Source of the DNA: Streptacidiphilus melanogenes
GTDB taxonomy: Bacteria; Actinomycetota; Actinomycetes; Streptomycetales; Streptomycetaceae
Assembly: GCF_000787835.1 (NCBI RefSeq)
Contig: NZ_BBPP01000025.1
Coordinates: 1 to 64,000 of the forward strand
DNA: 64,000 nt
Reading direction: 5' to 3'
Position numbers and translations under genes: made by a program. This document shows positions 1 to 64,000 of the stretch, in pieces. The notes under the pieces are model-generated. The model searched no databases. It saw nothing but the letters and a program-made list of their open reading frames with translations, and was not told where the DNA came from. Each line of letters opens with the position of its first letter. Positions within the stretch are counted from its first letter, which is position 1.

Positions 1-99
1 AGCGTGGGCCGACGCAGCCTGCGCAGGAGCGGCGGCCATGAGGGCCGAGACGCCGAGAGCGACGGCGGTGGCAGCGGCGGATATCGACGAGGTGCGCAA
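1..99 (-). CDS. Secreted protein, N-terminal signal peptide only (cut by window edge)
   Basis: Only the first 33 codons lie inside the window; the gene continues past base 1. A TTG start at 99-97 is preceded by GGAGG (complement of 107-111) at 7 nt spacing. The translated start, MRTSSISAAATAVALG followed by a hydrophobic stretch and an APAQAASA-type cleavage region, is a typical Sec signal peptide, so the product is exported. The mature part is absent, so no function can be given. It is divergent from the GH9 gene, and the two share the 364-base region 100-463. Confidence 0.6.
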   Translation of the reverse strand, partial: MRTSSISAAATAVALGVSALMAAAPAQAASAHA

Positions 100-431
100 C
101 GTACAGCCTCCAGTGGGGAGTTCGGGCCTGTTCGCGGCACGTGCGCACGACGTGCGTGCCACCTGCGCGAACGCAATGACGTAGCGAGAAACCTCTGAAC
201 ACCCCCTTAAGGGGTGTCAGCTGGCGAGAACGCTAGCGATGGTGTCCGGGGACTGACAAGGGATGGTCGCTGGATGAAATTCACGTTTACCGGCCCGCAA
301 CAAAGCGCCGCGTGCACCTTCACACCGAATGCGCAGCAACCCCTACGAACTGCCGGAAACGGGCTCAGGACTACCGCCCTCGGCGACCACAACACTTGAC
401 CCACCGTCAGGCCGGCTCTACCTTCAGCGCG

Positions 432-450
432 GTAAGGAAACTTTCCTAAC
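432..450. promoter_or_regulatory. Palindromic operator upstream of the GH9 gene
   Basis: Nine-base arms GTAAGGAAA and TTTCCTAAC flank a single central C, with one mismatch (GTWAGGAAA-C-TTTCCTWAC). The element ends 13 nt before the GH9 ATG and just before its RBS (AGAGGAG), so a bound protein would block transcription or early elongation. From memory, operators of this shape occur for ROK-family regulators of secreted hydrolases in Streptomyces; the assignment is inference. The rest of 100-463 shows no gene. Confidence 0.5.
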
Positions 451-463
451 AGAGGAGCCGTCG

Positions 464-2404
464 ATGCCCCACTCCCGCAGGCGTCGCCGCACCACCGGCC
501 TCGCAGCGCTGGTCGTGAGTGCCGCCGTCGCCGCCGTGCCGCTCGGGCTCGGCGCGCCCGCCGCCGACGCCGCGAGCGCCGCGCAGATCCGCGTCGACCA
601 GGCCGGCTTCCTTTCCGGCGAGGTCAAGCAGGCCTACCTGATGACCGGTGCCGCAGCCTCCTCGGTCACCTTCCACGTCGTCGACTCAGCCGGCGCGACG
701 GTGCTCAGCGGCGCCGTGGGCGGCACCAGTCGGGGCTCGTGGAACAAGGCCTACCCGGACGTCTACCCGATCACCTTCTCGGGCCTGACGGCTCCCGGCA
801 CCTACCGGCTCACCGTCAGCGGCGACGCCAAGGCGACCTCCCCGGCCTTCCGCGTCGAGGCTCCCGCCGCCCTCTACGGCAAGCTCGTCACCGACGGGGT
901 CGGCTTCTTCCAGAACCAGCGCGACGGATCCGCCGTCATACCCGGCGCACTCAAGCGTCAGCCGTCCCACCTGGACGACGCGCACGCCGACGTCTACGCC
1001 TGGCCGAAGTTCGCCGCGGGCGGCTCGGACACGATCACCGACGGCGACCTGAAGCAGATCGCCGGTCCGGTCGACGTCTCCGGCGGCTGGTTCGACGCGG
1101 GTGACTTCCTCAAGTTCACACACACCGCCGCCCTCGGCGACACCCTGCTGTTGGCCTCGCAGCGGGCCCTCGGCTCCGCCGCACCCGCGTCCCTCGACGC
1201 CGAGGCGCACTTCGGCGAGCAGTGGCTGGACAAGATGTGGGACCAGCCCACCAAGACGCTCTACCTCCAGGTGGGCATCGGCTCGGGCAATGCGGCGGGC
1301 ACCTTCCACGGCGACCACGACCTGTGGCGGCTGCCGCAGAAGGACGACGGCGACACGGCCACCGCCGACCGCTACGCAGCCGCCCACCGGCCTGTCTTCG
1401 AGGCCGCCGCACCCGGCAAGCCCATCAGTCCCAACGTCGTCGGCCGCGTCAGCGCCGCCTTCGCGCTGGCCGCCCAGGTGGACGCGAAGAGCGACCCGGC
1501 CCGGGCCGCCGCCGAATTCCAGGCCGCCACCTCCCTGTACGCCCAGGCGAACACGGCGAGTCCGCCGAAGCCCCTCACCACCGCGCTGCCGAACGCCTAC
1601 TACCCCGAGTCGACCTGGCACGACGACATGGAGCTCGGCGCCGCAGAGATCGCGCTCGCCGCGCAGGCACTGGACCGCAGCGCCGCGGCGTACCTCGGCC
1701 AGGCCGCCACCTGGGCCAAGGACTACCTCGCGAGCGACACCGGCGACACCTTCAACCTCTACGACACCTCCGCCCTCGCCCACGCCGACCTGCTGAAGGC
1801 GATGGCGGGAGCCGGGAACCCCTCCGGGCTCGCCGTCACTCCGGCCGCGCTGGAGGCCGACCTCAAGCGCCAGGTCCAGGCCGGCGCGACCAACGCGGGC
1901 AAGGACGTCTTCCACGCCGGCGGCGACTACAGCGACTTCGACGTCGACGCGCACACCTTCGGCTTCCTCACGACCGAGGCCCTGTACAAGCAGGCCACCG
2001 GCGACGCCTCCTACGACGCCTTCGCCACCGAGCAGCGCGACTGGCTGCTCGGCGCGAACGCCTGGGGCACCAGCTTCATGGTCGGCGAGGGCAGCACCTT
2101 CCCGGACTGCATGCAGCACCAGGTCGCCAACATCTCCGGCAGCACCGACGGCAAGGGCCCGATCGACGTCGGCGCGGTCGTCAACGGGCCCAACAACCCG
2201 AGCAACTTCACCGGCGGGCTGGGCGACTACCAAACCGGCATGACCGCCTGCCCTCCCGGTGGCGCCGACCCGTTCAACGCCTTCACCGGCCACAACAGCC
2301 GGTTCTCGGACGACGTCCGCTCCTGGCAGACGGACGAACCGGCCCTCGACATGACCGGCTCGGCCGTCCTCGGTGCGGCGCTCCAGGAGTCGGTCGCCCG
2401 GTGA
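464..2404 (+). CDS. Secreted GH9 cellulase/endoglucanase-type glycoside hydrolase
   Basis: The product is 646 residues. The ATG at 464 is chosen because AGAGGAG lies upstream and a Sec signal peptide (Arg-rich start, hydrophobic core, cleavage near residue 36) begins there; the open frame runs further upstream but has no support. Residues ~40-125 form a CelD_N-type Ig-like domain (IRVDQAGFLSGEVKQAYLMT). The (alpha/alpha)6 catalytic domain follows. The GH9 base region GGWFDAGDFLKF carries D211 and D214, and the C-terminal motif WQTDEPALDMT carries the acid E625. GH9 enzymes cleave beta-1,4-glucans with inversion; some are exo-acting or act on glucosamine oligomers, so endo-cellulase is likely but not certain. 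There is no cellulose-binding module. An operator-like palindrome at 432-450 suggests repression. Confidence 0.9.
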   Translation: MPHSRRRRRTTGLAALVVSAAVAAVPLGLGAPAADAASAAQIRVDQAGFLSGEVKQAYLMTGAAASSVTFHVVDSAGATVLSGAVGGTSRGSWNKAYPDVYPITFSGLTAPGTYRLTVSGDAKATSPAFRVEAPAALYGKLVTDGVGFFQNQRDGSAVIPGALKRQPSHLDDAHADVYAWPKFAAGGSDTITDGDLKQIAGPVDVSGGWFDAGDFLKFTHTAALGDTLLLASQRALGSAAPASLDAEAHFGEQWLDKMWDQPTKTLYLQVGIGSGNAAGTFHGDHDLWRLPQKDDGDTATADRYAAAHRPVFEAAAPGKPISPNVVGRVSAAFALAAQVDAKSDPARAAAEFQAATSLYAQANTASPPKPLTTALPNAYYPESTWHDDMELGAAEIALAAQALDRSAAAYLGQAATWAKDYLASDTGDTFNLYDTSALAHADLLKAMAGAGNPSGLAVTPAALEADLKRQVQAGATNAGKDVFHAGGDYSDFDVDAHTFGFLTTEALYKQATGDASYDAFATEQRDWLLGANAWGTSFMVGEGSTFPDCMQHQVANISGSTDGKGPIDVGAVVNGPNNPSNFTGGLGDYQTGMTACPPGGADPFNAFTGHNSRFSDDVRSWQTDEPALDMTGSAVLGAALQESVAR

Positions 2405-2472
2405 CCCCGTTGCCCCGTCAGTGCCCGGGTGTAGCGTCCGAACCGCAGTCACCTCGGAACGGAGGCACGCGG

Positions 2473-2619
2473 ATGACCGGTACGACGACAGGCGCGGCAA
2501 AGGTGACGGCATCCCGGCGCGTCGAGGCTCCGCCCGCGGTGGTCTTCCGGCCGCTCACCGACCGCACACGGCACCTGGACACGCTGAAGCGGCTCGCGGC
2601 CCTGTGCGTTCCTGCGTGA
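2473..2619 (+). pseudogene. Truncated SRPBCC/START-like domain remnant
   Basis: A 48-codon frame with a good RBS (GGAGG, 8-9 nt before ATG) encodes MTGTTTGAAKVTASRRVEAP and then VVFRPLTDRTRHLD, which matches the beta1-alpha1 start of polyketide cyclase/SRPBCC proteins (VTVSRRIEAP..VFAVLADPARH). The frame then stops, leaving under a third of the ~145-residue fold. Its stop overlaps the GTG start of the next gene (GTGA), so it may now act as a translated leader for the DUF664 gene. A deletion fusing the remnant to that gene is the simplest explanation. Confidence 0.5.
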
Positions 2620-3125
2620 ACGCCGAACTCGAGGCCCTCAGGGGTGCGTTGGACCGCCAGCGTGCGCATGTCACCGGGGTCCTCGACGGGCTGTCCGAGG
2701 AGCAGCTGCGGCGTCCCGTGCTACCGAGCGGCTGGAGCTGCCTGGCGTTGCTGCGGCACCTCACTCTCGACGTCGAGCGCTTCTGGTTCCGCGGGGTGAT
2801 CGCGGGCGCGCCCGCTGTGGCCGGAGGGCTCACAGCGGGCGCGCGGACGCACTGGTACGTGCCCGAGGGCATGGGTCCGAAGGAGGTGTTCGCCGACTAC
2901 CGGGCGGCCGTCGCCCGCTCGGACGCCGTCCTCGCCACCGTCACCGCCGATCAAGAGCCGGCCGCCTGGCCGACGGGGATCTGGCCGACCTGGCGACTGC
3001 CCGACGTGCGGCACGTGCTGCTGCACGTGATCACCGAGGTCGCCTGCCACTGCGGTCATCTGGACGCGGCCCGCGAGCTCCTCGACGGCACCACCTGGCT
3101 CGGCGGCGATCCCTACGCCGGCTAG
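2616..3125 (+). CDS. DUF664/DinB-family four-helix protein
   Basis: The product is 169 residues from the GTG at 2616, which overlaps the upstream stop (GTGA). The sequence shows the DUF664 pattern: LPSGWSCLALLRHLTLDVERFWF near residues 35-55 and a C-terminal EVACHCGHLDAARELLDG, giving the conserved histidines that bind a divalent metal in the DinB fold. DinB/DUF664 proteins in actinomycetes include thiol-S-transferases that use mycothiol, and many have no known substrate. It is the first of three DinB-type proteins in the window, and closest in pattern to the one at 41056. It converges on the GH87 gene with only 22 nt between stops. Confidence 0.75.
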   Translation: MNAELEALRGALDRQRAHVTGVLDGLSEEQLRRPVLPSGWSCLALLRHLTLDVERFWFRGVIAGAPAVAGGLTAGARTHWYVPEGMGPKEVFADYRAAVARSDAVLATVTADQEPAAWPTGIWPTWRLPDVRHVLLHVITEVACHCGHLDAARELLDGTTWLGGDPYAG

Positions 3126-3147
3126 CCGGGCCGGCTGAGCCCAGGGG

Positions 3148-5166
3148 CTACTTCCAGGGGCTCGGCGCGGGTGGTGGAACGACCGTGGGGCGGTCGTCGC
3201 AGGTGATCGTGTTCGGCAGCTCCCACGGCGCGAGCCAGGCGCCGGTCGTCCCGCCGCCGGTGTTGCCGCCGAGGTCGGTGAGGGTGAACTCCGAGCCGAA
3301 CGGGGTGAAGTGGAACGACCCGCAGTTGTTCACCCCGACGGCGCCCACGTTGCGGGCCACCACGTCCTGGAACGTGGCGCTGCCCGCGGCGCGGGCGCTC
3401 ACCACGTCCGTGCCGGTGCCGTCGACACGGATGTGGCTGAAGTGCACATTGCTGATGCTGTACTGGTCCTTCACGCTCCAGTCCGAGACAAGCATGATCG
3501 CGTCGTAGGTGTTGTCCAGGAAGTCGTCCCCGGTGACCTGGACGTCCGCGTCGATGCTGTGCTCGAGTGCGTAGAGCCAGATCGCGCCCAGCCCGATCTT
3601 CCAGTTCAGCTCGAAGGTCCCCGCCCGGACGGTGGTGTTGTCCGCCACCGAGATCCGGCCCGCGAACGGCACCGCGCCGAAGCGGGTGCCGAGCTGGATC
3701 GCGCTGCCCTCGCGGATCGGGTCCGCGACCAGGTTCCCCGCCACCGTCAGATCCGAACCGCCGTACAGCGCGATGCCGTTGGCCAGCACCGGCGTCTGCA
3801 CGGTGTTGTCCGCGACGACGTCGTGCGCGTCCGCGGCCGGCGCGGACCAGAGCGCGATCCCGTCGTCCCCGGTGTTCCGGACGAAGTTGTTCGCCACGAC
3901 CGAGTTCGTCACGCCCCCGTGGAAGTTGATCCCGTCGGCGATCTGGTCGGCGATCTGGTTGCCGGTGATCCGCAGGTCGTTCATCGGCCCGTCCAGCCAG
4001 ATGCCGACCTTGGTGTGGTGGATGTACAGCCCCTCGATCGAGGAGTCGCTGAGCGCACCGCCGACGCCGTTGACCTGGTCGGTGTCGATCCGCTCGCGTA
4101 CGTCGCCTTCGATGGCGAAGTCCCGCAGGTGCACGTCGTGGCTGCCGCCCGCGGAGGCGTCCTTGCCGTAGAACCCGACCCCGGTGTGGATCGACCCGTC
4201 CGGAGCCGGGGACGACAGCGTCACCTGGTGGCCCTTGATGACGGTGTACCAGTTGCCCGCGCCCTGGATGGTGACGCGGTCGACGATGATGTGCCGGTTC
4301 ACCTGGTACGTCCCCGGCGGCACCCAGACCGTCCGCCCGCTGCGCTGCGCGGCGGCGACGGCCGCGTCGAAGGCGTCGGCGGAGTCCTTGACCCCGGTCG
4401 GGTCCGCACCGAAGTCCCGCACGTCGAGCGCGTTCCGGGGCGCGGGCAGCGGCGGCGCGACGTGCTGCGTGTCCAGCACGTCGATCGTCGTGGTCGCGGC
4501 CGGGCTCCCCGCCGGGACCGCGAGCCGGATCACCTGCCCCGCACGGTAGGTGTGGTCGAGCAGCAGGCGCTGCTCGTCGTAGAAGTGGCTCGGCCGGAAC
4601 GGCGTCGGGAAGACGGGCGCGGGCGTCGTCTGGTCCGGCACGCAGTCGCACTCGGTGGTCCACCAGTCCGGGTTCAGCGGGCCGGCACCGGGGTCGTTGC
4701 TGAACGGGTACTCGTTGTAGAGCCAGGCGTACTGCGAGGTCAGCGTCATGGTCTGCCGGTGGTGCCCGTCGACGCTGACGTCCAGCGGCGCGGTGACGCC
4801 GCCACCGCCCGGTGCGTCCGGGATGCTGTAGCGGACGGTGATGGCGTTGGTGTCGGCGGGCAGGGTGAAGTCGACGTACTGGCCCGGCCTCAGCGAGACG
4901 GCCTGACGGCCGGTCGCCTCGGACGCGAGGGTGTAGGGCGTCGTGTCGGGCGCGAGCACCGTCCCGTCGGTCCGCGCGTCGAACGCGTTCTGCTCGGCGA
5001 ACCCGAGGTTCGCTCCGCGCCCCCGCAGCAGTGACGGATCGACTCCGGCCCGCGTCACCACGGGCTGCGGCCCCCGCACGGTGGCATGCGCGGCGCCGGT
5101 CCCTCCGACGGCGGCGAGCATGCCTACGGCGACGGCGAGGGAGAGTTGTCTCTTTCTGTGTGACAT
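3148..5166 (-). CDS. Secreted GH87 alpha-1,3-glucanase (mutanase/mycodextranase type)
   Basis: The product is 672 residues. The ATG at 5166 is preceded by AAGGAAGGG and opens a signal peptide (MSHRKRQLSLAVAVGMLAAV, cleavage after AHA at ~28). Residues ~60-255 form a beta-sandwich with the ATGRQAVSL and VRYSIPDAPGGGG motifs shared with the second GH87 enzyme in this window. Residues ~265-660 are a right-handed parallel beta-helix (RDFGADPTG, WVPPGTYQV). Within it ADGIN gives D411 and TGDD gives D434 and D435. The 23/24-residue spacing matches the GH87 catalytic aspartates as I recall them from Paenibacillus Agl-FH1. GH87 cuts alpha-1,3-glucan. It is the last gene of the transporter/alpha-glucosidase row, 51 nt after the GH13 gene. 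Confidence 0.82.
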   Translation of the reverse strand: MSHRKRQLSLAVAVGMLAAVGGTGAAHATVRGPQPVVTRAGVDPSLLRGRGANLGFAEQNAFDARTDGTVLAPDTTPYTLASEATGRQAVSLRPGQYVDFTLPADTNAITVRYSIPDAPGGGGVTAPLDVSVDGHHRQTMTLTSQYAWLYNEYPFSNDPGAGPLNPDWWTTECDCVPDQTTPAPVFPTPFRPSHFYDEQRLLLDHTYRAGQVIRLAVPAGSPAATTTIDVLDTQHVAPPLPAPRNALDVRDFGADPTGVKDSADAFDAAVAAAQRSGRTVWVPPGTYQVNRHIIVDRVTIQGAGNWYTVIKGHQVTLSSPAPDGSIHTGVGFYGKDASAGGSHDVHLRDFAIEGDVRERIDTDQVNGVGGALSDSSIEGLYIHHTKVGIWLDGPMNDLRITGNQIADQIADGINFHGGVTNSVVANNFVRNTGDDGIALWSAPAADAHDVVADNTVQTPVLANGIALYGGSDLTVAGNLVADPIREGSAIQLGTRFGAVPFAGRISVADNTTVRAGTFELNWKIGLGAIWLYALEHSIDADVQVTGDDFLDNTYDAIMLVSDWSVKDQYSISNVHFSHIRVDGTGTDVVSARAAGSATFQDVVARNVGAVGVNNCGSFHFTPFGSEFTLTDLGGNTGGGTTGAWLAPWELPNTITCDDRPTVVPPPAPSPWK

Positions 5167-5217
5167 CGGTTGCCCTTCCTTGGAGATGGAGTTGCACTCA
5201 CCCACGAGCGCAACTTC

Positions 5218-6846
5218 TCAGACCCTGAGCCAGACGGCCGTGTCGGCCGGGAGGACGGACTGACCGTGCAGCTCGTCGCTGGCCAGCAGCACGGTTCCGG
5301 TGAGGGGGAGGGCGACGGCCTCGGCGGAGAGGTTCACGACGCAGGCGAAGCCCTCCCCCCTCCGGAAGGCCAGCACCCCCTGTGGTGTTCCTTCCAGCCA
5401 CTGGAAGCCGCCGTCGCCCAGCTCGCGTCGGAGTCGCAGCGCCTGGCGGTAGAGGGCCAGCATCGACCCCGCGTCAGCGGCCTGCGCCTCGACCGTGTAC
5501 TCCTTCCATGCCTCCGGCTGCGGCAGCCACGGCACGCCGCTCCCGCCGGACGGCGAGAAGCCGAACGGCGGCTCGCTGCCCGACCAGGGGAGCGGGACCC
5601 GGCAGCCGTCCCGCCCCGGGTCCGCCGGGTTGCGACCCTTCCGCTCCCACATCGGGTCCTGCCGCAGCTCGTCGGGGATGTCCTCGACCTCCCACAGGCC
5701 GAGCTCCTCGCCCTGGTAGACGTAGACCGCGCCGGGGAGCGCCTGCGTCAACAGGGCCGCGGCCCGGGCGCGGCGCGTGCCGCGGGCGAGGTCCACAGGG
5801 CGGCCGTGCTGCCGGGCGTAGATCGCGAACGAGGTGTCCTCACGCCCGTAGCGGCTGACCACCCGGTCGACGTCGTGGTTGGACAGCACCCAGGTGGCCG
5901 GCGCGCCGGCCTCGCGGTGGAAGCGCAGGGTGTCGTCAATGACGCCGCGCAGCCGCTCCGCCTCCCAGGCGCACTCCAGATAAGGGAAGTTGAAGACCGT
6001 GTGCATCTCGTCGGGGCGCAGGTAGCGCGCCATCCTGGCGGCGTCCGGCAGCCAGACCTCGCCGATCAGGACGAGCCCGCCCCCGTAGGACTCGGCGACG
6101 CGCCGCCATGCGCGGTAGACCTCGTGGACCTCCTCGCGGTCGGTGAAGGCGTGCTCCTCGGGATCGCTCACGGGCAGGTCCGCATCCTTGACCAGCAGCG
6201 CGGCGGAGTCGATGCGGAAGCCGTCCGCGCCGCGGTCGAACCAGAAGCGCAGCACGCTCTCGAACTCGGCCCGGACATCGTCGTGCTCCCAGTTGAAGTC
6301 GGGCTGCTCGGGGGCGAACAGGTGCAGGTACCACTCCCCCGGCCGACCGTCCGGCTCGGTGACGCGGGTCCAGGTGGGGCCGCCGAAGAAGCCCTGCCAC
6401 TCGGTCGGCGGGTCCTCCCCGTCCGTGCCGCGTCCCGGCCGGAACCAGAACCGCGCGCGTTCCGGGGAGCCCGGGCCTGCCGCCAACGCTGCCTGGAACC
6501 AGGGGTTCTGGTCGCTGGTGTGGTTCGGGACGATGTCGATGACGACGCGGATTCCGAGCCCGTGCGCCTGGCGGATCAGCTCCTCCGCGTCGGCCAGCGT
6601 GCCGAACAGCGGATCGATGGCGCGGTAGTCGGCGACGTCGTAGCCGGCGTCGGCCTGCGGCGAGGCGTACCAGGGGTTGATCCAGATGGCGTCGACGCCG
6701 AGCTCGGCGAGGTAGGGCAGGCGCGCGCGCAGCCCGGCCAGGTCGCCCACCCCGTCGCCGTCGCCGTCGGCGAAGCTGCGGGGGTAGATCTGGTAGATGG
6801 CGGCGTTCCGCCACCACGGGAGCTCGCGCTCTCCGGTTTCGGGCAC
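5218..6846 (-). CDS. Cytoplasmic GH13 alpha-glucosidase (oligo-glucosidase, AglA-like)
   Basis: The product is 542 residues with no signal peptide, so it acts inside the cell. The N-terminus WWRNAAIYQIYPRSFADGDG is diagnostic for oligo-1,6-glucosidase/alpha-glucosidase members of GH13. Catalytic residues are the nucleophile D213 (GFRIDSA), acid/base E263 (LIGEVW) and stabiliser D325 (SNHDVDR). The family exo-hydrolyses alpha-linked gluco-oligosaccharides to glucose. Its place between the sugar importer and a GH87 glucanase suggests that nigero-oligosaccharides (alpha-1,3) are a natural substrate; this is inference, since GH13 specificity cannot be read from these motifs. A strong hairpin (6903-6946) separates it from the permease gene upstream, so its dose may be set below that of the importer. 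Confidence 0.88.
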   Translation of the reverse strand: MPETGERELPWWRNAAIYQIYPRSFADGDGDGVGDLAGLRARLPYLAELGVDAIWINPWYASPQADAGYDVADYRAIDPLFGTLADAEELIRQAHGLGIRVVIDIVPNHTSDQNPWFQAALAAGPGSPERARFWFRPGRGTDGEDPPTEWQGFFGGPTWTRVTEPDGRPGEWYLHLFAPEQPDFNWEHDDVRAEFESVLRFWFDRGADGFRIDSAALLVKDADLPVSDPEEHAFTDREEVHEVYRAWRRVAESYGGGLVLIGEVWLPDAARMARYLRPDEMHTVFNFPYLECAWEAERLRGVIDDTLRFHREAGAPATWVLSNHDVDRVVSRYGREDTSFAIYARQHGRPVDLARGTRRARAAALLTQALPGAVYVYQGEELGLWEVEDIPDELRQDPMWERKGRNPADPGRDGCRVPLPWSGSEPPFGFSPSGGSGVPWLPQPEAWKEYTVEAQAADAGSMLALYRQALRLRRELGDGGFQWLEGTPQGVLAFRRGEGFACVVNLSAEAVALPLTGTVLLASDELHGQSVLPADTAVWLRV

Positions 6847-6902
6847 GACGAACCTGCTTTCTGGAAGTCATCGAGATGACGTCATCGGTGAGGGGGAGCC
6901 GC

Positions 6903-6946
6903 CGTCCCGGCCCGCCCCCGGTCAGGGCGGGCGACGGGCCGGGACG
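6903..6946 (-). terminator. GC-rich hairpin between permease and alpha-glucosidase
   Basis: CGTCCCGGCCCG (6903-6914) and CGGGCCGGGACG (6935-6946) form a perfect 12-bp stem; an alternative inner stem pairs CCCGCCC with GGGCGGG. No U-tract follows, as usual in high-GC actinomycetes. It can act as a partial terminator or as an mRNA 3' stabiliser for the transporter message within one transcription unit. Confidence 0.6.
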
Positions 6947-7005
6947 ACGGGGATCGCGTCGGACAGGCCCGGGCACCCCGCTGGACCTGGGCCCTGTCCG
7001 GCGGC

Positions 7006-7896
7006 CTAGCCCTTGAGGCCGCCCGCGGTGAGACCGGCCATGATGTTGCGCTGGAAGACCAGGAACAGCGCGATGGTCGGGATCGACGCCAGGAACAGGC
7101 CGGCGATCAGGGAGTTCTCCGGCATCGAGGTCGCCGCGGTGTTGACGCCGACGTTGAGCGTCTCGTGCGAGGGGACGGTGATCAGCGGCCAGAGGAAGTC
7201 CTTCCAGACCGCGACCACGCCGAAGATGGACACGACGCCGAGGATCGGCCGCGACAGCGGCAGCACCACGGACCAGAGCACGCGCAGCGGGCCGGCGCCG
7301 TCGATGGCCGCCGCGTCGAGGAGCTCGTTCGGGATCGAGTCGAAGAACCGCTTCAGCAGGAAGATGTTGAAGGCGTTGGCCACCGTGGGCAGCCAGATGA
7401 CCCACGGGGTGTCCTGCAGGTTCCAGTGGACCAGCGGCAGGTCGAGCACGGTGAGGTACTGCGGGATGACCAGCGCGGCGGCCGGGATCATCATCGAGGC
7501 CAGCATCATGCCGAGGATCACATTGCCGAGCACCGGTCGCAGCTTGGACAGCGCGTAGGCGGCGGCGACGTCGAACAGCAGCTGGAAGAGCAGCGCTCCG
7601 CCTGCGTAGACGACGGTGTTGAGCAGCAGCCCGCCCATGCCGAGCCGGGACCAGGCCTCGGTGAAGGCGTGCGTGGCGGGATGGGTCGGGAAGAGCGTCG
7701 GCGGGGTGCGCACCAGTTCCTGGGAGGACTTGAAGCCGCCGGTGGCCATCCAGTACAGCGGGCCGACGAAGGCGATCGTCGTGACGAGCAGCACCAGCGC
7801 CAGCACGAGCCGGTAGAGGAGGCGTCCGCGTGGCTGGGCCAGCCGGACCGGGGAGACGAGCGTGCGGGTCGCGCCGGAGTGGGCGGCGTTCGTCAT
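7006..7896 (-). CDS. ABC sugar importer permease, MalG-like (CUT1)
   Basis: The product is 296 residues with six predicted membrane segments. The EAA loop that contacts the ATPase reads NELLDAAAIDGAGPLRVLWS (residues ~190-210), typical of MalG/MsmG. It is an inner-membrane subunit of an oligosaccharide importer. The ATG is 1 nt after the stop of the MalF-like gene and uses a GGGAGGAG placed in that gene's last codons, so the two permeases are translationally linked. No ATPase gene is in the cluster. CUT1 importers of streptomycetes commonly share the MsiK/MsmK ATPase encoded elsewhere, which is expected here. Confidence 0.9.
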   Translation of the reverse strand: MTNAAHSGATRTLVSPVRLAQPRGRLLYRLVLALVLLVTTIAFVGPLYWMATGGFKSSQELVRTPPTLFPTHPATHAFTEAWSRLGMGGLLLNTVVYAGGALLFQLLFDVAAAYALSKLRPVLGNVILGMMLASMMIPAAALVIPQYLTVLDLPLVHWNLQDTPWVIWLPTVANAFNIFLLKRFFDSIPNELLDAAAIDGAGPLRVLWSVVLPLSRPILGVVSIFGVVAVWKDFLWPLITVPSHETLNVGVNTAATSMPENSLIAGLFLASIPTIALFLVFQRNIMAGLTAGGLKG

Positions 7897-7897
7897 G

Positions 7898-8842
7898 TCA
7901 CTCCTCCCGTCCGCGGCGTTCCAGCCACAGGTAGAGCGCCGAGAAGCAGCCGAGCACCAGCAGCATGATCACGCCGAGGGCGGCCGCGGTGTTGAACTTG
8001 TCGTAGTTGAACGCGTAGTTGTAGAGCAGGTAGACCACGGTGGTGGTCGATCCCTCGGGGCCGCCGCCGGTCAGCACGAACGACTCGGTGAACATCTGCA
8101 TGGTGGCGACCACCTGCAGCATCAGCATCAGCGAGAGGATCAGCCGGGTCTGCGGCACGGTGACGTGCCAGATCCGCTGGAGCAGGTTGGCGCCGTCCAG
8201 CTCGGCGGCCTCGTATAGCTCGCCGGGGATGCCCTGCAGGGCGGCGAGGTAGACGAGCGTGGCGCTGCCCATGTTGCCCCAGGTCGAGACGAGCACCAGC
8301 GAGGGCATCGCGGTGCTCTTCGACGCCAGCCAGGAGGAGGTGGGCAGGTGCACCGCGTGCAGGATCTGGTTGAACAGGCCGTATCCGGGGTCCATGAAGT
8401 ACTTGAAGAGCAGGATGCCGGCCACCGGGGGCAGCATCACCGGGAGGTAGACCAGGACCCTCAGGTAGCCCTGGGCGTGGCGGAACTCGTTGATGACGAT
8501 CGCGGCCACGAAGGGCGCCGCGAAGCCGAAGAACAGGGCGATGCCGGTGAATTCCAGCGTGTTGCGCCAGGCCGTCCAGAACTCCGGGTCGGCGGTGATC
8601 TGCCGGTAGTTGGCGAGGCCGACCCACTGGGTCTCGCCGTAGTGGACCCGCTGGAACGACATCACGATCTCGCGGATCATCGGGTACCAGGTGAACAGCA
8701 CGAAGCAGAGCAGCGCGCCGATCAGGAAGGCGTGGGCGCGCAGGTTCCGCACCAGCGAGCGGCGCAGGGCCGCGAACCGGTCGTGCGGTCCGGCGCCCGC
8801 CGCGTCGACGCGGGAGGGGCCGCGTGTCAGCGTGACAGCCAT
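7898..8842 (-). CDS. ABC sugar importer permease, MalF-like (CUT1)
   Basis: The product is 314 residues from the ATG at 8842 (MAVTLTRGPSRVDAAG), chosen because GAGGAG precedes it at 7 nt; the longer open frame to 8932 lies in a strong hairpin region and is unlikely to be translated. Six membrane segments follow a cytoplasmic N-terminus. Signatures are FTWYPMIREIVMSFQ at the first helix and the EAA loop GELYEAAELDGANLLQRIWH. It pairs with the MalG-like subunit to form the channel. It sits downstream of the binding-protein gene, separated by the 8884-8927 hairpin. Confidence 0.9.
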   Translation of the reverse strand: MAVTLTRGPSRVDAAGAGPHDRFAALRRSLVRNLRAHAFLIGALLCFVLFTWYPMIREIVMSFQRVHYGETQWVGLANYRQITADPEFWTAWRNTLEFTGIALFFGFAAPFVAAIVINEFRHAQGYLRVLVYLPVMLPPVAGILLFKYFMDPGYGLFNQILHAVHLPTSSWLASKSTAMPSLVLVSTWGNMGSATLVYLAALQGIPGELYEAAELDGANLLQRIWHVTVPQTRLILSLMLMLQVVATMQMFTESFVLTGGGPEGSTTTVVYLLYNYAFNYDKFNTAAALGVIMLLVLGCFSALYLWLERRGREE

Positions 8843-8883
8843 GGGTGACTCCTCGTCAAGTGCCTGAGCACTGGGTGTCGGCC

Positions 8884-8927
8884 GTCCGGCCGGACCGCGG
8901 CGGGGTTGGGAGGCGGTCCGGCCGGAC
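8884..8927 (-). terminator. Perfect 15-bp hairpin between binding-protein and permease genes
   Basis: GTCCGGCCGGACCGC (8884-8898) pairs perfectly with GCGGTCCGGCCGGAC (8913-8927) across a 14-nt loop, and further pairs extend it towards GTGTCG/CGACAC. In importer operons such a structure after the binding-protein gene typically gives partial termination or protects the 3' end, so the binding protein is made in excess over the permeases. Confidence 0.7.
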
Positions 8928-8951
8928 GACACGTCACTGGTCGGCCAGACG

Positions 8952-10382
8952 TCACTGATTCGCGAGAATCTGGTTGGCCTGGGTCTCGGCGGTGGACAGC
9001 ACCTGGTCCAGGTTGGCGTTGGGGTCGGTCATCGCCGCCGACATCGCCGTGTCCAGGACCTTGTACAGCTGCTGCGCCGCCGGGGGCTCGTTGACGCTGC
9101 TGGTCGGGTTGTCGACGTAGGGGCCGTAGTTGGACAGCGGCAGGTTGCCGTTGGTCTTCAGCGAGGACGTGATCTGGCTGATCTGCGGCGAGTTCGAGGC
9201 CCAGAAGTAGGGCTCCGGGATGGCGATCGCCACCGGGTCCTTGCTGGAGGCGGCGAGCGTCGCGGCCCGCGCGAAGTTGAACTGGCCCGCGTCGGGCGTC
9301 AGGTACTCGAAGTCGATCCAGGCGATCTCGGCCTTGATCTGGTTCGGGGTCTGGCCCTTCTTGAAGTAGTAGAGGTCGCCGCCGCCGAGGCTGTTGCCGG
9401 GGCCGGTGGCGCCGGGCATCGGGCCGAGGCCGAAGGCGTTCTTGTCCGCGCCGAGCACCTCGATCAGGTGCTTGACCACGTCCGGGGCGCCGATGAACAT
9501 GCCGACCTTGCCGGTGGCGAGCGGTGGGAAGGCGTCGGCCCACTGGGTGACCGGCGTGGCGCCGATGCTGTGGTCGACGAACCGCATGTCGTGCAGGCGC
9601 TGCAGGACCTGCTTGCCCTGCGGGGAGTTGAAGGCGGCCTTGGTGCCGTCCGCGTTCACCATCTGGCCGCCGAGGCTGTAGAGCTCGGAGGTGAAGTGCC
9701 AGCCGCCGGTGTTGCCGCCGCTGTAGTCCTCGTAGCCGGTGATGCCGTTGCCGAGCGCGGCGATCTTCTTGGCGTCGGCCTGGAGCTCGTCCCAGGTGGT
9801 CGGCGGCTGGTCGGGGTTGAGGCCGGCCTTCTTGAACAGGTCGCGGTTGTAGACGAGACCGGTGGAGTAGTAGTTGATCGGCAGCGCGTAGGTCTTGCCG
9901 TTCGCGCCGAGGTTCTGCTTGACGCTCGGCAGCATGGTCGAGTAGCCGGGCACCGTCTGGTCGTTGACGTAGGCGCTGATGTCGGCGGCGTCACCGGAGT
10001 TGAGCGTCTGCTCCTGGTCGGTGAAGTACGCGTGGTACGCGCCGGTCTCGTCGTGGGCCTTGTACTCGGCGGTCTGCTGCGCGGGCACCTCGCACTGGCC
10101 CACGTAGGGCTTCGCGTCGACGGTGACGTTGGGGTACTTGACCTTGAACAGCGCGAGGTCGTCGGCGTAGTTGGCCTTGCCCGCCGCCTGGTCGGCGCCG
10201 GGCGCGCAGTCGATGGAGATGGTGACGGTGGCGTTCGGGTCGAGCGGCTTGCCGTCGGCCACTCCGCCGGCGGCGTTGCCGCTGCCCCCGGACGAGCCGC
10301 CGCTGCCGCAGGCGGCGGTTCCGAGACACAAACCTGCCGCGAGAGCGATGGCGGCGAACGTGCGCGATCTGTTCAGCATCAT
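8952..10382 (-). CDS. Sugar-binding lipoprotein, family 1 extracellular solute-binding protein
   Basis: The product is 476 residues, starting at either of two adjacent ATGs. The signal ends in a lipobox (GTAAC, Cys ~25) followed by a Gly/Ser linker, so the protein is anchored on the outer face of the membrane. The body has the family 1 SBP features: NVTVDAKPYVGQCEVPAQ, YALPINYYSTGLVYNRDLFK and PTTWDELQADAKKIA. It delivers oligosaccharides to the MalF/MalG-like pair. The flanking GH87 and GH13 genes point to alpha-gluco-oligosaccharides, plausibly nigerose-type, as ligands. It is the first gene of the minus-strand unit and is transcribed divergently from the LacI-type regulator. Confidence 0.88.
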   Translation of the reverse strand: MMLNRSRTFAAIALAAGLCLGTAACGSGGSSGGSGNAAGGVADGKPLDPNATVTISIDCAPGADQAAGKANYADDLALFKVKYPNVTVDAKPYVGQCEVPAQQTAEYKAHDETGAYHAYFTDQEQTLNSGDAADISAYVNDQTVPGYSTMLPSVKQNLGANGKTYALPINYYSTGLVYNRDLFKKAGLNPDQPPTTWDELQADAKKIAALGNGITGYEDYSGGNTGGWHFTSELYSLGGQMVNADGTKAAFNSPQGKQVLQRLHDMRFVDHSIGATPVTQWADAFPPLATGKVGMFIGAPDVVKHLIEVLGADKNAFGLGPMPGATGPGNSLGGGDLYYFKKGQTPNQIKAEIAWIDFEYLTPDAGQFNFARAATLAASSKDPVAIAIPEPYFWASNSPQISQITSSLKTNGNLPLSNYGPYVDNPTSSVNEPPAAQQLYKVLDTAMSAAMTDPNANLDQVLSTAETQANQILANQ

Positions 10383-10457
10383 GCGTGCCCCATGGTCGTA
10401 GTGACGTGGTGGGTGGGGGAAAGCCGGCGTGTGAGGAACGTAGGCCGCCGCGCTGGC

Positions 10458-10632
10458 TTACGCAAGAGGTCGACGCAAAATTGAAAAGTCACGACTGCGC
10501 TTCGATGTGGCATGACCGCCACGGGAGCTCGCGGCCACCTACAAGAGCCACAGCATGGCCTTGAGCTGGAGTTTTGCGGAGCGCAAACTGAATCTTGCAA
10601 TCGCTTGCCGGATCCTGCTCTACTCTTGCGCC
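10458..10632. promoter_or_regulatory. Divergent control region with TTGCG/CGCAA operator half-sites
   Basis: The region between the binding-protein gene and the LacI-type regulator carries several TTGCG-like elements. CGCAA occurs at 10461-10465 and CGCAAAA at 10474-10480, which read as two TTGCG direct repeats towards the binding-protein gene. A palindrome TTTGCG-GAG-CGCAAA lies at 10573-10587, and CTTGCAA, CTTGCC and CTTGCGCC run from 10594 to 10631. Alpha-glucan regulators of Streptomyces (MalR/AglR type) recognise related TTGCA-containing repeats, so autoregulation plus control of the importer is likely. No clear -10/-35 pair was assigned. Confidence 0.5.
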
Positions 10633-11637
10633 ATGAAGAGCAGACTCGCCGAGGTGGCACAGAAGGTCGGAGTCAGCGAGGCCACGGTCAGCCGCGTGCT
10701 CAACGGGCGGCCCGGCGTCTCCGAGGGCACGCGCAACGCAGTCCTGGCCGCGCTCGACGTGCTCGGCTACGAGCGCCCCAGTCAGCTGCGCGGCGAGCGC
10801 GCCCGGCTGATCGGCCTGGTCCTGCCGGAGCTGCAGAACCCGATCTTCCCGGCGGTGGCCGAGGTCGTCGGCGGCGCGCTGGCCCAGCGGGGCTTCACCC
10901 CCGTCCTGTGCACCCGCACCGCGGGCGGCCTCTCCGAGGCCGACTACGTCAACATGCTGCTCGACCAGCAGGTTTCCGGTGTGGTCTTCGCCGGTGGCCA
11001 CTTCGCCGAGGCCGACGCCCCCCACGAGCACTACACGCGCCTGCGCGACCGGGGCATCCCCGTCGTACTGTTCAACGCCGCCGTCGAGCACCTCGGCTTC
11101 CCCCAGGTCTCGACGGACGACACCGTCGCCGTCGAGCAGGCCTTCGCCCACCTCGCCGCACTCGGCCACGAACGCATCGGCATGATCGTCGGCCCTGAGG
11201 ACCACATCCCCTCGCAGCGCAAGCTCGCCTCCTTCGCCGCGCAGTGCGCCCGCGCCGGCCGCGAGGCCCTGCCGGACCAGGTCGCCCACGCCCTCTTCGC
11301 CCTCGAAGGCGGCCACGCGGCGGCCAGCCGCATGCTGCGCGCGGGCGTCACCGGCATCATCTGCGGCAGCGACCCCCTCGCCCTCGGCGCGATCCGCGCG
11401 GCCCGACGCGCGGGCCTGTCCGTCCCTGGCGACGTCTCCGTGGTGGGCTTCGACGACTCGGCCTTCATGAACTGCACGGAACCGCCGCTGACGACGGTCC
11501 GTCAGCCGATCGAAGCACTCGGCCGTGCGGCCGTCGCGCTGCTGGTCAACCAGATCGAGGGCGCGACGGTGGCGGCGGAGGAGCTCCTGTTCGAACCCGA
11601 GCTGGTGGTCCGCGGCTCGACCGGGCCGGCCCGCTAG
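10633..11637 (+). CDS. LacI/GalR-family transcriptional regulator
   Basis: The product is 334 residues from the ATG at 10633, which begins directly at the helix-turn-helix (SRLAEVAQKVGVSEATVSRV, then LNGRPGVSEGTR); the upstream open frame has no HTH homology. Residues ~60-334 are a periplasmic-binding-protein-like sensor (LIGLVLPELQNPIFPAVAE; GDVSVVGFDDSAFM). Members repress sugar genes until an oligosaccharide binds. It is divergent from the importer unit and runs in the same direction as the large GH87 gene 163 nt downstream, so it is placed to control both arms of the alpha-1,3-glucan locus. Confidence 0.9.
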   Translation: MKSRLAEVAQKVGVSEATVSRVLNGRPGVSEGTRNAVLAALDVLGYERPSQLRGERARLIGLVLPELQNPIFPAVAEVVGGALAQRGFTPVLCTRTAGGLSEADYVNMLLDQQVSGVVFAGGHFAEADAPHEHYTRLRDRGIPVVLFNAAVEHLGFPQVSTDDTVAVEQAFAHLAALGHERIGMIVGPEDHIPSQRKLASFAAQCARAGREALPDQVAHALFALEGGHAAASRMLRAGVTGIICGSDPLALGAIRAARRAGLSVPGDVSVVGFDDSAFMNCTEPPLTTVRQPIEALGRAAVALLVNQIEGATVAAEELLFEPELVVRGSTGPAR

Positions 11638-11655
11638 GGGTGTTTGCCGCTTCCA

Positions 11656-11684
11656 TTGACGGCATGCGCTCACGTCTGTAACTT
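11656..11684 (+). promoter_or_regulatory. Candidate promoter for the large GH87 gene
   Basis: TTGACG (11656-11661) and TAACTT (11679-11684) are 17 nt apart, an acceptable sigma70-type arrangement placed about 115 nt before the GH87 start. It would give the GH87 gene its own transcript in addition to readthrough from the regulator gene. Support is sequence resemblance only. Confidence 0.35.
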
Positions 11685-11800
11685 CCTGGCGAAGCTTTGG
11701 AAATCTGCGACAGATTCGCGGAAGACCATCGCCACCAGCGAGGGGGCCCGGGTCAGGGGCGCGGCTCGCCTCGGCGTCCGTTCACAGGAACCGAGGGACG

Positions 11801-14800
11801 ATGAACCACGCAAGAACGCGCGCGCCGGCGCTGCTCGCCGTGCTCGCCACGCTCTTCGCACTGCTGCTCGGCACAGCCCTCGCTCCCGCCCACGCCGCGG
11901 GAAGCAACCTGGCCGCGGGCAGGAGCGCCAGCGCCTCCAGCGCCAACGGCCAGTACGTCGCCGCGAACCTCAACGACGGCGACCAGTCCAGCTACTGGGA
12001 GAGCGCCAACGGCGCCTTCCCGCAGTGGGCCCAGATCGACCTCGGCTCGGCGACGAGCATCGGCCAGGTCGTGCTGAAGCTCCCGAGCGGGTGGGGTGCC
12101 CGGACCCAGACGCTCAGCGTCCAGGGCAGCACCGACGGAAGCACCTTCGCGACGATCGTCGCGTCGTCGACCTACACCTTCGACCCCGGCACCGGAAACA
12201 CCGTCACCATCAACTTCGGTGCGACGAGCACCCGCTACGTGCGGGTCAACGTCACCGCGAACAGCGGCTGGAGCGCCGCCCAGCTCTCCGAGTTCGAGAT
12301 CTACGGCAGCTCAACCGCGTCCACGAACCTCGCCCTCGGCAAGACCATGAGCGACTCCGGACACACCCAGAACTACGTCGCCTCCAACGCGAACGACGGT
12401 GACGCGTCGACCTACTGGGAGTCCACCGACAATGCCTTCCCGCAGTGGCTGCAGGTCGACCTCGGCGCGTCCGTCGCGGTCGACCAGGTCGTGCTGAAGC
12501 TGCCGCCCTCCACCTCGTGGGGTGCGCGCACCCAGACGCTCGCCGTCCAGGGCAGCACGGACGGCAGCAGTTTCAGTGACCTCGCCGCCTCCGCCGGCTA
12601 CACCTTCGATCCCGCCACCGGGAACACGGTGACCATCAACTTCAGCCAGGCGACCACGCGTTACGTGCGGCTGAAGATCACCGCCAACACCGCCTGGCCC
12701 GCCGGCCAGATCTCCGAGTTCGCGGTCTACGGCCCCTCCGGCGCCGCGCAGCCGCCCGCCGCGCCCACCAATCTGGCCTACTCGCAGAACGCCGCCGGGG
12801 CCGTGACGCTCACCTGGACGGTGTCCACGAGCAGCGGCGTGACGGCGTACGACGTCTACGCGAACAACACGCTCCTGACCTCCGTCCCGTCCACGGCGAC
12901 GACCTACACCGACAATCCGCCGACCACCTCCACCGTCACCTACTTCGTCCGCGCCCGCGACGCGGCGGGCGACCAGTCGGCGAACAGCAACAGCGTGACC
13001 CGGACCGGCGCGTCGGCCACGCCGCCCACCGCGCCGAGCAACCTCGCGTACACCCAACCGGCCTCCGGGCAGGTCGCGTTGACCTGGTCTGCCGCCTCCG
13101 ACCAGGTCGGGGTCACCGGATACGACATCTACCGCAACGGCAGCAGGCTCGCCTCCGTGAGCGGTTCGACGCTGACCTACACCGACTCCGTCGCCGACAC
13201 CCTGACCGTCTCCTACGACGTGACGGCCACCGACGCCGCGGGGCTCGAATCCGCCGCGTCGAACACGGTCACCCGGACCGGGTCCGGCGGAACCTCCACC
13301 GATCTGGCCCTGCACAAGCCGATCGACGGCACGGCGTACACGTACACCTACGCGCCCGCCAACGCGAACGACGGCGACGTCACCACCTACTTCGAAGGAT
13401 CCTCCTACCCCTCGCAGCTGACGGTGCATCTGGGGGCCAACGCCGACCTGTCCTCCGTCGTGGTCAAGCTCAACCCGGCCTCGGCGTGGTCGGCGCGCAC
13501 GCAGACGATCGCGGTGCTGGGGCGTGAGCAGAGCTCCTCGACGTTCACCACACTGGTGGCCGCCACGTCGTACTCCTTCGATCCGAGCGGCAACCAGAAC
13601 ACCGTCACCATCCCCGTCTCCGGCCGGGTCGCGGACGTGGAGCTCTCGGTCACGTCCAATAGCGGCGCGCCCGGCGGTCAGGTGGCCGAGCTCGAGGTCT
13701 ACGGCACCCCGGCGCCGAACCCGGACCTGACGGTGTCCTCCAGCTCGTGGTCGCCGTCCGCGCCGGTGGAGACGGACTCGGTCACCGCGTCCGCCGTGGT
13801 GAAGAACGGCGGCACCGCGGCCTCGGTCGCGACCGACGTCGGCTTCTATCTGGGCACCACCAAGGTCGGCTCGGCCACCGTCGGCGCGCTCGCGCCCGGC
13901 GCGACCCAGACGGTCTCCGCGAACATCGGCACGCAGAGCGCCGGAAGCTACCAACTGACCACCAAGGTCGACGAGTCGAAGAAGAACTTCAACCTGACCG
14001 CAGACCAGAGCTACACGAACCCGGCCAACCTCACGGTCGCCCCGGTCCAGTCCGCCGACCTGGTCGGCACGCTCTCCTGGACGCCGAGCAACCCGGCCGC
14101 GGGCAACACGGTCAACTTCACCGCCACGGTGAAGAACCAGGGCACGATCGCGACCACGAGCGGCAGCCACGGCCTCACGCTCACGCTGCTGGACGCGACG
14201 GGCACGACCGTCACCACCCTCACCGGCTCGGTCAGCGGCTCGATCGCGCCCGGGGCCACAACGTCGCCGATCAGCCTCGGCTCGTGGACGGCGGTCAACG
14301 GCAAGTACACCGCGCACCTGGTGCTCGCCGCCGACGCGAACGAGCTGCCGGTCAAGCAGCCGCATCTGACCAGCGACACCCCCTTCTTCGTCGGCCAGGG
14401 CGCCAACATGCCCTACGACTCCTACAAGTCCACCGCCGGCGTCCTCGGCGGCGCGGCCGCGATCGTCGGCCCGAACCGCACCGTCGGCGACATCGCCGGT
14501 GAGGCCACCGGGCGCGAGGCGGTGACCCTGGACACCACCGGCGACTCGGTCAGTTGGACCTCGCGCGAGGCGACGGACACCTTCGTGCTGCGCTACTCCA
14601 TCCCCGACGCCCCGGGCGGCGGCGGCACCAACGCGACCCTGGACCTGTACGCGAACGGCAAGCTGGTCCAGCCGCTCAACCTCACCTCCCACTACGCCTG
14701 GCTCTACGGCTCGGAGACCAGCCCCGGCGACAGCCCGAGCGCCGGCTCGCCGCGCCACATCTACGACGAGTCCAGCTTCCTGCTCGCGCAGTCGTATCCG

Positions 14801-16087
14801 CAGGGCACGGTCTTCACGCTGCAGAAGGACGCGTCCAACTCCTCCCAGTACGCGATCGACTTCATGAACCTGGAGCAGACCTCCCCCACCGCCGACCCCG
14901 ACCCGACCCACCTGGTGGTACCCGGCGGCTTCACCCAGACCGACGTCCAGAACGCCCTCGACAAGGTGCGAATGGACACCACCGGCACCTGGACCGGCGT
15001 GTACCTGCCCGCCGGCCAGTACGCGATCACCGGTCGGCTCCAGGTCTACGGCAAGCCGGTCAAGGTCGTCGGCGCGGGCGTCTGGTACAGCCAGTTCGTG
15101 GCGCCACAGAACCAGACCGACACGGACACCGGCTGGGACCTCCAGACCGGCGCCGGCGGCTCGACGTTCACCGGTTTCGCCTGGTTCGGCAACTACACCA
15201 CCCGCCAGGACGGCCCCGGCCACACCTGGGACCTGCGGAACATGTCGAACATCACGATCGACAACGTCTGGATCGAGCACAACGTGGTCGGCGTCTGGGG
15301 CGCCTCCAACGTGCAGAACTCCACCTTCACCAACATGCGCATCCGCGACACCATGGCGGACGGCATCAACCTCACCAACGGCAGCCAGGGCAACCTGATC
15401 TCCAACGACGAGGCACGCAGCACCGGCGACGACAGCTTCGCCCTCTTCGCGGCCCAGGACCAGAACCCGGGCGGCAAGCTGGAGAACAACACCATCCAGA
15501 ACGTCACGGCGATGACGCCGTGGCGCGCGGCGGGCGTCGCGGTCTACGGCGGTGGCGGCAACACGATCCAGAACTTCACCGTGTCCGACACCCTGTGCTA
15601 CTCGGGCCTGACCATCTCCTCGCTCAACTTCGGCTACGCCTTCGAGGGTTTCGAGTCGTCACCGCAGACGGTCGTCAAGAACTTCTCGTTGACCCGGGAC
15701 GGCGGCCACTTCTGGGGCCAGCAGGTCTTCCCGGCCCTCTGGGCCTTCTCGGCGACCCAGCCGTTCCAGGGCATCCGCGTCAGCGACGCGACCATCACCG
15801 ATCCCACCTACAGCGGCATCATGTTCCAGACCGACTACTCGGGAGGCAGCGCCCTCGACCCCGTCACCGACACGGTCTTCACCAACACCACGATCACCGG
15901 CGCGCACGCCGACAACGACGCCTACGGCACGGGCAGGTCCGGCTACGGCATCTGGGCCAACCCCCTGCCGGAATCCGGCCAGGGCCCGGCGGTCGGCTCG
16001 GTGACCTTCAACCACCTGGTGGAGAACAACGACGACGTCAACATCCAGAACACGACGTCGACGTTCACCATCACCGTGAATCCGTAG
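11801..16087 (+). CDS. Large secreted multidomain GH87 alpha-1,3-glucanase
   Basis: The product is 1428 residues, with GAGGG before the ATG and a signal peptide ending near residue 32. In order: discoidin-type (F5/8) modules ~34-170 and ~174-313, fibronectin type III modules ~318-405 and ~408-495, a third discoidin-like module ~500-637, two CARDB-like Ig modules ~640-747 and ~750-865, then the GH87 region ~870-1428. The catalytic beta-helix carries MADGIN (D1187) and TGDD (D1210, D1211), with the same 23/24 spacing as the first enzyme. Discoidin and FN3 modules in Paenibacillus alpha-1,3-glucanases bind insoluble mutan, so this enzyme probably attacks insoluble fungal or plaque glucan while the smaller one acts on soluble chains (inference). 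Confidence 0.85.
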   Translation: MNHARTRAPALLAVLATLFALLLGTALAPAHAAGSNLAAGRSASASSANGQYVAANLNDGDQSSYWESANGAFPQWAQIDLGSATSIGQVVLKLPSGWGARTQTLSVQGSTDGSTFATIVASSTYTFDPGTGNTVTINFGATSTRYVRVNVTANSGWSAAQLSEFEIYGSSTASTNLALGKTMSDSGHTQNYVASNANDGDASTYWESTDNAFPQWLQVDLGASVAVDQVVLKLPPSTSWGARTQTLAVQGSTDGSSFSDLAASAGYTFDPATGNTVTINFSQATTRYVRLKITANTAWPAGQISEFAVYGPSGAAQPPAAPTNLAYSQNAAGAVTLTWTVSTSSGVTAYDVYANNTLLTSVPSTATTYTDNPPTTSTVTYFVRARDAAGDQSANSNSVTRTGASATPPTAPSNLAYTQPASGQVALTWSAASDQVGVTGYDIYRNGSRLASVSGSTLTYTDSVADTLTVSYDVTATDAAGLESAASNTVTRTGSGGTSTDLALHKPIDGTAYTYTYAPANANDGDVTTYFEGSSYPSQLTVHLGANADLSSVVVKLNPASAWSARTQTIAVLGREQSSSTFTTLVAATSYSFDPSGNQNTVTIPVSGRVADVELSVTSNSGAPGGQVAELEVYGTPAPNPDLTVSSSSWSPSAPVETDSVTASAVVKNGGTAASVATDVGFYLGTTKVGSATVGALAPGATQTVSANIGTQSAGSYQLTTKVDESKKNFNLTADQSYTNPANLTVAPVQSADLVGTLSWTPSNPAAGNTVNFTATVKNQGTIATTSGSHGLTLTLLDATGTTVTTLTGSVSGSIAPGATTSPISLGSWTAVNGKYTAHLVLAADANELPVKQPHLTSDTPFFVGQGANMPYDSYKSTAGVLGGAAAIVGPNRTVGDIAGEATGREAVTLDTTGDSVSWTSREATDTFVLRYSIPDAPGGGGTNATLDLYANGKLVQPLNLTSHYAWLYGSETSPGDSPSAGSPRHIYDESSFLLAQSYPQGTVFTLQKDASNSSQYAIDFMNLEQTSPTADPDPTHLVVPGGFTQTDVQNALDKVRMDTTGTWTGVYLPAGQYAITGRLQVYGKPVKVVGAGVWYSQFVAPQNQTDTDTGWDLQTGAGGSTFTGFAWFGNYTTRQDGPGHTWDLRNMSNITIDNVWIEHNVVGVWGASNVQNSTFTNMRIRDTMADGINLTNGSQGNLISNDEARSTGDDSFALFAAQDQNPGGKLENNTIQNVTAMTPWRAAGVAVYGGGGNTIQNFTVSDTLCYSGLTISSLNFGYAFEGFESSPQTVVKNFSLTRDGGHFWGQQVFPALWAFSATQPFQGIRVSDATITDPTYSGIMFQTDYSGGSALDPVTDTVFTNTTITGAHADNDAYGTGRSGYGIWANPLPESGQGPAVGSVTFNHLVENNDDVNIQNTTSTFTITVNP

Positions 16088-16110
16088 CTCTCACCGACCG
16101 GTTGACCACG

Positions 16111-16140
16111 CGCGGGCCCCGACCTCGGCCGGGGCCCGCG
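16111..16140 (+). terminator. Hairpin terminator after GH87 gene
   Basis: CGCGGGCCCC (16111-16120) and GGGGCCCGCG (16131-16140) form a perfect 10-bp stem around a 10-nt loop, followed by CTTTC. It lies 24 nt after the GH87 stop. The rest of the 319-base gap to the DUF2690 gene shows no further gene. Confidence 0.75.
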
Positions 16141-16406
16141 CTTTCATGCCTGACCTGCGGTCATCGTGATCGATTCGCCACCGGACCGTGACGCGGAATC
16201 TGGACATGCAAGGAAATGTCTCCCCAGTGCTCCCGGATATCTGATGACCCGTCGGTATTTGCTGGCAACCCGTCAGAAATACGAGCCGCGGCGAAGAGGA
16301 ATGGAGTTTCCCGTACACCATCAATGTGGGCTATCGTCTGCGCCGGGCTGCCCCACTCCTCTTTCCTGGCACGGAAACCCGAGCAATACCAAGCAAAGGA
16401 ACACGC

Positions 16407-16901
16407 ATGTCCGTGAAGCTCAACCGCGCCGTTCGCGGCCTCGTCGTCGCCGCCGTCATGGGTGCCGGTCTGATCGGCGCCACCGGAAGCGCGAACGCCG
16501 TCGGGACCACCTACACGGGCCAGGACCCGATGGCGACCGGTTGCGCCAGCGACGCCACCACCATGGAGAGCGCCACCGTCATGAGCCCGATCGGCGGCGG
16601 GGCCATGGGCACCATCGAGCTGCGCTACAGCGTCAGCTGCCACGCGGCCTGGGCCCGGCTGACCCTCAACGCCCCTGCGGGCGGCACCACCTGCGGCACC
16701 CACTGCCCGGCCTGGGGGCCGAACGAGTACACCGCCGTCATCCACCGCAACACGGACGGCGTCGAGGAGAAGGTCACCATGAGCGACGGCCAGACCAGCG
16801 TCTGGACCAACATGGTCGACGACGGCGGCGTCACCTCGTTCGCGCAGTCGACCATCAAGATCACTTCGAACACCTCGACCGCCACCACCGCCTCCTACTG
16901 A
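16407..16901 (+). CDS. Secreted DUF2690-family protein
   Basis: The product is 164 residues. The ATG at 16407 follows AAAGGA at 7 nt and opens a clean signal peptide (MSVKLNRAVRGLVVAAVMGA..SANA, ~30 residues). The mature part starts with YTGQDPMATGCASDATT, the signature of DUF2690, and has four further cysteines (SCHAAW, TTCGTHCP), which suggests disulfides in an extracellular protein. The function of the family is unknown; it is common in Streptomyces, often also as the C-terminal part of HTH proteins. It stands alone between two hairpin terminators. Confidence 0.8.
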   Translation: MSVKLNRAVRGLVVAAVMGAGLIGATGSANAVGTTYTGQDPMATGCASDATTMESATVMSPIGGGAMGTIELRYSVSCHAAWARLTLNAPAGGTTCGTHCPAWGPNEYTAVIHRNTDGVEEKVTMSDGQTSVWTNMVDDGGVTSFAQSTIKITSNTSTATTASY

Positions 16902-16936
16902 GGCGCAGCTCTGCCCTCGCGCCCGGAGCGCGGATG

Positions 16937-16978
16937 ACGGCGGCCCTGACACACCTCACGGTGCGTCAGGGCCGCCGT
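16937..16978. terminator. Bidirectional hairpin between convergent genes
   Basis: ACGGCGGCCCTGAC (16937-16950) pairs perfectly with GTCAGGGCCGCCGT (16965-16978) over a 14-nt loop. It lies between the stop of the DUF2690 gene and the stop of the convergent ROK regulator gene, and can end both transcripts. Confidence 0.8.
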
Positions 16979-16984
16979 CGTTCC

Positions 16985-18178
16985 TCAGCCCGCGCTGGTC
17001 GCGTGGCGTTCGAAGACCGCCGCCTGGGCGACGCGAAGGGCGGAGGCGATGGCGCCGAGGAGGACCGCGTCGTCGCCGAGGGTGCTCGGGGCGACCTCCG
17101 GGCGGAGCGGGGTCATCCGGGCGAGGGCGTCGCGGACGGGATCGAGGAGCAGGTCCGCGCTGTGGCCGACGCCGCCGCCGAGGACGACGAGGTCGGGGTC
17201 GAGAACGGCGGTGACCGCGGCGACGACGAGGGCGAGGCGCTCGCCCTCGCGGGCCACGGCCTCCTGGGCCCGCGGGTCGCCCGCGCGGGCCGCGTCGAAG
17301 ACGTCCTTCGCCGTCGGGGCGTCGCGCAGGCCGAGCTCACGGGCGGTGCGCACGATGGCGTCGGCCGCGACCGCGTCCTCCAGCGTGCCGCGTCTGCCCG
17401 CGGCGGCCGTGGCGGCGTCCGGCGAGGTGAGCGAGAGCGGCAGGAAGCCGATCTCCCCGGCCGCGCCGTGCGCGCCGGTGAAGAGTTCGCCGTCGGCGAC
17501 GACGCCCATGCCGAGGCCGGTGCCGACGAGGACGTAGACGAAGAGGCGGCTGTCCTGGCCCGCGCCGAAGGCGTACTCGCCGAGGGCGGCGAGGTTGGCG
17601 TCGTTGTGGAGGGACAGCTCGGGGCCGCCGAGTTGCGCGCGCAGCTGCTGGACCAGGCCGGCCCTGCCCCAGCCGGGCAGGTTGACGGCGTAGCGCACCC
17701 GGCCCGATCCGGCGTCGAAGACGCCGGGGGTGCCGACGGCGGCGTGGACGACCTGGTCGGCGCCGACGCCGGCCTCCGCGAGGGCGCGCTTCGTCGCCGC
17801 GGCGACCGCGTCGGCCACGGCGTCGGCCGTCTCGCCCTCGTTGGGGACGTCGACGCGGGCCTGGATGCGGCCCGCGAGATCGGCGACGGCGATGCGCAGC
17901 CGGGCGCGGCCGATGTCGACGCCGAGGACGTAGCCGGCGGTGGGGTCCGGCTCGTAGAGCACGGCGCTGCGCCCGCGCTCGGGGACGATCGTGCCGACCT
18001 CGCGCACCAGGCCGCCCTGTTCCAGCGCAGCCAGCGCGCTGGAGACCGTCGGCTTGGACAGGCCGGTGTCGCGCGCGAGTTGGGCGCGGCTCGCGGCGCC
18101 GACGGTGCGCAGGTGTTCGAGCAGCAGCAGCTCGTTGTTGCTGCGCAGTCGCGTGCGGCTCCAGGGTTGCTCGTCCAC
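16985..18178 (-). CDS. ROK-family transcriptional repressor
   Basis: The product is 397 residues. A winged helix occupies residues ~15-75 (RAQLARDTGLSKPTVSSALA), followed by a ROK domain (GVDIGRARLRIAV; HNDANLAALGEYAFG; YVLVGTGLGMGV; GAAGEIGFLPL). Such proteins bind operators upstream of sugar genes and release them on binding a sugar or phosphosugar. Oddly, the zinc-binding CxCGxxGC segment of ROK proteins is replaced by AAAGRRGTLED, so all three cysteines are gone; the fold must be stabilised differently. It is divergent from the permease-kinase-SIS unit and a palindrome lies in between (18265-18284), so it most likely controls that unit. Confidence 0.88.
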   Translation of the reverse strand: MDEQPWSRTRLRSNNELLLLEHLRTVGAASRAQLARDTGLSKPTVSSALAALEQGGLVREVGTIVPERGRSAVLYEPDPTAGYVLGVDIGRARLRIAVADLAGRIQARVDVPNEGETADAVADAVAAATKRALAEAGVGADQVVHAAVGTPGVFDAGSGRVRYAVNLPGWGRAGLVQQLRAQLGGPELSLHNDANLAALGEYAFGAGQDSRLFVYVLVGTGLGMGVVADGELFTGAHGAAGEIGFLPLSLTSPDAATAAAGRRGTLEDAVAADAIVRTARELGLRDAPTAKDVFDAARAGDPRAQEAVAREGERLALVVAAVTAVLDPDLVVLGGGVGHSADLLLDPVRDALARMTPLRPEVAPSTLGDDAVLLGAIASALRVAQAAVFERHATSAG

Positions 18179-18264
18179 GGGCTCCAGCTTCTCGGGTGGT
18201 TCAGCCTCGGTCGTCGGCCCTCAACTCTAGACAACTGTGATCGCCCGGAGGCTTGACGGCACTA

Positions 18265-18284
18265 GTAAAGGAATTTAACTTTAC
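18265..18284. promoter_or_regulatory. Inverted-repeat operator between ROK repressor and permease
   Basis: GTAAAG (18265-18270) and CTTTAC (18279-18284) are perfect inverted arms around an AT-rich 8-nt centre. This is the only markedly AT-rich spot in the intergenic region, and its outer bases resemble the operator before the GH9 gene. Divergent placement suggests binding by the adjacent ROK repressor. Confidence 0.55.
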
Positions 18285-18325
18285 AAGCCCCACCCCACTC
18301 TCGCAGCTCCCCACGGAGGCCCCCG

Positions 18326-19801
18326 ATGTCCGACCCGGCCGGATCGCCCGGACTGTCCAGAAAGGTCGGCCTGTTCCAGGCGACCGCCATCAACATGAGT
18401 CAGATGTGCGGGATCGGGCCGTTCGTCACGATCCCGCTCATGGTCGCCGCCTTCGGCGGGCCGCAGGCCGTCATCGGCTGGATCGCGGGCGCGATCCTCG
18501 CCCTGGCCGACGGCCTGATCTGGGCCGAGCTCGGCGCCTCGCTCCCGGGCTCCGGAGGCACCTACGTCTACCTGCGCGAGGCGTTCCAGTACCGCAGCGG
18601 CAAGCTGATGCCGTTCCTGTTCGTCTGGACCGCCATGCTCTTCATCCCGCTGATCATGTCGACCGGCGTCCAGGGCCTGGTGCAGTACCTCGGCTACCTG
18701 TTCCCGAAGCTCACCACGGGGCAGGGCGACATCGTCGGCGTCGGCGTGGTGGCGCTGGTCGTGCTGCTGCTCTGGCGCAAGATCGAGAACATCGGCAAGG
18801 TCACCGTCGTGATGTGGGCGGTCATGATCGTCTCGGTCGCCGCCGTCATCCTGGCCTCGTTCACGCACTTCCACCCGTCGCTGGCCTTCACCTGGCCCGC
18901 ACACGCGATCCAGCTCACCCACGGCGCGTTCTGGATCGGCTTCGCCTCGGGTCTGACCATCGGCATCTACGACTACCTCGGCTACAACACCACCGCCTAC
19001 ATGGGCGCCGAGGTGAAGAACCCGGGACGGGTCCTGCCGCGCTCCATCATCTGGTCCATCGTCGCCATCATGGCGATCTACCTGCTGCTGCAGATCGGCG
19101 TCCTCGGCGTGATCCGCTGGCAGGACATGCTCGACCCGAACAACGTCGCCTCCCAGTCGGTCGCCTCCGCCGTGCTGGAGAAGACCTTCGGCAAGACCAC
19201 CGCCGACGTGGTCACCTGGCTGATCCTCATCACCGCCTTCGCCTCCGTCTTCACCGGTCTGCTCGGCGGCTCCCGGGTGCCCTACGACGCCGCGCGCGAC
19301 CAGGTCTTCTTCAAGTCCTTCGCCAAGCTGCACCCCAAGCACAACTTCCCGGTCCTCGGCCTGCTCAGCATGGGTGCCATCACCGCGGCCGGCTTCCTCT
19401 TCGCCCGGCACATCGGCAACACCGCCACGCACCCGCCGCTCGGCATCCTGATCACCCTGCTCACCACCGTGATGGTGATCATCCAGGCGCTCGCCCAGAT
19501 CGCCGCCGTCACCGTGCTGCGCAAGCGTCAGCCGAACCTGGCCCGCCCGTACAAGATGTTCCTCTACCCGCTGCCCAGCGTCGTCGCGGGCATCGGCTGG
19601 CTGGTCATCTACGGCTACGCGGACAAGGCCAACCCGGGCGTGCACCCCATCGAGTGGTCCCTCGGCTGGGTCGCCCTCGGCGTCGTCGCCTACCTGATCT
19701 GGTCCCGCGTGGAGAAGGTCTGGCCCTTCGGCGAGAAGCAGATCCGCGAGCAGTTCCTCGCCGACCAGCAGGCCGCCGAACTCGCCGGTTCCGCCACCTG
19801 A
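18326..19801 (+). CDS. APC-superfamily permease
   Basis: The product is 491 residues with about twelve membrane helices. The first helix carries the APC motif INMSQMCGIGPFVTIPLMVA and later parts fit the amino acid-polyamine-organocation family (GASLPGSGGTYVYLREAFQY; SRVPYDAARDQVFF). The ATG at 18326 follows GGAGGCC. APC permeases carry amino acids and amines, yet the next two genes are a sugar kinase and a SIS sugar-phosphate enzyme. The best-known precedent for that mix is FrlA, the fructoselysine permease of E. coli. Hence the cargo may be an amino acid-sugar conjugate or amino sugar (inference). Confidence 0.85.
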   Translation: MSDPAGSPGLSRKVGLFQATAINMSQMCGIGPFVTIPLMVAAFGGPQAVIGWIAGAILALADGLIWAELGASLPGSGGTYVYLREAFQYRSGKLMPFLFVWTAMLFIPLIMSTGVQGLVQYLGYLFPKLTTGQGDIVGVGVVALVVLLLWRKIENIGKVTVVMWAVMIVSVAAVILASFTHFHPSLAFTWPAHAIQLTHGAFWIGFASGLTIGIYDYLGYNTTAYMGAEVKNPGRVLPRSIIWSIVAIMAIYLLLQIGVLGVIRWQDMLDPNNVASQSVASAVLEKTFGKTTADVVTWLILITAFASVFTGLLGGSRVPYDAARDQVFFKSFAKLHPKHNFPVLGLLSMGAITAAGFLFARHIGNTATHPPLGILITLLTTVMVIIQALAQIAAVTVLRKRQPNLARPYKMFLYPLPSVVAGIGWLVIYGYADKANPGVHPIEWSLGWVALGVVAYLIWSRVEKVWPFGEKQIREQFLADQQAAELAGSAT

Positions 19802-19880
19802 TCCACCGAACCACCGAACCCGCGGGCCGGCCGGGGCACGCCTTCCCGCCCCGGCCGGCCCGCACCCGAGGAACACCCTG

Positions 19881-20969
19881 ATGCCCGTGACGCCGCAGGA
19901 CCCCCCACCGCTTCCCCACCCCTACGAGACCTCCGACCGCACCCACACCTCCGACCGCACCGAAAGCCCCGACGCGGCGCCGTCCGACGACGGCGCTGCC
20001 GACGAGGCGCCGCGCACGGTCATCGGCATCGACTTCGGCGGCACCAAGACCGAGCTCGCCCTCGCGGACGCCCGCGGCCGCCTGCTCGCCCGCGAGCGCC
20101 TCGACACCCTTGCCGAACACGGTCCCGACCAGACCTTCGCCCGCACCGCCGAGGCCGCCCGACGCCTGGCCCGCGTGTCGCGCGAGTGCCACGGCACGAC
20201 CGTCTCCGCCTACGCGGCCGTCGCACCGGGCATCGTCCAGGCCGACCGGATCCTGCTCACCCCCAACCTCCCCGGCTGGGAGAAGCTCGCCCTGTCGGCG
20301 CGCCTCGCCCAGGAGTTGGACACCCCCTCGGTCGCCGTCGCCAACGACGTGCGGGCGGGCGCGCTCGCCGAGCTGCGCTTCGGCGCGCTGCGCGACGCGG
20401 ACCCGGGCCTCTACGTGAGCCTCGGCACCGGCATCGCGGCCGCGCTGACCGTCGGCGGCGGGGTGCTCGCCGGTGCGCACCAGGCCGCCGGGGAGATCGG
20501 CTACGTCAACCCCGGTGGCGCGCCCGTGGACGCCGTCGCGTCCGGACACGCGCCGCTGGAGGAGTTCGTCGGCGGCAAGGGCCTCGGAGAACGGGCCGCC
20601 GAACTGCTGGGTCGCAGCGTCAGCGCCGCCGAGCTGTTCCGCAGCCCCGATCCGGCGGCCCGCGAGCTGGTCGAGCACACACTGACCGTGCTGGCCGTCA
20701 CCCTCGCCAACCTCTCCGCCTTCGCCGACCCGGCACGGATCGTGCTGGGCGGCGGCATGATGGCCGCCGCCGAGGTGATCCTGCCGACCCTGGAGCGCCT
20801 GATCGGGGGCGCCACCCCGTTCCCGCCCGAGCTGCGGCCCGCCCGTTTCCTCCGTGACGCCTCGCTGCACGGCGCGGTCACGCTCGCCCTCGACAGCCTG
20901 CACCAGCGTCGCCGCCCCGACGGCGGCAGCCGTCCGCGTCCCACCGCACCCCTGGGAGCCCTTCGATGA
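19881..20969 (+). CDS. ROK-family sugar kinase (possible amino sugar or Amadori-sugar kinase)
   Basis: The product is 362 residues. A ~44-residue acidic, low-complexity N-terminal tail containing a TSDRT direct repeat precedes the ATP-binding motif GIDFGGTKTELAL at 49-61. Further ROK signatures are NDVRAGALAELRFG, SLGTGIAAAL and HQAAGEIGYVN; the zinc cysteines of classical glucokinase/NagK are missing here too (VNPGGAPVDAVAS). It phosphorylates a hexose or amino hexose with ATP in the cytoplasm. The start is supported by GAGGAA upstream. Its stop overlaps the start of the SIS gene (ATGA), so the two enzymes are made together and probably act in sequence. Confidence 0.85.
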   Translation: MPVTPQDPPPLPHPYETSDRTHTSDRTESPDAAPSDDGAADEAPRTVIGIDFGGTKTELALADARGRLLARERLDTLAEHGPDQTFARTAEAARRLARVSRECHGTTVSAYAAVAPGIVQADRILLTPNLPGWEKLALSARLAQELDTPSVAVANDVRAGALAELRFGALRDADPGLYVSLGTGIAAALTVGGGVLAGAHQAAGEIGYVNPGGAPVDAVASGHAPLEEFVGGKGLGERAAELLGRSVSAAELFRSPDPAARELVEHTLTVLAVTLANLSAFADPARIVLGGGMMAAAEVILPTLERLIGGATPFPPELRPARFLRDASLHGAVTLALDSLHQRRRPDGGSRPRPTAPLGALR

Positions 20970-22024
20970 CGACCACCCAGCTCGCCGCCGCCCCGGGCGC
21001 GCGCATGGAGGCCGAGATGCGCCAGCAGCCGGAGGTGCTGGCCGCGCTCGTCGAGCGCTGGCCCGCGCTGACCGCCCAGGTCGCCGCCCTGACCGACGGC
21101 GTGCCGCCGCTCGGCGTCGCCTTCCTCGCCCGCGGCTCCTCCGACCACGCGGCCCTCCTCGGCCGCTACGCGGTGGAGCTCGGGACGGGCCTGCCGACCT
21201 GCCTGGTCGCGCCGAGCGTGGCCACCGCCTACGGCAGGGTGCCCGAGGGCTTCCGGGGCTGGCTGCTGGTCGCGCTCTCGCAGTCCGGCCGCACGCCGGA
21301 GATCGTCGACCTGGCCCACCGCTACGCCGCCGCGGGCGCGCGGGTGATCGCGGTGACCAACGACGGCGGATCGGCTCTGGCGGACGCGGCCCACCTGTCC
21401 ATCGCCCTGGAGGCGGGGCCCGAGGTCGCGGTCCCGGCCACGAAGACCGTCACCGGGCAGCTGCTCGCCGTGCTGGCCGTCGCAAGCGGGCTCGCCCCCG
21501 AGGGGCCCGGCGGGCTGACACGGACGCAGGCAGGCGAGCTCCCACAGGCGGTGGCGCGGGTGCTCGCGGACGCGGAGGGCGCGGAGCGCGCCGCGCGGTT
21601 GCTCGCCGAGCACGACCGGCTGGCGGTCGTCGGGCGGGGCGCCTGCTATCCGGCGGCGCTGGAAAGCGCGTTGAAGCTCCAGGAGACCACCGGCCTGATG
21701 GCGCACGGCTTCTCCACGGCGGACTTCCGCCACGGACCGATAGCCGTCTGCGGCCCGGACGCCCCCGCGCTCCTCCTCGCGGGCTCGGGCCCGGCGGACG
21801 CCGACACCCTCGACCTCCGCTCCACGCTGGCAGCCCGTCGCGCCCCGACCCTGCTGGCCGGCGTCGAGCCCGAGGCGGACCTGTCCTGGCCCGCGCTCGG
21901 ACACCTCGGCGAGTGCGTTCCGGCCACCGTCCGCGGCCAGCAGCTGGCCCTGGCGACCGCGCGGCGCCTCGGTATCGACCCGGACCAGCCGGCCGGCCTG
22001 AACAAGGTGACCATGACCAACTGA
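20966..22024 (+). CDS. SIS-domain sugar-phosphate deaminase/deglycase (GlmS-isomerase-like)
   Basis: The product is 352 residues made of two SIS domains, as in the isomerase half of GlmS: FLARGSSDHAALLGRYAVE, VALSQSGRTPEIVDLA (phosphosugar-binding Ser loop), PATKTVTGQLLA, and in the second half LAVVGRGACYPAALESALKL and HGPIAV. Relatives remove ammonia from glucosamine-6-P (NagB-II), act on galactosamine-6-P (AgaS) or deglycate fructoselysine-6-P (FrlB). There is no glutaminase domain, so it is not GlmS itself. Overlapping translation with the ROK kinase indicates that it consumes the kinase product. Which of the three reactions applies cannot be read from the sequence alone. Confidence 0.85.
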   Translation: MTTTQLAAAPGARMEAEMRQQPEVLAALVERWPALTAQVAALTDGVPPLGVAFLARGSSDHAALLGRYAVELGTGLPTCLVAPSVATAYGRVPEGFRGWLLVALSQSGRTPEIVDLAHRYAAAGARVIAVTNDGGSALADAAHLSIALEAGPEVAVPATKTVTGQLLAVLAVASGLAPEGPGGLTRTQAGELPQAVARVLADAEGAERAARLLAEHDRLAVVGRGACYPAALESALKLQETTGLMAHGFSTADFRHGPIAVCGPDAPALLLAGSGPADADTLDLRSTLAARRAPTLLAGVEPEADLSWPALGHLGECVPATVRGQQLALATARRLGIDPDQPAGLNKVTMTN

Positions 22025-22040
22025 TCGCCCGTGGGGTAGG

Positions 22041-22062
22041 CGACGAGAGATCCCTCTCGTCG
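22041..22062 (+). terminator. Hairpin terminator after SIS gene
   Basis: CGACGAGAG (22041-22049) and CTCTCGTCG (22054-22062) form a perfect 9-bp stem with a 4-nt loop, 16 nt after the SIS stop. It closes the permease-kinase-SIS unit. Confidence 0.75.
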
Positions 22063-22169
22063 CGTCGCGGACACCGTCGGGAAACCGGGCGCTCACAGGT
22101 CCTCCACGCGCCCGCCGTGTGCAGTAGGCTCAAACCAACACTGCTCACGGCGGGCGCAAGGATGTTCAT

Positions 22170-22625
22170 ATGTCGGCTGCGGAACGCGCCAGGGAACAAC
22201 TCGTCGACTGGCCCGATCTGACGTCCGGTCAATCCTCTTGTGGGGTAGGTACATCTCTCTCCTCGGGTGGCCGGGAGATCGTGCACTTCCACACCGGCCC
22301 GCAGACCGACGTGCAGTTGACCCCGGCCGCCATCGCGCGCCTGGACGAACGCCTGCGCGAGTCGACGGCGGTCCGCCTCCACCCCGACTCCGGGTGGGTG
22401 ACGGTGCTGGTGGAGTGCGACGCGGACATCGACCTGCTCGCCACCCTGGTCAGCGTCGCCCTCCAAGCCAACGCCGCGCAGCACCCCGCTCCGGTGCCCA
22501 CGCCGTGCAACTTCCAGCGCACGACGATCCTTCGCCCCGAGACGGAGCAGCGCGCCTCCGAGCCACGCCGCGCCCTCCTCGGGCTCCGCCGCCGCGGCAT
22601 CATCCGCCCCGGCCACGCCGCCTGA
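22170..22625 (+). CDS. Luciferase-like domain protein (DUF5519)
   Basis: The product is 151 residues. The pattern LVDWPDLTSGQSSCGVGTSL followed by GGREIVHFHTGPQTDVQLT and LHPDSGWVTVLVE is that of the small luciferase/DUF5519 family frequent in Streptomyces. The name is historical; it is unrelated to the LLM flavin luciferases found further right, and no activity is established. AAGGATG lies before the ATG. It stands alone, following a terminator. Confidence 0.75.
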   Translation: MSAAERAREQLVDWPDLTSGQSSCGVGTSLSSGGREIVHFHTGPQTDVQLTPAAIARLDERLRESTAVRLHPDSGWVTVLVECDADIDLLATLVSVALQANAAQHPAPVPTPCNFQRTTILRPETEQRASEPRRALLGLRRRGIIRPGHAA

Positions 22626-22841
22626 GCCCGGCACACCCTTCGACCCGGCCGAGCGGCCCTTTTCGACACGACTCCCGGGGCAGGGAGCGGCGCTGGGAGC
22701 GGGCCTGACTCCCAGGCGCGGTCGGCAACAGTTCACCAACGTGACGCGGACTCGTCAGCTCTATGGCATCTGCCGTGGAAAGCATGCACGCTGACAGGTA
22801 ATCCGAGCATGCACGATCACCTCGCCCCGGGAGTGAACCCC

Positions 22842-23747
22842 ATGCGTCCGAAGTCCCGCCTCGCCCTCGCCGCCGCCGTCACGGCCGCGACCGCCGGGAT
22901 CGCCGCTCTCTCGCTCGCGCCGCAGGCCGGCGCACAGACCGCCGCGCCCAAGGCCGGCGCCGTGCACGCCCAGCTCGCGGCCTCCGCTCTGCCGACCTAC
23001 TCGCACGTCGTGGTCGTGATGGAGGAGAACCACGCCTACAACGAGATCATCGGCAGCAGCTCCGCCCCCTACATCAACTCCCTGGCCAACGGCGGGGCGC
23101 TGATGACGCAGTCCTTCGCGGTCACGCACCCGAGCGAGCCCAACTACATGGCGCTCTTCGCGGGCAGCACCTTCGGGCTCAGCTCCGACAAGTGTCCCGT
23201 CAGCGAGGGCACCACGGCCAACCTCGGCTCTGAGCTGCTGGGCGCGGGCGACACCTTCAAGGGCTACTCCGAGGGTCTGCCGAGCACCGGCTCGACGACG
23301 TGCAGCTCCGGCGCGTACGCCCGCAAGCACTCGCCGTGGATCAACTTCAGCAACGTCCCGGGCTCGGACTCGGTGGCGTTCAGCGCCTTCCCGTCCAGCT
23401 CCAACTACGCGAGCCTGCCGACCCTGTCGTTCGTCATCCCGAACCTGAACGACGACATGCACGACGGCACCGTCGCGCAGGGCGACACCTGGCTGAAGAA
23501 CAACATGTCCGCCTACGCCACCTGGGCCAAGGCCAACAACAGCCTCCTCATCGTCACCTGGGACGAGGACGACTCCTCCGAGAGCAACCAGATCGCCACG
23601 ATCTTCTCCGGCGCGAACGTCGTCACCGGCAAGTACAGCGAGAAGATCAACCACTACAACGTCCTCTCCACGCTGGAGCAGATGTACGGCCTGGCCAAGA
23701 CCGGCAGCGCCGCCAACGCCACGCCCATCACCGACATCTGGGGCTGA
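22842..23747 (+). CDS. Secreted phosphoesterase (PF04185 type, acid phosphatase-like)
   Basis: The product is 301 residues from the ATG at 22842 (GGGAGTG upstream), which starts the signal peptide MRPKSRLALAAAVTAATAGI with cleavage near 31; an in-frame ATG at 22809 lacks an RBS. The mature protein has the PF04185 motifs YSHVVVVMEENHAYNEIIGS, THPSEPNYMALFAG and IVTWDEDDS, which bring together Asp, Glu, His and Asn for metal and phosphate binding. Members include phospholipases C and acid phosphatases; its short length favours phosphatase. It is 3 nt before efeO, suggesting co-expression with iron uptake. Confidence 0.85.
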   Translation: MRPKSRLALAAAVTAATAGIAALSLAPQAGAQTAAPKAGAVHAQLAASALPTYSHVVVVMEENHAYNEIIGSSSAPYINSLANGGALMTQSFAVTHPSEPNYMALFAGSTFGLSSDKCPVSEGTTANLGSELLGAGDTFKGYSEGLPSTGSTTCSSGAYARKHSPWINFSNVPGSDSVAFSAFPSSSNYASLPTLSFVIPNLNDDMHDGTVAQGDTWLKNNMSAYATWAKANNSLLIVTWDEDDSSESNQIATIFSGANVVTGKYSEKINHYNVLSTLEQMYGLAKTGSAANATPITDIWG

Positions 23748-23750
23748 GCG

Positions 23751-24941
23751 TTGACCGCTCGTCCCCTGCTCCGCCGTCCGCTGCTCGCCGGGGCGCTCGC
23801 CCTGGCGGTGGCGGGCGGCGCCCTCGGCGTCACGCTCGCGCTCGACGGCTCCGCCGAGGCCGGACCGGCGACGCTCGCCGTCACCGTCGACAAGCACGCC
23901 TGCGGCGCGCCGCCGGCGCGGCTCCCCGCCGGGCCCGTCGACTTCGAGGTGCGCGACGGCGCGGCCACTTTCGTCAGCGTCTACGTCACCGACCCCACCG
24001 GAGCCCGCGCCTACGCCGAGATCCGCTGGCTCGGCCCCAACCACGCGCTGCCCCTGTCCGCCTCGCTGGCCGCAGGGCGGTACGCGCTGCGTTGCGTCTT
24101 CTCCGACGGCCCGGTGCTGACCTCGTCCACCGTCGTCGTCAGCGGCTCCGCGACGGACACGGAGACCGGATACCCGCCGATGGCCAGCCAGGAGCTGGAG
24201 CAGCCGGTCACCGCCTACCGCGCCTACGTCGCGGCCGCGCTGCCGCACCTGCTGGACGCGGCGCGCACCCTCGACACCGATGTCGCCCGCGGGAACCTCG
24301 GAGCCGCGCGGACGGACTGGCTGCCGGCGCACCTGGCCTACGAGCGGCTCGGCGCCGCGTACAACTCCTTCGGCGACTTCGACGGCGACATCGACGGTCG
24401 CCCCGACGGCCTTCCCGGCGGCGCGGACGATCCCGGCTGGACGGGCTTCCTCGCGATCGAGCACGCCCTGTGGCACGGCGCCCCCGCCGACAAGGTCCGC
24501 CCGCTGACGCGGAAGCTGGTCACCGACGTCAACGGGCTGATCGCCGACTTCCCCAGTGAGGACATCGACTCCGAGGACCTGCCGCTGCGGGCGCACGAGA
24601 TCCTGGAGAACGCCCTCCAGTTCCAGCTCACCGGCCAGGAGGACCAGGGCTCCGGCACGACGCTGGCCACGCTCGACGCCAACGCGCAGGGCACCGTGGA
24701 GGTGGTGTCGCTGCTCGCCCCGCTGGTGCGCGACCGCGACCCCGGGCTCGTCGAGACCCTCGACCAGGGCCTCGCCACGCTGCGCGGCCAACTCGCCGCT
24801 GCCCATGGCAGCGCCGCGGATTGGCCCGCGGCCTCCTCGCTCGACCGGACCACGCGCGAGCGCCTCGACGGTGTGCTGGGCGCGCTGCTGGAGCAGCTCG
24901 CCGCCCTCCCCAACCTGCTCAGCCCGCGGAACGGAGCCTGA
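23751..24941 (+). CDS. efeO: EfeO-type iron uptake protein (cupredoxin plus imelysin/M75 domain)
   Basis: The product is 396 residues starting at a TTG 3 nt after the phosphoesterase stop; no separate RBS is visible, so translational coupling is likely. After a signal anchor (~1-32) come a cupredoxin-like domain (~40-130) and a peptidase-M75/imelysin domain (~140-396; AYRAYVAAALPHLLDAARTL, VTDVNGLIADF). EfeO works outside the membrane with EfeB and the EfeU permease in ferrous iron uptake. In the metal-binding HxxE motif the expected His is Leu (GFLAIE: L234, E237), with a His right after (H238); this is an odd site that might alter metal binding. No efeU gene is adjacent. Confidence 0.82.
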   Translation: MTARPLLRRPLLAGALALAVAGGALGVTLALDGSAEAGPATLAVTVDKHACGAPPARLPAGPVDFEVRDGAATFVSVYVTDPTGARAYAEIRWLGPNHALPLSASLAAGRYALRCVFSDGPVLTSSTVVVSGSATDTETGYPPMASQELEQPVTAYRAYVAAALPHLLDAARTLDTDVARGNLGAARTDWLPAHLAYERLGAAYNSFGDFDGDIDGRPDGLPGGADDPGWTGFLAIEHALWHGAPADKVRPLTRKLVTDVNGLIADFPSEDIDSEDLPLRAHEILENALQFQLTGQEDQGSGTTLATLDANAQGTVEVVSLLAPLVRDRDPGLVETLDQGLATLRGQLAAAHGSAADWPAASSLDRTTRERLDGVLGALLEQLAALPNLLSPRNGA

Positions 24942-24943
24942 CC

Positions 24944-26206
24944 ATGAGCGACCCTCAGCTCTCCCTCGGGCGCCGCGGCTTCCTGCAACGGGCGACGGCG
25001 GGCATGGTCGGCGCGGCGGCGCTGGGCGCGACGGCGGCGGACTCCGCCCGCGCGGCCTCCTCGTCGGCGTCGGTCTCCTCGTCCGGCTCGGGGCGGGTCA
25101 TCCCGTTCGAGGGTCCGCACCAGTCCGGCATCCTCACCCCGCCGCAGGCGGCCGCGAGCTTCGTCTCCTTCGACGTGATCGCCCCCGACCGGGCGGCGCT
25201 GCGGGAGCTCTTCGCCGTACTGACCGACCGCGTCCGCCTTCTGACCGCGGGCGGCTCGGTCGCGGCCACCGACCTGGCCTCCGCGCCCGCCGACAGCGGC
25301 ACGCTCGGGCCGGTGCTGCCCGCGGACGGACTGACCGTCACCGTCGGCGTCGGGGCGTCCCTCTTCGACGAGCAGCGCTACGGCCTCGCCTCGCGGCGAC
25401 CCGCCAAGCTGACGGCCATGCCGGTCTTCCCGGACGACGACATGGCCCACTCGACCGAGCTGCACGGCGACCTCTCCCTGCAACTGTGCGCGGACTCGCG
25501 CGACACCGTCGCCCACGCACTGCGGGACATCGCCAAGCACACCCGTGGCGCGATCCAGGCCCGCTGGAAGATCGACGGCACCCACTCGGCCCCCCGCCCG
25601 AGCGGCACCCCGCGCAACCACCTCGGCTTCAAGGACGGCATCGCCAACCCCGACACCACCAGCGGCGCCGTCACCGACGCCTTGGTGTGGACCCACGGCG
25701 GCCGCGACGGCGAGCCCGCGTGGACGGAGGGCGGCTCCTACCAGGTGATCCGCATCATCCGGATGCTCGTCGAGTTCTGGGACCGCGTCTCCCTGGACGA
25801 GCAGGAACGCATGATCGGCCGCCGCCGTGACTCCGGCGCGCCCCTGGACGGCTCCGCCGAGACCGACATCCCCGGCTACAAGGCGGACCCCGCAGGCCTG
25901 TTCACCCCCATGGACGCCCACATCCGCCTGGCCAACCCGCGCACCCCGGCCACCGCCTCCCAGCAGATCCTGCGCCGCGGCTACAACTACGAACGCGGCC
26001 TCGACACCGACGGCAACCTCGACCTCGGCCTCGTCTTCTGCTGCTACCAGCAGGACGTCTCCCGCCAGTTCGCCGCCGTCCAGTCCCGCCTCGCGGGCGA
26101 ACCCCTGGTCGACTACGTCTCCCCCACCGGCGGCGGCTACTTCTTCGCCCTCCCGGGCGTCCGCAACCCCCACGACACCTTCGCCTCCGGCCTGCTGGCC
26201 GAGTAG
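24944..26206 (+). CDS. efeB: EfeB-type Dyp peroxidase, Tat-exported
   Basis: The product is 420 residues, 2 nt after the efeO stop, with GGAGCC before the ATG. A Tat signal (RRGFLQRATAGMVGAAALGA) exports the folded haem protein. The Dyp GxxDG motif is GFKDG with catalytic D231, and the proximal haem ligand is H326 in MDAHIRLANPR. EfeB oxidises ferrous iron or draws iron from haem as part of EfeUOB. The operon here is phosphoesterase-efeO-efeB. Confidence 0.9.
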   Translation: MSDPQLSLGRRGFLQRATAGMVGAAALGATAADSARAASSSASVSSSGSGRVIPFEGPHQSGILTPPQAAASFVSFDVIAPDRAALRELFAVLTDRVRLLTAGGSVAATDLASAPADSGTLGPVLPADGLTVTVGVGASLFDEQRYGLASRRPAKLTAMPVFPDDDMAHSTELHGDLSLQLCADSRDTVAHALRDIAKHTRGAIQARWKIDGTHSAPRPSGTPRNHLGFKDGIANPDTTSGAVTDALVWTHGGRDGEPAWTEGGSYQVIRIIRMLVEFWDRVSLDEQERMIGRRRDSGAPLDGSAETDIPGYKADPAGLFTPMDAHIRLANPRTPATASQQILRRGYNYERGLDTDGNLDLGLVFCCYQQDVSRQFAAVQSRLAGEPLVDYVSPTGGGYFFALPGVRNPHDTFASGLLAE

Positions 26207-26219
26207 CACGCCGCGCGGA

Positions 26220-26283
26220 GCGCCGTCCGGCGCGACACTCCTCCTCGGGCGCGCTGTCCGTGCGCGGCAACGGAGGAGCAGAC
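26220..26283 (+). promoter_or_regulatory. Terminator-like palindrome plus SD-sequestering hairpin
   Basis: GCGCCG-TC-CGGCGC (26220-26233) follows the efeB stop and is a likely terminator. Next, CTCCTCC (26238-26244) can pair with GGAGGAG (26272-26278), with an inner GCGC/GCGC stem, hiding the Shine-Dalgarno sequence that sits 5 nt before an ATG at 26284. The frame opened at 26284 runs on into the rhomboid gene, but its first ~90 codons look non-protein-like. No independent gene is claimed in 26207-26553. Confidence 0.45.
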
Positions 26284-26553
26284 ATGACCGGCCGTCAGTT
26301 CGGCGATCGGAGTGTCGACGAGGCCCGGGCCGTGCTGACTCCGGCCCGGCAGGACTCGCCCTGGCAGCGCGCCCTCGGCATGCGTCCCCGGTGGGTCTGT
26401 TCGGATCCAGGTGATCGCGGGCGCGCGCGTGTGGCGGGTCCGGCTGGTCGGGTGACGTCTGTCATGCCTGATCCGTTATCGCCCGCGCTGGCACGGCGGC
26501 GCACGCGGACGGGATCATGGCTCCACAAGCAGAACTGCAACGGGGGAACGACG

Positions 26554-27285
26554 ATGTCGCCGCACGAGATCGAGTTGTACGCCTGCGCCGCCGCCGTGGT
26601 CACGGCAGGGCTGCGGGCGCTGGTGCTGGTGGGGCCGGCGGACGGGGGCGCGGGAGGACGGGCGGTGAGCGGTGGGGTGCAGCCGGGTGAGGTGCTCGCC
26701 GCGGTGCGGGCCGCGTCGGCGCGGCGGCCGCGGCCGTGGGTCGCGCTCGGGCTGTTCGCGGTCATGGCCGTGATGGCCGTGGTCCAGTACGCGGCGCCCG
26801 CCGTGGTGGGCGACCTGATGCGGCAGCCGGGCGCGCTGTCCGACGGGCAGTGGTGGCGGGCCGCGACCGCGCTGCTGGTGCAGTCCTCGGGTGCGGCCCA
26901 GATCGCGTGCAACCTGCCCGCGCTGCTGGTGGTCGGCGTGGTGGCCGAGTCGGTCCTCGGCGGGTGGCGGACCTTGGGCGTCTTCCTCGTCTCGGGCGTC
27001 GCGGCCCAGACGGTCAGCCTGGGCGGCTGGGCGCCGCGCGGCGGCGGGGACTCCGTCGCCGTCTGTGGTCTGGTGGGCGCCCTGGCGGTCGTCTGCCTGC
27101 TGCGGGGCGGCGACTTCGGACGGACCTTCAAGGACAGCCCGCTCGTCCTGCTCGTCCCCGCGGCCGGCCTGTTCCTCTGTGCCATCCGCAACAACCACGG
27201 CGTCGGCCTCGTCGTCGGCTGCCTGCTGGGCCTGGTGCTCAGCGTCCGCACCCGGGCCGGTCTGCCCCGGCCCGCAGCGGCGTAG
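26554..27285 (+). CDS. Rhomboid-like membrane protein, possible intramembrane protease
   Basis: The product is 243 residues from the ATG at 26554 (GGGGGAACG upstream); a longer form from 26284 in the same frame is possible. Around six membrane helices are seen. GDSVAVCGLVGA aligns with the rhomboid GxSGxxFGLLGA loop, keeping the nucleophile Ser (S167) but with Val where the second Gly is expected; H215 in RNNHGVGLVVG fits the catalytic His helix. The Ser-His dyad is therefore kept, so a site-cleaving protease is possible, although many actinobacterial relatives are untested. Confidence 0.65.
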   Translation: MSPHEIELYACAAAVVTAGLRALVLVGPADGGAGGRAVSGGVQPGEVLAAVRAASARRPRPWVALGLFAVMAVMAVVQYAAPAVVGDLMRQPGALSDGQWWRAATALLVQSSGAAQIACNLPALLVVGVVAESVLGGWRTLGVFLVSGVAAQTVSLGGWAPRGGGDSVAVCGLVGALAVVCLLRGGDFGRTFKDSPLVLLVPAAGLFLCAIRNNHGVGLVVGCLLGLVLSVRTRAGLPRPAAA

Positions 27286-27293
27286 GCACGGGG

Positions 27294-27321
27294 CCGGCCG
27301 GGCCGCTTCAGGCCCGGCCGG
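27294..27321. terminator. Bidirectional hairpin between convergent genes
   Basis: CCGGCCGGGCC (27294-27304) and GGCCCGGCCGG (27311-27321) form a perfect 11-bp stem over a 6-nt loop. The hairpin overlaps the last codons of the convergent DinB gene, whose stop is at 27308-27310, so it serves both directions. Confidence 0.7.
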
Positions 27322-27862
27322 GGCCCAGGCCGTGGGCGCAGAGGTCGAGCAGGAGGGCGATCTCCGCGCCGTGGTGGGCGCACTCGTCGATGGCGTGGGT
27401 GGTGAGGGAGAGGTAGCTGTCGTCGGCGTACGGGCCGGCCACGGGGCCCATCGGCGCGACCAGACGCGCGTCGCCGAGGGAGACGACGTGCGCGCGGAAC
27501 CGCGCGAAGTCCTCGGCCAGGGCGGCGATCGACTCCTTGGCCGTGGCGGGCCAGAGCTGCTGCTCGACGTCGGTCGCCGGCTCCTCGCCGAAGAGGCGGC
27601 CGTAGCCGCGCAGGCAGTCGGACCCGATGTGCCAGGCGCGCCAGGCGATCGTGGTGAAGGGCGCCCGCCCCGGGGTCTCCTCCGGCCGGTCGTCGGCGCG
27701 GGAGACACCGTCCGCGCCCACGCGGACGGTGCGGCAGTCCGGGACGGGCTCCCACAGGTACTCGGCGTCCGTCATGCCCTCGAGTCGCGCCAGAACACGG
27801 TCCCGGACCTCGTCGAAGGTCATCAGGACGCCGTCGGTCACGGGGTTCTGGCGCTCGCTCAT
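27308..27862 (-). CDS. DinB-superfamily protein
   Basis: The product is 184 residues from the ATG at 27862, 8 nt after GAGGAG; a GTG two codons earlier is too close to that RBS. DinB features are a His in AWRAWHIGSDCLRGYGRLF and the C-terminal metal site HAIDECAHHGAEIALLLDL. Its pattern differs from the two DUF664 proteins in this window. Members are thiol-dependent transferases or unknown. It is 12 nt after the ABM-domain gene and surely co-transcribed with it. Confidence 0.75.
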   Translation of the reverse strand: MSERQNPVTDGVLMTFDEVRDRVLARLEGMTDAEYLWEPVPDCRTVRVGADGVSRADDRPEETPGRAPFTTIAWRAWHIGSDCLRGYGRLFGEEPATDVEQQLWPATAKESIAALAEDFARFRAHVVSLGDARLVAPMGPVAGPYADDSYLSLTTHAIDECAHHGAEIALLLDLCAHGLGPGRA

Positions 27863-27874
27863 GGACACCGCTCC

Positions 27875-28210
27875 TCAGTCACGTTGGAAGGAGTACCCGC
27901 GCTCGACGCGGGCGACCTCGACCGTGTAGCTGTCGTACCAGCGCTCCCGGCCGAGGCGTTGGGCCTCCAAGTGTTCCGGATGCGCCTTCCATGCCGCCAC
28001 CGACTCGGCGTCGGTGTAGTAGAGGACGACGAGGTCCTCACCCCTCCCGTTGGTCATCGACTCACGGCCCAGGTATCCCGGCTGTGCGCGCCCGAGTTCG
28101 CCCATGCGGCGGTCCATCTCGGTGTATCCGTCGAGGTCCTGGCTGAGGCGGCTGGTGATGATGACGGCGTAGTACGGCGGTTCCGGGCGCTCGAAACAGG
28201 GGTCGGCCAT
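27875..28210 (-). CDS. Antibiotic biosynthesis monooxygenase (ABM)-domain protein
   Basis: The product is 111 residues, a single dimeric ferredoxin-like ABM domain: YYAVIITSRLSQDLDGYTEM, GYLGRESM and the segment LVVLYYTDAESVAAWKAHPEHLEAQ. These small proteins use no cofactor or bind haem; the family includes polyketide monooxygenases and many general stress proteins. No biosynthetic cluster is near, so a housekeeping or detoxification role is as likely as antibiotic biosynthesis. Confidence 0.75.
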   Translation of the reverse strand: MADPCFERPEPPYYAVIITSRLSQDLDGYTEMDRRMGELGRAQPGYLGRESMTNGRGEDLVVLYYTDAESVAAWKAHPEHLEAQRLGRERWYDSYTVEVARVERGYSFQRD

Positions 28211-28282
28211 GGTGGGCGTGCTCCGTTCGGTCGGGCACGGGACGGGCCCGTGGTGGTGACGTGCGAGCTGCTGCGGGCCGCC

Positions 28283-29014
28283 TCACTCGGCCGGGTCGGC
28301 CCGATCGGCCAGATCCGCGAGGGTGTTCCAGAACATCAGCTCGTAACTCTGCAACAACCGGCCGTACTCGAAAACGTCCCGCCCGTCGGTGCGCTCGGCG
28401 GACGCCGACGACGAGGCCTGCCACTGCGCCACAACGGCGAGAGCGGGGGCATCCGCGTCCGGATCCGGCGCGGTCTCGGATCCGGCGTCGGACCCGGTGT
28501 CCGGCACGGCGAAGAAGTCGAAGAACGCGCAGGCCTCGTCCGCGAACCCGTAGTGGTCGCGCAGCGCGCGGGCTGCGGTGGCGCAGTAGCCGCCCCAGGC
28601 GGAGAAGTTGGCGGTGAGGGCGAGGACCACGCCGACCGGGTCGCCGTTCAGGGCGAGCCAGGCGAGGTACGCGGGGTAGGCCTGGCAGCCGGCGAGCGGG
28701 GCGCGGGCGCGCAGCGCCGCGTCGTCGAGGCCGCAGGCGTCCGCGAACGGCGTCAGCAGCGCCAGCGCCTGGCTCTCCCCGGCGGCCAGGTCGGCGAAGT
28801 ACGCGCCTGCGGGGGTGTCCGCACAGCGGGTGGCCAGGGCGAGGAAGCTGCGCCGGTCGCTCGCGATGATGCGCCGCTGCTGCGCGGCGAGTTCGCCGAG
28901 CACGCGCAGCGGCGCGCTTCCGTCGGCGATCCTCCCGATCAGCCGGTTGTCCCCGGCGTCCGGCGCCAGTTCGTCCCGGACCCGGGCCAGCAGCCCCGCC
29001 GCGTCCTGCGCCAT
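28283..29014 (-). CDS. TenA/PqqC-like (haem-oxygenase fold) protein
   Basis: The product is 243 residues, all-alpha. Segments such as FLALATRCADTPAGAYFADL, ALALLTPFADACGLDDA and NFSAWGGYCATAARALRDHY resemble the TENA/THI-4/PqqC fold. The residues needed for thiaminase II are not clearly present, so thiamine salvage is not claimed. There is an acidic low-complexity insert near residues 172-188 (DTGSDAGSETAPDPDADA). It is 72 nt before the ABM gene in the same direction. Confidence 0.6.
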   Translation of the reverse strand: MAQDAAGLLARVRDELAPDAGDNRLIGRIADGSAPLRVLGELAAQQRRIIASDRRSFLALATRCADTPAGAYFADLAAGESQALALLTPFADACGLDDAALRARAPLAGCQAYPAYLAWLALNGDPVGVVLALTANFSAWGGYCATAARALRDHYGFADEACAFFDFFAVPDTGSDAGSETAPDPDADAPALAVVAQWQASSSASAERTDGRDVFEYGRLLQSYELMFWNTLADLADRADPAE

Positions 29015-29124
29015 GGAGTACGCCCCTCACCTCGGTACTGCGTCCACGCACCGTCTACGTAATCACAGGTGGGGCCGGACGGACGAGAGGCTGGCCGGGG
29101 TACGCCCGGGAGCTGCCGGCAAGG

Positions 29125-30159
29125 TCACTCGCGCGACGCGGCGACAACATGGACCGTCACCGATGCCAGGAACGGACCGGCGGCCAGCGCGTCCAGCCAT
29201 CCCTGTGCCGCCTCGGCCGTCAAGTAGCCTGCCGTGACCGCTCGTTCGGCGTTGCGCTGGAAGCCGAGGACGCGGTCGGCCTCCGCCGCGTCGCGCAGCG
29301 CGGAGGTGACCGGCACGACGGCGTCCACCGCGAGCCCCGCCTCGGTCGCGCGCCGGGCGAGCTGCCGGCCGACCACCGCGTTGCGGATGATCCGGTCCAC
29401 GACGTGCCGGGTGTAGGCGCGCGAGGCCTCCAGGTCCGGATGGTCGAACACCAGCGTCTCCCAGTCGGGTTCGGCCAGCACCACGCGCCCGCCGGGACGC
29501 AGCACCCGGGCTGTCTCGGTCAGCACGAGCGCCGGGTCGGCGGCGTGCTGGAGGACCCGGTGCATCCAGACGCGGTCGACGCAGGCCGACGCCAAGGGGA
29601 GCGCGTGCGCGTCGGCGCCCAGGAAGGCGACTCCGGACCGCTGACCGTGCCGGGCGCGCGCGTCGGCCACCATCCGCGGCTCCCGGTCGAGGCCGAGGAC
29701 CCGGCCCGACGCGGTGACGGCGCCGGCCAGCAACGGCACGTCGCCGCCGGGCCCGCAGCCGACGTCGAGGACGGTCTGGCCCGGCACGGGGGCGAGCGCC
29801 CGCACCATGACGTCGCGGTAGGTGTGCAGGGCCTCGACGCCGGAGAGGCGTCGCTGGTAGGCCACCCGGTCCGGCACCGCCGCCTCAAACATGCGCTGGG
29901 TGACCAGCGCGGTGGCGTGCAGCTCCCGCTCCAGCACGGCGCGCCCTGCGTCGGTGAGCCGCAGCGGGCGCTGCCGTCCCTGCATCTCCAGCGGCTCGAT
30001 CAGGCCCTTGGCCTCCAGCCGCGCCAGCGCGCTGGACAGGCTGCCGCGCCCGAGGCGCTCACCGGTCACCTCCTTGACGGCGGTGTTGACGGCGTATCCG
30101 TGCAGGGGCCCGCGCGCGAGGGCGCACAGGATCAGCAGTTGGGCGTCGGCCGTCTGCAT
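29125..30159 (-). CDS. PadR-like winged helix fused to SAM-dependent methyltransferase
   Basis: The product is 344 residues with GGAGGAGGG before the ATG. Residues 1-85 are a PadR DNA-binding domain (LLILCALARGPLHGYAVN, LARLEAKGLIEP, YxLTDAGRAVL-type wing). Residues ~105-344 are a class I methyltransferase (VLDVGCGPGGDVPLLAG at 130-146; acidic LGLDRE; RVLRPGGRVVLAEPDWETL). PadR proteins normally carry a helical dimer domain in place of an enzyme. The fusion suggests a regulator that senses or makes a methylated compound, or one that uses SAM as its ligand; this is inference. A palindrome (30206-30220) upstream could be its own operator. Confidence 0.8.
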   Translation of the reverse strand: MQTADAQLLILCALARGPLHGYAVNTAVKEVTGERLGRGSLSSALARLEAKGLIEPLEMQGRQRPLRLTDAGRAVLERELHATALVTQRMFEAAVPDRVAYQRRLSGVEALHTYRDVMVRALAPVPGQTVLDVGCGPGGDVPLLAGAVTASGRVLGLDREPRMVADARARHGQRSGVAFLGADAHALPLASACVDRVWMHRVLQHAADPALVLTETARVLRPGGRVVLAEPDWETLVFDHPDLEASRAYTRHVVDRIIRNAVVGRQLARRATEAGLAVDAVVPVTSALRDAAEADRVLGFQRNAERAVTAGYLTAEAAQGWLDALAAGPFLASVTVHVVAASRE

Positions 30160-30205
30160 CGCGGGCCCTCCTCCGCTTCCACTTTCAGGGGACGTCGTCG
30201 CAATG

Positions 30206-30220
30206 GCACGCGGCGCGTGC
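30206..30220. promoter_or_regulatory. Palindrome upstream of PadR-methyltransferase gene
   Basis: GCACGC (30206-30211) and GCGTGC (30215-30220) are perfect inverted arms with a 3-nt centre, 46 nt before the PadR-methyltransferase start and in the region shared with the divergent Nudix gene. It is a candidate autoregulatory operator. Confidence 0.35.
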
Positions 30221-30288
30221 TATCCGCGTCGTAGTATGCCGCCAAGGCTGCGCTCCCGTGAACCGGCCCGGCTCCGCGAAGGGACGAC

Positions 30289-30372
30289 ATGAAGGCCTCC
30301 GGCCCGCTGCACGCCCTGTATGCCCGACGGCTGCGCAGCTTCGGCGCCCGCGAGCGCCGCCACGGCGGCTGA
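30289..30372 (+). CDS. Possible 27-residue peptide upstream of Nudix gene
   Basis: ATG at 30289 has GAAGGGAC 4-5 nt upstream and opens 27 codons (MKASGPLHALYARRLRSFGA then RERRHGG). It ends 53 nt before the Nudix start. It is very basic and could be a leader peptide, or the start of a decayed gene (the LYARRL block is reminiscent of isoprenyl transferase N-termini). Evidence is the RBS and placement only. Confidence 0.2.
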   Translation: MKASGPLHALYARRLRSFGARERRHGG

Positions 30373-30425
30373 CGACGCGGCGGCGTGCCCCGTCCACGAA
30401 CCGAACCACGCAAGGAGTGCTGCCG

Positions 30426-30968
30426 GTGTCCTCATCCGGATCCGCCGAGGTTCCCGCCTACCTGTGCGAGATCGCACGCGCCTTCCCCGCGGTCTCCTCC
30501 GTGGTCACCGACCCGGACGGCCGGGTCCTGCTGGTGCGCAGCCGCAACCGCGAGCCGTGGGGCTGTCCCGGCGGCGTCACCGATCCGGGCGAGACCCCGG
30601 AGCAGGCGGCCGAGCGGGAGCTCGCCGAGGAGACGGGCCTGCGGCTGCGCGCCGGGCGGCTGCTGCACGTGGCCTGGGCCTCGGGCGACGGCGGCGATCT
30701 GCTGAACATGCCGGGCGTCCAGTTCTACTACGACCTGGGCGCGGTCCCGCTCCCCCACCCGCCGCTGCGCCTCCAGCCGGACGAGATCCGCGACGCCGCG
30801 TGGGTCGCCCCGGACGACCTCTCCGCCTACACGGGCGAGCTCCGCGTCTCCCGCATCCTCGCCGCCCTGGCGGCTCGCGCGGGTGAGGAGGTCCGCCTCC
30901 TCTCGGCCACCCGCGCCGAGCTGGACGCCGACGCGGCCGCGTTCACGGCGCGACGCGACCGGCACTAG
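30426..30968 (+). CDS. Nudix hydrolase
   Basis: The product is 180 residues from a GTG at 30426, 8 nt after AAGGAG. The Nudix box is complete at residues 50-72: G, 5 residues, E, 7 residues, REL, AEE, TGL (GVTDPGETPEQAAERELAEE). Nudix enzymes hydrolyse nucleoside diphosphates linked to another moiety; the substrate is not readable. Codons preceding the box (DGRVLLVRSRNREPWGCPGG) fit ADP-ribose or NUDIX house-cleaning types. Confidence 0.85.
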   Translation: MSSSGSAEVPAYLCEIARAFPAVSSVVTDPDGRVLLVRSRNREPWGCPGGVTDPGETPEQAAERELAEETGLRLRAGRLLHVAWASGDGGDLLNMPGVQFYYDLGAVPLPHPPLRLQPDEIRDAAWVAPDDLSAYTGELRVSRILAALAARAGEEVRLLSATRAELDADAAAFTARRDRH

Positions 30969-30991
30969 CCGTGTGGCTCGGACCTGCCCGT

Positions 30992-31909
30992 CTAGGGTTT
31001 CAGCAGGGCCGCCGTCACGGCGAGGGTGCCGAGGGAGAAGACCGTGGTCACGATGACCACACGGCTTGCGAGCGCCTCGCCGACGCCGTACTCCTGCGCG
31101 AAGATGAAGGTGTTCTGCGCCGTCGGCAGGCCCGCGCAGACGACCACCGCCAGCAGCTGGGCGGGTGTCAGGTGGAGCAGCAGACCGAAGCCGAGGGCGA
31201 CCAGCGGCTGGACGGCCAGCTTGAGCGCGGTGATCACAGCGGTCTCCGCACGGGGCACGCGCACCGCCGAGTCGCTGTGCAGGGAGGCGCCGAGCGCGAC
31301 CAGGGCCACGGGCACGGCCGCCGCCGCCAGCAGGTCGAGCGACCCGGAGACGGCCTGGGGCACGGGGAGACGGGCGGTCGACCACACCACCCCGAGAGCG
31401 GAGCCGAGGATGACGGGGTTGCGGACCGGCAGGCTCGCGATCCGGCGCAGCCGCACCCGGCCTGCCGCGTCGCCGTGCCGGTCCAGCGCGACCAGGATGA
31501 CCGGCGTCACCAGGAACACCTGGAACAGCACCACCTCGGCCAGGAACGAGACGGAGTGCAGCACCTGTTGGGCGATCGGGATACCGAGGTTCGCCGAGTT
31601 CACGTAGCCCGCGGCCATGCCCCACACCGGCCGCTCCCCCGCCTTGCGGTGGTGGAGCCTGCTGACGCCGAGCCACCCTGCGCCGATCACGACGGCGGTG
31701 CTCGCACCGAAGGCGAACAGCGACCGGTAGTCGTAGCCCGCCACCGGCGTCACCGACAGCTTCGCGAACAGCGCGGCGGGCATCGCCAGATGGAACACGA
31801 AGCGCCCCAGTGCCGAGGCCGCGCCCTCCCCGAGCAGGCCCCGCCGTCTCGCCGCGTACCCGAGGGTGGTGAGGATCCAGATCGGTACGAACGCGCTCAC
31901 CAGGCTCAC
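30992..31909 (-). CDS. AEC (auxin efflux carrier)-family transporter
   Basis: The product is 305 residues, almost wholly hydrophobic with about ten helices, from a GTG at 31909. AEC signatures are GRFVFHLAMPAALFAKLSV, GYVNSANLGIPIAQQVL and VVCAGLPTAQNTFIFAQEYG. The family contains malate permease-like and efflux carriers; the substrate is unknown. It converges on the Nudix gene with 23 nt between stops. Confidence 0.85.
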   Translation of the reverse strand: MSLVSAFVPIWILTTLGYAARRRGLLGEGAASALGRFVFHLAMPAALFAKLSVTPVAGYDYRSLFAFGASTAVVIGAGWLGVSRLHHRKAGERPVWGMAAGYVNSANLGIPIAQQVLHSVSFLAEVVLFQVFLVTPVILVALDRHGDAAGRVRLRRIASLPVRNPVILGSALGVVWSTARLPVPQAVSGSLDLLAAAAVPVALVALGASLHSDSAVRVPRAETAVITALKLAVQPLVALGFGLLLHLTPAQLLAVVVCAGLPTAQNTFIFAQEYGVGEALASRVVIVTTVFSLGTLAVTAALLKP

Positions 31910-32002
31910 GCCGTCACTCTAGACGAGCGGTTCCGCGGTTCGGCCGCAGCTCAGGAGAGGCAACAACTCCGTCGGCGCAGTGCCGGAGAAGCCCAGTCGC
32001 GT

Positions 32003-32968
32003 TCAGCGTGCCTCGGGCTGCCGATACCGGGAGGGCGACATGCCGGTCCAGCGCCGGAACGCCCGGGTGAACGCGGACGGCGTCGCGAACCCGAGCCGGG
32101 CCGCGATCACCGTCACAGGCAGATCGGGCATGGCGATCATGCCCAGGGCCCGCTCGCGCCGGAGGGAATCGGCCAGGGCCGCGAACGACGTGCCTTCTCC
32201 TTCCAGGCGCGATTGCAGCGTCCGGGTGCTGACCGCAAGCGCCCGCGCCGCATCGGTGAGTTCTGTGACCCCGTCGGCGAGCAGTTTCCCCACGGCAGCC
32301 GCCCACGACACCTGCCGGTGAGTGGCCCGCCGCTGCGCGTACGGCCGCAGCATTGACCGCACGACTGGATCGGCCTGGACGATCGGAACGCTCAGCGCGG
32401 CTTCGCCGAAGAGACATACGTCGGCGCGTGCGGCGAAGACCACGCGCCCGAACAGGGCGTCGTAGACGCCCGGATCGACGGGAGCCGGCCGCCGGAACCT
32501 GACCTCGGCAGGGGCGGCCTGATGCCCGGCCAGGCGTCGGACCGTCCGGCACAACAGGGCGAAGACCGCGTCCACCGTGTCCGGATGTGAAGGTCCGCCT
32601 TCTGCGGACAGTACCGAGAGCGACACGCCCCTGGACGTCCGCGCCACGTCGATTCGGTCCCGGTCGAACATCGGATGGAACAGGCAGAGGTCGTCGAGAG
32701 CGGTCCGGACGTCCGGGCTGTTCAGCATGATCGGCCCGAGCAGCCCGCCGAGGGCCGTCGTGTCCGTCCATGCGGCGAACTCCAGACCGGGATGCCACAC
32801 ACCCGCACGCTCCAGCAACTCCCACGTCTGGTCGGGCGATACCGCGGCGACACCATGGGCGGCGCCGAACGCGAGGACCTGCGCGGCCATCGGATCCGCG
32901 TCCGAGGACAAGTGGTTCGCGTTCACGGGGCAGCGGGGTCCCTCGTAGAAGTCGGAGCATGGCGACAT
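32003..32968 (-). CDS. AraC-family regulator (OruR-like)
   Basis: The product is up to 321 residues. The C-terminal ~100 hold two AraC helix-turn-helices (TELTDAARALAVSTRTLQSR; FATPSAFTRAFRRWTGMSPSRYR), and the N-terminal ~200 are an arabinose-binding-like effector domain of the OruR/OxyR-independent type. The start is uncertain: ATG at 32968 overlaps by two bases the start of the divergent hydroxylase gene, and an internal ATG at 32890 (MAAQVLAFGAAHG) is a good alternative. Divergence from the fatty-acid hydroxylase suggests that it controls that gene. Confidence 0.8.
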   Translation of the reverse strand: MSPCSDFYEGPRCPVNANHLSSDADPMAAQVLAFGAAHGVAAVSPDQTWELLERAGVWHPGLEFAAWTDTTALGGLLGPIMLNSPDVRTALDDLCLFHPMFDRDRIDVARTSRGVSLSVLSAEGGPSHPDTVDAVFALLCRTVRRLAGHQAAPAEVRFRRPAPVDPGVYDALFGRVVFAARADVCLFGEAALSVPIVQADPVVRSMLRPYAQRRATHRQVSWAAAVGKLLADGVTELTDAARALAVSTRTLQSRLEGEGTSFAALADSLRRERALGMIAMPDLPVTVIAARLGFATPSAFTRAFRRWTGMSPSRYRQPEAR

Positions 32969-33839
32969 GGAATTGGACAAGCCGGCGAAGCCGCTTCTCA
33001 CCTACGGAACATATCCCACACTCGCTCTCGTCACCGGCGCGGGGATCTGGGCGGCCCTCCGCGGGAGCCTCAGCAGTGATGCGGCGATAGGCCTGCTCAC
33101 TGGCATCACCATCGTGGTCGTCTTCGCAGTCGAGCGAATCAACCCGCTGCTGGACCGCTGGTCCATGACCAGGCGCAGCCTGGTCGAGCGCGATCTGCCG
33201 TTCATCGGACTGGCCGTGGTGGTCGAGCAGGTCGCCACGGTGGGTGTCTCGCTCGTCGCCGCGGCGGCCGTGCCCAAGGACGGGTTCGGCCTGCTCGGAC
33301 GAGCGCCGCTCGCGGCGCAGGCCGTCTTCGCGCTCCTCGCGCTCGACCTGCTCTGGTATGCGTATCACCGCGCCGCGCACACCTTCTCCCGGCTGTGGCG
33401 CGTCCACGGCCTCCATCATTCGCCCTCGCAGCTCTACGTCCTGATGCACCAGGTCTTCCACCCACTGGACCTGCTGGTGTCGCGGTTCGTCATCTCGCTG
33501 GTCGTCTTCAAGTTCACCGGCATCGGCCCGGAGGCGGCCTTCATCGCCATCGCCGTGCTCGGCCTCCAGCAGACGGTCAGCCACGTCAACAGCGACCTAC
33601 GAACCGGCTGGCTGAACTACGTCCTCATCGGAACCGAAACCCACCGCTACCACCACGCCGCCGAGGTGCGCGGCAACTTCGGATCGGTCGTCCCGGTCTG
33701 GGACATCCTCTTCCGGACCTTCGTCTACGAGCCCCGCCGCATCCCGGACCGGATGGGTCTTGACGACCCCGGCTCGTACCCGGATCCGAAGCGCTTCCAC
33801 GCCGCCCTGGCCTGGCCGTTCCGGCGCGCCACGGCCTGA
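32967..33839 (+). CDS. Fatty-acid hydroxylase/sterol desaturase-family membrane protein
   Basis: The product is 290 residues with about six membrane helices. The di-iron histidine clusters are HRAAH (134-138), HGLHH (147-151), HQVFH (161-165) and TETHRYHHA near residue 226. These fit the FA hydroxylase superfamily that oxidises lipid or alkyl chains with O2. There is no RBS before the ATG at 32967, and its start overlaps that of the divergent AraC gene, so either a leaderless mRNA or a slightly different start is used. Substrate and electron donor are unknown. Confidence 0.82.
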   Translation: MELDKPAKPLLTYGTYPTLALVTGAGIWAALRGSLSSDAAIGLLTGITIVVVFAVERINPLLDRWSMTRRSLVERDLPFIGLAVVVEQVATVGVSLVAAAAVPKDGFGLLGRAPLAAQAVFALLALDLLWYAYHRAAHTFSRLWRVHGLHHSPSQLYVLMHQVFHPLDLLVSRFVISLVVFKFTGIGPEAAFIAIAVLGLQQTVSHVNSDLRTGWLNYVLIGTETHRYHHAAEVRGNFGSVVPVWDILFRTFVYEPRRIPDRMGLDDPGSYPDPKRFHAALAWPFRRATA

Positions 33840-33920
33840 ACCGTGTCTCGGGGCACAGCGAGCGGTGTCTGTCCACCGTCTCCGGCCAGGCGCATGCCGG
33901 CCGGTCCACCACGGGAGCGG

Positions 33921-34805
33921 TCAGGCCAGTCGGCTCAGCCAGGCGTAGGCGGCGGCCTTGTTGTCGTCCTCCACGGTGGAGTGGTCCTCGTCGTCGGAGA
34001 AGGCCGCCACGATGCCGGGGACGTTCGCGGCGAGCCAGTGGCCGTTCGTCACGGGCACGTTCCGGTCGCGGACGCCGTGCCAGAGGCGGACCGGGACCTT
34101 GATGTCGGCCACGTCGAAGCCCCAGGGCGTCAGGGTGGCCACCCAGTCGTCCCAGTAGCCGTCGTCGCCGCCACCGAGCGCGTCGCGCACCTCGGCGGCG
34201 AGGTGCGCGGCGACCTCGACGCTGTGCGCGACGTCCGTTCCGGCCAGGTCACCCCAGCGCCGCATCCAGCCCTCCGGTTCGGAGCAGACCGCGAGGAACC
34301 GTTCGGTGTCCTGCCGCCAGTGCTCGCGGGCGGCGGGGCGGTCGGTGAAGAACAGCTCGACCTCGCGGCGGTGCTCGGCGGGCCATTCCCCGCAGAAGTC
34401 CAGGCCGGGCGCTCCGTACGGGGCGAAGGACGCGAAGACCGCCGCGCCGGTGACCAGCTCGGGCAGCAGCGCCGCGCAGGCCAGCGCGTACGGCCCGCCA
34501 CCGGAGAAGCCCCAGACCCCCAGCCGCTCGATCCCCAGTGCGTCGGCGACGCACCGCACTTCGGCGACGATGTCGGCCGCGCACCGCCCTGGTCGCGCGG
34601 GCCGCCCGCCGTACCCGGGCCGGTCGAAAGCGAGCAGGCGCAGGCCGAACCGCGACGCCGCCAACTCCGCATCCGGCCGGAACAGCCGCCGCGACCCGGG
34701 ACTGCCGGGATGCACCAGCACAGCCCTGCCGTCCGACGGACCGGAGTCCTCCACGCACAGCGCATCGCCGTCCGGGCCTGCCACCACATGACTCCTGGCC
34801 TCCAT
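33921..34805 (-). CDS. Alpha/beta-fold hydrolase
   Basis: The product is 294 residues from the ATG at 34805. The canonical alpha/beta hydrolase features are VLVHPGSPGSRRLF (oxyanion region), LAFDRPGYGG, the nucleophile elbow GFSGGG near residue 98, and a late VRLWHGVRDRNVPVTNGHWLAANVP holding the acid, with a final DDEDHSTVED His. It is cytoplasmic. The open frame extends further upstream into a decayed methyltransferase and that part is not coding here. Confidence 0.82.
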   Translation of the reverse strand: MEARSHVVAGPDGDALCVEDSGPSDGRAVLVHPGSPGSRRLFRPDAELAASRFGLRLLAFDRPGYGGRPARPGRCAADIVAEVRCVADALGIERLGVWGFSGGGPYALACAALLPELVTGAAVFASFAPYGAPGLDFCGEWPAEHRREVELFFTDRPAAREHWRQDTERFLAVCSEPEGWMRRWGDLAGTDVAHSVEVAAHLAAEVRDALGGGDDGYWDDWVATLTPWGFDVADIKVPVRLWHGVRDRNVPVTNGHWLAANVPGIVAAFSDDEDHSTVEDDNKAAAYAWLSRLA

Positions 34806-34829
34806 GCGCCGCGATGCTACGGGCGGCCC

Positions 34830-35274
34830 TGCCGCCGTGTCGCGCGCATTTCGGTGCGAGCCGACACGTTCGACGACGTGGTCGCGGCCCTGGTGCGGCA
34901 CTGCCTGGAGGACTGGGGTCCGGCGCCGGCCGAGCTGCGGCGCGTGCTCAAGCCCGGCGGCCGGCTGATCGCGTCCGTGGACCACCCGTTCGCCATCCAG
35001 CTGATGCACCGCCAGGCCGGCCGCGAGGACGAGTACAGGTACTTCGACACCACCAACTGGGTCGAGGAGTGGACCTTCGGCGGCCAGAGCGCCCAGGTGA
35101 GTCTCTGGCACCGCCCGCTGCACGCGATGACGGGGCCTTCACGGCGGCCGGATTCCGATCACGGTCATCAGTGAGCCCGAGCCCGATCCGGCCGCCCGCG
35201 AGGTGTTTCCCGACGTCATCGCGGCCAAGCCGCGTTTCCTGTGCTTCCTGTTCTTCGTGCTTCAGGCCGACTGA
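34830..35274 (+). pseudogene. Decayed SAM-dependent methyltransferase (C-terminal part, two frameshifts)
   Basis: Three frames must be joined to read the C-terminal half of a class I methyltransferase. Frame 1 gives FDDVVAALVRHCLEDWG, ELRRVLKPGGRLIASVDHPF and QVSLWHRPLHAMT (to ~35130). A missing base near 35132 leads to AFTAAGFR, and another near 35155 leads to ITVISEPEPDPAAREVFPDV and AAKPRFLCFLFFVLQAD, ending at the TGA at 35272-35274. The SAM-binding N-terminal half is gone. It is a broken remnant unless both indels are sequencing errors, and even then the start is missing. Confidence 0.7.
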
Positions 35275-35301
35275 CCGCCGCTCCGCAGCAGCCGGGCCCG
35301 G

Positions 35302-36966
35302 CTACTCGCTGAGCGCCGCCAGCTCCCGCTCCACCGCCACCGCATGGGCCTCCGCGTCCTCGCGGGCGCGGCGCGGGCTCCAGCGGCCCGTCATGGTGAA
35401 GACGAACGGGAGGAAGACGGCCTGACCGGCGAAGCAGATCCACCACCAGGTCTGCCACTGACCGGGGCCGTCCTTGGCGGCCTTCTGGACCTGGGTGCCG
35501 TACGTCCGCAGGATCGTCAGCTGCGGCTGGGCCTTGGCCACCGTCTGCAGGTCGGCAGGGCTGACCTGCTGGGTGGCCTGGGCCAGCAGGGTGGGCGGGA
35601 TCGCGTTCGGCGGGTACTTGGCGAGTTCGGCGAAGAGCTGCGGGTGGGCCTGGACGATGGCGAGCGCGGGACCCGCCTCGGCCTGGGCCGCGGCGACCTG
35701 GGAGCCGTGCTCGACCAGCGGGGTGACCGCGGTGACGACGACGGGCACGAACGCGGCCGAGACCGCCACGACGATGCGGATGATCCAGCCCCACACCGCC
35801 AGGCCCGTCGCCGTCGCGGCCGGGTTGTGCTTCTCCACCGTCTCGGTGAAGCTCGCCATCCACGGCGCGTAGGCGACGCCGCTCAGCACGCCGACGGCGG
35901 TGCACAGCGCGGCGAAGGTGTAGTAGCCGGTGGTGGGTTGGGTCGCCCTGGTGGCGAAGACCGCGGTCGCGGCCATGCAGCCGAGCGCACCCACGATCAT
36001 GAACGGTTTGCGGACCCGGAGCCGGTCCGAGAGCAGGCCGACGGCGACGAGCGCGATGGCGTTCGGCGCCCAGTACCAGTTGGCCAGCGCGTTGGCGCGC
36101 TGCTCGCTGTAGCCGAAGGTCGTGGCGAAGTAGACGACGAAGTTGCCCACCGCGGCGAAGTAGAAGAGCAGGAAGACGCTGATCGCGAAGGCCGAGCCGA
36201 CCACGTCCAGCCGCATCATCTGCCGCCAGTGTCCCTTGACCTGCTGTTCCGGGTCGATGCCGGCCGCGCGCGCCTCGACCAGGGCGCGGTCCCGCAGGCT
36301 GACCATGATCTGGTCGCGCAGCCGCGGCGAGAGCTCGCGCAGGCCGAACAGCGCGAGGACGAAGACCAGCAGACCGGCGTAGCCGGAGTAGCGCAGTTCG
36401 TCCTGCCAGGTGGCCGAGTCGAGCGTCGCACTCGTGACGCTGGTGACCACGAGGCTGCCGATGACCGGGCCCATGGTCCAGTAACCCATGGCCGTGGCAC
36501 GACCCAACTGCGGGGAGAAGTCGCGGATCAGCGCCGGCGTGGCCACCAGCACGATGCCCTCGACGAAGCTGACGGCCGCGAACAGCACCAGGTAGGCGGT
36601 CTGGTTCGGCGCGGCGGGCAGGCCGACCACCAGCAGCAGCGAGGCGACCAGCAGCCCGTAGACGACGAGGTTCGCCCGCCCCCATCGGTCCGCGAGCCCG
36701 GCGACCAGCGAGGCGAAGGCGCCGACGGCGTTGCCGATGACGCTGATCCAGACGAAGTCGCGGAAGGTCATCCCGTAGTGCTGGATGATCGAGGTCGCCA
36801 CCGCGTACTGCACGTAGAGCTCGTAGTAGAGCACCACGGTGGTGACGACCACGATCCCGAGATACAGATAGCGGCGCGCCGTGTCGGGGTAGTGCGGGAG
36901 TTCTCTTCGCCAGAGCCTGGCCAGCGGGTTCGGGGCGGTCTCGGGAACGGACACGGTCGCGGTCAT
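35302..36966 (-). CDS. MFS transporter with large extracytoplasmic insert
   Basis: The product is 554 residues from the ATG at 36966 (GAGGAGGG upstream). The twelve-helix MFS core has the motif GLADRWGRANLVV between helices 2 and 3. A hydrophilic insert of ~100 residues (about 425-520, rich in Ala, Gln and Pro: AELAKYPPNAIPP, LLAQATQQVSP) precedes the last helix, a form seen in a subgroup of actinobacterial MFS proteins. The substrate is unknown. The TetR-like palindrome at 37052-37063 upstream suggests induction by a small molecule. Confidence 0.82.
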   Translation of the reverse strand: MTATVSVPETAPNPLARLWRRELPHYPDTARRYLYLGIVVVTTVVLYYELYVQYAVATSIIQHYGMTFRDFVWISVIGNAVGAFASLVAGLADRWGRANLVVYGLLVASLLLVVGLPAAPNQTAYLVLFAAVSFVEGIVLVATPALIRDFSPQLGRATAMGYWTMGPVIGSLVVTSVTSATLDSATWQDELRYSGYAGLLVFVLALFGLRELSPRLRDQIMVSLRDRALVEARAAGIDPEQQVKGHWRQMMRLDVVGSAFAISVFLLFYFAAVGNFVVYFATTFGYSEQRANALANWYWAPNAIALVAVGLLSDRLRVRKPFMIVGALGCMAATAVFATRATQPTTGYYTFAALCTAVGVLSGVAYAPWMASFTETVEKHNPAATATGLAVWGWIIRIVVAVSAAFVPVVVTAVTPLVEHGSQVAAAQAEAGPALAIVQAHPQLFAELAKYPPNAIPPTLLAQATQQVSPADLQTVAKAQPQLTILRTYGTQVQKAAKDGPGQWQTWWWICFAGQAVFLPFVFTMTGRWSPRRAREDAEAHAVAVERELAALSE

Positions 36967-37051
36967 GCAGGGCCCTCCTCGTCGCCGGCGCGCACGCCGG
37001 GCGTGCGGTCGGATGAATTTCGAGTCGCCATGAATGGAAATTCGGCACACC

Positions 37052-37063
37052 TACCGGTCGGTA
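37052..37063. promoter_or_regulatory. TetR-type operator before MFS gene
   Basis: TACCG-GT-CGGTA is a perfect palindrome 86 nt upstream of the MFS start, and a CGGTCGGTC half-site follows at about 37089-37097. TACCGACCGGTCGGTA-like sites are typical of TetR-family repressors. No TetR gene is in this window. Confidence 0.5.
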
Positions 37064-37197
37064 TGGAGGAATGTAGGAGTCCACCCCCGGTCGGTCAATG
37101 CCTCGCGCAGATTCCCGTCCCGGCCTGCCGTCGACACCCGCGACCCGGCTGGTTAGGCTCGGCGGGACTATTCAACTTGTTGCCTAGGAGGTCGACC

Positions 37198-37596
37198 GTG
37201 CACCCGTTCCGCGCAGCCGTGGAGTCCCGCGACACCGACGCGCTCGAGGCCCTGCTGGCCGAGGACGTCGTCTTCACCAGCCCCGTCGCCTTCAAGCCCT
37301 ACCCGGGCAAGGCCATCACGGCCGCGATCCTGCGCGGCGTCATGCGGGTCTTCGAGGATTTCGAGTACGTCCGCGAGATCGGCGCCCCGGACGCGCGCGA
37401 CCACGCCTTCGTCTTCAAGGCCACGGTGGACGGCCGCGAGGTGCACGGCTGCGACTTCCTGCACTTCGACGAGGACGGCCTGATCGACGAGTTCACCGTC
37501 ATGGTCCGCCCGCTCTCGGGCGCGCAGGCGCTGGCGGCGGCGATGGGAGCGCAGTTCCCCCGGATCGAAGCGGAGGCGCTCGGTTCGCTGGGCTAG
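37198..37596 (+). CDS. SnoaL/NTF2-like protein
   Basis: The product is 132 residues from a GTG with an ideal AGGAGG 7 nt upstream. FRAAVESRDTDALEALLAED then VVFTSPVAFKPYPGK and DFLHFDEDGLIDEFTVMVRP form the NTF2-like cone fold. SnoaL-like proteins are isomerases, cyclases or hydratases; a specific reaction is not readable. A short palindrome CAAC-TT-GTTG (37173-37182) sits just before the RBS. Confidence 0.8.
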   Translation: MHPFRAAVESRDTDALEALLAEDVVFTSPVAFKPYPGKAITAAILRGVMRVFEDFEYVREIGAPDARDHAFVFKATVDGREVHGCDFLHFDEDGLIDEFTVMVRPLSGAQALAAAMGAQFPRIEAEALGSLG

Positions 37597-37604
37597 GCCA
37601 AGGG

Positions 37605-38171
37605 CTAGGCCCTGTCCGGCGATCGGCGTCGTTCGAGCACCGCGAGGACCTGCTCGCACCAGCGGAGGTTCTCGCGCTCGAAGGAGAGGCCGCGCATCAG
37701 CGTCAGATACGGACCGACCCGTGCCGCCGCGGCCAGGTACTCCTCCTCGAAGCGACCGTCCAGCAGCCGGGCGCGCAGCCGCTCGTAACGGGCCACCTTC
37801 TCCTCGGCCAACGCCCTGCGCGCCTCCAGCGCGGCCCGCACTCCCGACGCGTCGCCCGCGTCCACCGCCTGGACCTGGACCAGGAGTTCGTCGCGGACGG
37901 CGCCCGGACGCGGCGCTTTCGCGGTGAACGCGCGCAGCTCGGCGCGACCGGCCTCGGTGAGCGAGAACAGCCGCTTGTTGGGCCTCCGCTCCTGCTCCAC
38001 CACGCGGGCCCGGACCAGGCCGTCCGCCTCCATGCGGTCGAGCTCCCGGTAGAGCTGCTGGGGCGTGGCCGCCCAGAAGTTCGCCACCGACGCGTCGAAG
38101 CCCTTGGCGAGGTCGTACCCGGAGGCCTCGCCCTCGAGCAGGGTCGCCATGATCGCGTTGCGCAGTGCCAT
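37605..38171 (-). CDS. PadR-family transcriptional regulator, likely leaderless
   Basis: The product is 188 residues from the ATG at 38171 (MALRNAIMATLLEGEASGYD). The winged helix (residues 1-80, with YRELDRMEADGLVRARVVEQ) is followed by the helical vir_AC_4-type dimer domain. There is no Shine-Dalgarno; instead TATCCT lies 8 nt before the ATG, as expected for a -10 box of a leaderless transcript. PadR proteins mostly repress stress or efflux genes; a target here could be the divergent C39-like gene or itself. Confidence 0.85.
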   Translation of the reverse strand: MALRNAIMATLLEGEASGYDLAKGFDASVANFWAATPQQLYRELDRMEADGLVRARVVEQERRPNKRLFSLTEAGRAELRAFTAKAPRPGAVRDELLVQVQAVDAGDASGVRAALEARRALAEEKVARYERLRARLLDGRFEEEYLAAAARVGPYLTLMRGLSFERENLRWCEQVLAVLERRRSPDRA

Positions 38172-38259
38172 GCGGGGAGGATAGTCAACTCCGCGACCAT
38201 ATGTCCCACGCCGCGCCCCCGCGCCGCCGCCCGTGGGCGGCGTCCGGCAGACTCGACCC

Positions 38260-38876
38260 GTGACGATCGCCGCGCCCACCGTGCCCTACTTCTCCCAGTT
38301 CGCCTCCCCCGACCTTGTCCCCGAACTGATCGCGCGGACGCTCGCGGCCGAGGACGATCCGCGCTGGGCGGCGTCGGGTGCGGCCTCACCGCAGGAGTAC
38401 GCGTGGTGGTGCCGACGCGTCTGCGGAATGGCGTGCCTGCGCATGGCGCTGGTCCACTGGCGCGGCGACGCACCCGGCACGGTCGAGCTCGCGCACGAGT
38501 GCGTCGCGGCGGGCGCGTACGTCGTGGACGGAGAGCAGGTCGAGGGCCTGATCTACGCGCCGTTCGCCGCCTACGTACGCGAGCGCTGGGGTCTCGGGGC
38601 AACGGTCGAGACCGCGCTCGAACCGGCGGACGTGCGGGCACACCTCGCCGCCGGCCGGCTCCCGATGCTCTCCGTGCACCCCTCCCTCCGCACCCTCGAC
38701 CCCGAGCCGCCCGCCAGGGGCGGCCATCTGGTCCTGGCCGTCGGCCATGACGACGAGGCGCTGTATGTCAACAACCCTCAGGCTTCCCCGGCAGCCGGCA
38801 CTACGCCCGGGTGCCCTGGCCCGACCTGGACCGCTTCTTCGCCCGCCGTGGCGTCGTCCTGAGCGCCCTCGCCTGA
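38260..38876 (+). pseudogene. C39-like peptidase-family protein with C-terminal frameshift
   Basis: From GTG at 38260 the protein reads TIAAPTVPYFSQFASPDLVP, then WWCRRVCGMACLRMAL (cysteine region), HECVAAGAYVVDG and GGHLVLAVGHDDEALYVNN, matching the C39-like papain fold with Cys near residue 59 and His in the GGHLV segment. After YVNNP the frame is lost. Restoring one base near 38778 gives SGFPGSRHYARVPWPDLDRF and ARRGVVLSALA, ending at the TGA 38874-38876. Either a recent 1-nt deletion or a base-call error. The unrepaired frame ends at 38862 with a meaningless tail; the catalytic part is intact. Confidence 0.7.
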
Positions 38877-38898
38877 GCCGGCCGGTCGGCGGGACGGG

Positions 38899-39369
38899 TC
38901 AGAAGGGCCTGGTCGGCAGGTACTTGCCGTCCAGGGTGATGACGGCGCGCTCGCCCCCGTCCGGGTCGGCGACCTTCTTCACATCGAGCTTGAAGTTGAT
39001 CGCGGAGATGATGCCGTCGCCGAACTGCTCGTGGACGAGGGCCTTGAGAGTGGTGCCGTAGACCTGGAGCATCTCGTAGAAGCGGTAGATCGTCGGGTCG
39101 GTGGGGATGCCGCCGGGGATCGAGCCGCGGGTGGGGACGGTCTGCAGCAGCAGGGCCGCGTCCTCGTCGAGGCCGAGCAGTTCGGCGACCGCCTTCGCGG
39201 AGCCCTCCGGCAGGGCGTGCTGGCCAAGGACGGCGGCCGTGGTGAAGGCGACCGACAGCCCGGAGGCCTCGGCGATCTGCTGCCAGGAAAGGTCCTTGCG
39301 GGTCTTGGCCTCGACCGCGGCGGCGGCCAGCAGCTGGCGGGCGGTTGGGTCGAACTGGGCGTGCAGCAT
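38899..39369 (-). CDS. cynS: Cyanate hydratase (cyanase)
   Basis: The product is 156 residues, the same length as E. coli CynS, and catalytic residues fall at the same numbers: R96 and E99 ([11 protein letters not shown]) and S122 ([10 protein letters not shown]). It converts cyanate and bicarbonate to carbamate, which decays to ammonia and CO2. The N-terminal half is an HTH-like dimer domain ([20 protein letters not shown]). It is downstream of the carbonic anhydrase gene (41 nt), which resupplies bicarbonate. Confidence 0.95.
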
Positions 39370-39410
39370 GGGAAGTTCCTCTCGGTTGTGGTTCGTTTGA
39401 TGTACGGGCG

Positions 39411-40004
39411 TCAGGCTACGTGCGACACGGGGGACCCACTCGTCCGGACGTCCTCGACGCGGCCGGTGCCGATGTCGAAGACCCAGCCGCGCAGCGTCAC
39501 GCGCCGCTCCGCCAGGGCGCGGGCGACGGAGGGGTGGGTGGCCAGGGTCGCCAGCTGGGCGAGCACGTTCTGCCGCACCAGGGCCGGGACGTCCCCGGCT
39601 GTCGCGGTCCGGGCGACCGAGGCGTCCGCGAGCCGCAGCCAGTCGGCGACCGCCGGTGATCCGCTCAGGTCGTGACCGTGGGCGAGGGCGGTCATCGCGC
39701 CGCACGCGGAGTGGCCGCAGACCACGATCTCCCGCACGCCCAGCACGCCGACGGCGTACTCGATGCTCGCCGCGACGCCGTCGGCGCCCGGGCTGTAGGG
39801 GGGGACGAGGTTGCCGGCGGTACGGACGACGAAGAGATCGCCGGGCTCACACCCGGTGATCAGCTCCGGGACGACGCGGGCATCCGAGCAGCCGATGAAC
39901 AGCGTGTGCGGGGCGTGGTGCGCCGCCAGGCGGGCGAAGAGCTCCTTCTTCTCCGGAAGGACGTCCCGCTGGAAACGCGCGACACCCGCGGCGAGGTCAT
40001 GCAT
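39411..40004 (-). CDS. cynT: Beta-carbonic anhydrase (CynT-like)
   Basis: The product is 197 residues. Zinc ligands and partner residues of beta-class enzymes are C39, D41 and R43 (GCSDARVVP), and H98 and C101 (VCGHSACGA). It hydrates CO2 to bicarbonate, which cyanase needs as a substrate. It is the first gene of the cynT-cynS pair, divergent from cynR. The ATG at 40004 is preceded by AAAGGCAG. Confidence 0.92.
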
Positions 40005-40100
40005 GGAATCACTGCCTTTCGTGACGGCCTGCCCCGTGGGGCCCGACCAGATCCACCCTGCACGACCTGCGCATATAGTGTCCAAGACGCAATCACCATG

Positions 40101-40115
40101 ATCACCATTGGTGAT
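40101..40115. promoter_or_regulatory. Perfect palindrome in the cynR-cynT control region
   Basis: ATCACCA-T-TGGTGAT is a perfect 15-nt palindrome of the LysR T-N11-A class, flanked by another ATCACCAT copy (40092-40099) and by TATAG repeats on both sides (about 40075 and 40119). It lies 16 nt before the cynR start, so it probably serves both autorepression and activation of cynTS by CynR. Confidence 0.7.
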
Positions 40116-40131
40116 GTCTATAGTTCTGTTC

Positions 40132-41043
40132 ATGGCCCTGGAACTGCGTCATCTGCGCTACCTGCTCGCCGTCGCCGAGCACGGCAACTTCACCCGCGCG
40201 GCCGAGGAACTGCACATCTCGCAGCCGACGCTCTCCCAGCAGATCAGGCAGCTGGAGCGAACCCTGGGCACGCAACTGCTGGACCGCACGGGCCGCACGG
40301 TGCGCCTCACCGACGTGGGCCAGGCCTTCGCCGGGCACGCCCGCGGCGCACTGCGGGACCTCGCGGCCGCCGAGCAGGCCGTCCACGACGTGCAGGACCT
40401 CTCCCGCGGGCAGCTGCGCCTGGCGGTCACCCCGACGTTCACCGCCTACCTCGTCGGCCCGCTCACCGCAGAACTCCACGCCCGGCACCCGGGCGTCACC
40501 CTGGCCGTGCGGGAGACGACCCAGGACCGCATCGAAACCGGGCTGCTGGCCGACGAGTTCGACCTCGGCATCGCCTTCCGGGGTCGGCACCTGCCCGGCA
40601 TCACCGCCACCCCCCTCTACACCGAGACGCTCACCCTGGTCACCGGCGCCCGCCACCCCACCGCCGACCTCGCCGCTCCCCTACCGGCACGGGAACTGAC
40701 GCACCAGCATCTGGCCTTGCTCAGCGGCGACTTCGCCACGCGCAGTCATATCGACGGCTATCTCGCGCAACACGGTGTGCGCCCGCGCATCACCGTCGAG
40801 TCCAACTCCGTCCAGGCCCTGACCGAGGTCGTCCAGCGCACGCCGCTCGCCACCGTGCTGCCCGACGCCGTCACCCACGACCACCCGCGCCTCAGCCCCG
40901 TTCCGCTCGATCCGCCACTCCCGCCCCGGACCGTCGCCCTCCTCGAACGCGGCGAGGCCTACCGGAGCGCCGCCGCCCGCGCGTTCACCCGCATCGCAGG
41001 TGACCTCGTGCACACTCGCGGCTATGCACCCGCCCCGCAGTGA
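40132..41043 (+). CDS. cynR: LysR-family regulator of cyanate genes (CynR-like)
   Basis: The product is 303 residues from the ATG at 40132 (MALELRHLRYLLAVAEHGNF); upstream in-frame ATGs would overlap the operator. The LysR winged helix (AEELHISQPTLSQQIRQLER) occupies residues 1-65, and the co-inducer domain the remainder. MALELRHLRYLLAVAEHGNF and QLLDRTGRTVRLTD are close to CynR. Divergence from cynT-cynS with an operator between is the arrangement known in E. coli. Confidence 0.9.
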   Translation: MALELRHLRYLLAVAEHGNFTRAAEELHISQPTLSQQIRQLERTLGTQLLDRTGRTVRLTDVGQAFAGHARGALRDLAAAEQAVHDVQDLSRGQLRLAVTPTFTAYLVGPLTAELHARHPGVTLAVRETTQDRIETGLLADEFDLGIAFRGRHLPGITATPLYTETLTLVTGARHPTADLAAPLPARELTHQHLALLSGDFATRSHIDGYLAQHGVRPRITVESNSVQALTEVVQRTPLATVLPDAVTHDHPRLSPVPLDPPLPPRTVALLERGEAYRSAAARAFTRIAGDLVHTRGYAPAPQ

Positions 41044-41055
41044 AAGACTGCGACC

Positions 41056-41574
41056 ATGACTTCCTCGTTGCCCGAACCGGACCAGCAACTCTCGGATCCC
41101 GGTGAGCTGTTGCTGGACTATCTCGACTACTACCGGTCGGTGGTCGGCGCCAAGCTCGAGGGCATGTCCGACGCCGAACTGCGCGCCAGCCGGCTCCCTT
41201 CCGGGTGGAGCCCGATCGAGCTGCTGAAGCACCTCGTGCACATGGAGCAGCGCTGGCTGCGCTGGGGCTTTCGGGGCGAGCAGGTGTCCGCGCCCTGGGG
41301 TGATCGCGGGCCCGCGGACCGCTGGTCCGTCGGCCCGCAGGAGACGGCCGCCGACCTGCTCGCCGCGCTGCACGCGGGCGGCGCGTACACGCGCGCCGTC
41401 GCGGCCGGCACACCACTGTCCGCGCCCGCCGCGGTCGGCGGCCGCTTCGCGGACAACGGCACCGCGCCGCCGACCCTGGGCTGGATCCTCTTCCACGTCC
41501 TGCAGGAGTACGCCCGTCACGCGGGCCATCTGGACATCGTCCGGGAGCTCGCCGACGGCACCACGGGCGAATAG
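41056..41574 (+). CDS. DUF664/DinB-family protein
   Basis: The product is 172 residues with the same pattern as the protein at 2616: LPSGWSPIELLKHLVHMEQR near 50-70 and the C-terminal LQEYARHAGHLDIVRELADG with the metal-binding His pair. Probably a thiol-dependent transferase or unknown. It is 12 nt after the cynR stop and may be read from the same transcript. Confidence 0.78.
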   Translation: MTSSLPEPDQQLSDPGELLLDYLDYYRSVVGAKLEGMSDAELRASRLPSGWSPIELLKHLVHMEQRWLRWGFRGEQVSAPWGDRGPADRWSVGPQETAADLLAALHAGGAYTRAVAAGTPLSAPAAVGGRFADNGTAPPTLGWILFHVLQEYARHAGHLDIVRELADGTTGE

Positions 41575-41602
41575 CGCGCCTCCTACGCGGAAACGTCCGC
41601 CA

Positions 41603-41619
41603 CCCCGCGCGGCGCGGGG
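41603..41619. terminator. Hairpin between convergent DUF664 and amylase genes
   Basis: CCCCGC (41603-41608) and GCGGGG (41614-41619) pair over a 5-nt loop, with partly paired CCGCC/GGCGG flanks that extend the stem from about 41597 to 41625. Suited to end both convergent transcripts. Confidence 0.5.
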
Positions 41620-41646
41620 CGGCGAACGTTGCTGCGTGCAGGGGTC

Positions 41647-43512
41647 TTACCAGGTGTCGTTCAGGCTCCCGCTGCCGGACGCGCCGGTGGTGAAGGAGTG
41701 GTTGTTGCCCGGCTCCCAGGTGATCGAGCCGTCCGAGTTCTTGAGGATGTACTTGTACTCGACGTCGGTGTTGGCCGGCAGGGTGACCGTGCCGCGCCAC
41801 ACCGGGTAGCCGGACGAGGAGAGCGGGATCGCCTGGGCGGTGTTCCAGCTGCCGAGGGCCGGGATCGAGCCGACCAGGTAGACGTTCTGGCCCCAGCTCG
41901 TCGTCTCGTTGACGCCGAAGGACTCACCGACCGTGCCGGAGGCGGCCGTCGGCAGGTAGAGCGCCACCGCGTCCATCGCCGGGACGGTGACCGTCGCGGT
42001 CCCGTTCGTCGCGACCGTGACGGTCGAGCCGGAGCACGCGCCGGTCGAGGGGGTCAGGTTGCCGTGGATGACGTCGCAGTAGTTCCCGGCCGGCAGGCCC
42101 GTCTCGACGGTGACGGTCTTGGCGCTGCTCTCGTTGTTGATCGCGATCCAGCCCCGGTCGCCGCGGCTGAAGGCGATGAAGTTGGTGCCGTCGTCGTACC
42201 AGTTGGCCACCGACTGCCCGGCCACGGCGTTGTGCCAGCCGACCATGTTGGCGACGCCCTGGTTGCGGTCCGTGCAGAACCAGCCGTTCGAGCAGTCGGT
42301 GTTCGTCACGAACCCGTTCGCGTCGGCCGGCGGCGAGTCGTCGCTGTTCGTCCAGTCGAAGCTCGCGTAGACCTGCGGCACGTCGTAACCCCAGGCCAGC
42401 TCGTAGAGGTTGGCCAGGATGTAGTTGGCGCCGGACTTGTAGTTGAGGGTGCTGCCGTCGCGCTCCGTGTCGTGGTTGGTCACCATCGAGGTCGAGGCGG
42501 ACGGCGGCTCCAGGCCCCAGCTCTGGCCGAAGGTCTTGAGGTTGGCGATGTTCCCGGTGAACTGCGCCTTGAGGTCCTGGGCGTAGGTGAACTCGATGAC
42601 GCTGCCGTTGGACTCGAAGGCCGCGGGCTGCAGCGAGCCGTTGCTGCTGCCGGGGATGACCTCCTGGTAGACGTAGGGCCGGGTGTTCGTCCAGGTGGTG
42701 TTGTGCACCTGGGCGAGGATCGCGGTCATGTCCGCCTGGTTGATGTGCTTGGCGGCGTCCATCCGGAAGCCGTCCACGCCGTCGGAGACGAGGCTGTTGA
42801 GGTAGCCGGCCTCCTGCTGGCGCACGTGCGAGGTCTCGGTGGCGAGGTCCTCCAGGTTCGACAGGTCGCAGTCCTGCACCTGGGTCTGGTTGTTCCAGTC
42901 CTGGATGGACAGGTCCGAGTTGGGGCAGGTGCCCGGGTACTGGTGGAAGTCGGAGCTGCTGTAACCGGGCTGGGAGTAGCTCTCGGTGGACGAGTTGAAG
43001 GTGTCGCCGCCGTAGGAGTCGGTGCTGGTGTTGTTGTTGCCCGCCATGTGGTTGAGCACGGCGTCGGCGTAGACCTTGACGCCCGCGTTGTGGCAGGTCG
43101 TCACCATTGAGGCGAACTGCGCGGCGTTGCCCATGCGGCTGTTCAGGTCGTAGCCGATCGGCTGGTAGACGTCCCACCAGGCGTGGGTGGATCCGGCTAG
43201 CCGGATGGAGTCCTCCGGCGGGGCGACCTCGACGGCCCCGTAGCCCTTGGGGCCGAGCACGTTGGTGCACTCGCTCGCGACGGAGGTCCAGTTCCACTCG
43301 AAGAGGTTGGCGATGACGTCGCCGCCGCCGGGCGCGGCCGCGGCGTGCGCGGGCGTGGCCTGCAGTGTCAGCGGCAGCACGGCGCCGGCGAGCAGGGCGC
43401 CGACACCGGCCCAGCCGGCCTTCCGGCGTGGCGCGCGGCGCGGTATGTCCATCGCCGCGGTGTCCTGTCCCGGCCGCGGTCTCGACGGGACGCGCTTCTG
43501 GATGCGCTTCAT
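41647..43512 (-). CDS. Secreted GH13 alpha-amylase with C-terminal CBM20
   Basis: The product is 621 residues from the ATG at 43512 (AAGGAGAGAG upstream). A long n-region precedes the signal core (GWAGVGALLAGAVLPLTLQA..AHA, cleavage near 58). The GH13 catalytic residues are D252 (GFRMDAAKH), E284 (YQEVI) and D348 (TNHDTERDG), as in Streptomyces alpha-amylases. A domain C follows, and residues ~523-621 are a CBM20 starch-binding domain (VYLVGSIPALGSWNTAQAI, WEPGNNHSF). It cuts starch outside the cell to maltooligosaccharides. Direct repeats at 43731-43750 suggest control by a MalR-like LacI regulator. Confidence 0.92.
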   Translation of the reverse strand: MKRIQKRVPSRPRPGQDTAAMDIPRRAPRRKAGWAGVGALLAGAVLPLTLQATPAHAAAAPGGGDVIANLFEWNWTSVASECTNVLGPKGYGAVEVAPPEDSIRLAGSTHAWWDVYQPIGYDLNSRMGNAAQFASMVTTCHNAGVKVYADAVLNHMAGNNNTSTDSYGGDTFNSSTESYSQPGYSSSDFHQYPGTCPNSDLSIQDWNNQTQVQDCDLSNLEDLATETSHVRQQEAGYLNSLVSDGVDGFRMDAAKHINQADMTAILAQVHNTTWTNTRPYVYQEVIPGSSNGSLQPAAFESNGSVIEFTYAQDLKAQFTGNIANLKTFGQSWGLEPPSASTSMVTNHDTERDGSTLNYKSGANYILANLYELAWGYDVPQVYASFDWTNSDDSPPADANGFVTNTDCSNGWFCTDRNQGVANMVGWHNAVAGQSVANWYDDGTNFIAFSRGDRGWIAINNESSAKTVTVETGLPAGNYCDVIHGNLTPSTGACSGSTVTVATNGTATVTVPAMDAVALYLPTAASGTVGESFGVNETTSWGQNVYLVGSIPALGSWNTAQAIPLSSSGYPVWRGTVTLPANTDVEYKYILKNSDGSITWEPGNNHSFTTGASGSGSLNDTW

Positions 43513-43730
43513 GGGCTCTCTCCTTGCGCACGGCCCGGCCGCGGACGACCGGGAGCCGGGCAGCACGACGCGAGCGCGTCGTCGCGCCGGAGGGAACCGG
43601 AGGCCGTGGGGAGCCAGGGGGTGGGTGCGCGACGGTCGGCCACGACCTGTCCCCGGCTGTGACCGCCCGCCGCGTACGTGACCTTCTCGCGGCCTTGATG
43701 ACGGCGTCAATAACCCCGTGGAAATTCTTA

Positions 43731-43750
43731 CGGCAAGTTTCGGCAACAGC
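43731..43750 (-). promoter_or_regulatory. Direct repeats upstream of amylase gene
   Basis: On the amylase strand the sequence reads GCTGTTGCCG then AAACTTGCCG, two TTGCCG units spaced exactly one helical turn (10 bp). Streptomyces amylase promoters carry such direct repeats as MalR/Reg1 operator sites. The remainder of 43513-43909 holds this promoter and the hairpin of the next gene, with no further ORF supported. Confidence 0.45.
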
Positions 43751-43851
43751 TTTCTACGGCCTGCGGCGACCTGCGGCCATCCGGGTGTTCCCCGCGCCGC
43801 AGCGCCGTACCGCGGCCACCGCGCGCCGATCAGCGGAGATCATGGGCGCCG

Positions 43852-43886
43852 GACCGGGTCCGGACCCGACATGACCGGACCCGGTC
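43852..43886 (+). promoter_or_regulatory. 12-bp inverted repeat upstream of YhgE-like gene
   Basis: GACCGGGTCCGG (43852-43863) and CCGGACCCGGTC (43875-43886) are perfect arms around 11 nt, ending 23 nt before the ATG at 43910. It could be an operator or a 5' leader hairpin; the sequence alone does not decide. Confidence 0.4.
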
Positions 43887-43909
43887 GGACCCCGAACCTG
43901 AGGAGCGCC

Positions 43910-45208
43910 ATGGCCACCGCAAGCTCTCCCCGGCCGCCCACGCGGGGGGCCCGCGCCCTCACGCTCGTCCGCAACGGCCGGCTGTGGCTGATCCCGACGA
44001 TCCTCTGCGCCCTGGTCGCGCTGTTCCTCTCGCTGCTCTACATGGGGGGCATCATCGACCCCAACGGTCACCTGCACCGGCTGCCCATCGGCCTGGTGAA
44101 CGAGGACCAGGGTGCACCGCCGCCCGGCCAGACACAGAACGTCGGCACCCAGATCGCGGCCGCCATCCCGGCGCAGACGCCCGGCCGGACCGTCCAGTGG
44201 CGGCCGCTGACGGCGGCCCAGGCCCAGGACCAGCTCTCCTCCGGAAAGATCTACGGGGCGCTGGTCGTCCCCAAGGACTTCACGGCCTCCATCGAGGCGC
44301 TCGGCACCGCGAAGGCGACGGCGCTGCCCACCCTCACCGTGCTCACCAACCCGGGCCTGGGCAGCCTCGGGTCCTCGCTCGCCGCGCAGATCTCGCAGAG
44401 TGCCGCCCACCAGGCCTCCCTCAGCATCGGCAAGCAGCTGTCCCGGTCCGCCGCCGCCCAGGGCGCAGACGCGACCACGCAGACGCTGCTCAGCGATCCC
44501 GTCTCGGTCACCACCCAGCAGGGCCATCCGATCCCCTCCCACAGCGGGCTGGGCCTGAGCGCCTTCTACTACACGCTGCTGCTGGTGCTCACCGGTTTCC
44601 TGGGGGCCAACATCGTCCACAACGGCGTCGACTCCGGCCTCGGCTACGCCGACACCGAGCTCGGCCCCTGGCACAGCCGGCGTCCCACCGTTCCGATCAG
44701 CCGGACGCAGACCCTGCTGCTGAAGATGACCATGACCTCGTTCATCGTCATCCTCACCACCACGCTGGTCATGATCGCCACCATCGCGATCCTCGGCATG
44801 AGCGCCACACACCTGCCGCTGCTCTGGCTCTTCTCCTACTGCGCGAGCCTCGCCGTGGGGCTGGGCGTGCAGGCGATCAACGCGGCCTTCGGCGGGATCG
44901 GGCAGCTGGTGGCGATGTTCGTCTTCATCGCGCTGGCCCTGCCGTCCTCCGGGGCCACGATCCCGCTGCAGGCCGTCCCGGGCTTCTACCGCTTCCTCGC
45001 CGTCTTCGAGCCGATGCGCCAACTCAGCGACGGGGTCCGGGCGATCCTCTACTTCGACGCCCGCGCCGACGCCGGCCTCGTGCGCGCCTGGATCATGATC
45101 GCCATCGGCTGGGCCGCCGCCCTCCTCTTCGGCTTCGGCATGACCCTCTACTACGACCGCAAGGGGCTCCACCGGCTCACCCCGCAGCCGGAGCGAGACC
45201 CGGCCTGA
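43910..45208 (+). CDS. YhgE/ABC-2-like integral membrane protein
   Basis: The product is 432 residues from the ATG at 43910 with GAGGAG 4 nt before it; an in-frame ATG at 43871 lies in a hairpin. One N-terminal helix (LWLIPTILCALVALFLSLLY) is followed by a ~190-residue extracytoplasmic region (LPIGLVNEDQGAPP, GKIYGALVVPKDFT) and five C-terminal helices with a short cytoplasmic tail. This is the topology of YhgE/Pip and ABC-2 type exporters. No ATPase is adjacent. Its role could be export, phage receptor-like or type VII-linked; not determinable here. Confidence 0.75.
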   Translation: MATASSPRPPTRGARALTLVRNGRLWLIPTILCALVALFLSLLYMGGIIDPNGHLHRLPIGLVNEDQGAPPPGQTQNVGTQIAAAIPAQTPGRTVQWRPLTAAQAQDQLSSGKIYGALVVPKDFTASIEALGTAKATALPTLTVLTNPGLGSLGSSLAAQISQSAAHQASLSIGKQLSRSAAAQGADATTQTLLSDPVSVTTQQGHPIPSHSGLGLSAFYYTLLLVLTGFLGANIVHNGVDSGLGYADTELGPWHSRRPTVPISRTQTLLLKMTMTSFIVILTTTLVMIATIAILGMSATHLPLLWLFSYCASLAVGLGVQAINAAFGGIGQLVAMFVFIALALPSSGATIPLQAVPGFYRFLAVFEPMRQLSDGVRAILYFDARADAGLVRAWIMIAIGWAAALLFGFGMTLYYDRKGLHRLTPQPERDPA

Positions 45209-45268
45209 CCGGTCGACGGCGGCGGCCGGCGCGGGAAGGCCTCGGGGCTCCGGCCGGTTGCTCCTGGT

Positions 45269-46294
45269 GTGAACTCACCACTGACGCTCTCCCTGCTGGA
45301 CCGGTCCGTGCTGCGCGAGGGGCAGACCGCCGCGCAGGCACTGCGCGACACCGTGTCGCTGGCGCGCTACGCGGAGGGGCTCGGGTTCCACCGCTTCTGG
45401 GTGTCCGAGCACCACGGCGTGCCCGGGATCGCCGGATCGGCGCCGACGGTGCTGGCCGCGGCCGTCGCGGGGGCGACGTCGCGGATCCGGGTCGGGACGG
45501 GCGGGGTGATGCTGCCCAACCACCGGCCGCTCGTGGTGGCCGAGCAGTTCGCGGTGCTCGGGTCGCTGTTTCCCGGACGGATCGACATGGGCCTCGGCCG
45601 CTCCGTCGGCTTCACCCGCGCCGTACAGGAGGCGCTCGGGCACACCGTGCGGGACGCGGACGACTTCCCCGAGCAGCTGGCCGAGCTGCTCGACCTGATG
45701 CGGGGCGAGGGCGAGCGCCGTCCGGGCGTGCTCGTCCAGCCGGCGGACGGGCTGCCCGTGCCGCCGTTCGTCCTCGCGCTCGGTGCGGGCGCGCGGATCG
45801 CCGCCGAGGCGGGCCTGCCGGTCGTGGTCGGCGGTGTGCACGACCGCGCGCGGCTGCTGGCGGCGGTCGCCGAGTACCGGGACGCGTTCAAGCCGTCGCC
45901 CTGGCGCGACGAGCCGTACGTCGTGGTCGCCGCACCGGTCGCGGTCGGCACGACGGCCGAGGAGGCGCGGGAGATGCTCGCCGCCGAGTCCTGGTCGCTG
46001 GCCCGCGCCCGCACGCTCGGGGCCTTCCCGCCGCTTGCCCCGCCCGAGGCGGTGCGCGCGGCGCCGATGACCGCGCGGCAGCGCTCCCTCTTCGAGCAGG
46101 CCCGGGCCGGTCACCTCGCGGGCACCGAGGACGAGGCGCGCGAGGCGCTGCACGAGCTGGTCGCCGCCACGGGCGCGGATGAGGTCCTGGTCACCGCCAG
46201 CGCCCACAATCCGGCCCTGCTGCGCGCCTCCCTCGCGGGCCTGGCTCGCGTGGCGGGACTGGCAGGCCCGCCGGGGGCCGACCCAACAGATTGA
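45269..46294 (+). CDS. LLM-class flavin-dependent oxidoreductase
   Basis: The product is 341 residues from a GTG. A luciferase-like TIM barrel: SLLDRSVLREGQTAAQALRD, YAEGLGFHRFWVSEHHGVPG, VGTGGVMLPNHRPLVVAEQF, FPGRIDMGLGRS. This subgroup (MsnO8-like) uses FMN or F420. The EHH near residue 48 marks the active site. Substrate unknown. Confidence 0.85.
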   Translation: MNSPLTLSLLDRSVLREGQTAAQALRDTVSLARYAEGLGFHRFWVSEHHGVPGIAGSAPTVLAAAVAGATSRIRVGTGGVMLPNHRPLVVAEQFAVLGSLFPGRIDMGLGRSVGFTRAVQEALGHTVRDADDFPEQLAELLDLMRGEGERRPGVLVQPADGLPVPPFVLALGAGARIAAEAGLPVVVGGVHDRARLLAAVAEYRDAFKPSPWRDEPYVVVAAPVAVGTTAEEAREMLAAESWSLARARTLGAFPPLAPPEAVRAAPMTARQRSLFEQARAGHLAGTEDEAREALHELVAATGADEVLVTASAHNPALLRASLAGLARVAGLAGPPGADPTD

Positions 46295-46360
46295 GCACAA
46301 GAACTATTGATGTCCTCATGTATCCTCGGAGGGCAGGACCAGAAACAGAGGAGCAAGACC

Positions 46361-47011
46361 GTGCGCGTCGAGATCTGGGGCGACATCAACTGCCCGTGGT
46401 GCTACATCGGCAAAGCCCGCTTCGAGAAGGCGCTGGCCGCCTTCCCGCACCGGGACCAGGTCGAGGTCGTCCACCGCTCGTTCGAGCTTGACCCGCAGGC
46501 CCCGCACGAGCCGCGCCCCGTGCTGCCCGCCATCGCCGCGAAGTACGGCATCAGCGTCGAGCAGGCGCGCCAGGCAGAGGAGCGGATCGCCTCCCACGCC
46601 CACGGCGAGGGCCTTGCCTACCGGGGCGCCGAGCGCGACGTCGCGAACAGCTTCGACATGCACCGCCTGCTGCACTTCGCCGAGGAGCACGGCCGCCAGG
46701 AGCAGCTTCTCGAGCTGCTCTACCGCGAGAACTTCGACGGCGACACCTCCCCCTTCGCCCCGGGCCGGCTGCTCGCCCTCGCGGTCGAGGCGGGCCTCGA
46801 CGAGCGGCAGGCCGCCGACGTCCTCGCCGACACCGACGCGCACGCCGACGCCGTCCGCGAGGACGAGGCCACGGCCGCGGCGCTGGGCGCCACCGGTGTG
46901 CCGTTCTACGTCTTCGACCGCCGCCTCGGCGTCTCGGGCGCCCAGCCCCCGGCCGCGTTCAGCTCCGCGCTGGAGCAGGCCTGGAGCACCCGGGCCGTGC
47001 CGCGGGCCTGA
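46361..47011 (+). CDS. DsbA/FrnE-like thiol oxidoreductase
   Basis: The product is 216 residues from a GTG 5 nt after GAGGAG. A CPWC active site (C11, C14) begins a DsbA-type thioredoxin fold with helical insert; VPFYVFDRRLGVSGAQPP holds the cis-Pro-like loop. No signal peptide is present, so it works in the cytoplasm. FrnE-type proteins isomerise disulfides in stress or act in polyketide pathways. Confidence 0.88.
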   Translation: MRVEIWGDINCPWCYIGKARFEKALAAFPHRDQVEVVHRSFELDPQAPHEPRPVLPAIAAKYGISVEQARQAEERIASHAHGEGLAYRGAERDVANSFDMHRLLHFAEEHGRQEQLLELLYRENFDGDTSPFAPGRLLALAVEAGLDERQAADVLADTDAHADAVREDEATAAALGATGVPFYVFDRRLGVSGAQPPAAFSSALEQAWSTRAVPRA

Positions 47012-47150
47012 ACCGGCGGGGCGATCCCGCAGCGATGGTCCACCCGCTCCCGGCAGCGCGCGTCACCCGGGCGGCCTCACCTCGGTTGTGGCGGCCCGGC
47101 GCCTGGCCAAGGCTGGGACGAAGGCGCGTGCGTCCGGATGAGGTGAGGAT

Positions 47151-47945
47151 GTGCTGACGGCGAAGAGCGTGTTCCAGGAGATCCTGGACAACGACGAGGC
47201 GTTCCGACTCTTCTGCTCGATCGCGGCGAGCGGCGAGGCGCAGGGCGGCTGGGAGAACGGCCGCATCGCGGCGCTCCTGCCGGAGAGCCTGGGCTACCTG
47301 GCCCCGCGCGTCGCCCGGCACGGGGCCGACGAGGACAAGCACGGCCGGATCTTCAACGCACTGCTGCACAAGCGCGGGCTCGCACCGGTGCCGGTGCCGC
47401 CGGAGGCCGACTACACGATGATCCTGGAGCGCCAGGGCATCGGCCTCTCCCATCGCAAGCTGAGCGCCGACAAGCCGCTCGACGAACACGACGTCGTCGC
47501 CTACCTGGCCCACAGCCGCGTCACCGAGCAGCGCGCCGGCGAGCAGATGCGGATGCTGGTCCGGTACTTCGGCGACGACCAGGACATCGGCAAGGCCGTC
47601 CGCATGATCTCCCGGGACGAGGACAACCACCTCGCCTACTGCCACGAGGAGCTGCTCCGGCTCGCGGCGGTGGGTCGCGGCCGCGAGATCAAGGACCTGC
47701 TCGACCTGAGCGCGGCCGCCGAGATCCGCGTCTACCGTGACGTCAGCCTCGCGGTCATGGGGCGGATGGCGGAGCTGCTGCGCTGGCCGAGGGCGAAGGC
47801 GGCGGCCGTCGGCGCGGGCATTCACGGGATGTACGCCGCGGAGCGGCTCGGCGGCTGGTACCGGATGGTCAGCCTGCGGATGCCGGAGCACCTTGGAGCG
47901 CTGGACGGGCCCGTACCGGCTCCGGCTGCGCCCGAGTTCGCCTGA
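47151..47945 (+). CDS. Ferritin-like di-iron protein
   Basis: The product is 264 residues from a GTG (GAGGTGAGGAT upstream). It is predicted wholly helical with repeated carboxylate/His ligand motifs HGADEDKHGRIF, VTEQRAGEQMRM and SRDEDNHLAYCHEE, as in di-iron ferritin-like enzymes. It could be an oxidase, hydroxylase or iron binder. It stands alone. Cysteine is rare and no signal peptide is present. Confidence 0.75.
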   Translation: MLTAKSVFQEILDNDEAFRLFCSIAASGEAQGGWENGRIAALLPESLGYLAPRVARHGADEDKHGRIFNALLHKRGLAPVPVPPEADYTMILERQGIGLSHRKLSADKPLDEHDVVAYLAHSRVTEQRAGEQMRMLVRYFGDDQDIGKAVRMISRDEDNHLAYCHEELLRLAAVGRGREIKDLLDLSAAAEIRVYRDVSLAVMGRMAELLRWPRAKAAAVGAGIHGMYAAERLGGWYRMVSLRMPEHLGALDGPVPAPAAPEFA

Positions 47946-48216
47946 TTCCGGTCCGCTGAGCACGGCTGGGAACAGGCGGGTCCCGCCGGCGTCACGCGGT
48001 TCGCTCCCGGACGACCCTTGTGCGGGCGGCGAAGCCGGTGCACCCGCTCGATTCGCCAGGTTTCGCCGCCCCCGCGCTACTCCCCCACACCCCTGGACGA
48101 CGCACCAGGCTGGTGATCGTGAAAGCGAACGAGAACACGCACCAGCTGCCCGTCCGCCTGCCCGCCTCCTTCGTGCGCTGGTGGCTGGCCGACTCCGCCC
48201 AGGAACCCCAGCAGAC

Positions 48217-48657
48217 TCAGGCCCAGTCCCTGTCCAGGTCCAGCTCCGCACGGCGCTGCGTGAAGGAGAACCAGTTGCCGGAGTCGTCACGGAAGATCGC
48301 CTCGGTCCCGTAGGGCCGCTCCTGCGGCTCCTGCAGGAACGCCACCCCGCGGGCCTTCATGGCGGCGTAGTCGGCGTGGATGTCGTCCGTGGCGAAGACG
48401 CCCGCGCCCAGAACGCCCTTGGCGACGAGCTTCTTCAGTTCCTCCGCCGACTCCGGGTCCAGGGCGGGCGGGCCCGGGACCATCAGGGTGATCTCCAGGT
48501 CCGGCTGGTCCTTGGCGCCGACGGTGAGCCAGCGCATGCCGCCCTCGCCCATCGTCATGTCCGTGCGGACCTCCAGCCCCAGCTTCTCGGTGTAGAACTC
48601 CCTGGCCCGGTCGTGGTCCAGCACCCAGACGTTGGCGATGGACATGCCCTTGATCAC
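48217..48657 (-). CDS. VOC (glyoxalase/dioxygenase) superfamily protein
   Basis: The product is 146 residues. The GTG at 48657 is chosen because GAGGAG lies 6 nt upstream. A single VOC domain with two beta-alpha-beta-beta-beta units: ANVWVLDHDRAREFYTEKLG, LEVRTDMTMGEGGMRWLTVG, and FRDDSGNWFSFTQRR with the C-terminal metal-ligand position. It lies 71 nt downstream of an AraC regulator in the same direction, a pairing common in actinomycetes. Confidence 0.82.
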   Translation of the reverse strand: MIKGMSIANVWVLDHDRAREFYTEKLGLEVRTDMTMGEGGMRWLTVGAKDQPDLEITLMVPGPPALDPESAEELKKLVAKGVLGAGVFATDDIHADYAAMKARGVAFLQEPQERPYGTEAIFRDDSGNWFSFTQRRAELDLDRDWA

Positions 48658-48728
48658 GACGGTCTCCTCGGTTCCGGCGGGGCGCATCCTCGCCCCGCTC
48701 CTGACCACCACCGTAGGGAGGTCGGGGC

Positions 48729-49226
48729 TCAACAGGCTTCTCCGGAATTGCGCTCCTGCCCGCGTGCCTGCCCGGGTCCCTGGAGGGCCTTGAAGCCACC
48801 GTGCCAAAGGAGGGCGTAGCAACCGGGGACGAGCGCGCTCCCCTGGTCCAGGTGGCGGGCCCGGTACGCGCTCGGGGCGAGGCCGGTGTGCTTCTTGAAG
48901 CTCGACGAGAAGGTGCCGAGGCTGGTGAAGCCGACCAGGGCGCAGATCTCGGTGACGGAGAGGTCCGCGGTCCGCAGCAGCTCCTCCGCCCGCTCGATCC
49001 GCCGGCGGCTGAGGTACTGCCCCGGCGTCTGTCCGTACACGGCGCGGAAGACGCGGATGAAGTGGTACCGCGAATAGCCGGCCGCCCCGGCGACCGCGTC
49101 CAGGTCGATCGGCTCGGCCCAGTCTCGGTCCATGGCGTCCTTGGCCAGGCGCAGCCGGCGCAACTGCGCGAGCCGGGCGCGCTGCGCCTCGGACGGCCCG
49201 CCGGACGGGTGGTCGGTAGGGCTCAC
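48729..49226 (-). CDS. AraC-family regulator
   Basis: The product is 165 residues: a short N-terminal segment, then two AraC helix-turn-helices (IDLDAVAGAAGYSRYHFIRV; LSVTEICALVGFTSLGTFSS). There is no effector domain, so it probably responds through level or via its partner. Together with the VOC gene it forms a two-gene unit. No clear operator was seen. Confidence 0.85.
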   Translation of the reverse strand: MSPTDHPSGGPSEAQRARLAQLRRLRLAKDAMDRDWAEPIDLDAVAGAAGYSRYHFIRVFRAVYGQTPGQYLSRRRIERAEELLRTADLSVTEICALVGFTSLGTFSSSFKKHTGLAPSAYRARHLDQGSALVPGCYALLWHGGFKALQGPGQARGQERNSGEAC

Positions 49227-49391
49227 CCTTCGATCGTGACACGGCGCACCGACACCTCAACTGGCGCAGATCGCGGGCCGGGTGGCCTCCGACTCCGGGC
49301 CGGCACGCCGAGGCGGAGCAGACCTACCGGCTGGGCATGTCGGCAGCGCAGACGCCCGAGGTCGCCACCGTCCTCGAAACCACGCACCGAG

Positions 49392-50294
49392 TCACTGGCT
49401 CCCGGCCGACTGCTGCTTCGCTCGCCACTCCGCTCCCGCGCGCTGGATGCGGTCCCACAGGGCCGCGCGTTCGGCGTCATCGATGGCCGACAGATCCAGG
49501 TGGAACACGTCCGTTGCGAGCTTGAACAGCTCCTCAGCGGACTCGAGGAGCCGTGTGGTGCGCCGGCCGGCCCCCTCGTCGCGGGTGAACTCGTCGTCCA
49601 GCACGAACTCGGCGCCGCCCGCGTCGCGGCGGAAGAGCTCGAACCACATGACGTAGGGAGACTGCGGCGACGTCGACAACTCGATGTGGCAGCTCATGAA
49701 GTCCTCCCACCTGGCCGGTGCCAGGGTGAAGTCCATGCTGTGGAACGTCGTCTGCGCCGGATCGGTGCAGAACCGCCAGGCGTCCGGGCCGATCTGCGGT
49801 AGCGGCTGCAGCTCGAAGCGGAAGGGACCCTGGATGTGGACGCCCTCCCGGAGCGGGATGGGCTCGTGGTGCGAGTTGGCCAGGCCGACGTCGACCGACC
49901 AGCGTTCGCCGTCGATCACGACGGTCAGGGCCATGTGCGTGGCGTATTCGTCGGCGGACGCCTTGGCGGTCGCAACGGAGCCGTTGATCTGGCCGCGATG
50001 GACGGTGACGTCGTACCCGAGGGCGGTCAGCAGCTCGCTGAAGGCGTTGTTCAGGTTGAAGCAGTAGCCGCCCCGGCCGGCCAGGATACGGGCGACGGAC
50101 TCGGCCGGGTCGATGCCCTGCGGGCGTCCGAGCTGGATGTCGAAGTTCTCGAAGGCGATGAGCTCGACGTGTGCGCGGTGAAGCCTGCGCAGAGCGTCGA
50201 GCGACGGAGCGCCGAGGGACTCAGGGTCGTCGACGCCGAGCTTGGCCAGGTAGGGCGCGACCCAGGCGGGATGATCGTTCGTCTTCGAGGTCAT
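49392..50294 (-). CDS. nat: Arylamine N-acetyltransferase
   Basis: The product is 300 residues. The NAT triad is C78 (RGGYCFNLNN), H120 (EYATHMAL) and D135 (RWSVDVG). It transfers acetyl from acetyl-CoA to arylamines or to amide-forming steps in ansamycin biosynthesis; with no pathway genes near, a detoxifying role is more likely. The ATG at 50294 is the only start consistent with the conserved N-terminus. Confidence 0.92.
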   Translation of the reverse strand: MTSKTNDHPAWVAPYLAKLGVDDPESLGAPSLDALRRLHRAHVELIAFENFDIQLGRPQGIDPAESVARILAGRGGYCFNLNNAFSELLTALGYDVTVHRGQINGSVATAKASADEYATHMALTVVIDGERWSVDVGLANSHHEPIPLREGVHIQGPFRFELQPLPQIGPDAWRFCTDPAQTTFHSMDFTLAPARWEDFMSCHIELSTSPQSPYVMWFELFRRDAGGAEFVLDDEFTRDEGAGRRTTRLLESAEELFKLATDVFHLDLSAIDDAERAALWDRIQRAGAEWRAKQQSAGSQ

Positions 50295-50434
50295 GGCTGC
50301 GAACACTAGTGCAGCGCCACGTGGATCCCGCAGGGATTTAACGCGGCGCCGCACCGGTGCTCCGAGCGCGAAGGTGCGCCGGGTTGCGGGCGGTCTGTCA
50401 GAGCAAGGCAGCGCCGCCGGTTGATCTTCTGCGG

Positions 50435-50590
50435 GCTTCGGCGGTAGTCGCGAGGGCGTCTTCCGCCGTGAATTGCGCCGTCCCGACGGCAGCTGGCGCG
50501 ACACCGTCTTCTACGCGATGCTCAAGGATCAGTGGCCCGCGGCGAAGGAACGACTGACGGCCGGCTCGCTGCGGGTTGAGCCCGCCGGCT
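50435..50590 (+). pseudogene. C-terminal remnant of a GNAT acetyltransferase
   Basis: In one frame this reads GFGGSREGVFRRELRRPDGS, then WRDTVFYAMLKDQWPAAKER LTAG, which is the conserved C-terminal strand-helix of RimJ/RimL-type GNAT enzymes (EGVLRRHMRRPDGSWRDTV). Nothing upstream encodes the CoA-binding part and no start codon with an RBS is present, so it is a fossil. The rest of 50295-50631 shows no gene. Confidence 0.55.
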
Positions 50591-50631
50591 GCCGGGCGCA
50601 GCCGACACGGCTGCGCCCGGGGGCGCCGGGC

Positions 50632-51852
50632 TCAGTCCTGCACCGGAAGGATCGCGCTGAGCGGTAGCACGGTGTGCCTGAGGTCGGGGTCGACGGGGTT
50701 GTTGAACGGCGGGTACTTGGGCGCGCCCGCGTTCCTGCGGTAGACCTCCGTGGAGATCTCGGGGCTGCGGTCGAACTCGGGGATCACCCGGTCGCCGAAG
50801 AGCTCGACCATCTCCAGGTGCTCCTCGAAGGTCATGCCGCCCGCGAGGCCGAAGACCAGCTGGTCGCAGCCGACCCGCTGGTAGGCCTCGACCTGTTCGC
50901 AGACCTCGTCCGGGGTGCCGCAGAGCAGGTAGCCGCCGGCGATCAGCTCGTCCAGCAGCTCCTCGCCGCCGAACGCGCCGAGGTTGATGGGCGGTTCGGG
51001 CCAGGTGATGCCGTCGGCGGACTTCGGCATGGTGTCGTGGTAGAGGTTCACCAGCGTCACGATGTAGGCGTTGCCCGCCGACAGCGCGATCTCACGGGCC
51101 CGCTTGCGGTCGTTGAGGCAGACGACCGCGTTCGTCATCATCACGTTGTTGTTCTGGTAGTCGCCGAGGATCTCGACGGGGTTCTCCGCCGCCTCCTTGT
51201 AGGCCTCGATGCGGCCCTTGAGGTTGTAGATCGGCTCGAAGTTGAAGGCGATGGCGCCGATGCCGAGCGAGCCCGCCTTGGCGAAGGAGGGCGGGTTTCC
51301 GCAGGCCATCCAGATCGGCGGGTGGGAGTGCCCGTAGGGCTTGGGCAGGATGTTGTGCGGGGTCGGGACGGTGAAGTGCCGTCCCTCGAAGGAGTAGTCG
51401 TACTGCTCCCACATCCGCACGATCTCGCGGGAGACCTCGTCCCATTCGGGCTTGGTGGAGTCCGTCTGAAGGATGTTGAACGACTTCAGCTCGTGGGAGC
51501 CCGCGCCGCGGCCGGTGCCCCACTCGAAGCGGCCCTCGGTGATGTGGTCAAGCATGGCCGCGCGCTCGGCGAAGCGGACCGGGTGCTCCTTGCGCGGGGA
51601 GAGCGAGTTGATGCCGGTCCCGAGGTGGATCCGCTCGGTGCGGGCGGCGACGTAGCCCATGACGACCTCGGGCGCGGACATGTGGCTGTACTCGGTGAGG
51701 GAGTGGTGCTCCCCGAACCAGACGAACTTCCAGTGGTGCTTGTCCGCCTTGATGGCGATCTCCATCTCGCGGCGGAGCGCGAGATGCTCCGAGGCCCGGT
51801 CGTGCGCGGCCGGGCCGGGGATGAACCCGTTGACGAAGATGCCGAATTCCAC
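50632..51852 (-). CDS. LLM-class flavin-dependent monooxygenase
   Basis: The product is 406 residues from a GTG with AGGAGGA upstream. The bacterial-luciferase-like barrel starts MEFGIFVNGFIPGPAAHDRA, with WFGEHHSLTEYSHMSAPEVV and RFEWGTGRGAGSHELKSFNI. It is longer than the enzyme at 45269 and belongs to a different LLM subgroup. Reduced FMN or F420 is the likely cofactor. An inverted repeat at 51898-51916 lies upstream. Confidence 0.88.
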   Translation of the reverse strand: MEFGIFVNGFIPGPAAHDRASEHLALRREMEIAIKADKHHWKFVWFGEHHSLTEYSHMSAPEVVMGYVAARTERIHLGTGINSLSPRKEHPVRFAERAAMLDHITEGRFEWGTGRGAGSHELKSFNILQTDSTKPEWDEVSREIVRMWEQYDYSFEGRHFTVPTPHNILPKPYGHSHPPIWMACGNPPSFAKAGSLGIGAIAFNFEPIYNLKGRIEAYKEAAENPVEILGDYQNNNVMMTNAVVCLNDRKRAREIALSAGNAYIVTLVNLYHDTMPKSADGITWPEPPINLGAFGGEELLDELIAGGYLLCGTPDEVCEQVEAYQRVGCDQLVFGLAGGMTFEEHLEMVELFGDRVIPEFDRSPEISTEVYRRNAGAPKYPPFNNPVDPDLRHTVLPLSAILPVQD

Positions 51853-51897
51853 GGGGGGTCCTCCTGGCTGTGACGGAGTGTGCTGCGCCGCAAGAGC

Positions 51898-51916
51898 ATC
51901 TGACTATCCATCAGAT
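51898..51916. promoter_or_regulatory. Inverted repeat upstream of LLM monooxygenase
   Basis: ATCTGA (51898-51903) and TCAGAT (51911-51916) are perfect arms around a 7-nt centre, 45 nt before the GTG. AT-rich against the background and therefore conspicuous. TetR-type regulators of monooxygenases often use such sites. Confidence 0.45.
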
Positions 51917-52045
51917 TTTGCGACAAGGCAACGGCCACGGGCTCTCGGCTCTCCCCCGCCGAATCCCTGCCGCCGTGGCGCGCAGGGGTGGATACTCCTA
52001 GCCACGGGGAGATCGGTCCACGCGCTTCGGGGGAACGGGGACGCG

Positions 52046-53140
52046 ATGAGCATGATGATCTGGTGGGGTGTCACCTCACGTTCGCTGCACCGCCTGAGGG
52101 CGCGGGCACAGCAGGGGTGGCGCCGGGCGGTGACGGGGGTGCTCGGGGCCACCGCGACCGTGCTCGTCGTGATCGGCGCGGAACACCACACCGCGCATGC
52201 CCAACACCTGTGGATGGCGAGCGCGGTGCCCTTCGCCGTGGCCGCCGTCGGCTGGCCGGTGTGGCGCGCGCCGGAGGAGGGCCTGCCGGACGCGCTGCGC
52301 CTGCGTGAACGCAGCCGGCGGATCGGCCTGCGGGCCACGTCGGTGCCCGGCTTCGGCGCCTCCGTCGGCCTCGTCGTCCGTCTGGGAGCGCACGGCGCCC
52401 TCGCCCACGACAGCGGTGTCGCCGCGCTCTGGGCCGTGGCCCTCGCCCCCGTCCCGGTCCTCGCCGAGAGCGCGCTGTGGGGCGTCGCCCCGCGTCGGCT
52501 CCGGCTCCAGGTCCGCACCGCACGACTCGCCGAGGCGGTACGGGATCTGAACGCCGAGAACGGGCGGGTGTCCCAGCTCGACTTCGACCCCGACCGCGGC
52601 TACGCCGGCGCGCCCGTTCCGCGGCGGTCGATCGCGCCCGCCGGAGACCCGGCGGCGGCGTGCGAGGCACGGCCTTCCCAGGGACTGGCCACCTCGATGC
52701 TGGGCCTGCAGCTCGTCAGCCGCGCCCACCGCACCTGGATCCAGGAGTCCTCGCTGCGCTGGGACGGGACGACGCTGACCCTGACCGACGGCCGCCGGAA
52801 CGTCGTGACCGTCCGGCTCGACGCGGCCGAGCAGGCCGGGCGCGGACGCCTGGCGGACCGCCCCGTCGAGATGGCCTGGCTGCACGGGCAGAACGTCGGC
52901 GAACCGGGCTCGGAGATCCGCATCCTGCTGCTGGACTCCTCGAGCCGCCGCCTGCTGACCATGCCGGGCCTGGGCTACCTGGACACCGACGTGGCCCAGG
53001 TCGCCACGGCGTCGGGCCTCCGCTTCTCCTCGCACAACTGGGTCGGCGCCCGGTTCGAACTCCCCTGGCGCCGCCTGTGGATGCGCGTCTTCCCCCGCCG
53101 TCGCGGGCATGTCCGTCTGCGGATGGCCCGTCGGCTCTGA
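52046..53140 (+). CDS. Membrane protein of unknown function
   Basis: The product is 364 residues from the ATG at 52046. Four membrane segments occupy about 29-48, 56-74, 99-118 and 120-142; the remaining ~220 residues are cytoplasmic and beta-rich (TTLTLTDGRRNVVTVRLDAA, SEIRILLLDSSSRRLLTMPG), ending in a basic tail. No family was recognised. The C-terminal part resembles small beta-barrel or PH-like domains in general shape only. Confidence 0.7.
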   Translation: MSMMIWWGVTSRSLHRLRARAQQGWRRAVTGVLGATATVLVVIGAEHHTAHAQHLWMASAVPFAVAAVGWPVWRAPEEGLPDALRLRERSRRIGLRATSVPGFGASVGLVVRLGAHGALAHDSGVAALWAVALAPVPVLAESALWGVAPRRLRLQVRTARLAEAVRDLNAENGRVSQLDFDPDRGYAGAPVPRRSIAPAGDPAAACEARPSQGLATSMLGLQLVSRAHRTWIQESSLRWDGTTLTLTDGRRNVVTVRLDAAEQAGRGRLADRPVEMAWLHGQNVGEPGSEIRILLLDSSSRRLLTMPGLGYLDTDVAQVATASGLRFSSHNWVGARFELPWRRLWMRVFPRRRGHVRLRMARRL

Positions 53141-53254
53141 GCGCCGGGACGGATCCGGAAAGATTCTCCGTCGGCCGTGTCGATCCGCGGCCGCGCCGTT
53201 CGACCTGGGGTAGAGAGGGTCGAAGGGCGACCCTCACCGGTCAAGGAGGCCGAG

Positions 53255-53674
53255 ATGGCGAAGTACATGCTGATCATGCGGAACACCGACGAGTCGCTGG
53301 CGAAGATGATGGGGACGCCTTTCGACCAGATGCTGGAGACCGTCGGCCGTTTCAACGAGGAGCTGATCAAGGCGGGCGTGCTCGTCGCCGCGGAGGGGCT
53401 GGACGATCCCGGCCAGGGCGTCGTGGTCGACTACAGCGGGGAGACCCCCGTGGTCACCGACGGGCCCTACGGGGAGACGAAGGAGCTGTTCGGCGGCTTC
53501 TACCTGATCGACGTGGCGTCGAAGGAGGAGGCCGTGGAGTGGGCCAGGCGCATGCCCGCGATCCCCGGTTCGAAGTGCGAGATCCGGCGAGTGCCGGGGA
53601 TCGAGGAGTTCCCGGCGGACAACGAGTGGATCGTCAAGGAGCGCGCCTGGCGTGAGCGGACGGGCCAGCTCTGA
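53255..53674 (+). CDS. YCII/DGPF-domain protein
   Basis: The product is 139 residues. It carries the DGPF signature as DGPYGETKELFGGFYLIDVA, within MAKYMLIMRNTDESLAKMMG. YCII-related proteins are paired with ECF42-type sigma factors. Its stop overlaps the start of the sigma gene (TGATG), so they are translated together. Confidence 0.9.
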   Translation: MAKYMLIMRNTDESLAKMMGTPFDQMLETVGRFNEELIKAGVLVAAEGLDDPGQGVVVDYSGETPVVTDGPYGETKELFGGFYLIDVASKEEAVEWARRMPAIPGSKCEIRRVPGIEEFPADNEWIVKERAWRERTGQL

Positions 53675-55029
53675 TGCCACACCCCGGCGCCGGTCCCTCC
53701 GACGCCTCCTCGCACGCCGCCTCGGAGGCCGCCTCGGGCGGCGCCGAGGCGGCGCGCCGTGCCGTCGAGGCCGTGTGGCGCATCGACTCGGCGCGCATCG
53801 TCGGAGCGCTGGCCCGTTACACCGGCGACTTCGAACTCGCCGAGGACGTCGCCCAGGAGGCGCTCGCGGAGGCCCTGGTCGGCTGGGCCCGCGACGGCAC
53901 GCCCGCGAACCCGGTGGGCTGGCTGCTGGCGACCGGGAGGCGGCGCGCCATCGACGCCTTTCGCCGCCGTTCGGCCCGCGACGAGCGCTACGCCCAGCTG
54001 GCCGGCCGGCTCACCGAGGGCGCGACGAGCTCCGGCGCGGTCGACCCGCCCGCCCTGACGGACGATCTGCCGTGGGATCCGGACCGGATGGAGGACGACG
54101 TTCTGGCACTGATCTTCATCGCCTGCCATCCGGTGCTGTCACCGGAGGCCCGCGTCGCGCTGACGCTGCGGGCGGTGGGCGGGCTCACCAGCGAGGAGAT
54201 CGCGCGGGCGTTCCTGGTGCCGGTCCCCACCGTGCAGGCGCGGATCACCAGGGCGAAGAAGACGATCGCGGCGGCGCGGGTGCCGTTCGAGCTGCCGCCC
54301 GCCGAGGAAAGGCGCGAGCGGCTCGGCGGGGTGCTGAGCGTCCTGTACGTGATCTTCACGGAGGGGTCGACGGCGACGTCCGGCGACGCGCTGCTCCGGC
54401 CCGACCTGGCCTATGAGGCGATCCGGTTGGCGCGCATGCTGGCCGCGCTGCTGCCCGACGAGCCGGAGGTCCACGGTCTGCTCGCGCTGTTCGAGCTCAC
54501 CGCCGCGCGGTTTCCCGCCCGCACCGGCCCCGGCGGCGAGGCGGTGCTGCTGGAGCACCAGGACCGGCGGCTCTGGGACCGCTCGGCGATCCGTCGCGGC
54601 CTCGCCGCGCTCGGCCGCGCCTCGGCCGCCGGGCGCGGACTCGGCCCGTACGGGCTGCAGGCCGCGATCGCCGCCTGCCACGCCGTCGCCCCGTCGGTCG
54701 CGGAGACCGACTGGGACCGCATCGTGCTGCTCTACGAGTCGCTGGGACGGGTCGCACCCTCGCCGGTCGTGGAGCTGAACCGCGCGGTCGCGGTCGCGAT
54801 GGGCCACGGCCCGCAGGCCGCGCTCGACCTCGTCGACGACCTCGTCGTCTCCGGCCGCCTCGCGGGCTCCCACCTCCTGCCGGGCGTCCGCGGCGAACTC
54901 CTCACCCGCCTCGGCCGCACCACGGAGGCGCGCACCGAACTGGAACTCGCCGCCCGCCTCTGTACCAACGCCCAGGAGCGCGCGGTGCTGCTCCGCAAGG
55001 CCGCGGCACTGCCGCGCGACGACGCCTGA
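53674..55029 (+). CDS. ECF-type RNA polymerase sigma factor (ECF42-like)
   Basis: The product is 451 residues. Sigma region 2 (EAVWRIDSARIVGALARYTG, EDVAQEALAEALVGW) and region 4 (LTLRAVGGLTSEEIARAFLV, VPTVQARITRAKKTI) lie in the first ~200 residues. A ~250-residue C-terminal extension with TPR-like helices follows (LAYEAIRLARMLAALLPDEP, NRAVAVAMGHGPQAALDLVD). This architecture plus an upstream YCII gene defines ECF42, a group that lacks a classical anti-sigma factor. The extension is thought to control activity. Confidence 0.9.
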   Translation: MPHPGAGPSDASSHAASEAASGGAEAARRAVEAVWRIDSARIVGALARYTGDFELAEDVAQEALAEALVGWARDGTPANPVGWLLATGRRRAIDAFRRRSARDERYAQLAGRLTEGATSSGAVDPPALTDDLPWDPDRMEDDVLALIFIACHPVLSPEARVALTLRAVGGLTSEEIARAFLVPVPTVQARITRAKKTIAAARVPFELPPAEERRERLGGVLSVLYVIFTEGSTATSGDALLRPDLAYEAIRLARMLAALLPDEPEVHGLLALFELTAARFPARTGPGGEAVLLEHQDRRLWDRSAIRRGLAALGRASAAGRGLGPYGLQAAIAACHAVAPSVAETDWDRIVLLYESLGRVAPSPVVELNRAVAVAMGHGPQAALDLVDDLVVSGRLAGSHLLPGVRGELLTRLGRTTEARTELELAARLCTNAQERAVLLRKAAALPRDDA

Positions 55030-55090
55030 GCCCGCCCGGATCACCCCGGACCGCCGCCACAGCGGTCCGAGCTGAGGCGGACTGACCGAC

Positions 55091-55282
55091 GTGCAGCGCC
55101 GCGAACCGGGCCCGCTCGCCGCCCGGGTGCCGACGCGGGAGGCGCCGGGCGCGGAGCCGCCCCAGCCGGTGATCCACAACGACCGCGCCCGCGTGCAGCT
55201 CGGCTGGAAGCCGCGCGCGGCGGCCACGACGATCGTCGAGTCCGCCGAGAGCCTGCGCGACCTGGGCCTGCTGACGGGCTGA
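55091..55282 (+). pseudogene. C-terminal remnant of an NAD-dependent epimerase/SDR protein
   Basis: GTG-initiated 63 codons with no RBS. The tail NDRARVQLGWKPRAAATTIV ESAESLRDLGLL matches the C-terminus of atypical SDR/dihydroflavonol reductase-like proteins, which end DNSRARRELGWRPRS..TIVETAESL. The Rossmann fold is absent. It is most likely a fossil. Confidence 0.5.
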
Positions 55283-55370
55283 CGAATCCACCACCTCGCC
55301 ACGCCGCGCGGAAACCGCCTGTTACGGCGGACGGCGCACCCTGCGCTAGCATCCGCGCGGGGAGGCAATC

Positions 55371-55862
55371 ATGGGGAAGCTACGCATATCGAGCAGAAGC
55401 GCACTGGGACGGGCCGGCTTGGCGCTGGGCGTCGTGGGTTTCGTCGCAGTCGGTTTCGAGGGAACCAGCTGGGTGCTGGGCAAGGTCTTCGGCTCCTCGC
55501 GGAGCTCCACCGGCGGGACCAGCGCACCGGCTCCTCGGGGCTCGTCGTCGAGCAGCCCGAGTGCCGTCGCCTCCGACGCGCCGTCCGCCGTGGTGCAGGC
55601 CTTCTGCCAGGCGATCAACACCCATGACCTGCGGCACGCGTGGGCCGATCTCGGCGGCAGGAACATGGTTCCGTCGTGGGAGAAGTTCGACGCGGGGTTC
55701 GCGGACACGTCCGCCATGTCCTGCCTGATCGGATCCGTGCAGGGCGAGCGGGTCACGTTCAGGATCGTCGCGACCCACTACGACCGGACCACAGCCCGGT
55801 TCGACGCCGTGTACCGGGTCGAGGACGGGGTCATCACGTCAGGCACGATGAAGCCGGCCTGA
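55371..55862 (+). CDS. Membrane-anchored protein of unknown function
   Basis: The product is 163 residues with GGGGAGG before the ATG. One N-terminal membrane segment (~12-34), a Ser/Gly/Pro linker (~43-66) and an extracytoplasmic domain with two cysteines (AFCQAINTHDLRHAWADLGG, MSCLIGSVQGERVTFRIVAT), shaped like NTF2-type proteins. The family was not recognised. Confidence 0.7.
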   Translation: MGKLRISSRSALGRAGLALGVVGFVAVGFEGTSWVLGKVFGSSRSSTGGTSAPAPRGSSSSSPSAVASDAPSAVVQAFCQAINTHDLRHAWADLGGRNMVPSWEKFDAGFADTSAMSCLIGSVQGERVTFRIVATHYDRTTARFDAVYRVEDGVITSGTMKPA

Positions 55863-55875
55863 CCCGGGTCGCCCC

Positions 55876-55923
55876 CCGGGGTCCGGAGAGCGCGCGTCGA
55901 CGCGCGAACGGTCCGGACCCCGG
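55876..55923. terminator. Bidirectional cruciform terminator
   Basis: CCGGGGTCCGGA (55876-55887) pairs with TCCGGACCCCGG (55912-55923), enclosing a second perfect hairpin CGCGCG-TCGA-CGCGCG (55891-55906). It lies between the convergent stops of the membrane protein and MFS genes. Confidence 0.85.
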
Positions 55924-55941
55924 AGCGACCGAGCGGGCGCC

Positions 55942-57330
55942 TCAGGCGCGGACCGGTCGGGCGGCCGGTTCGCGGGGGCGGCGGGCGGCGGGGATGTCCG
56001 CCGCGGCCTGCTGGAGACCGACGCCGCGCGTCTCCTCCGCCCACAGGATGCTGACCAGCAGGCCGAGCGCGGTCAGTCCGGCCGCGATCAGCATGGTGGG
56101 GCCGATGCCGAGCCCGGTCAGCGAGAGCGGCAGCAGGTAGGTGCCGACCGCCGCGCCGATACGGCTGACCGAGGTGGCGAAGCCCACGGCGGTGGCGCGC
56201 ACCGAAGTGGGGAACAGCTCGTTGGGGTAGGTCCAGTCGAGCACGTTCGGGCCGCCGCACAGGAACGCGTAGGCGCAGAGCGCAGCCAGGGCCAGCAGCG
56301 AGGGAGCGGCCGGCCACACGCCCAGGAAGACCAGCGGCACGATCATCAGCGCGAAGGACCAGACGATCACCGGTCGGCGCCCGCGGGTGTCGATGGCGCG
56401 CAGCGCCGGGTAGCAGCCGATCAGGAAGACCAGGCTGATCAGGCCGGTGCCCAGGGTGTCCATCACCGTCCCGCCGGGGAGGCCGAACGCGCCCAGGATG
56501 GCGGGGCCGAAGGTCAGCATCGCGAACAGCGGCGCGACCTGGCAGAGGAAGAACAGCCCGCAGAAGAGGGTGCGGCGGCGGTAGCGCGCACTGAAGAGCA
56601 CCCGCAGCGAGCCGGAGTCCAGGCGCTCGCCGTCCGTCGGCTCGCCGGCCAGCAGGTCCTCGACGGTCACCTCGGCGCCGAGGTGCTCGCGCACCAGCTC
56701 CACGGCCTCCGCGCCGCGCCCGTTGCGGGCCAGCCACAGCGGCGACTCCGGCGAGCCGCGGCGCACCAGCATGAAGAACGCGCACAGCACGGTGGGGCTG
56801 GCCAGCAGCCAGCGCCAGCTGTCCTGGCCGCCCAGCTGGATGCAGGCGTAGCCGACGACGTAAGCGAGGACGGAGCCCGCGTACCAGGCGATGATCTGCT
56901 GGCCCAGCAGCCGTCCGCGGTGCTTCACCGGGAGCCACTCCGCCAGCAGCGAGGTCGCGATCGGGTAGTCGGCGGCGACCGCCATGCCGAGGAGCAGGCG
57001 CAGCGCCACGATCGCCCACACGTCGGTCACCCAGAACGAGGCGAGCGAGCAGGCCATCATGACCAGCAGGTCCGCCGTGTACATCACCTCGCGGCCGATC
57101 TTGTCGGTCAGGACGCCGAAGACGGCTCCGCCGACGAACATCCCGACCAGCGCGGTCGCGCCGATCAGGCTCACCGCTCCGGTGCCGAGGCCGAGTTCGG
57201 GCTTCATGCCGATCAGTGCGACGCCGACGACGCTGAGGATGTACCCGTCCAGCATCGGCCCGCCGGAGCAGGCGAGGGCGAGGCGGCGGTGGAACGCCGT
57301 GTAGGGGGCGTTGTCGATGGCCGTGGACAT
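55942..57330 (-). CDS. MFS sugar/metabolite transporter
   Basis: The product is 462 residues from the ATG at 57330 (GAGGAGG upstream). Twelve helices; motifs FGVLTDKIGREVMYTADLLV (loop 2-3), GMAVAADYPIATSLLAEWLP and DTRGRRPVIV (loop 8-9) fit the sugar-porter/aromatic acid:H+ branch. It lies beyond the arabinose operon terminator and a LacI-type operator (57515-57528) sits upstream, so it may be a second pentose or oligosaccharide importer under the same regulator (inference). A 25-codon frame (57341-57418) just before it has little support. Confidence 0.82.
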   Translation of the reverse strand: MSTAIDNAPYTAFHRRLALACSGGPMLDGYILSVVGVALIGMKPELGLGTGAVSLIGATALVGMFVGGAVFGVLTDKIGREVMYTADLLVMMACSLASFWVTDVWAIVALRLLLGMAVAADYPIATSLLAEWLPVKHRGRLLGQQIIAWYAGSVLAYVVGYACIQLGGQDSWRWLLASPTVLCAFFMLVRRGSPESPLWLARNGRGAEAVELVREHLGAEVTVEDLLAGEPTDGERLDSGSLRVLFSARYRRRTLFCGLFFLCQVAPLFAMLTFGPAILGAFGLPGGTVMDTLGTGLISLVFLIGCYPALRAIDTRGRRPVIVWSFALMIVPLVFLGVWPAAPSLLALAALCAYAFLCGGPNVLDWTYPNELFPTSVRATAVGFATSVSRIGAAVGTYLLPLSLTGLGIGPTMLIAAGLTALGLLVSILWAEETRGVGLQQAAADIPAARRPREPAARPVRA

Positions 57331-57514
57331 ACGCGCCTCCTCAGCCGACCACCTCGCCAAGGAAGGCGAAGGGGGTCGCGCCTGCGGCGCGCATCGGGGT
57401 CCGGTCGGGGGTGTTCATGATGAAGGCAGGGCTCTCTTCCTGGTCTCGGACGCCGCCGCCGACCGGCCCCGGGGGGCACGGCGGGCGGCGGCATGCGAGC
57501 TTTCGGTTGACGTA

Positions 57515-57528
57515 TGCAACCGCTTTCA
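57515..57528. promoter_or_regulatory. LacI-family operator
   Basis: TGCAACCGCTTTCA fits the LacI/GalR consensus TGNAANCGNTTNCA at every fixed position, centred on CG. A wider CGGTTG/CAACCG inverted repeat overlaps it. It lies ~185 nt before the MFS start, between that gene and the arabinose importer. The cognate regulator is not in the window. Confidence 0.7.
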
Positions 57529-57589
57529 CTGTCCCTTATCCTGCTCATATGTCGGGATACCATGTCAAGGCAGCCCGGCATGGACACCC

Positions 57590-57605
57590 GCCGAGACATC
57601 TCGGC
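57590..57605 (-). terminator. Palindromic hairpin after arabinose importer operon
   Basis: GCCGAGA-CA-TCTCGGC is a perfect 7-bp palindrome 30 nt after the permease stop, suited to end the arabinose transcript. Confidence 0.55.
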
Positions 57606-57635
57606 AGAGACCACGGCACAGAACCAGGGCAAGCC

Positions 57636-58652
57636 CTACGCCCGGGACCGGCCGAACCAGCGGGCGCGGGCGCGGTCGAGCAGAATGGCGACGCCGAGCA
57701 CCCCGCCCTGGACGACCTGCTGGTCGTAGGGGCTGACCTTGAGGGCCAGCAGGCCGTTGGTGATCAGCTCCAGCAGGATCGCCCCCGCCGCGATCCCGGC
57801 GATGCGGCCCTCGCCGCCGAAGAGCGAGACCCCGCCGACCACCGCCGCCGCGATCGCCGTCAGCTCCCAGCCGGGCCCGACGGACGGGTCGGCGACGTTC
57901 ATCCGGCCGATCACCAGCACGCCGACCACACCCGCCAGCACCGCGCTGGCCATGTAGGTGGCGGTGATCCTGCGGGCGGTCGGGATGCCCGCCAGCCGGG
58001 CGGCCTCCCTGTTGCCGCCGACGGCGTAGATCTGCCGGCCCACATAGGTCCGCTCCAGCACGAACCACGCGACGGCGGCCGCCCCGACGAAGAACAGCGC
58101 GGGGACCGGCACCTCGCCGAGGTAGTACTGGCTGAGGTTGCTGAACAGCGGCGACAGGTTGTTGATCGGCGAGCCGCTGGTGACCGCGAGCGCGAGCCCC
58201 TGGGCGACGGTGTAGGTGACCAGCGTGATCACGAACGGCGGCACGCTCAGCCGGGTGACCATCGTGCCGTGCCAGAGGCCGACCGCGGCGCAGATCACGA
58301 GCGTGAGCAGGATGGCCAGCAGCGCAGGCACCCCCTGGTTCACGTCGAACCAGGCCGCCAGGATGCCGGCGAGCCCGGCGAGCGCCCCGACCGAGAGGTC
58401 GATGCCGCCGGTCAGGATCACCAGCGACTCCCCTATCGCGAGGATGCCGACCTGGGACAGGTCGCGACCCATCACCTGCAGGTTGCCGACCGAGGTGTAG
58501 GTGGACGCCTGAGCGGATATCGCGACGAAGACCAGCACGCAGGCGATGATCACGCCCGCCTCCGGCGACTGCGCCAGCCTGCGCAGCAGCCCGGCCCCCG
58601 GCCGGGCGCGCGGCGCGGTCTGCTCGGGGACCAGGGTGCTCTGCGCGCTCAT
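57636..58652 (-). CDS. ABC pentose importer permease (CUT2, AraH/RbsC-like)
   Basis: The product is 338 residues with about ten helices. Motifs include GESLVILTGGIDLSVGALAG, VTSGSPI and the EAA-like GGNREAARLAGIPTARRITA, as in RbsC/AraH. Its ATG overlaps the ATPase stop (ATGA). One permease serves as a homodimer. In this context the cargo is L-arabinose. Confidence 0.9.
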   Translation of the reverse strand: MSAQSTLVPEQTAPRARPGAGLLRRLAQSPEAGVIIACVLVFVAISAQASTYTSVGNLQVMGRDLSQVGILAIGESLVILTGGIDLSVGALAGLAGILAAWFDVNQGVPALLAILLTLVICAAVGLWHGTMVTRLSVPPFVITLVTYTVAQGLALAVTSGSPINNLSPLFSNLSQYYLGEVPVPALFFVGAAAVAWFVLERTYVGRQIYAVGGNREAARLAGIPTARRITATYMASAVLAGVVGVLVIGRMNVADPSVGPGWELTAIAAAVVGGVSLFGGEGRIAGIAAGAILLELITNGLLALKVSPYDQQVVQGGVLGVAILLDRARARWFGRSRA

Positions 58653-60190
58653 GCTTCCTCCAGGGCTGCTGCGGTCATGATGCGTTCCTTGGTGGCGTCG
58701 GCCCGGTCCAGGACGGCGACGACGCGGCCGTGGTTCATCACCGCGATGCGGTGGCAGATCCACAGCAGCTCCTCCAGCTCGGAGGAGGCGACCAGCACGC
58801 CCGTCCCCGCCCGGGCGGCGCTGTCGATCAGGGTGTAGATCTCCGCCTTCGCCCCGACGTCGACACCGCGCGTCGGCTCGTCGAGCAGCAGCAGGCGCGG
58901 CTCGGCGGCGAAGGCCCGCCCGAAGATCGCCCGCTGCTGGTTGCCGCCCGACAGCGAGCCGATGGGCTGCTCCACCGACCGCATCCGGACGTTGACGCTG
59001 TCGGTGATCCGGCGCGCCTGCGCGCGCTCGCGGCGCGGGCCGAGCAGCCCGGCCCGGCCGCTGATCCGGCGCAGCACCGAGACCACCACGTTGGCGCGGA
59101 TCGACGCGAACGGGACCAGGGACTGCTCCTTGCGGTCCTCCGGGATCAGCGCGATCCCGGCCGCGACGCCGTCGGCCGGACGGCGCGGCGCGTAGTCCCG
59201 GCCGCCGAGCCGCATCCGGCCGCCGGTGCTCGGCTGGGCCCCGGCGACGGTGTGCACGAGACGGCTTCGTCCCGATCCCATCAGCCCGGCCACGCCCAGG
59301 ACTTCGCCCGCGCGCAGCGCCAGGTCGACGGGGCCGAGGCCGTCCGCGGTCAGACCCTCGACCTCCAGCAGCAGCGGGGCGTCGGCGGGAGCGGTCCCCG
59401 GTCCGGCCTGGGCCACCTCGCCCACCTCGCTGCCCACCATCTCGCGGATCAGCCGCTCCTCGGTGGCCTGCTCCGGGTCGAGGTCGGCGACCAGCCGCCC
59501 GTTGCGCAGGACCAGGACCCGGTCGCTGACGGCCCGGACCTCGTCGAGGCGGTGGCCGATGAACAGCACCGTTCCGCCGCGCGCGGCGAGCTGCCGCGCC
59601 AGCCCGAGCACCATCCCGGCCTCGACGGGGCCGAGGGAGGAGGTGGGCTCGTCCAGGATCAACAGCCTCGGCTCGCGGCCCCAGGCCTTGGCGATCTCGA
59701 TCATCTGACGGGTCGGCACCGGCAGCGTGCGCACCGCCCGTCCGACCGGAACGGCCTCGGCGGACAGCCCGATCTCGGCGAGCATCGCCGCCGCCTCCGC
59801 GCGCTGCGCGGCCCGGTCCACCAGAACCCGGCGGCCGGAGGCGCGCGGCCTGCGTCCCAGCAGCAGGTTCTCCGCCACCGAGAGCTGGCCGACCAGCGGG
59901 AACTCCTGGGAGACCAGGGCGACGCCGAGCCGGCCGGCCGCCTCGGTGGAACCGGGTGCGAGCGGCGCGCCGTCGATCTCGATCTCGCCGCCGTCGCGGT
60001 GCACGGACCCGGCGAGGGTGCCCATCAGTGTGGACTTGCCCGCGCCGTTCTCGCCGACCACGCCGATCACCTGCCCGGCGAACAGGTCGAGTTCGGGCAG
60101 GTCCAGCACCCGGACCGGGCCGTAGGACTTGTGGACGCCCCGCAGCCGCGCGGTGACCGCGCGGCCGGGGGCGGTGGTCTGCGCCGTCAT
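58649..60190 (-). CDS. ABC pentose importer ATPase, fused tandem (CUT2, AraG-like)
   Basis: The product is 513 residues with two nucleotide-binding domains. NBD1 has Walker A GENGAGKST and Walker B LLILDEPTSSLG; NBD2 has a degenerate Walker A (GLMGSGRSRL) but a normal signature LSGGNQQRA and Walker B LLLLDEPTRGVDVG. This asymmetry is normal for CUT2 ATPases. Its ATG is 1 nt after the binding-protein stop. Confidence 0.92.
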   Translation of the reverse strand: MTAQTTAPGRAVTARLRGVHKSYGPVRVLDLPELDLFAGQVIGVVGENGAGKSTLMGTLAGSVHRDGGEIEIDGAPLAPGSTEAAGRLGVALVSQEFPLVGQLSVAENLLLGRRPRASGRRVLVDRAAQRAEAAAMLAEIGLSAEAVPVGRAVRTLPVPTRQMIEIAKAWGREPRLLILDEPTSSLGPVEAGMVLGLARQLAARGGTVLFIGHRLDEVRAVSDRVLVLRNGRLVADLDPEQATEERLIREMVGSEVGEVAQAGPGTAPADAPLLLEVEGLTADGLGPVDLALRAGEVLGVAGLMGSGRSRLVHTVAGAQPSTGGRMRLGGRDYAPRRPADGVAAGIALIPEDRKEQSLVPFASIRANVVVSVLRRISGRAGLLGPRRERAQARRITDSVNVRMRSVEQPIGSLSGGNQQRAIFGRAFAAEPRLLLLDEPTRGVDVGAKAEIYTLIDSAARAGTGVLVASSELEELLWICHRIAVMNHGRVVAVLDRADATKERIMTAAALEEA

Positions 60191-60191
60191 C

Positions 60192-61406
60192 TCACCCGAT
60201 CCCGAGCTGCGACTCGAGCGACTTGTAGGCGCCGAGGTCCGCCTGGGTGACCAGGCCCACGCCGGAGCTCAGCGTGCTGCCGTCGGCCTCCAGGTAGGGC
60301 TTGACCAGTGCCATCGTGGCGTCCTTGCCCAGCGCCTTCTCCGCCGCCAGCAGGAACGCGCCGGTGTAGCCCTGCTGGTAGGGCATCTGCACGACCGTCC
60401 CGGAGATCACGCCGGACTGGATGAACTGCAGCGTCTGCGCGTCCGAGTCGTCCGAGACGATGTGCACCGTGGCCGTCTTCCCGGCCGAGGTGACGGCCTG
60501 GGCCAGCGCCGGGCCGTCGTAGGAGTACACCCCGTACAGGCCGTTGACGTCCGGGTTGTTGGCGAGAATGGTCTCCGCGTCGGAAGTCGCGGTCGCGGCC
60601 TGGAGGTTGTCGTTGACCTTCTGGACGACGGTGATCTTCGTGCCCTTCAGCGCGTCCTCGAAGCCCTGGATCCGCTGCGTCGCGTTCGACGCGGTGAGCG
60701 AGCCGACCAGGATGGCGACCTTGCCGCTGCCGCCGAGCACCTGCTTCATCGCGGTCCCGGCCTGGAACCCGGCCGTGTAGTTGGGCGTGCCGAGGTAGAG
60801 CGAGGCGGCGTCGGTGCCGGGCAGCGGCGAGTCGACGGCCAGCACGTCGATGCCGTTGGACACGTCCGTGTGAATGGTCCCGGCCGCGGAGGTGGGGTCG
60901 ATGGCGGAGATGGAGTAGCCGGTGACGCCCTGTGAGCGCAGCGTTTCGAGCTCGGAGTTCTGCTCGGTCAACTTGCCGTTGGGCGGGGCGAAGTAGGTGC
61001 ACTTGCCGCTGGGGATGCCGAGGTCGGCGCAGCCCTTGAGGAAGCCGACCTGGCCGGCCTTCCAGTAGTCGGCGGCCACGTTGACCACCATCGCGATGTC
61101 GACCTTGGAGAGGTCCTTGCCGGCCAGCGCGGTCTTCAGCGCGGCGTCGAGCTTGGCCAGGTTCGCCTGGTTGAAGGTGACGGAGCCGGCGAGGGTGACC
61201 TTGGGCGCGGAGGCGGACCCGGTCGTCGGGCTCGCGGCGTCGCCGCTGCCGCCGGGGCTCTTGGAGCAGGCCGCGGCGGTGAGTGCGATCAGTGCGGCCA
61301 ACGTGGCGGCGACGGTGCGGGTTCTGGCGGTGCTGGTGCAGGTGGTGCTGCTGCGGGTGGTGCTGGTTCGGCTGGTGGGGAGCCCTCCGGTACGGGTGCG
61401 CGTCAT
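60192..61406 (-). CDS. Sugar-binding lipoprotein (CUT2, periplasmic-binding type 1)
   Basis: The product is 404 residues from the ATG at 61406. A lipobox LTAAAC precedes a Gly/Ser/Thr linker. The mature protein has the type-1 fold (KVDIAMVVNVAADYWKAGQV; GVTGYSISAIDPTSAAGTIH; GLYGVYSYDGPALAQAV). The n-region of the signal is unusually long and made of Thr/Ser/Arg repeats encoded by a repetitive stretch (61320-61400). It hands L-arabinose or a related pentose to the ATPase-permease pair. Confidence 0.87.
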   Translation of the reverse strand: MTRTRTGGLPTSRTSTTRSSTTCTSTARTRTVAATLAALIALTAAACSKSPGGSGDAASPTTGSASAPKVTLAGSVTFNQANLAKLDAALKTALAGKDLSKVDIAMVVNVAADYWKAGQVGFLKGCADLGIPSGKCTYFAPPNGKLTEQNSELETLRSQGVTGYSISAIDPTSAAGTIHTDVSNGIDVLAVDSPLPGTDAASLYLGTPNYTAGFQAGTAMKQVLGGSGKVAILVGSLTASNATQRIQGFEDALKGTKITVVQKVNDNLQAATATSDAETILANNPDVNGLYGVYSYDGPALAQAVTSAGKTATVHIVSDDSDAQTLQFIQSGVISGTVVQMPYQQGYTGAFLLAAEKALGKDATMALVKPYLEADGSTLSSGVGLVTQADLGAYKSLESQLGIG

Positions 61407-61503
61407 CGTCGATCGATGCCTTCCTGACATGTGGTGCCGTGGGTGGTGGGGCCTTCCGGTGGCGCTGTACCTCGGTGACGTTCGGCGGTTCGCTGATGGC
61501 TCG

Positions 61504-63024
61504 TCAGAACCCTTGGGCCAGGCGGTGGAAGGCCTGGTTCCAGCGCAGTTCGCGAGTGAACCGCGCGATCTCGGTGGCGGCGTCGACGACCAGCAGCTCG
61601 ACGCCGAGCATCTCGGCGAGGTCGGTGAGCTGCTCGGCGCCGACGGCGGCGGACAGGACGGTGTGGTGCGGCCCGCCGGCGGTCAGCCAGGCCTCGGTGG
61701 AGGTGCGGAGGTTCGGCCTCGGCCGCCAGACGGCGCGCGCGACCGGGAGCCTGGGCAGCGGTTCCAGCGGCGGGACCACGTCGATCTCGTTGGCGACCAG
61801 CCGGAACCGGTCGCCGAGATCCGCGAGCCCGACGACGACCGCCGGGCCGGGCCGCGCGTCGAACACCAGCCGCACCGGGTCCTCCCGGCCGCCGATGGAG
61901 AGCGGGTGGATCTCGCAGCGGGGGGTGTCCGCGGCGATCGACGGACAGACCTCCAGCATGTGCGCGCCGAGGATCAGTTCGTTGCCCGGTTCGAGGTGGT
62001 AGGTGTAGTCCTCCATGAAGGAGGTGCCGCCGTCCTGACCGGTGCCGACGACCTTGAGCGTGCGCAGCAGCGCGGCGGTCTTCCAGTCCCCCTCGGCCCC
62101 GAAGCCGTAGCCGTCCGCCATCAGCCGCTGGACGGCGAGCCCCGGGAGCTGGCGCAGGCCGCCGAGGTCCTCGAAGGTCGTGGTGAACGCGTCGAAGCCG
62201 CCCGTGGTGAGGAAGTCGCGCAGCCCGAGTTCCAGCCGGGCGGCGTAGCGCAGGGAGGCGTGCCGTTCGCCGTCGTCCTTCAACTCGTCGGCGAGCCGGT
62301 AGCAGTCCTCGTACTCCTCGACCAGCTTGGCGACACGCGCCTCCTCGACCTCGTCCACGACCGCGACCAGGTCGTTGACGCCGTAGGTGTGCACGGAGAC
62401 GCCGAAGCGCCGCTGGGCCTCGACCTTGTCGCCCTCGGTGACGGCGACGTCGCGCATGTTGTCGCCGAACCGGGCCAGCCGCAGGCTGCCCAGCCGCGCC
62501 CGCCCGTGGGCGGCGCGCGCCCAGGCCCCGATCCGGCGCGCGACCGAGGGGTCGGCCACGTGCCCGGCGACGGTCTTGCGGGCGACGCCGAGGCGGGTCT
62601 GTATGTGCCCGAACTCGCGGTCGCCGTGCGCGGCCTGGTTGAGGTTCATGAAGTCCATGTCGATGGTCGCCCACGGCAGCGCCCGGTTGGCCTGGGTGTG
62701 CAGGTGCAGCAGCGGCTTGCGCAGGGCGGTGAGGCCGGCGATCCACATCTTGGCCGGGGAGAACGTGTGCATCCAGGCGATCACGCCGACACAGGCGTCG
62801 TCGGCCTCCGCCTCCAGACAGACCCGGCGGATCACCTCGGCGTCGGTCAGCACCTCGCGCTCCACCAGGCGCACGGGCAGGTCCGGCGAGTTCCGCAGCG
62901 ACTCGGCCACCGCGTGCGACTGGTCGGCGACCTGACGGAGCATCTCCTCGCCGTACATCGCCTGGCTGCCGGTGAGGAACCACACCGCGGCGTGCGGACC
63001 GCGGGCGGCGTCGAGCTGCGTCAT
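61504..63024 (-). CDS. araA: L-arabinose isomerase
   Basis: The product is 506 residues, the usual AraA length. [20 protein letters not shown] at the N-terminus is diagnostic; metal ligands lie in [35 protein letters not shown] and GGPHHTV. It converts L-arabinose to L-ribulose. The ATG overlaps the araD stop (ATGA). Confidence 0.95.
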
Positions 63025-63719
63025 CGGGGCTCCCCCTGCGAAGTCGGCTGCTGGCCGTAGACGTTGGTGTAGCGGTCGTGCAGCGCGGCCACGGCCTCCG
63101 GCGGGATCGGCAGGGGCTCGCCGTAGGCGCGGGCCAGGTGCACGGTCCGGGCGACGTCCTCGGTCATCACGGCCGCCTTGACGGCCGCCCGGGCGTCCCT
63201 GCCGACGCTGAAGACGCCGTGGTTGCGCATCAGCACGGCGGGTGACCGGTGTCCGGCGAGGGTCTCCACCACGCCCTTGCCGATCTCCTCGCCGCCGATC
63301 AGCGCGAACGGCCCCACGGGGATCTCTCCGCCGAACTCGTCGGCCATCGCGGTGATCACGCACGGGATCGCCTCCCCGCGCGCGGACCAGGCGGTGGCGT
63401 AGGTGGAGTGGGTGTGCACCACGCCGCCGACGTCGGGCCGGTGGCGGTAGACGTAGGCGTGCGAGGCCGTGTCGCTGGAAGGGCGGTACCCGCCGTCGAC
63501 GACGGAGCCGTCGGCGGCGCACAGCACCATCGACTCCGGGGTGAGCGCGTCGTAGTCGAGACCGCTGGGCTTGATGACGAACAGGTCGGTGCCGGGCACA
63601 CGTCCGGAGACGTTGCCGGACGTCCAGGCCACCAGGCCGTTGCGGGGCAGTTCCGCGTGCAGCGCGCAGACCTCGTCGCGGGTGCGGGCGATCGCGTCGC
63701 GCAGGTCGTTGCCTGGCAT
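63021..63719 (-). CDS. araD: L-ribulose-5-phosphate 4-epimerase
   Basis: The product is 232 residues of class II aldolase fold. Zinc ligands are in [10 protein letters not shown] and RNHGVFSVG; the phosphate loop is TSGNVSGR. It makes D-xylulose-5-phosphate for the pentose phosphate pathway. The start overlaps the araB stop (TGATG) and the stop overlaps araA. Confidence 0.94.
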
Positions 63720-64000
63720 CAGGGCTCCTCGGTTCGCTGTGCGGTGGCGGTGAGCCGGATCTCGCGCAGACGGTGCAGGGTCCCGTCCGCGCCGCGGCCG
63801 AAGTGGTCGTGCAGGCGCAGGTACTCGGCGTAGAGCGCGTCGTACGCCGCCGCCCGGCCCGGATCCGGGTGGTAGACCCTGGCGTCCCGTCCGCCCATCT
63901 CCCGTGCCGCCGAGGGGACGTCGGCGTAGGCTCCGGCGGCGACCGCCGCGTGGATGGCCGCGCCGAGCGCGGGGCCCTGGGCGGAGGCGATCAGGCCGAT
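63719..64000 (-). CDS. araB: L-ribulokinase, C-terminal part (cut by window edge)
   Basis: The last 93 codons are present. [25 protein letters not shown] is the C-terminal FGGY-kinase motif of ribulokinase (xxxxQAxALGAAIxAAVAAG), followed by [20 protein letters not shown]. It phosphorylates L-ribulose. The gene continues beyond base 64000 and starts the operon araB-araD-araA. Confidence 0.92.

Follow-up and report, generated by a model that had tools for sequence, protein, structure and literature searches.

A permease, ROK kinase and SIS-domain gene cassette of Streptacidiphilus melanogenes as a candidate route for the catabolism of an N-substituted sugar

The frlABCD locus of Escherichia coli contains in one place an APC permease (FrlA, annotated as a fructoselysine transporter), a kinase of the PfkB type (FrlD) and a SIS protein (FrlB). 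In Salmonella, SIS deglycases convert glucoselysine 6-phosphate and fructoselysine 6-phosphate to fructose 6-phosphate or glucose 6-phosphate and lysine, according to PMC12675984. On the side of the amino sugars, NagB-II proteins are plain glucosamine 6-phosphate (GlcN6P) deaminases, and structures are available from Shewanella denitrificans (8EOL/8FDB) and Stenotrophomonas (7KQA). Here, a locus with a permease, a kinase and a SIS protein is compared with these systems. It lies in a 64,000-nucleotide stretch of S. melanogenes DNA, which is referred to as the window, and consists of the following genes.

16985..18178, minus strand: ROK-family transcriptional repressor with HTH and ROK domains (Pfam, motif reading)
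18326..19801, plus strand: APC-superfamily permease, 491 aa (Pfam, family scores)
19881..20969, plus strand: ROK-family sugar kinase, 362 aa as annotated (Pfam, motif reading)
20966..22024, plus strand: SIS-domain protein of the NagB-II/GlmS-isomerase branch, 352 aa (scores, tree, fold, residues)

The repressor gene is divergent, and the other three genes are co-directional. The four open reading frames have exactly the limits given in the original prediction, and its identification of their products agrees with Pfam: the repressor matches PF00480 with 176.1 bits, together with MarR/IclR-type HTH models, the permease matches PF13520 (155.9 bits) and thus belongs to the APC superfamily, and the kinase and the SIS protein match PF00480 (125.6 bits) and PF01380 (100.3 bits), respectively. 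The overlap that had been proposed between the kinase stop and the SIS gene is present in the DNA as ATGA at 20966-20969, where the TGA of the kinase is overlapped by the ATG of the SIS gene. The ROK domain of the kinase begins at residue 47 of the open reading frame; because about 45 residues precede it, the true start may be located downstream.

Family scores, tree, residues and fold agree in placing the SIS protein on the NagB-II/GlmS branch and not on that of FrlB. Its score is 167.3 bits against the NagB-II equivalog NF046059 (NagB_SO3506) and 30.9 bits against the FrlB family NF008481, each under the family cut-off of 430 bits, and its MurQ-type score is 26 bits. In a tree from a quick search supported by SH-aLRT only, with no bootstrap, it branches on the NagB-II/GlmS side, in a separate clade of 48 rows. 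The fold comparison of the SIS model gave Z values of 36-42 against the NagB-II, GlmS and GFAT rows and of 28-31 against the FrlB and FraB rows. The NagB-II structures resemble the model over nearly its full length (Z of 40.1 for 8FDB and 41.8 for 7KQA, with 32-33% identity) and have the same key residues. The GlmS residues S303, S347, Q348, S349 and T352 are kept as S59, S105, Q106, S107 and T110 of the SIS protein, and E481, K485, E488, H504 and K603 are kept as E233, K237, E240, H256 and K347, all of which we take to be key residues from their roles in GlmS. E488 and H504 are common to FrlB and the SIS protein, whereas the equivalents of K603, K485 and Q348, which the SIS protein has, are absent from FrlB. 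The closest characterised relatives are, by sequence, the NagB-II deaminases, which are tied by fold with GFAT/GlmS.

The original prediction had expected a FrlB-like deglycase and had named beforehand, as joint counter-evidence, a grouping with NagB-II and a kinase that phosphorylates only glucosamine or GlcNAc; the grouping, the first half of this, is what was found. Its analogy with frl holds for the way of working, with a permease, a kinase and a SIS protein, but not for the branch of the SIS protein, and the kinase of the cassette has the ROK fold instead of that of the PfkB-type FrlD. No match to a FrlC query was found where the genes have the APC_A layout. The cassette SIS protein also differs from the NagB-II proteins, as no nagA lies beside it, its score is under the family cut-off, it forms part of a separate clade, and the position of GlmS E495 is His in it and its close relatives. 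NagS, the GlcNAc 6-phosphate dehydratase of Streptomycetaceae, was considered as a candidate identity, since it shares with the cassette protein the SIS domain and a place, here a predicted one, in amino-sugar metabolism; it was set aside by its description, PMC12680351 giving its kinship with MurQ and its synteny with dmdR1.

In ROK proteins, the ExGH motif contacts the sugar, as stated in PMC5458393. The kinase of the cassette has the DxGGT motif (IGIDFGGTKT) and the catalytic Asp of the ND motif (VANDV), but reads GEIGY, i.e., E-I-G-Y instead of ExGH. Tyr replaces the sugar-binding His in 27/27 SIS-linked kinases, a count that leaves out L057, which is incomplete at a contig end, and the CxCGxxGCx(E/D) zinc motif is absent from the same 27. 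PMC5458393 describes a Tyr at the ExGH position and a loop without Cys for PDB 4HTL, which was deposited as a beta-glucoside kinase. The loss of the zinc motif alone is no proof of a new substrate, because the motif is also missing from Fusobacterium nucleatum NanK (PMC5458393) and from 7 of the 19 ROK loci of the S. melanogenes genome, including both from the window. The ExGY signature without the zinc motif extends to 10 further kinases at loci outside the SIS pairing, which indicates a wider kinase group; the kinase tree was likewise obtained by a quick search with SH-aLRT only and no bootstrap. Some kinase relatives outside the SIS clade lie near genes of oligopeptide-type (SBP_bac_5) or other ABC transporters, which is at most a hint at the substrate.

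Most APC proteins carry amino acids. The permease scores 101.8 bits against the FrlA family NF008466, of which the cut-off is 800, and is thus not of the FrlA type; FrlA lies about 100 bits from APC_A. APC_A is dispensable, as L060 and L066 have the kinase and the SIS protein without it adjacent.

The cassette is found again in other Streptomycetaceae and in Nocardia. The order APC permease, kinase and SIS protein was found at 11 loci among the best 80 of 210 relatives' loci, a sample that for this reason leans to close relatives, and also in the genomes G361 and G093. This recurrence indicates that the gene arrangement is more than chance, and the permease-kinase-SIS logic of the original prediction stands. 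Neighbours were called by phmmer (E 1e-8, open frames, best query per frame), with L009/L038, L010/L070 and L012/L076 each counted once, and the counts are minima because several loci stop at contig ends. Over 46 distinct loci from the SIS clade, an APC permease is present at 23 or more, a YhfX-like PLP protein at 13 or more, and nagA lies near at least 2 (L092, L093); amino acid-type PLP enzymes recur beside the SIS gene in its clade.

The gap between the repressor and permease genes contains the following elements.

18253..18258, plus strand: -35-like hexamer TTGACG (by eye)
18264..18285, plus strand: predicted operator-like inverted repeat AGTAAAGGAATTTAACTTTACA, 22 bp (sequence conservation)
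18276..18281, plus strand: weak putative -10-like hexamer TAACTT, 17 bases past the -35-like hexamer

The repeat overlaps the putative spacer and -10 hexamer. Counted by eye, the distance from the start of TTGAC to the operator-like site is 11 bases in 11 of 13 sequences, 12 in L060 and 13 in L062; a sigma-70 promoter scan gave 0 promoters in this DNA at the scan threshold. The site has zero matches in 100 shuffled versions of the window and is unique in the 8.77-Mb genome at ≤3 mismatches. The same genome-wide search, in which co-regulated genes could have given a clue to the substrate, returned the cassette alone. In the 12 genomes picked for holding the cassette wholly or partly, the site was matched in all 12, and in 9 of them it lies upstream of cassette-type genes with 0-1 mismatch. 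The match in L062 has 3 mismatches, as does the single match in G763 (L057), and G756 has two additional sites with 3 mismatches. The conserved and locally unique repeat is a candidate operator of the repressor at the divergent promoter. The repressor has both the HTH and the ROK domain, reads E-I-G-F at the ExGH position and lacks the zinc Cys motif. Among the 26 ROK regulators compared, 24 of which come from SIS loci, none has His at ExGH, and the zinc motif is found in 0 of the 25 that are readable.

These features are tentatively explained, at somewhat below an even chance, by a dedicated, self-contained catabolic cassette for an N-substituted amino sugar or a sugar-amino acid conjugate, with phosphorylation at C6 and cleavage of the sugar-N bond by the SIS enzyme. 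The substrate, the direction of transport, the enzyme activities and the repression are those that we infer from the gene set. The permease would import a nitrogen-bearing sugar, most likely N-joined to an amino acid or amine, or failing that a free amino sugar of an unusual kind. Its C6 hydroxyl would be phosphorylated by the atypical ROK kinase, and the NagB-II-type SIS enzyme would open and isomerise the phosphosugar and break the sugar C-N bond, leaving a hexose 6-phosphate to enter glycolysis and setting free an amino acid, an amine or ammonia. Through the 22-bp inverted repeat, the divergent ROK repressor would keep the single promoter shut as long as neither the sugar nor its phosphate is present. 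Since enzymes on the branch of the SIS protein act at C2 (they convert GlcN6P to fructose 6-phosphate), the predicted conjugate chemistry is of the Heyns type, glucoselysine-like with N on C2, and not that of fructoselysine; the cassette is unlikely to be the fructoselysine pathway already described. The splitting of a phosphorylated sugar-lysine by the deglycase of Salmonella gfrABCDEF (PMC12675984) is the chemistry proposed here, and the gfr system differs from the cassette in that it imports and phosphorylates by a PTS. The fuller proposal, in which a zinc-less ExGY ROK kinase and a NagB-II-derived SIS enzyme that cleaves Heyns-type N-substituted GlcN 6-phosphates to fructose 6-phosphate and an amino acid, with their own ROK repressor and an evolutionary tie to the orphan yhf genes, form a further independently assembled conjugate route, is less likely than not.

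A close rival is a pathway for a free amino sugar, in which the permease takes up a free 2-amino sugar such as glucosamine, which the ROK kinase converts to its 6-phosphate; the SIS protein would then be a genuine NagB-II deaminase that releases a ketose 6-phosphate and ammonia. This is quite possible: by sequence, the solved structures nearest to the SIS protein are those of such deaminases, tied with GFAT/GlmS by fold, the residue set of the branch is kept, and glucosamine needs no more than the three steps. The nagA genes near L092 and L093 agree with it, as does L176, where YhfX/ABC genes lie near a NagB-I-type gene that would suit a plain amino sugar. However, the genome already has a canonical NagB that scores over its cut-off, and a NagA on another contig than the cassette, next to a ROK gene in which ExGH and the zinc motif are intact and which is only presumed to be NagK. 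The NagB_SO3506 score of the SIS protein is also far from the cut-off (167 against 430), nagA lies near just 2 of the 46 clade loci as a minimum count, and the canonical sugar-recognition motifs are missing from both the kinase and the repressor. Plain GlcNAc or glucosamine is thus not an obvious substrate, and the evidence leans against a kinase that acts only on them. Because NagB and NagA are encoded elsewhere, and because the kinase and the repressor lack the sugar-recognition His and the zinc motif of ROK proteins, there is room for a sugar-amino acid conjugate, though by enzymes that are not close homologues of FrlB or FrlD.

An Amadori (fructosamine) pathway, with import of a fructosyl-amino acid, phosphorylation at C6 and FrlB-like deglycation to glucose 6-phosphate and an amino acid, would accord with the annotation of FrlA and its distance of about 100 bits from APC_A, with E488 and H504 shared by FrlB, and with the deposition of the zinc-less ExGY protein 4HTL as a kinase for a C1-substituted sugar. 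It is nevertheless improbable, as the SIS protein is off the FrlB branch and keeps the three residues absent from FrlB, the permease has 102 bits against the FrlA cut-off of 800, and the kinase is not of the PfkB type. It is still less probable that the SIS protein interconverts the aldose and ketose forms of a nitrogen-free phosphosugar while the permease meets an unrelated amino acid need. SIS proteins do include pure isomerases, and this reading would be in line with the usual cargo of APC proteins, but the permease, kinase and SIS genes keep their order in distant genera and share one conserved operator-like site, and amino acid-type PLP enzymes recur beside the SIS genes of the clade.

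If the route for a conjugate is real, soil actinobacteria have a means of using glycated amino compounds whose enzymes are not related in detail to those of the enteric Frl/Gfr systems, and the range of organisms able to recycle Maillard-type products is wider. Should the substrate instead be a free amino sugar, the cassette would still be an example of NagB-II-like proteins that have left the GlcNAc pathway. Among the matches listed in a literature search, with subscription journals mostly outside its scope, no title announces such a cassette.

The SIS clade further offers a setting in which to interpret the uncharacterised yhfSTU-php-yhfWX genes of E. coli, for which no functional study is announced among the matches listed in the same scope, by titles and abstract starts; many of these matches concern unrelated genes or subjects that share the letters. 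Homologues of YhfX and Php lie with SIS-clade relatives, and in Aeromicrobium, homologues of six yhf proteins lie with one. As they travel with this SIS protein and kinase, one substrate screen could illuminate both. The cassette in the window is without any yhf homologue, and the E. coli yhf set is without an annotated SIS protein or sugar kinase. Of 396 genomes sampled from the phylum, 4 contain YhfX-like proteins (E 1e-20), and the same query had no match in the S. melanogenes genome. YhfX/ABC genes accompany the kinase in L165, where the SIS gene is missing, and elsewhere they accompany an M20 hydrolase where no sugar kinase is annotated. These arrangements and the lack of a YhfX-like match in S. 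melanogenes count against the conjugate reading, as do the loci without an adjacent APC_A and the wider spread of the ExGY signature. In E. coli, the yhf genes sit beside frl.

All four cassette genes were recovered as open reading frames with exactly the predicted limits, and the kinase and SIS frames overlap at an ATGA in the window DNA, as proposed for the kinase stop; the original observation of the cassette is sound. The genes (frame limits and family search) and an operator-like site (motif search) are as follows.

16985-18178, minus strand: ROK repressor
18264-18285, repressor-permease gap: operator-like site AGTAAAGGAATTTAACTTTACA
18326-19801, plus strand: APC permease
19881-20969, plus strand: ROK kinase
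20966-22024, plus strand: SIS protein

The comparison with frl implied an FrlB-like SIS protein, which the tree, scores and residues do not bear out; they place the protein on the NagB-II/GlmS side, the positions of FrlB and AgaS being unsure. The NCBIfam scores were 167.3 bits for NagB-II (cut-off 430), about 140 for GlmS and 30.9 for FrlB. Against PDB sequences, NagB-II 8EOL scored 139.7 bits and Bacillus 3EUA, a putative fructose-amino acid-6-phosphate deglycase, 25.4 bits. In a quick tree of 78 rows, the protein falls in a 48-row clade (SH-aLRT 99) of actinobacterial rows and one Dormibacterota row, with the four NagB-II and nagA-linked reference proteins outside it; as E. coli FrlB and AgaS sit on very long branches and their exact position is unsure, the placement draws also on scores and residues. 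The positions compared are key ones in GlmS. S303, S347, Q348, S349, T352, E481, K485, E488, H504 and K603 of GlmS are conserved; S401 is replaced by Ala, a change shared with the NagB-II references, A602 by Asn and E495 by His; in a distant alignment, FrlB lacks Q348, K485 and K603. The E495 position is His in all 14 rows of the Streptacidiphilus-Nocardia branch, and His or Gln in seven distinct rows (L066-L072); L085 and L169, two loci with the four-gene layout, carry Glu and Leu there, respectively. The AlphaFold model (mean pLDDT 92.4) matched 7KQA (Z 41.8), human GFAT-1 (Z 41.4) and NagB-II 8FDB (Z 40.1), two other Shewanella chains at Z 36 across fewer residues, and the deglycases FrlB 8GLR (Z 30.5) and FraB (Z 27.8).

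According to PMC5458393, ROK proteins recognise sugar through an ExGH motif and also bear a zinc motif; there, F. nucleatum NanK retains the His without the zinc motif, and PDB 4HTL has Tyr at the ExGH position and no cysteine. The latter was deposited as a beta-glucoside kinase. All 27 SIS-linked kinases, and likewise that of L169, have Tyr in place of the ExGH His and no zinc motif, a signature also found in 10 of 11 further kinases from loci that lack this SIS pairing, the exception (L173) keeping both His and zinc motif. The 26 ROK regulators compared comprise 24 from SIS loci and those of L165 and L176; all lack the ExGH His, and the zinc motif is likewise missing from the 25 that are readable. 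In the window's own genome (8.77 Mb, 107 contigs), the zinc motif is present in 12 of 19 ROK loci and missing in seven, including both window ROK genes; a ROK gene with both motifs immediately precedes nagA, the two matches being separated by 62 bases, and is presumably NagK. The motifs suggest that the cassette kinase and repressor recognise a sugar altered near C1/C2.

Following the permease, a C6 kinase and then the SIS protein would complete a route to hexose 6-phosphate. The natural chemistry of a NagB-II-type SIS protein lies at C2, where a free 2-amino sugar yields ketose 6-phosphate and ammonia, and a 2-N-substituted one would yield ketose 6-phosphate and the amino compound. The latter cleavage has likewise been proposed for Salmonella glucoselysine-6-phosphate (PMC12675984, in which the roles of GfrE and GfrF are swapped between text and figure legend). 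Among 46 distinct SIS-clade loci, an APC permease occurs in at least 23, YhfX in at least 13 and nagA in at least two, these counts being minima since some stretches end early. Other clade members pair SIS with an FGGY kinase and PLP enzymes or an APC permease: L076 and L079 both have the kinase and a member of a GSAM-like aminotransferase cluster, to which L076 adds a LysA-like decarboxylase and L079 an APC permease. These neighbours indicate that the combination of sugar kinase, SIS protein and amino-acid-type carrier or PLP enzyme recurs.

We tentatively favour a sugar-nitrogen conjugate as the substrate. A free amino sugar, to which the NagB-II/GlmS placement would also apply, is only somewhat less likely; the genome encodes NagB (above its cut-off) and NagA on contigs other than that of the window, so that the cassette is dispensable for ordinary GlcN6P deamination. 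The Amadori route is unlikely. The frl analogy stands as a working scheme and fails as membership, the cassette sharing a way of working with frl and not belonging to it. Least probable is an isomerase for a nitrogen-free sugar.

In a second layout (L067-L071, five loci; families and neighbour search), repressor, ROK kinase and SIS genes occur with those for a sugar-type binding protein, ABC permease, YhfX-like PLP protein, ABC ATPase, different APC permease and phosphotriesterase-like protein; L072 is a variant in which the APC match is absent. Three Embleya loci (L078, L081, L141) hold repressor, APC, YhfX-like, kinase and SIS genes, the order being unclear in L141. In Aeromicrobium (L074:1627-9011, L075:1624-9014), YhfU, YhfT, Php, YhfS, YhfX and YhfW homologues precede a clade SIS gene, and in E. 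coli K-12 frlABCDR directly adjoins yhf genes; a comparison of the actinobacterial with the E. coli YhfX scores 235 bits. YhfX-like proteins occur in 4 of 396 phylum genomes (E 1e-20) and are rare outside SIS clade loci. Counting against the favoured conjugate, YhfX need not come with SIS: L165 lacks SIS beside its kinase, ABC, YhfX and phosphotriesterase genes, and L176 has an M20 hydrolase and ABC/YhfX genes, a NagB-I-type gene about 830 bases further scoring below its family cut-offs. Four alphaproteobacterial plasmids (L179, L180, L182, L184) combine a ROK regulator and an M20 hydrolase with ABC and YhfX ('alanine racemase') genes, and the annotation of the stretch shows neither sugar kinase nor SIS; a fifth such plasmid, from Rhizobium, has SIS downstream, and no SIS is annotated with the yhf-like set of a Fusobacteriota plasmid. 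L177:6780-13540 (genome G089, of the window's own family) holds a YhfU-T-Php-S-X-W set, with no SIS match in the stretch. Since YhfX has no match in the window's own genome, the yhf link concerns the SIS family and not the window.

SIS relatives were collected in a single scan of genome contigs, and the best 80 of 210 were analysed, the nearest being from Streptacidiphilus (88-90% identity). Among these 80, neighbour search found window-type APC permease, ROK kinase and SIS in order at 11 loci (L056, L058, L059, L061-L065, L080, L085, L118) of Streptacidiphilus, Streptantibioticus, Streptomyces, Nocardia and Yinghuangia; the divergent repressor matched in ten, L062 alone giving no match. Beyond these, G361 (L038) and G093 (L169) have the same four-gene layout. 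L060 and L066 show kinase and SIS alone within the visible stretch, and L057 ends at a contig end; the window-type permease is absent from the genomes of L066 and L057 at E 1e-30, and that of L060 has C-terminal fragments only. In L009/L038 (G361), the SIS match starts at query residue 45, and the frame upstream is unlike the N-terminus, so that a frameshift or other start is possible. Several hosts of the SIS clade bear names suggestive of acid habitats (Streptacidiphilus, Nocardia acidivorans, Pseudonocardia acidicola, Actinospica acidithermotolerans).

The site AGTAAAGGAATTTAACTTTACA matched once in the window against none in 100 shuffles, and its sole match in the genome at up to three mismatches is the cassette copy, the control giving none. 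It was matched in all 12 genomes searched, which were picked for holding the cassette or part of it, at three mismatches only in G757 and G763 (the genome of L057). The site follows the start of TTGAC by 11 bases in 11 of the 13 sequences compared, by 12 in L060, where it lies upstream of the kinase, and by 13 in L062. With up to five mismatches, it is absent from the second-layout loci and from L169. Judged from its sequence, the site would overlap the promoter, where a repressor is expected, and is a candidate operator that the cassette repressor may bind.

Elsewhere in the window, the frame at 24821-26206 clusters with a DyP-type peroxidase of L066. A 1428-residue protein (11801-16087) combines alpha-1,3-glucanase catalytic domains with F5/8 type C domains; its neighbours are a LacI-type regulator at 10555-11637 and, encoded on the opposite strand at 8952-10382, a binding protein of the SBP_bac_1 type.
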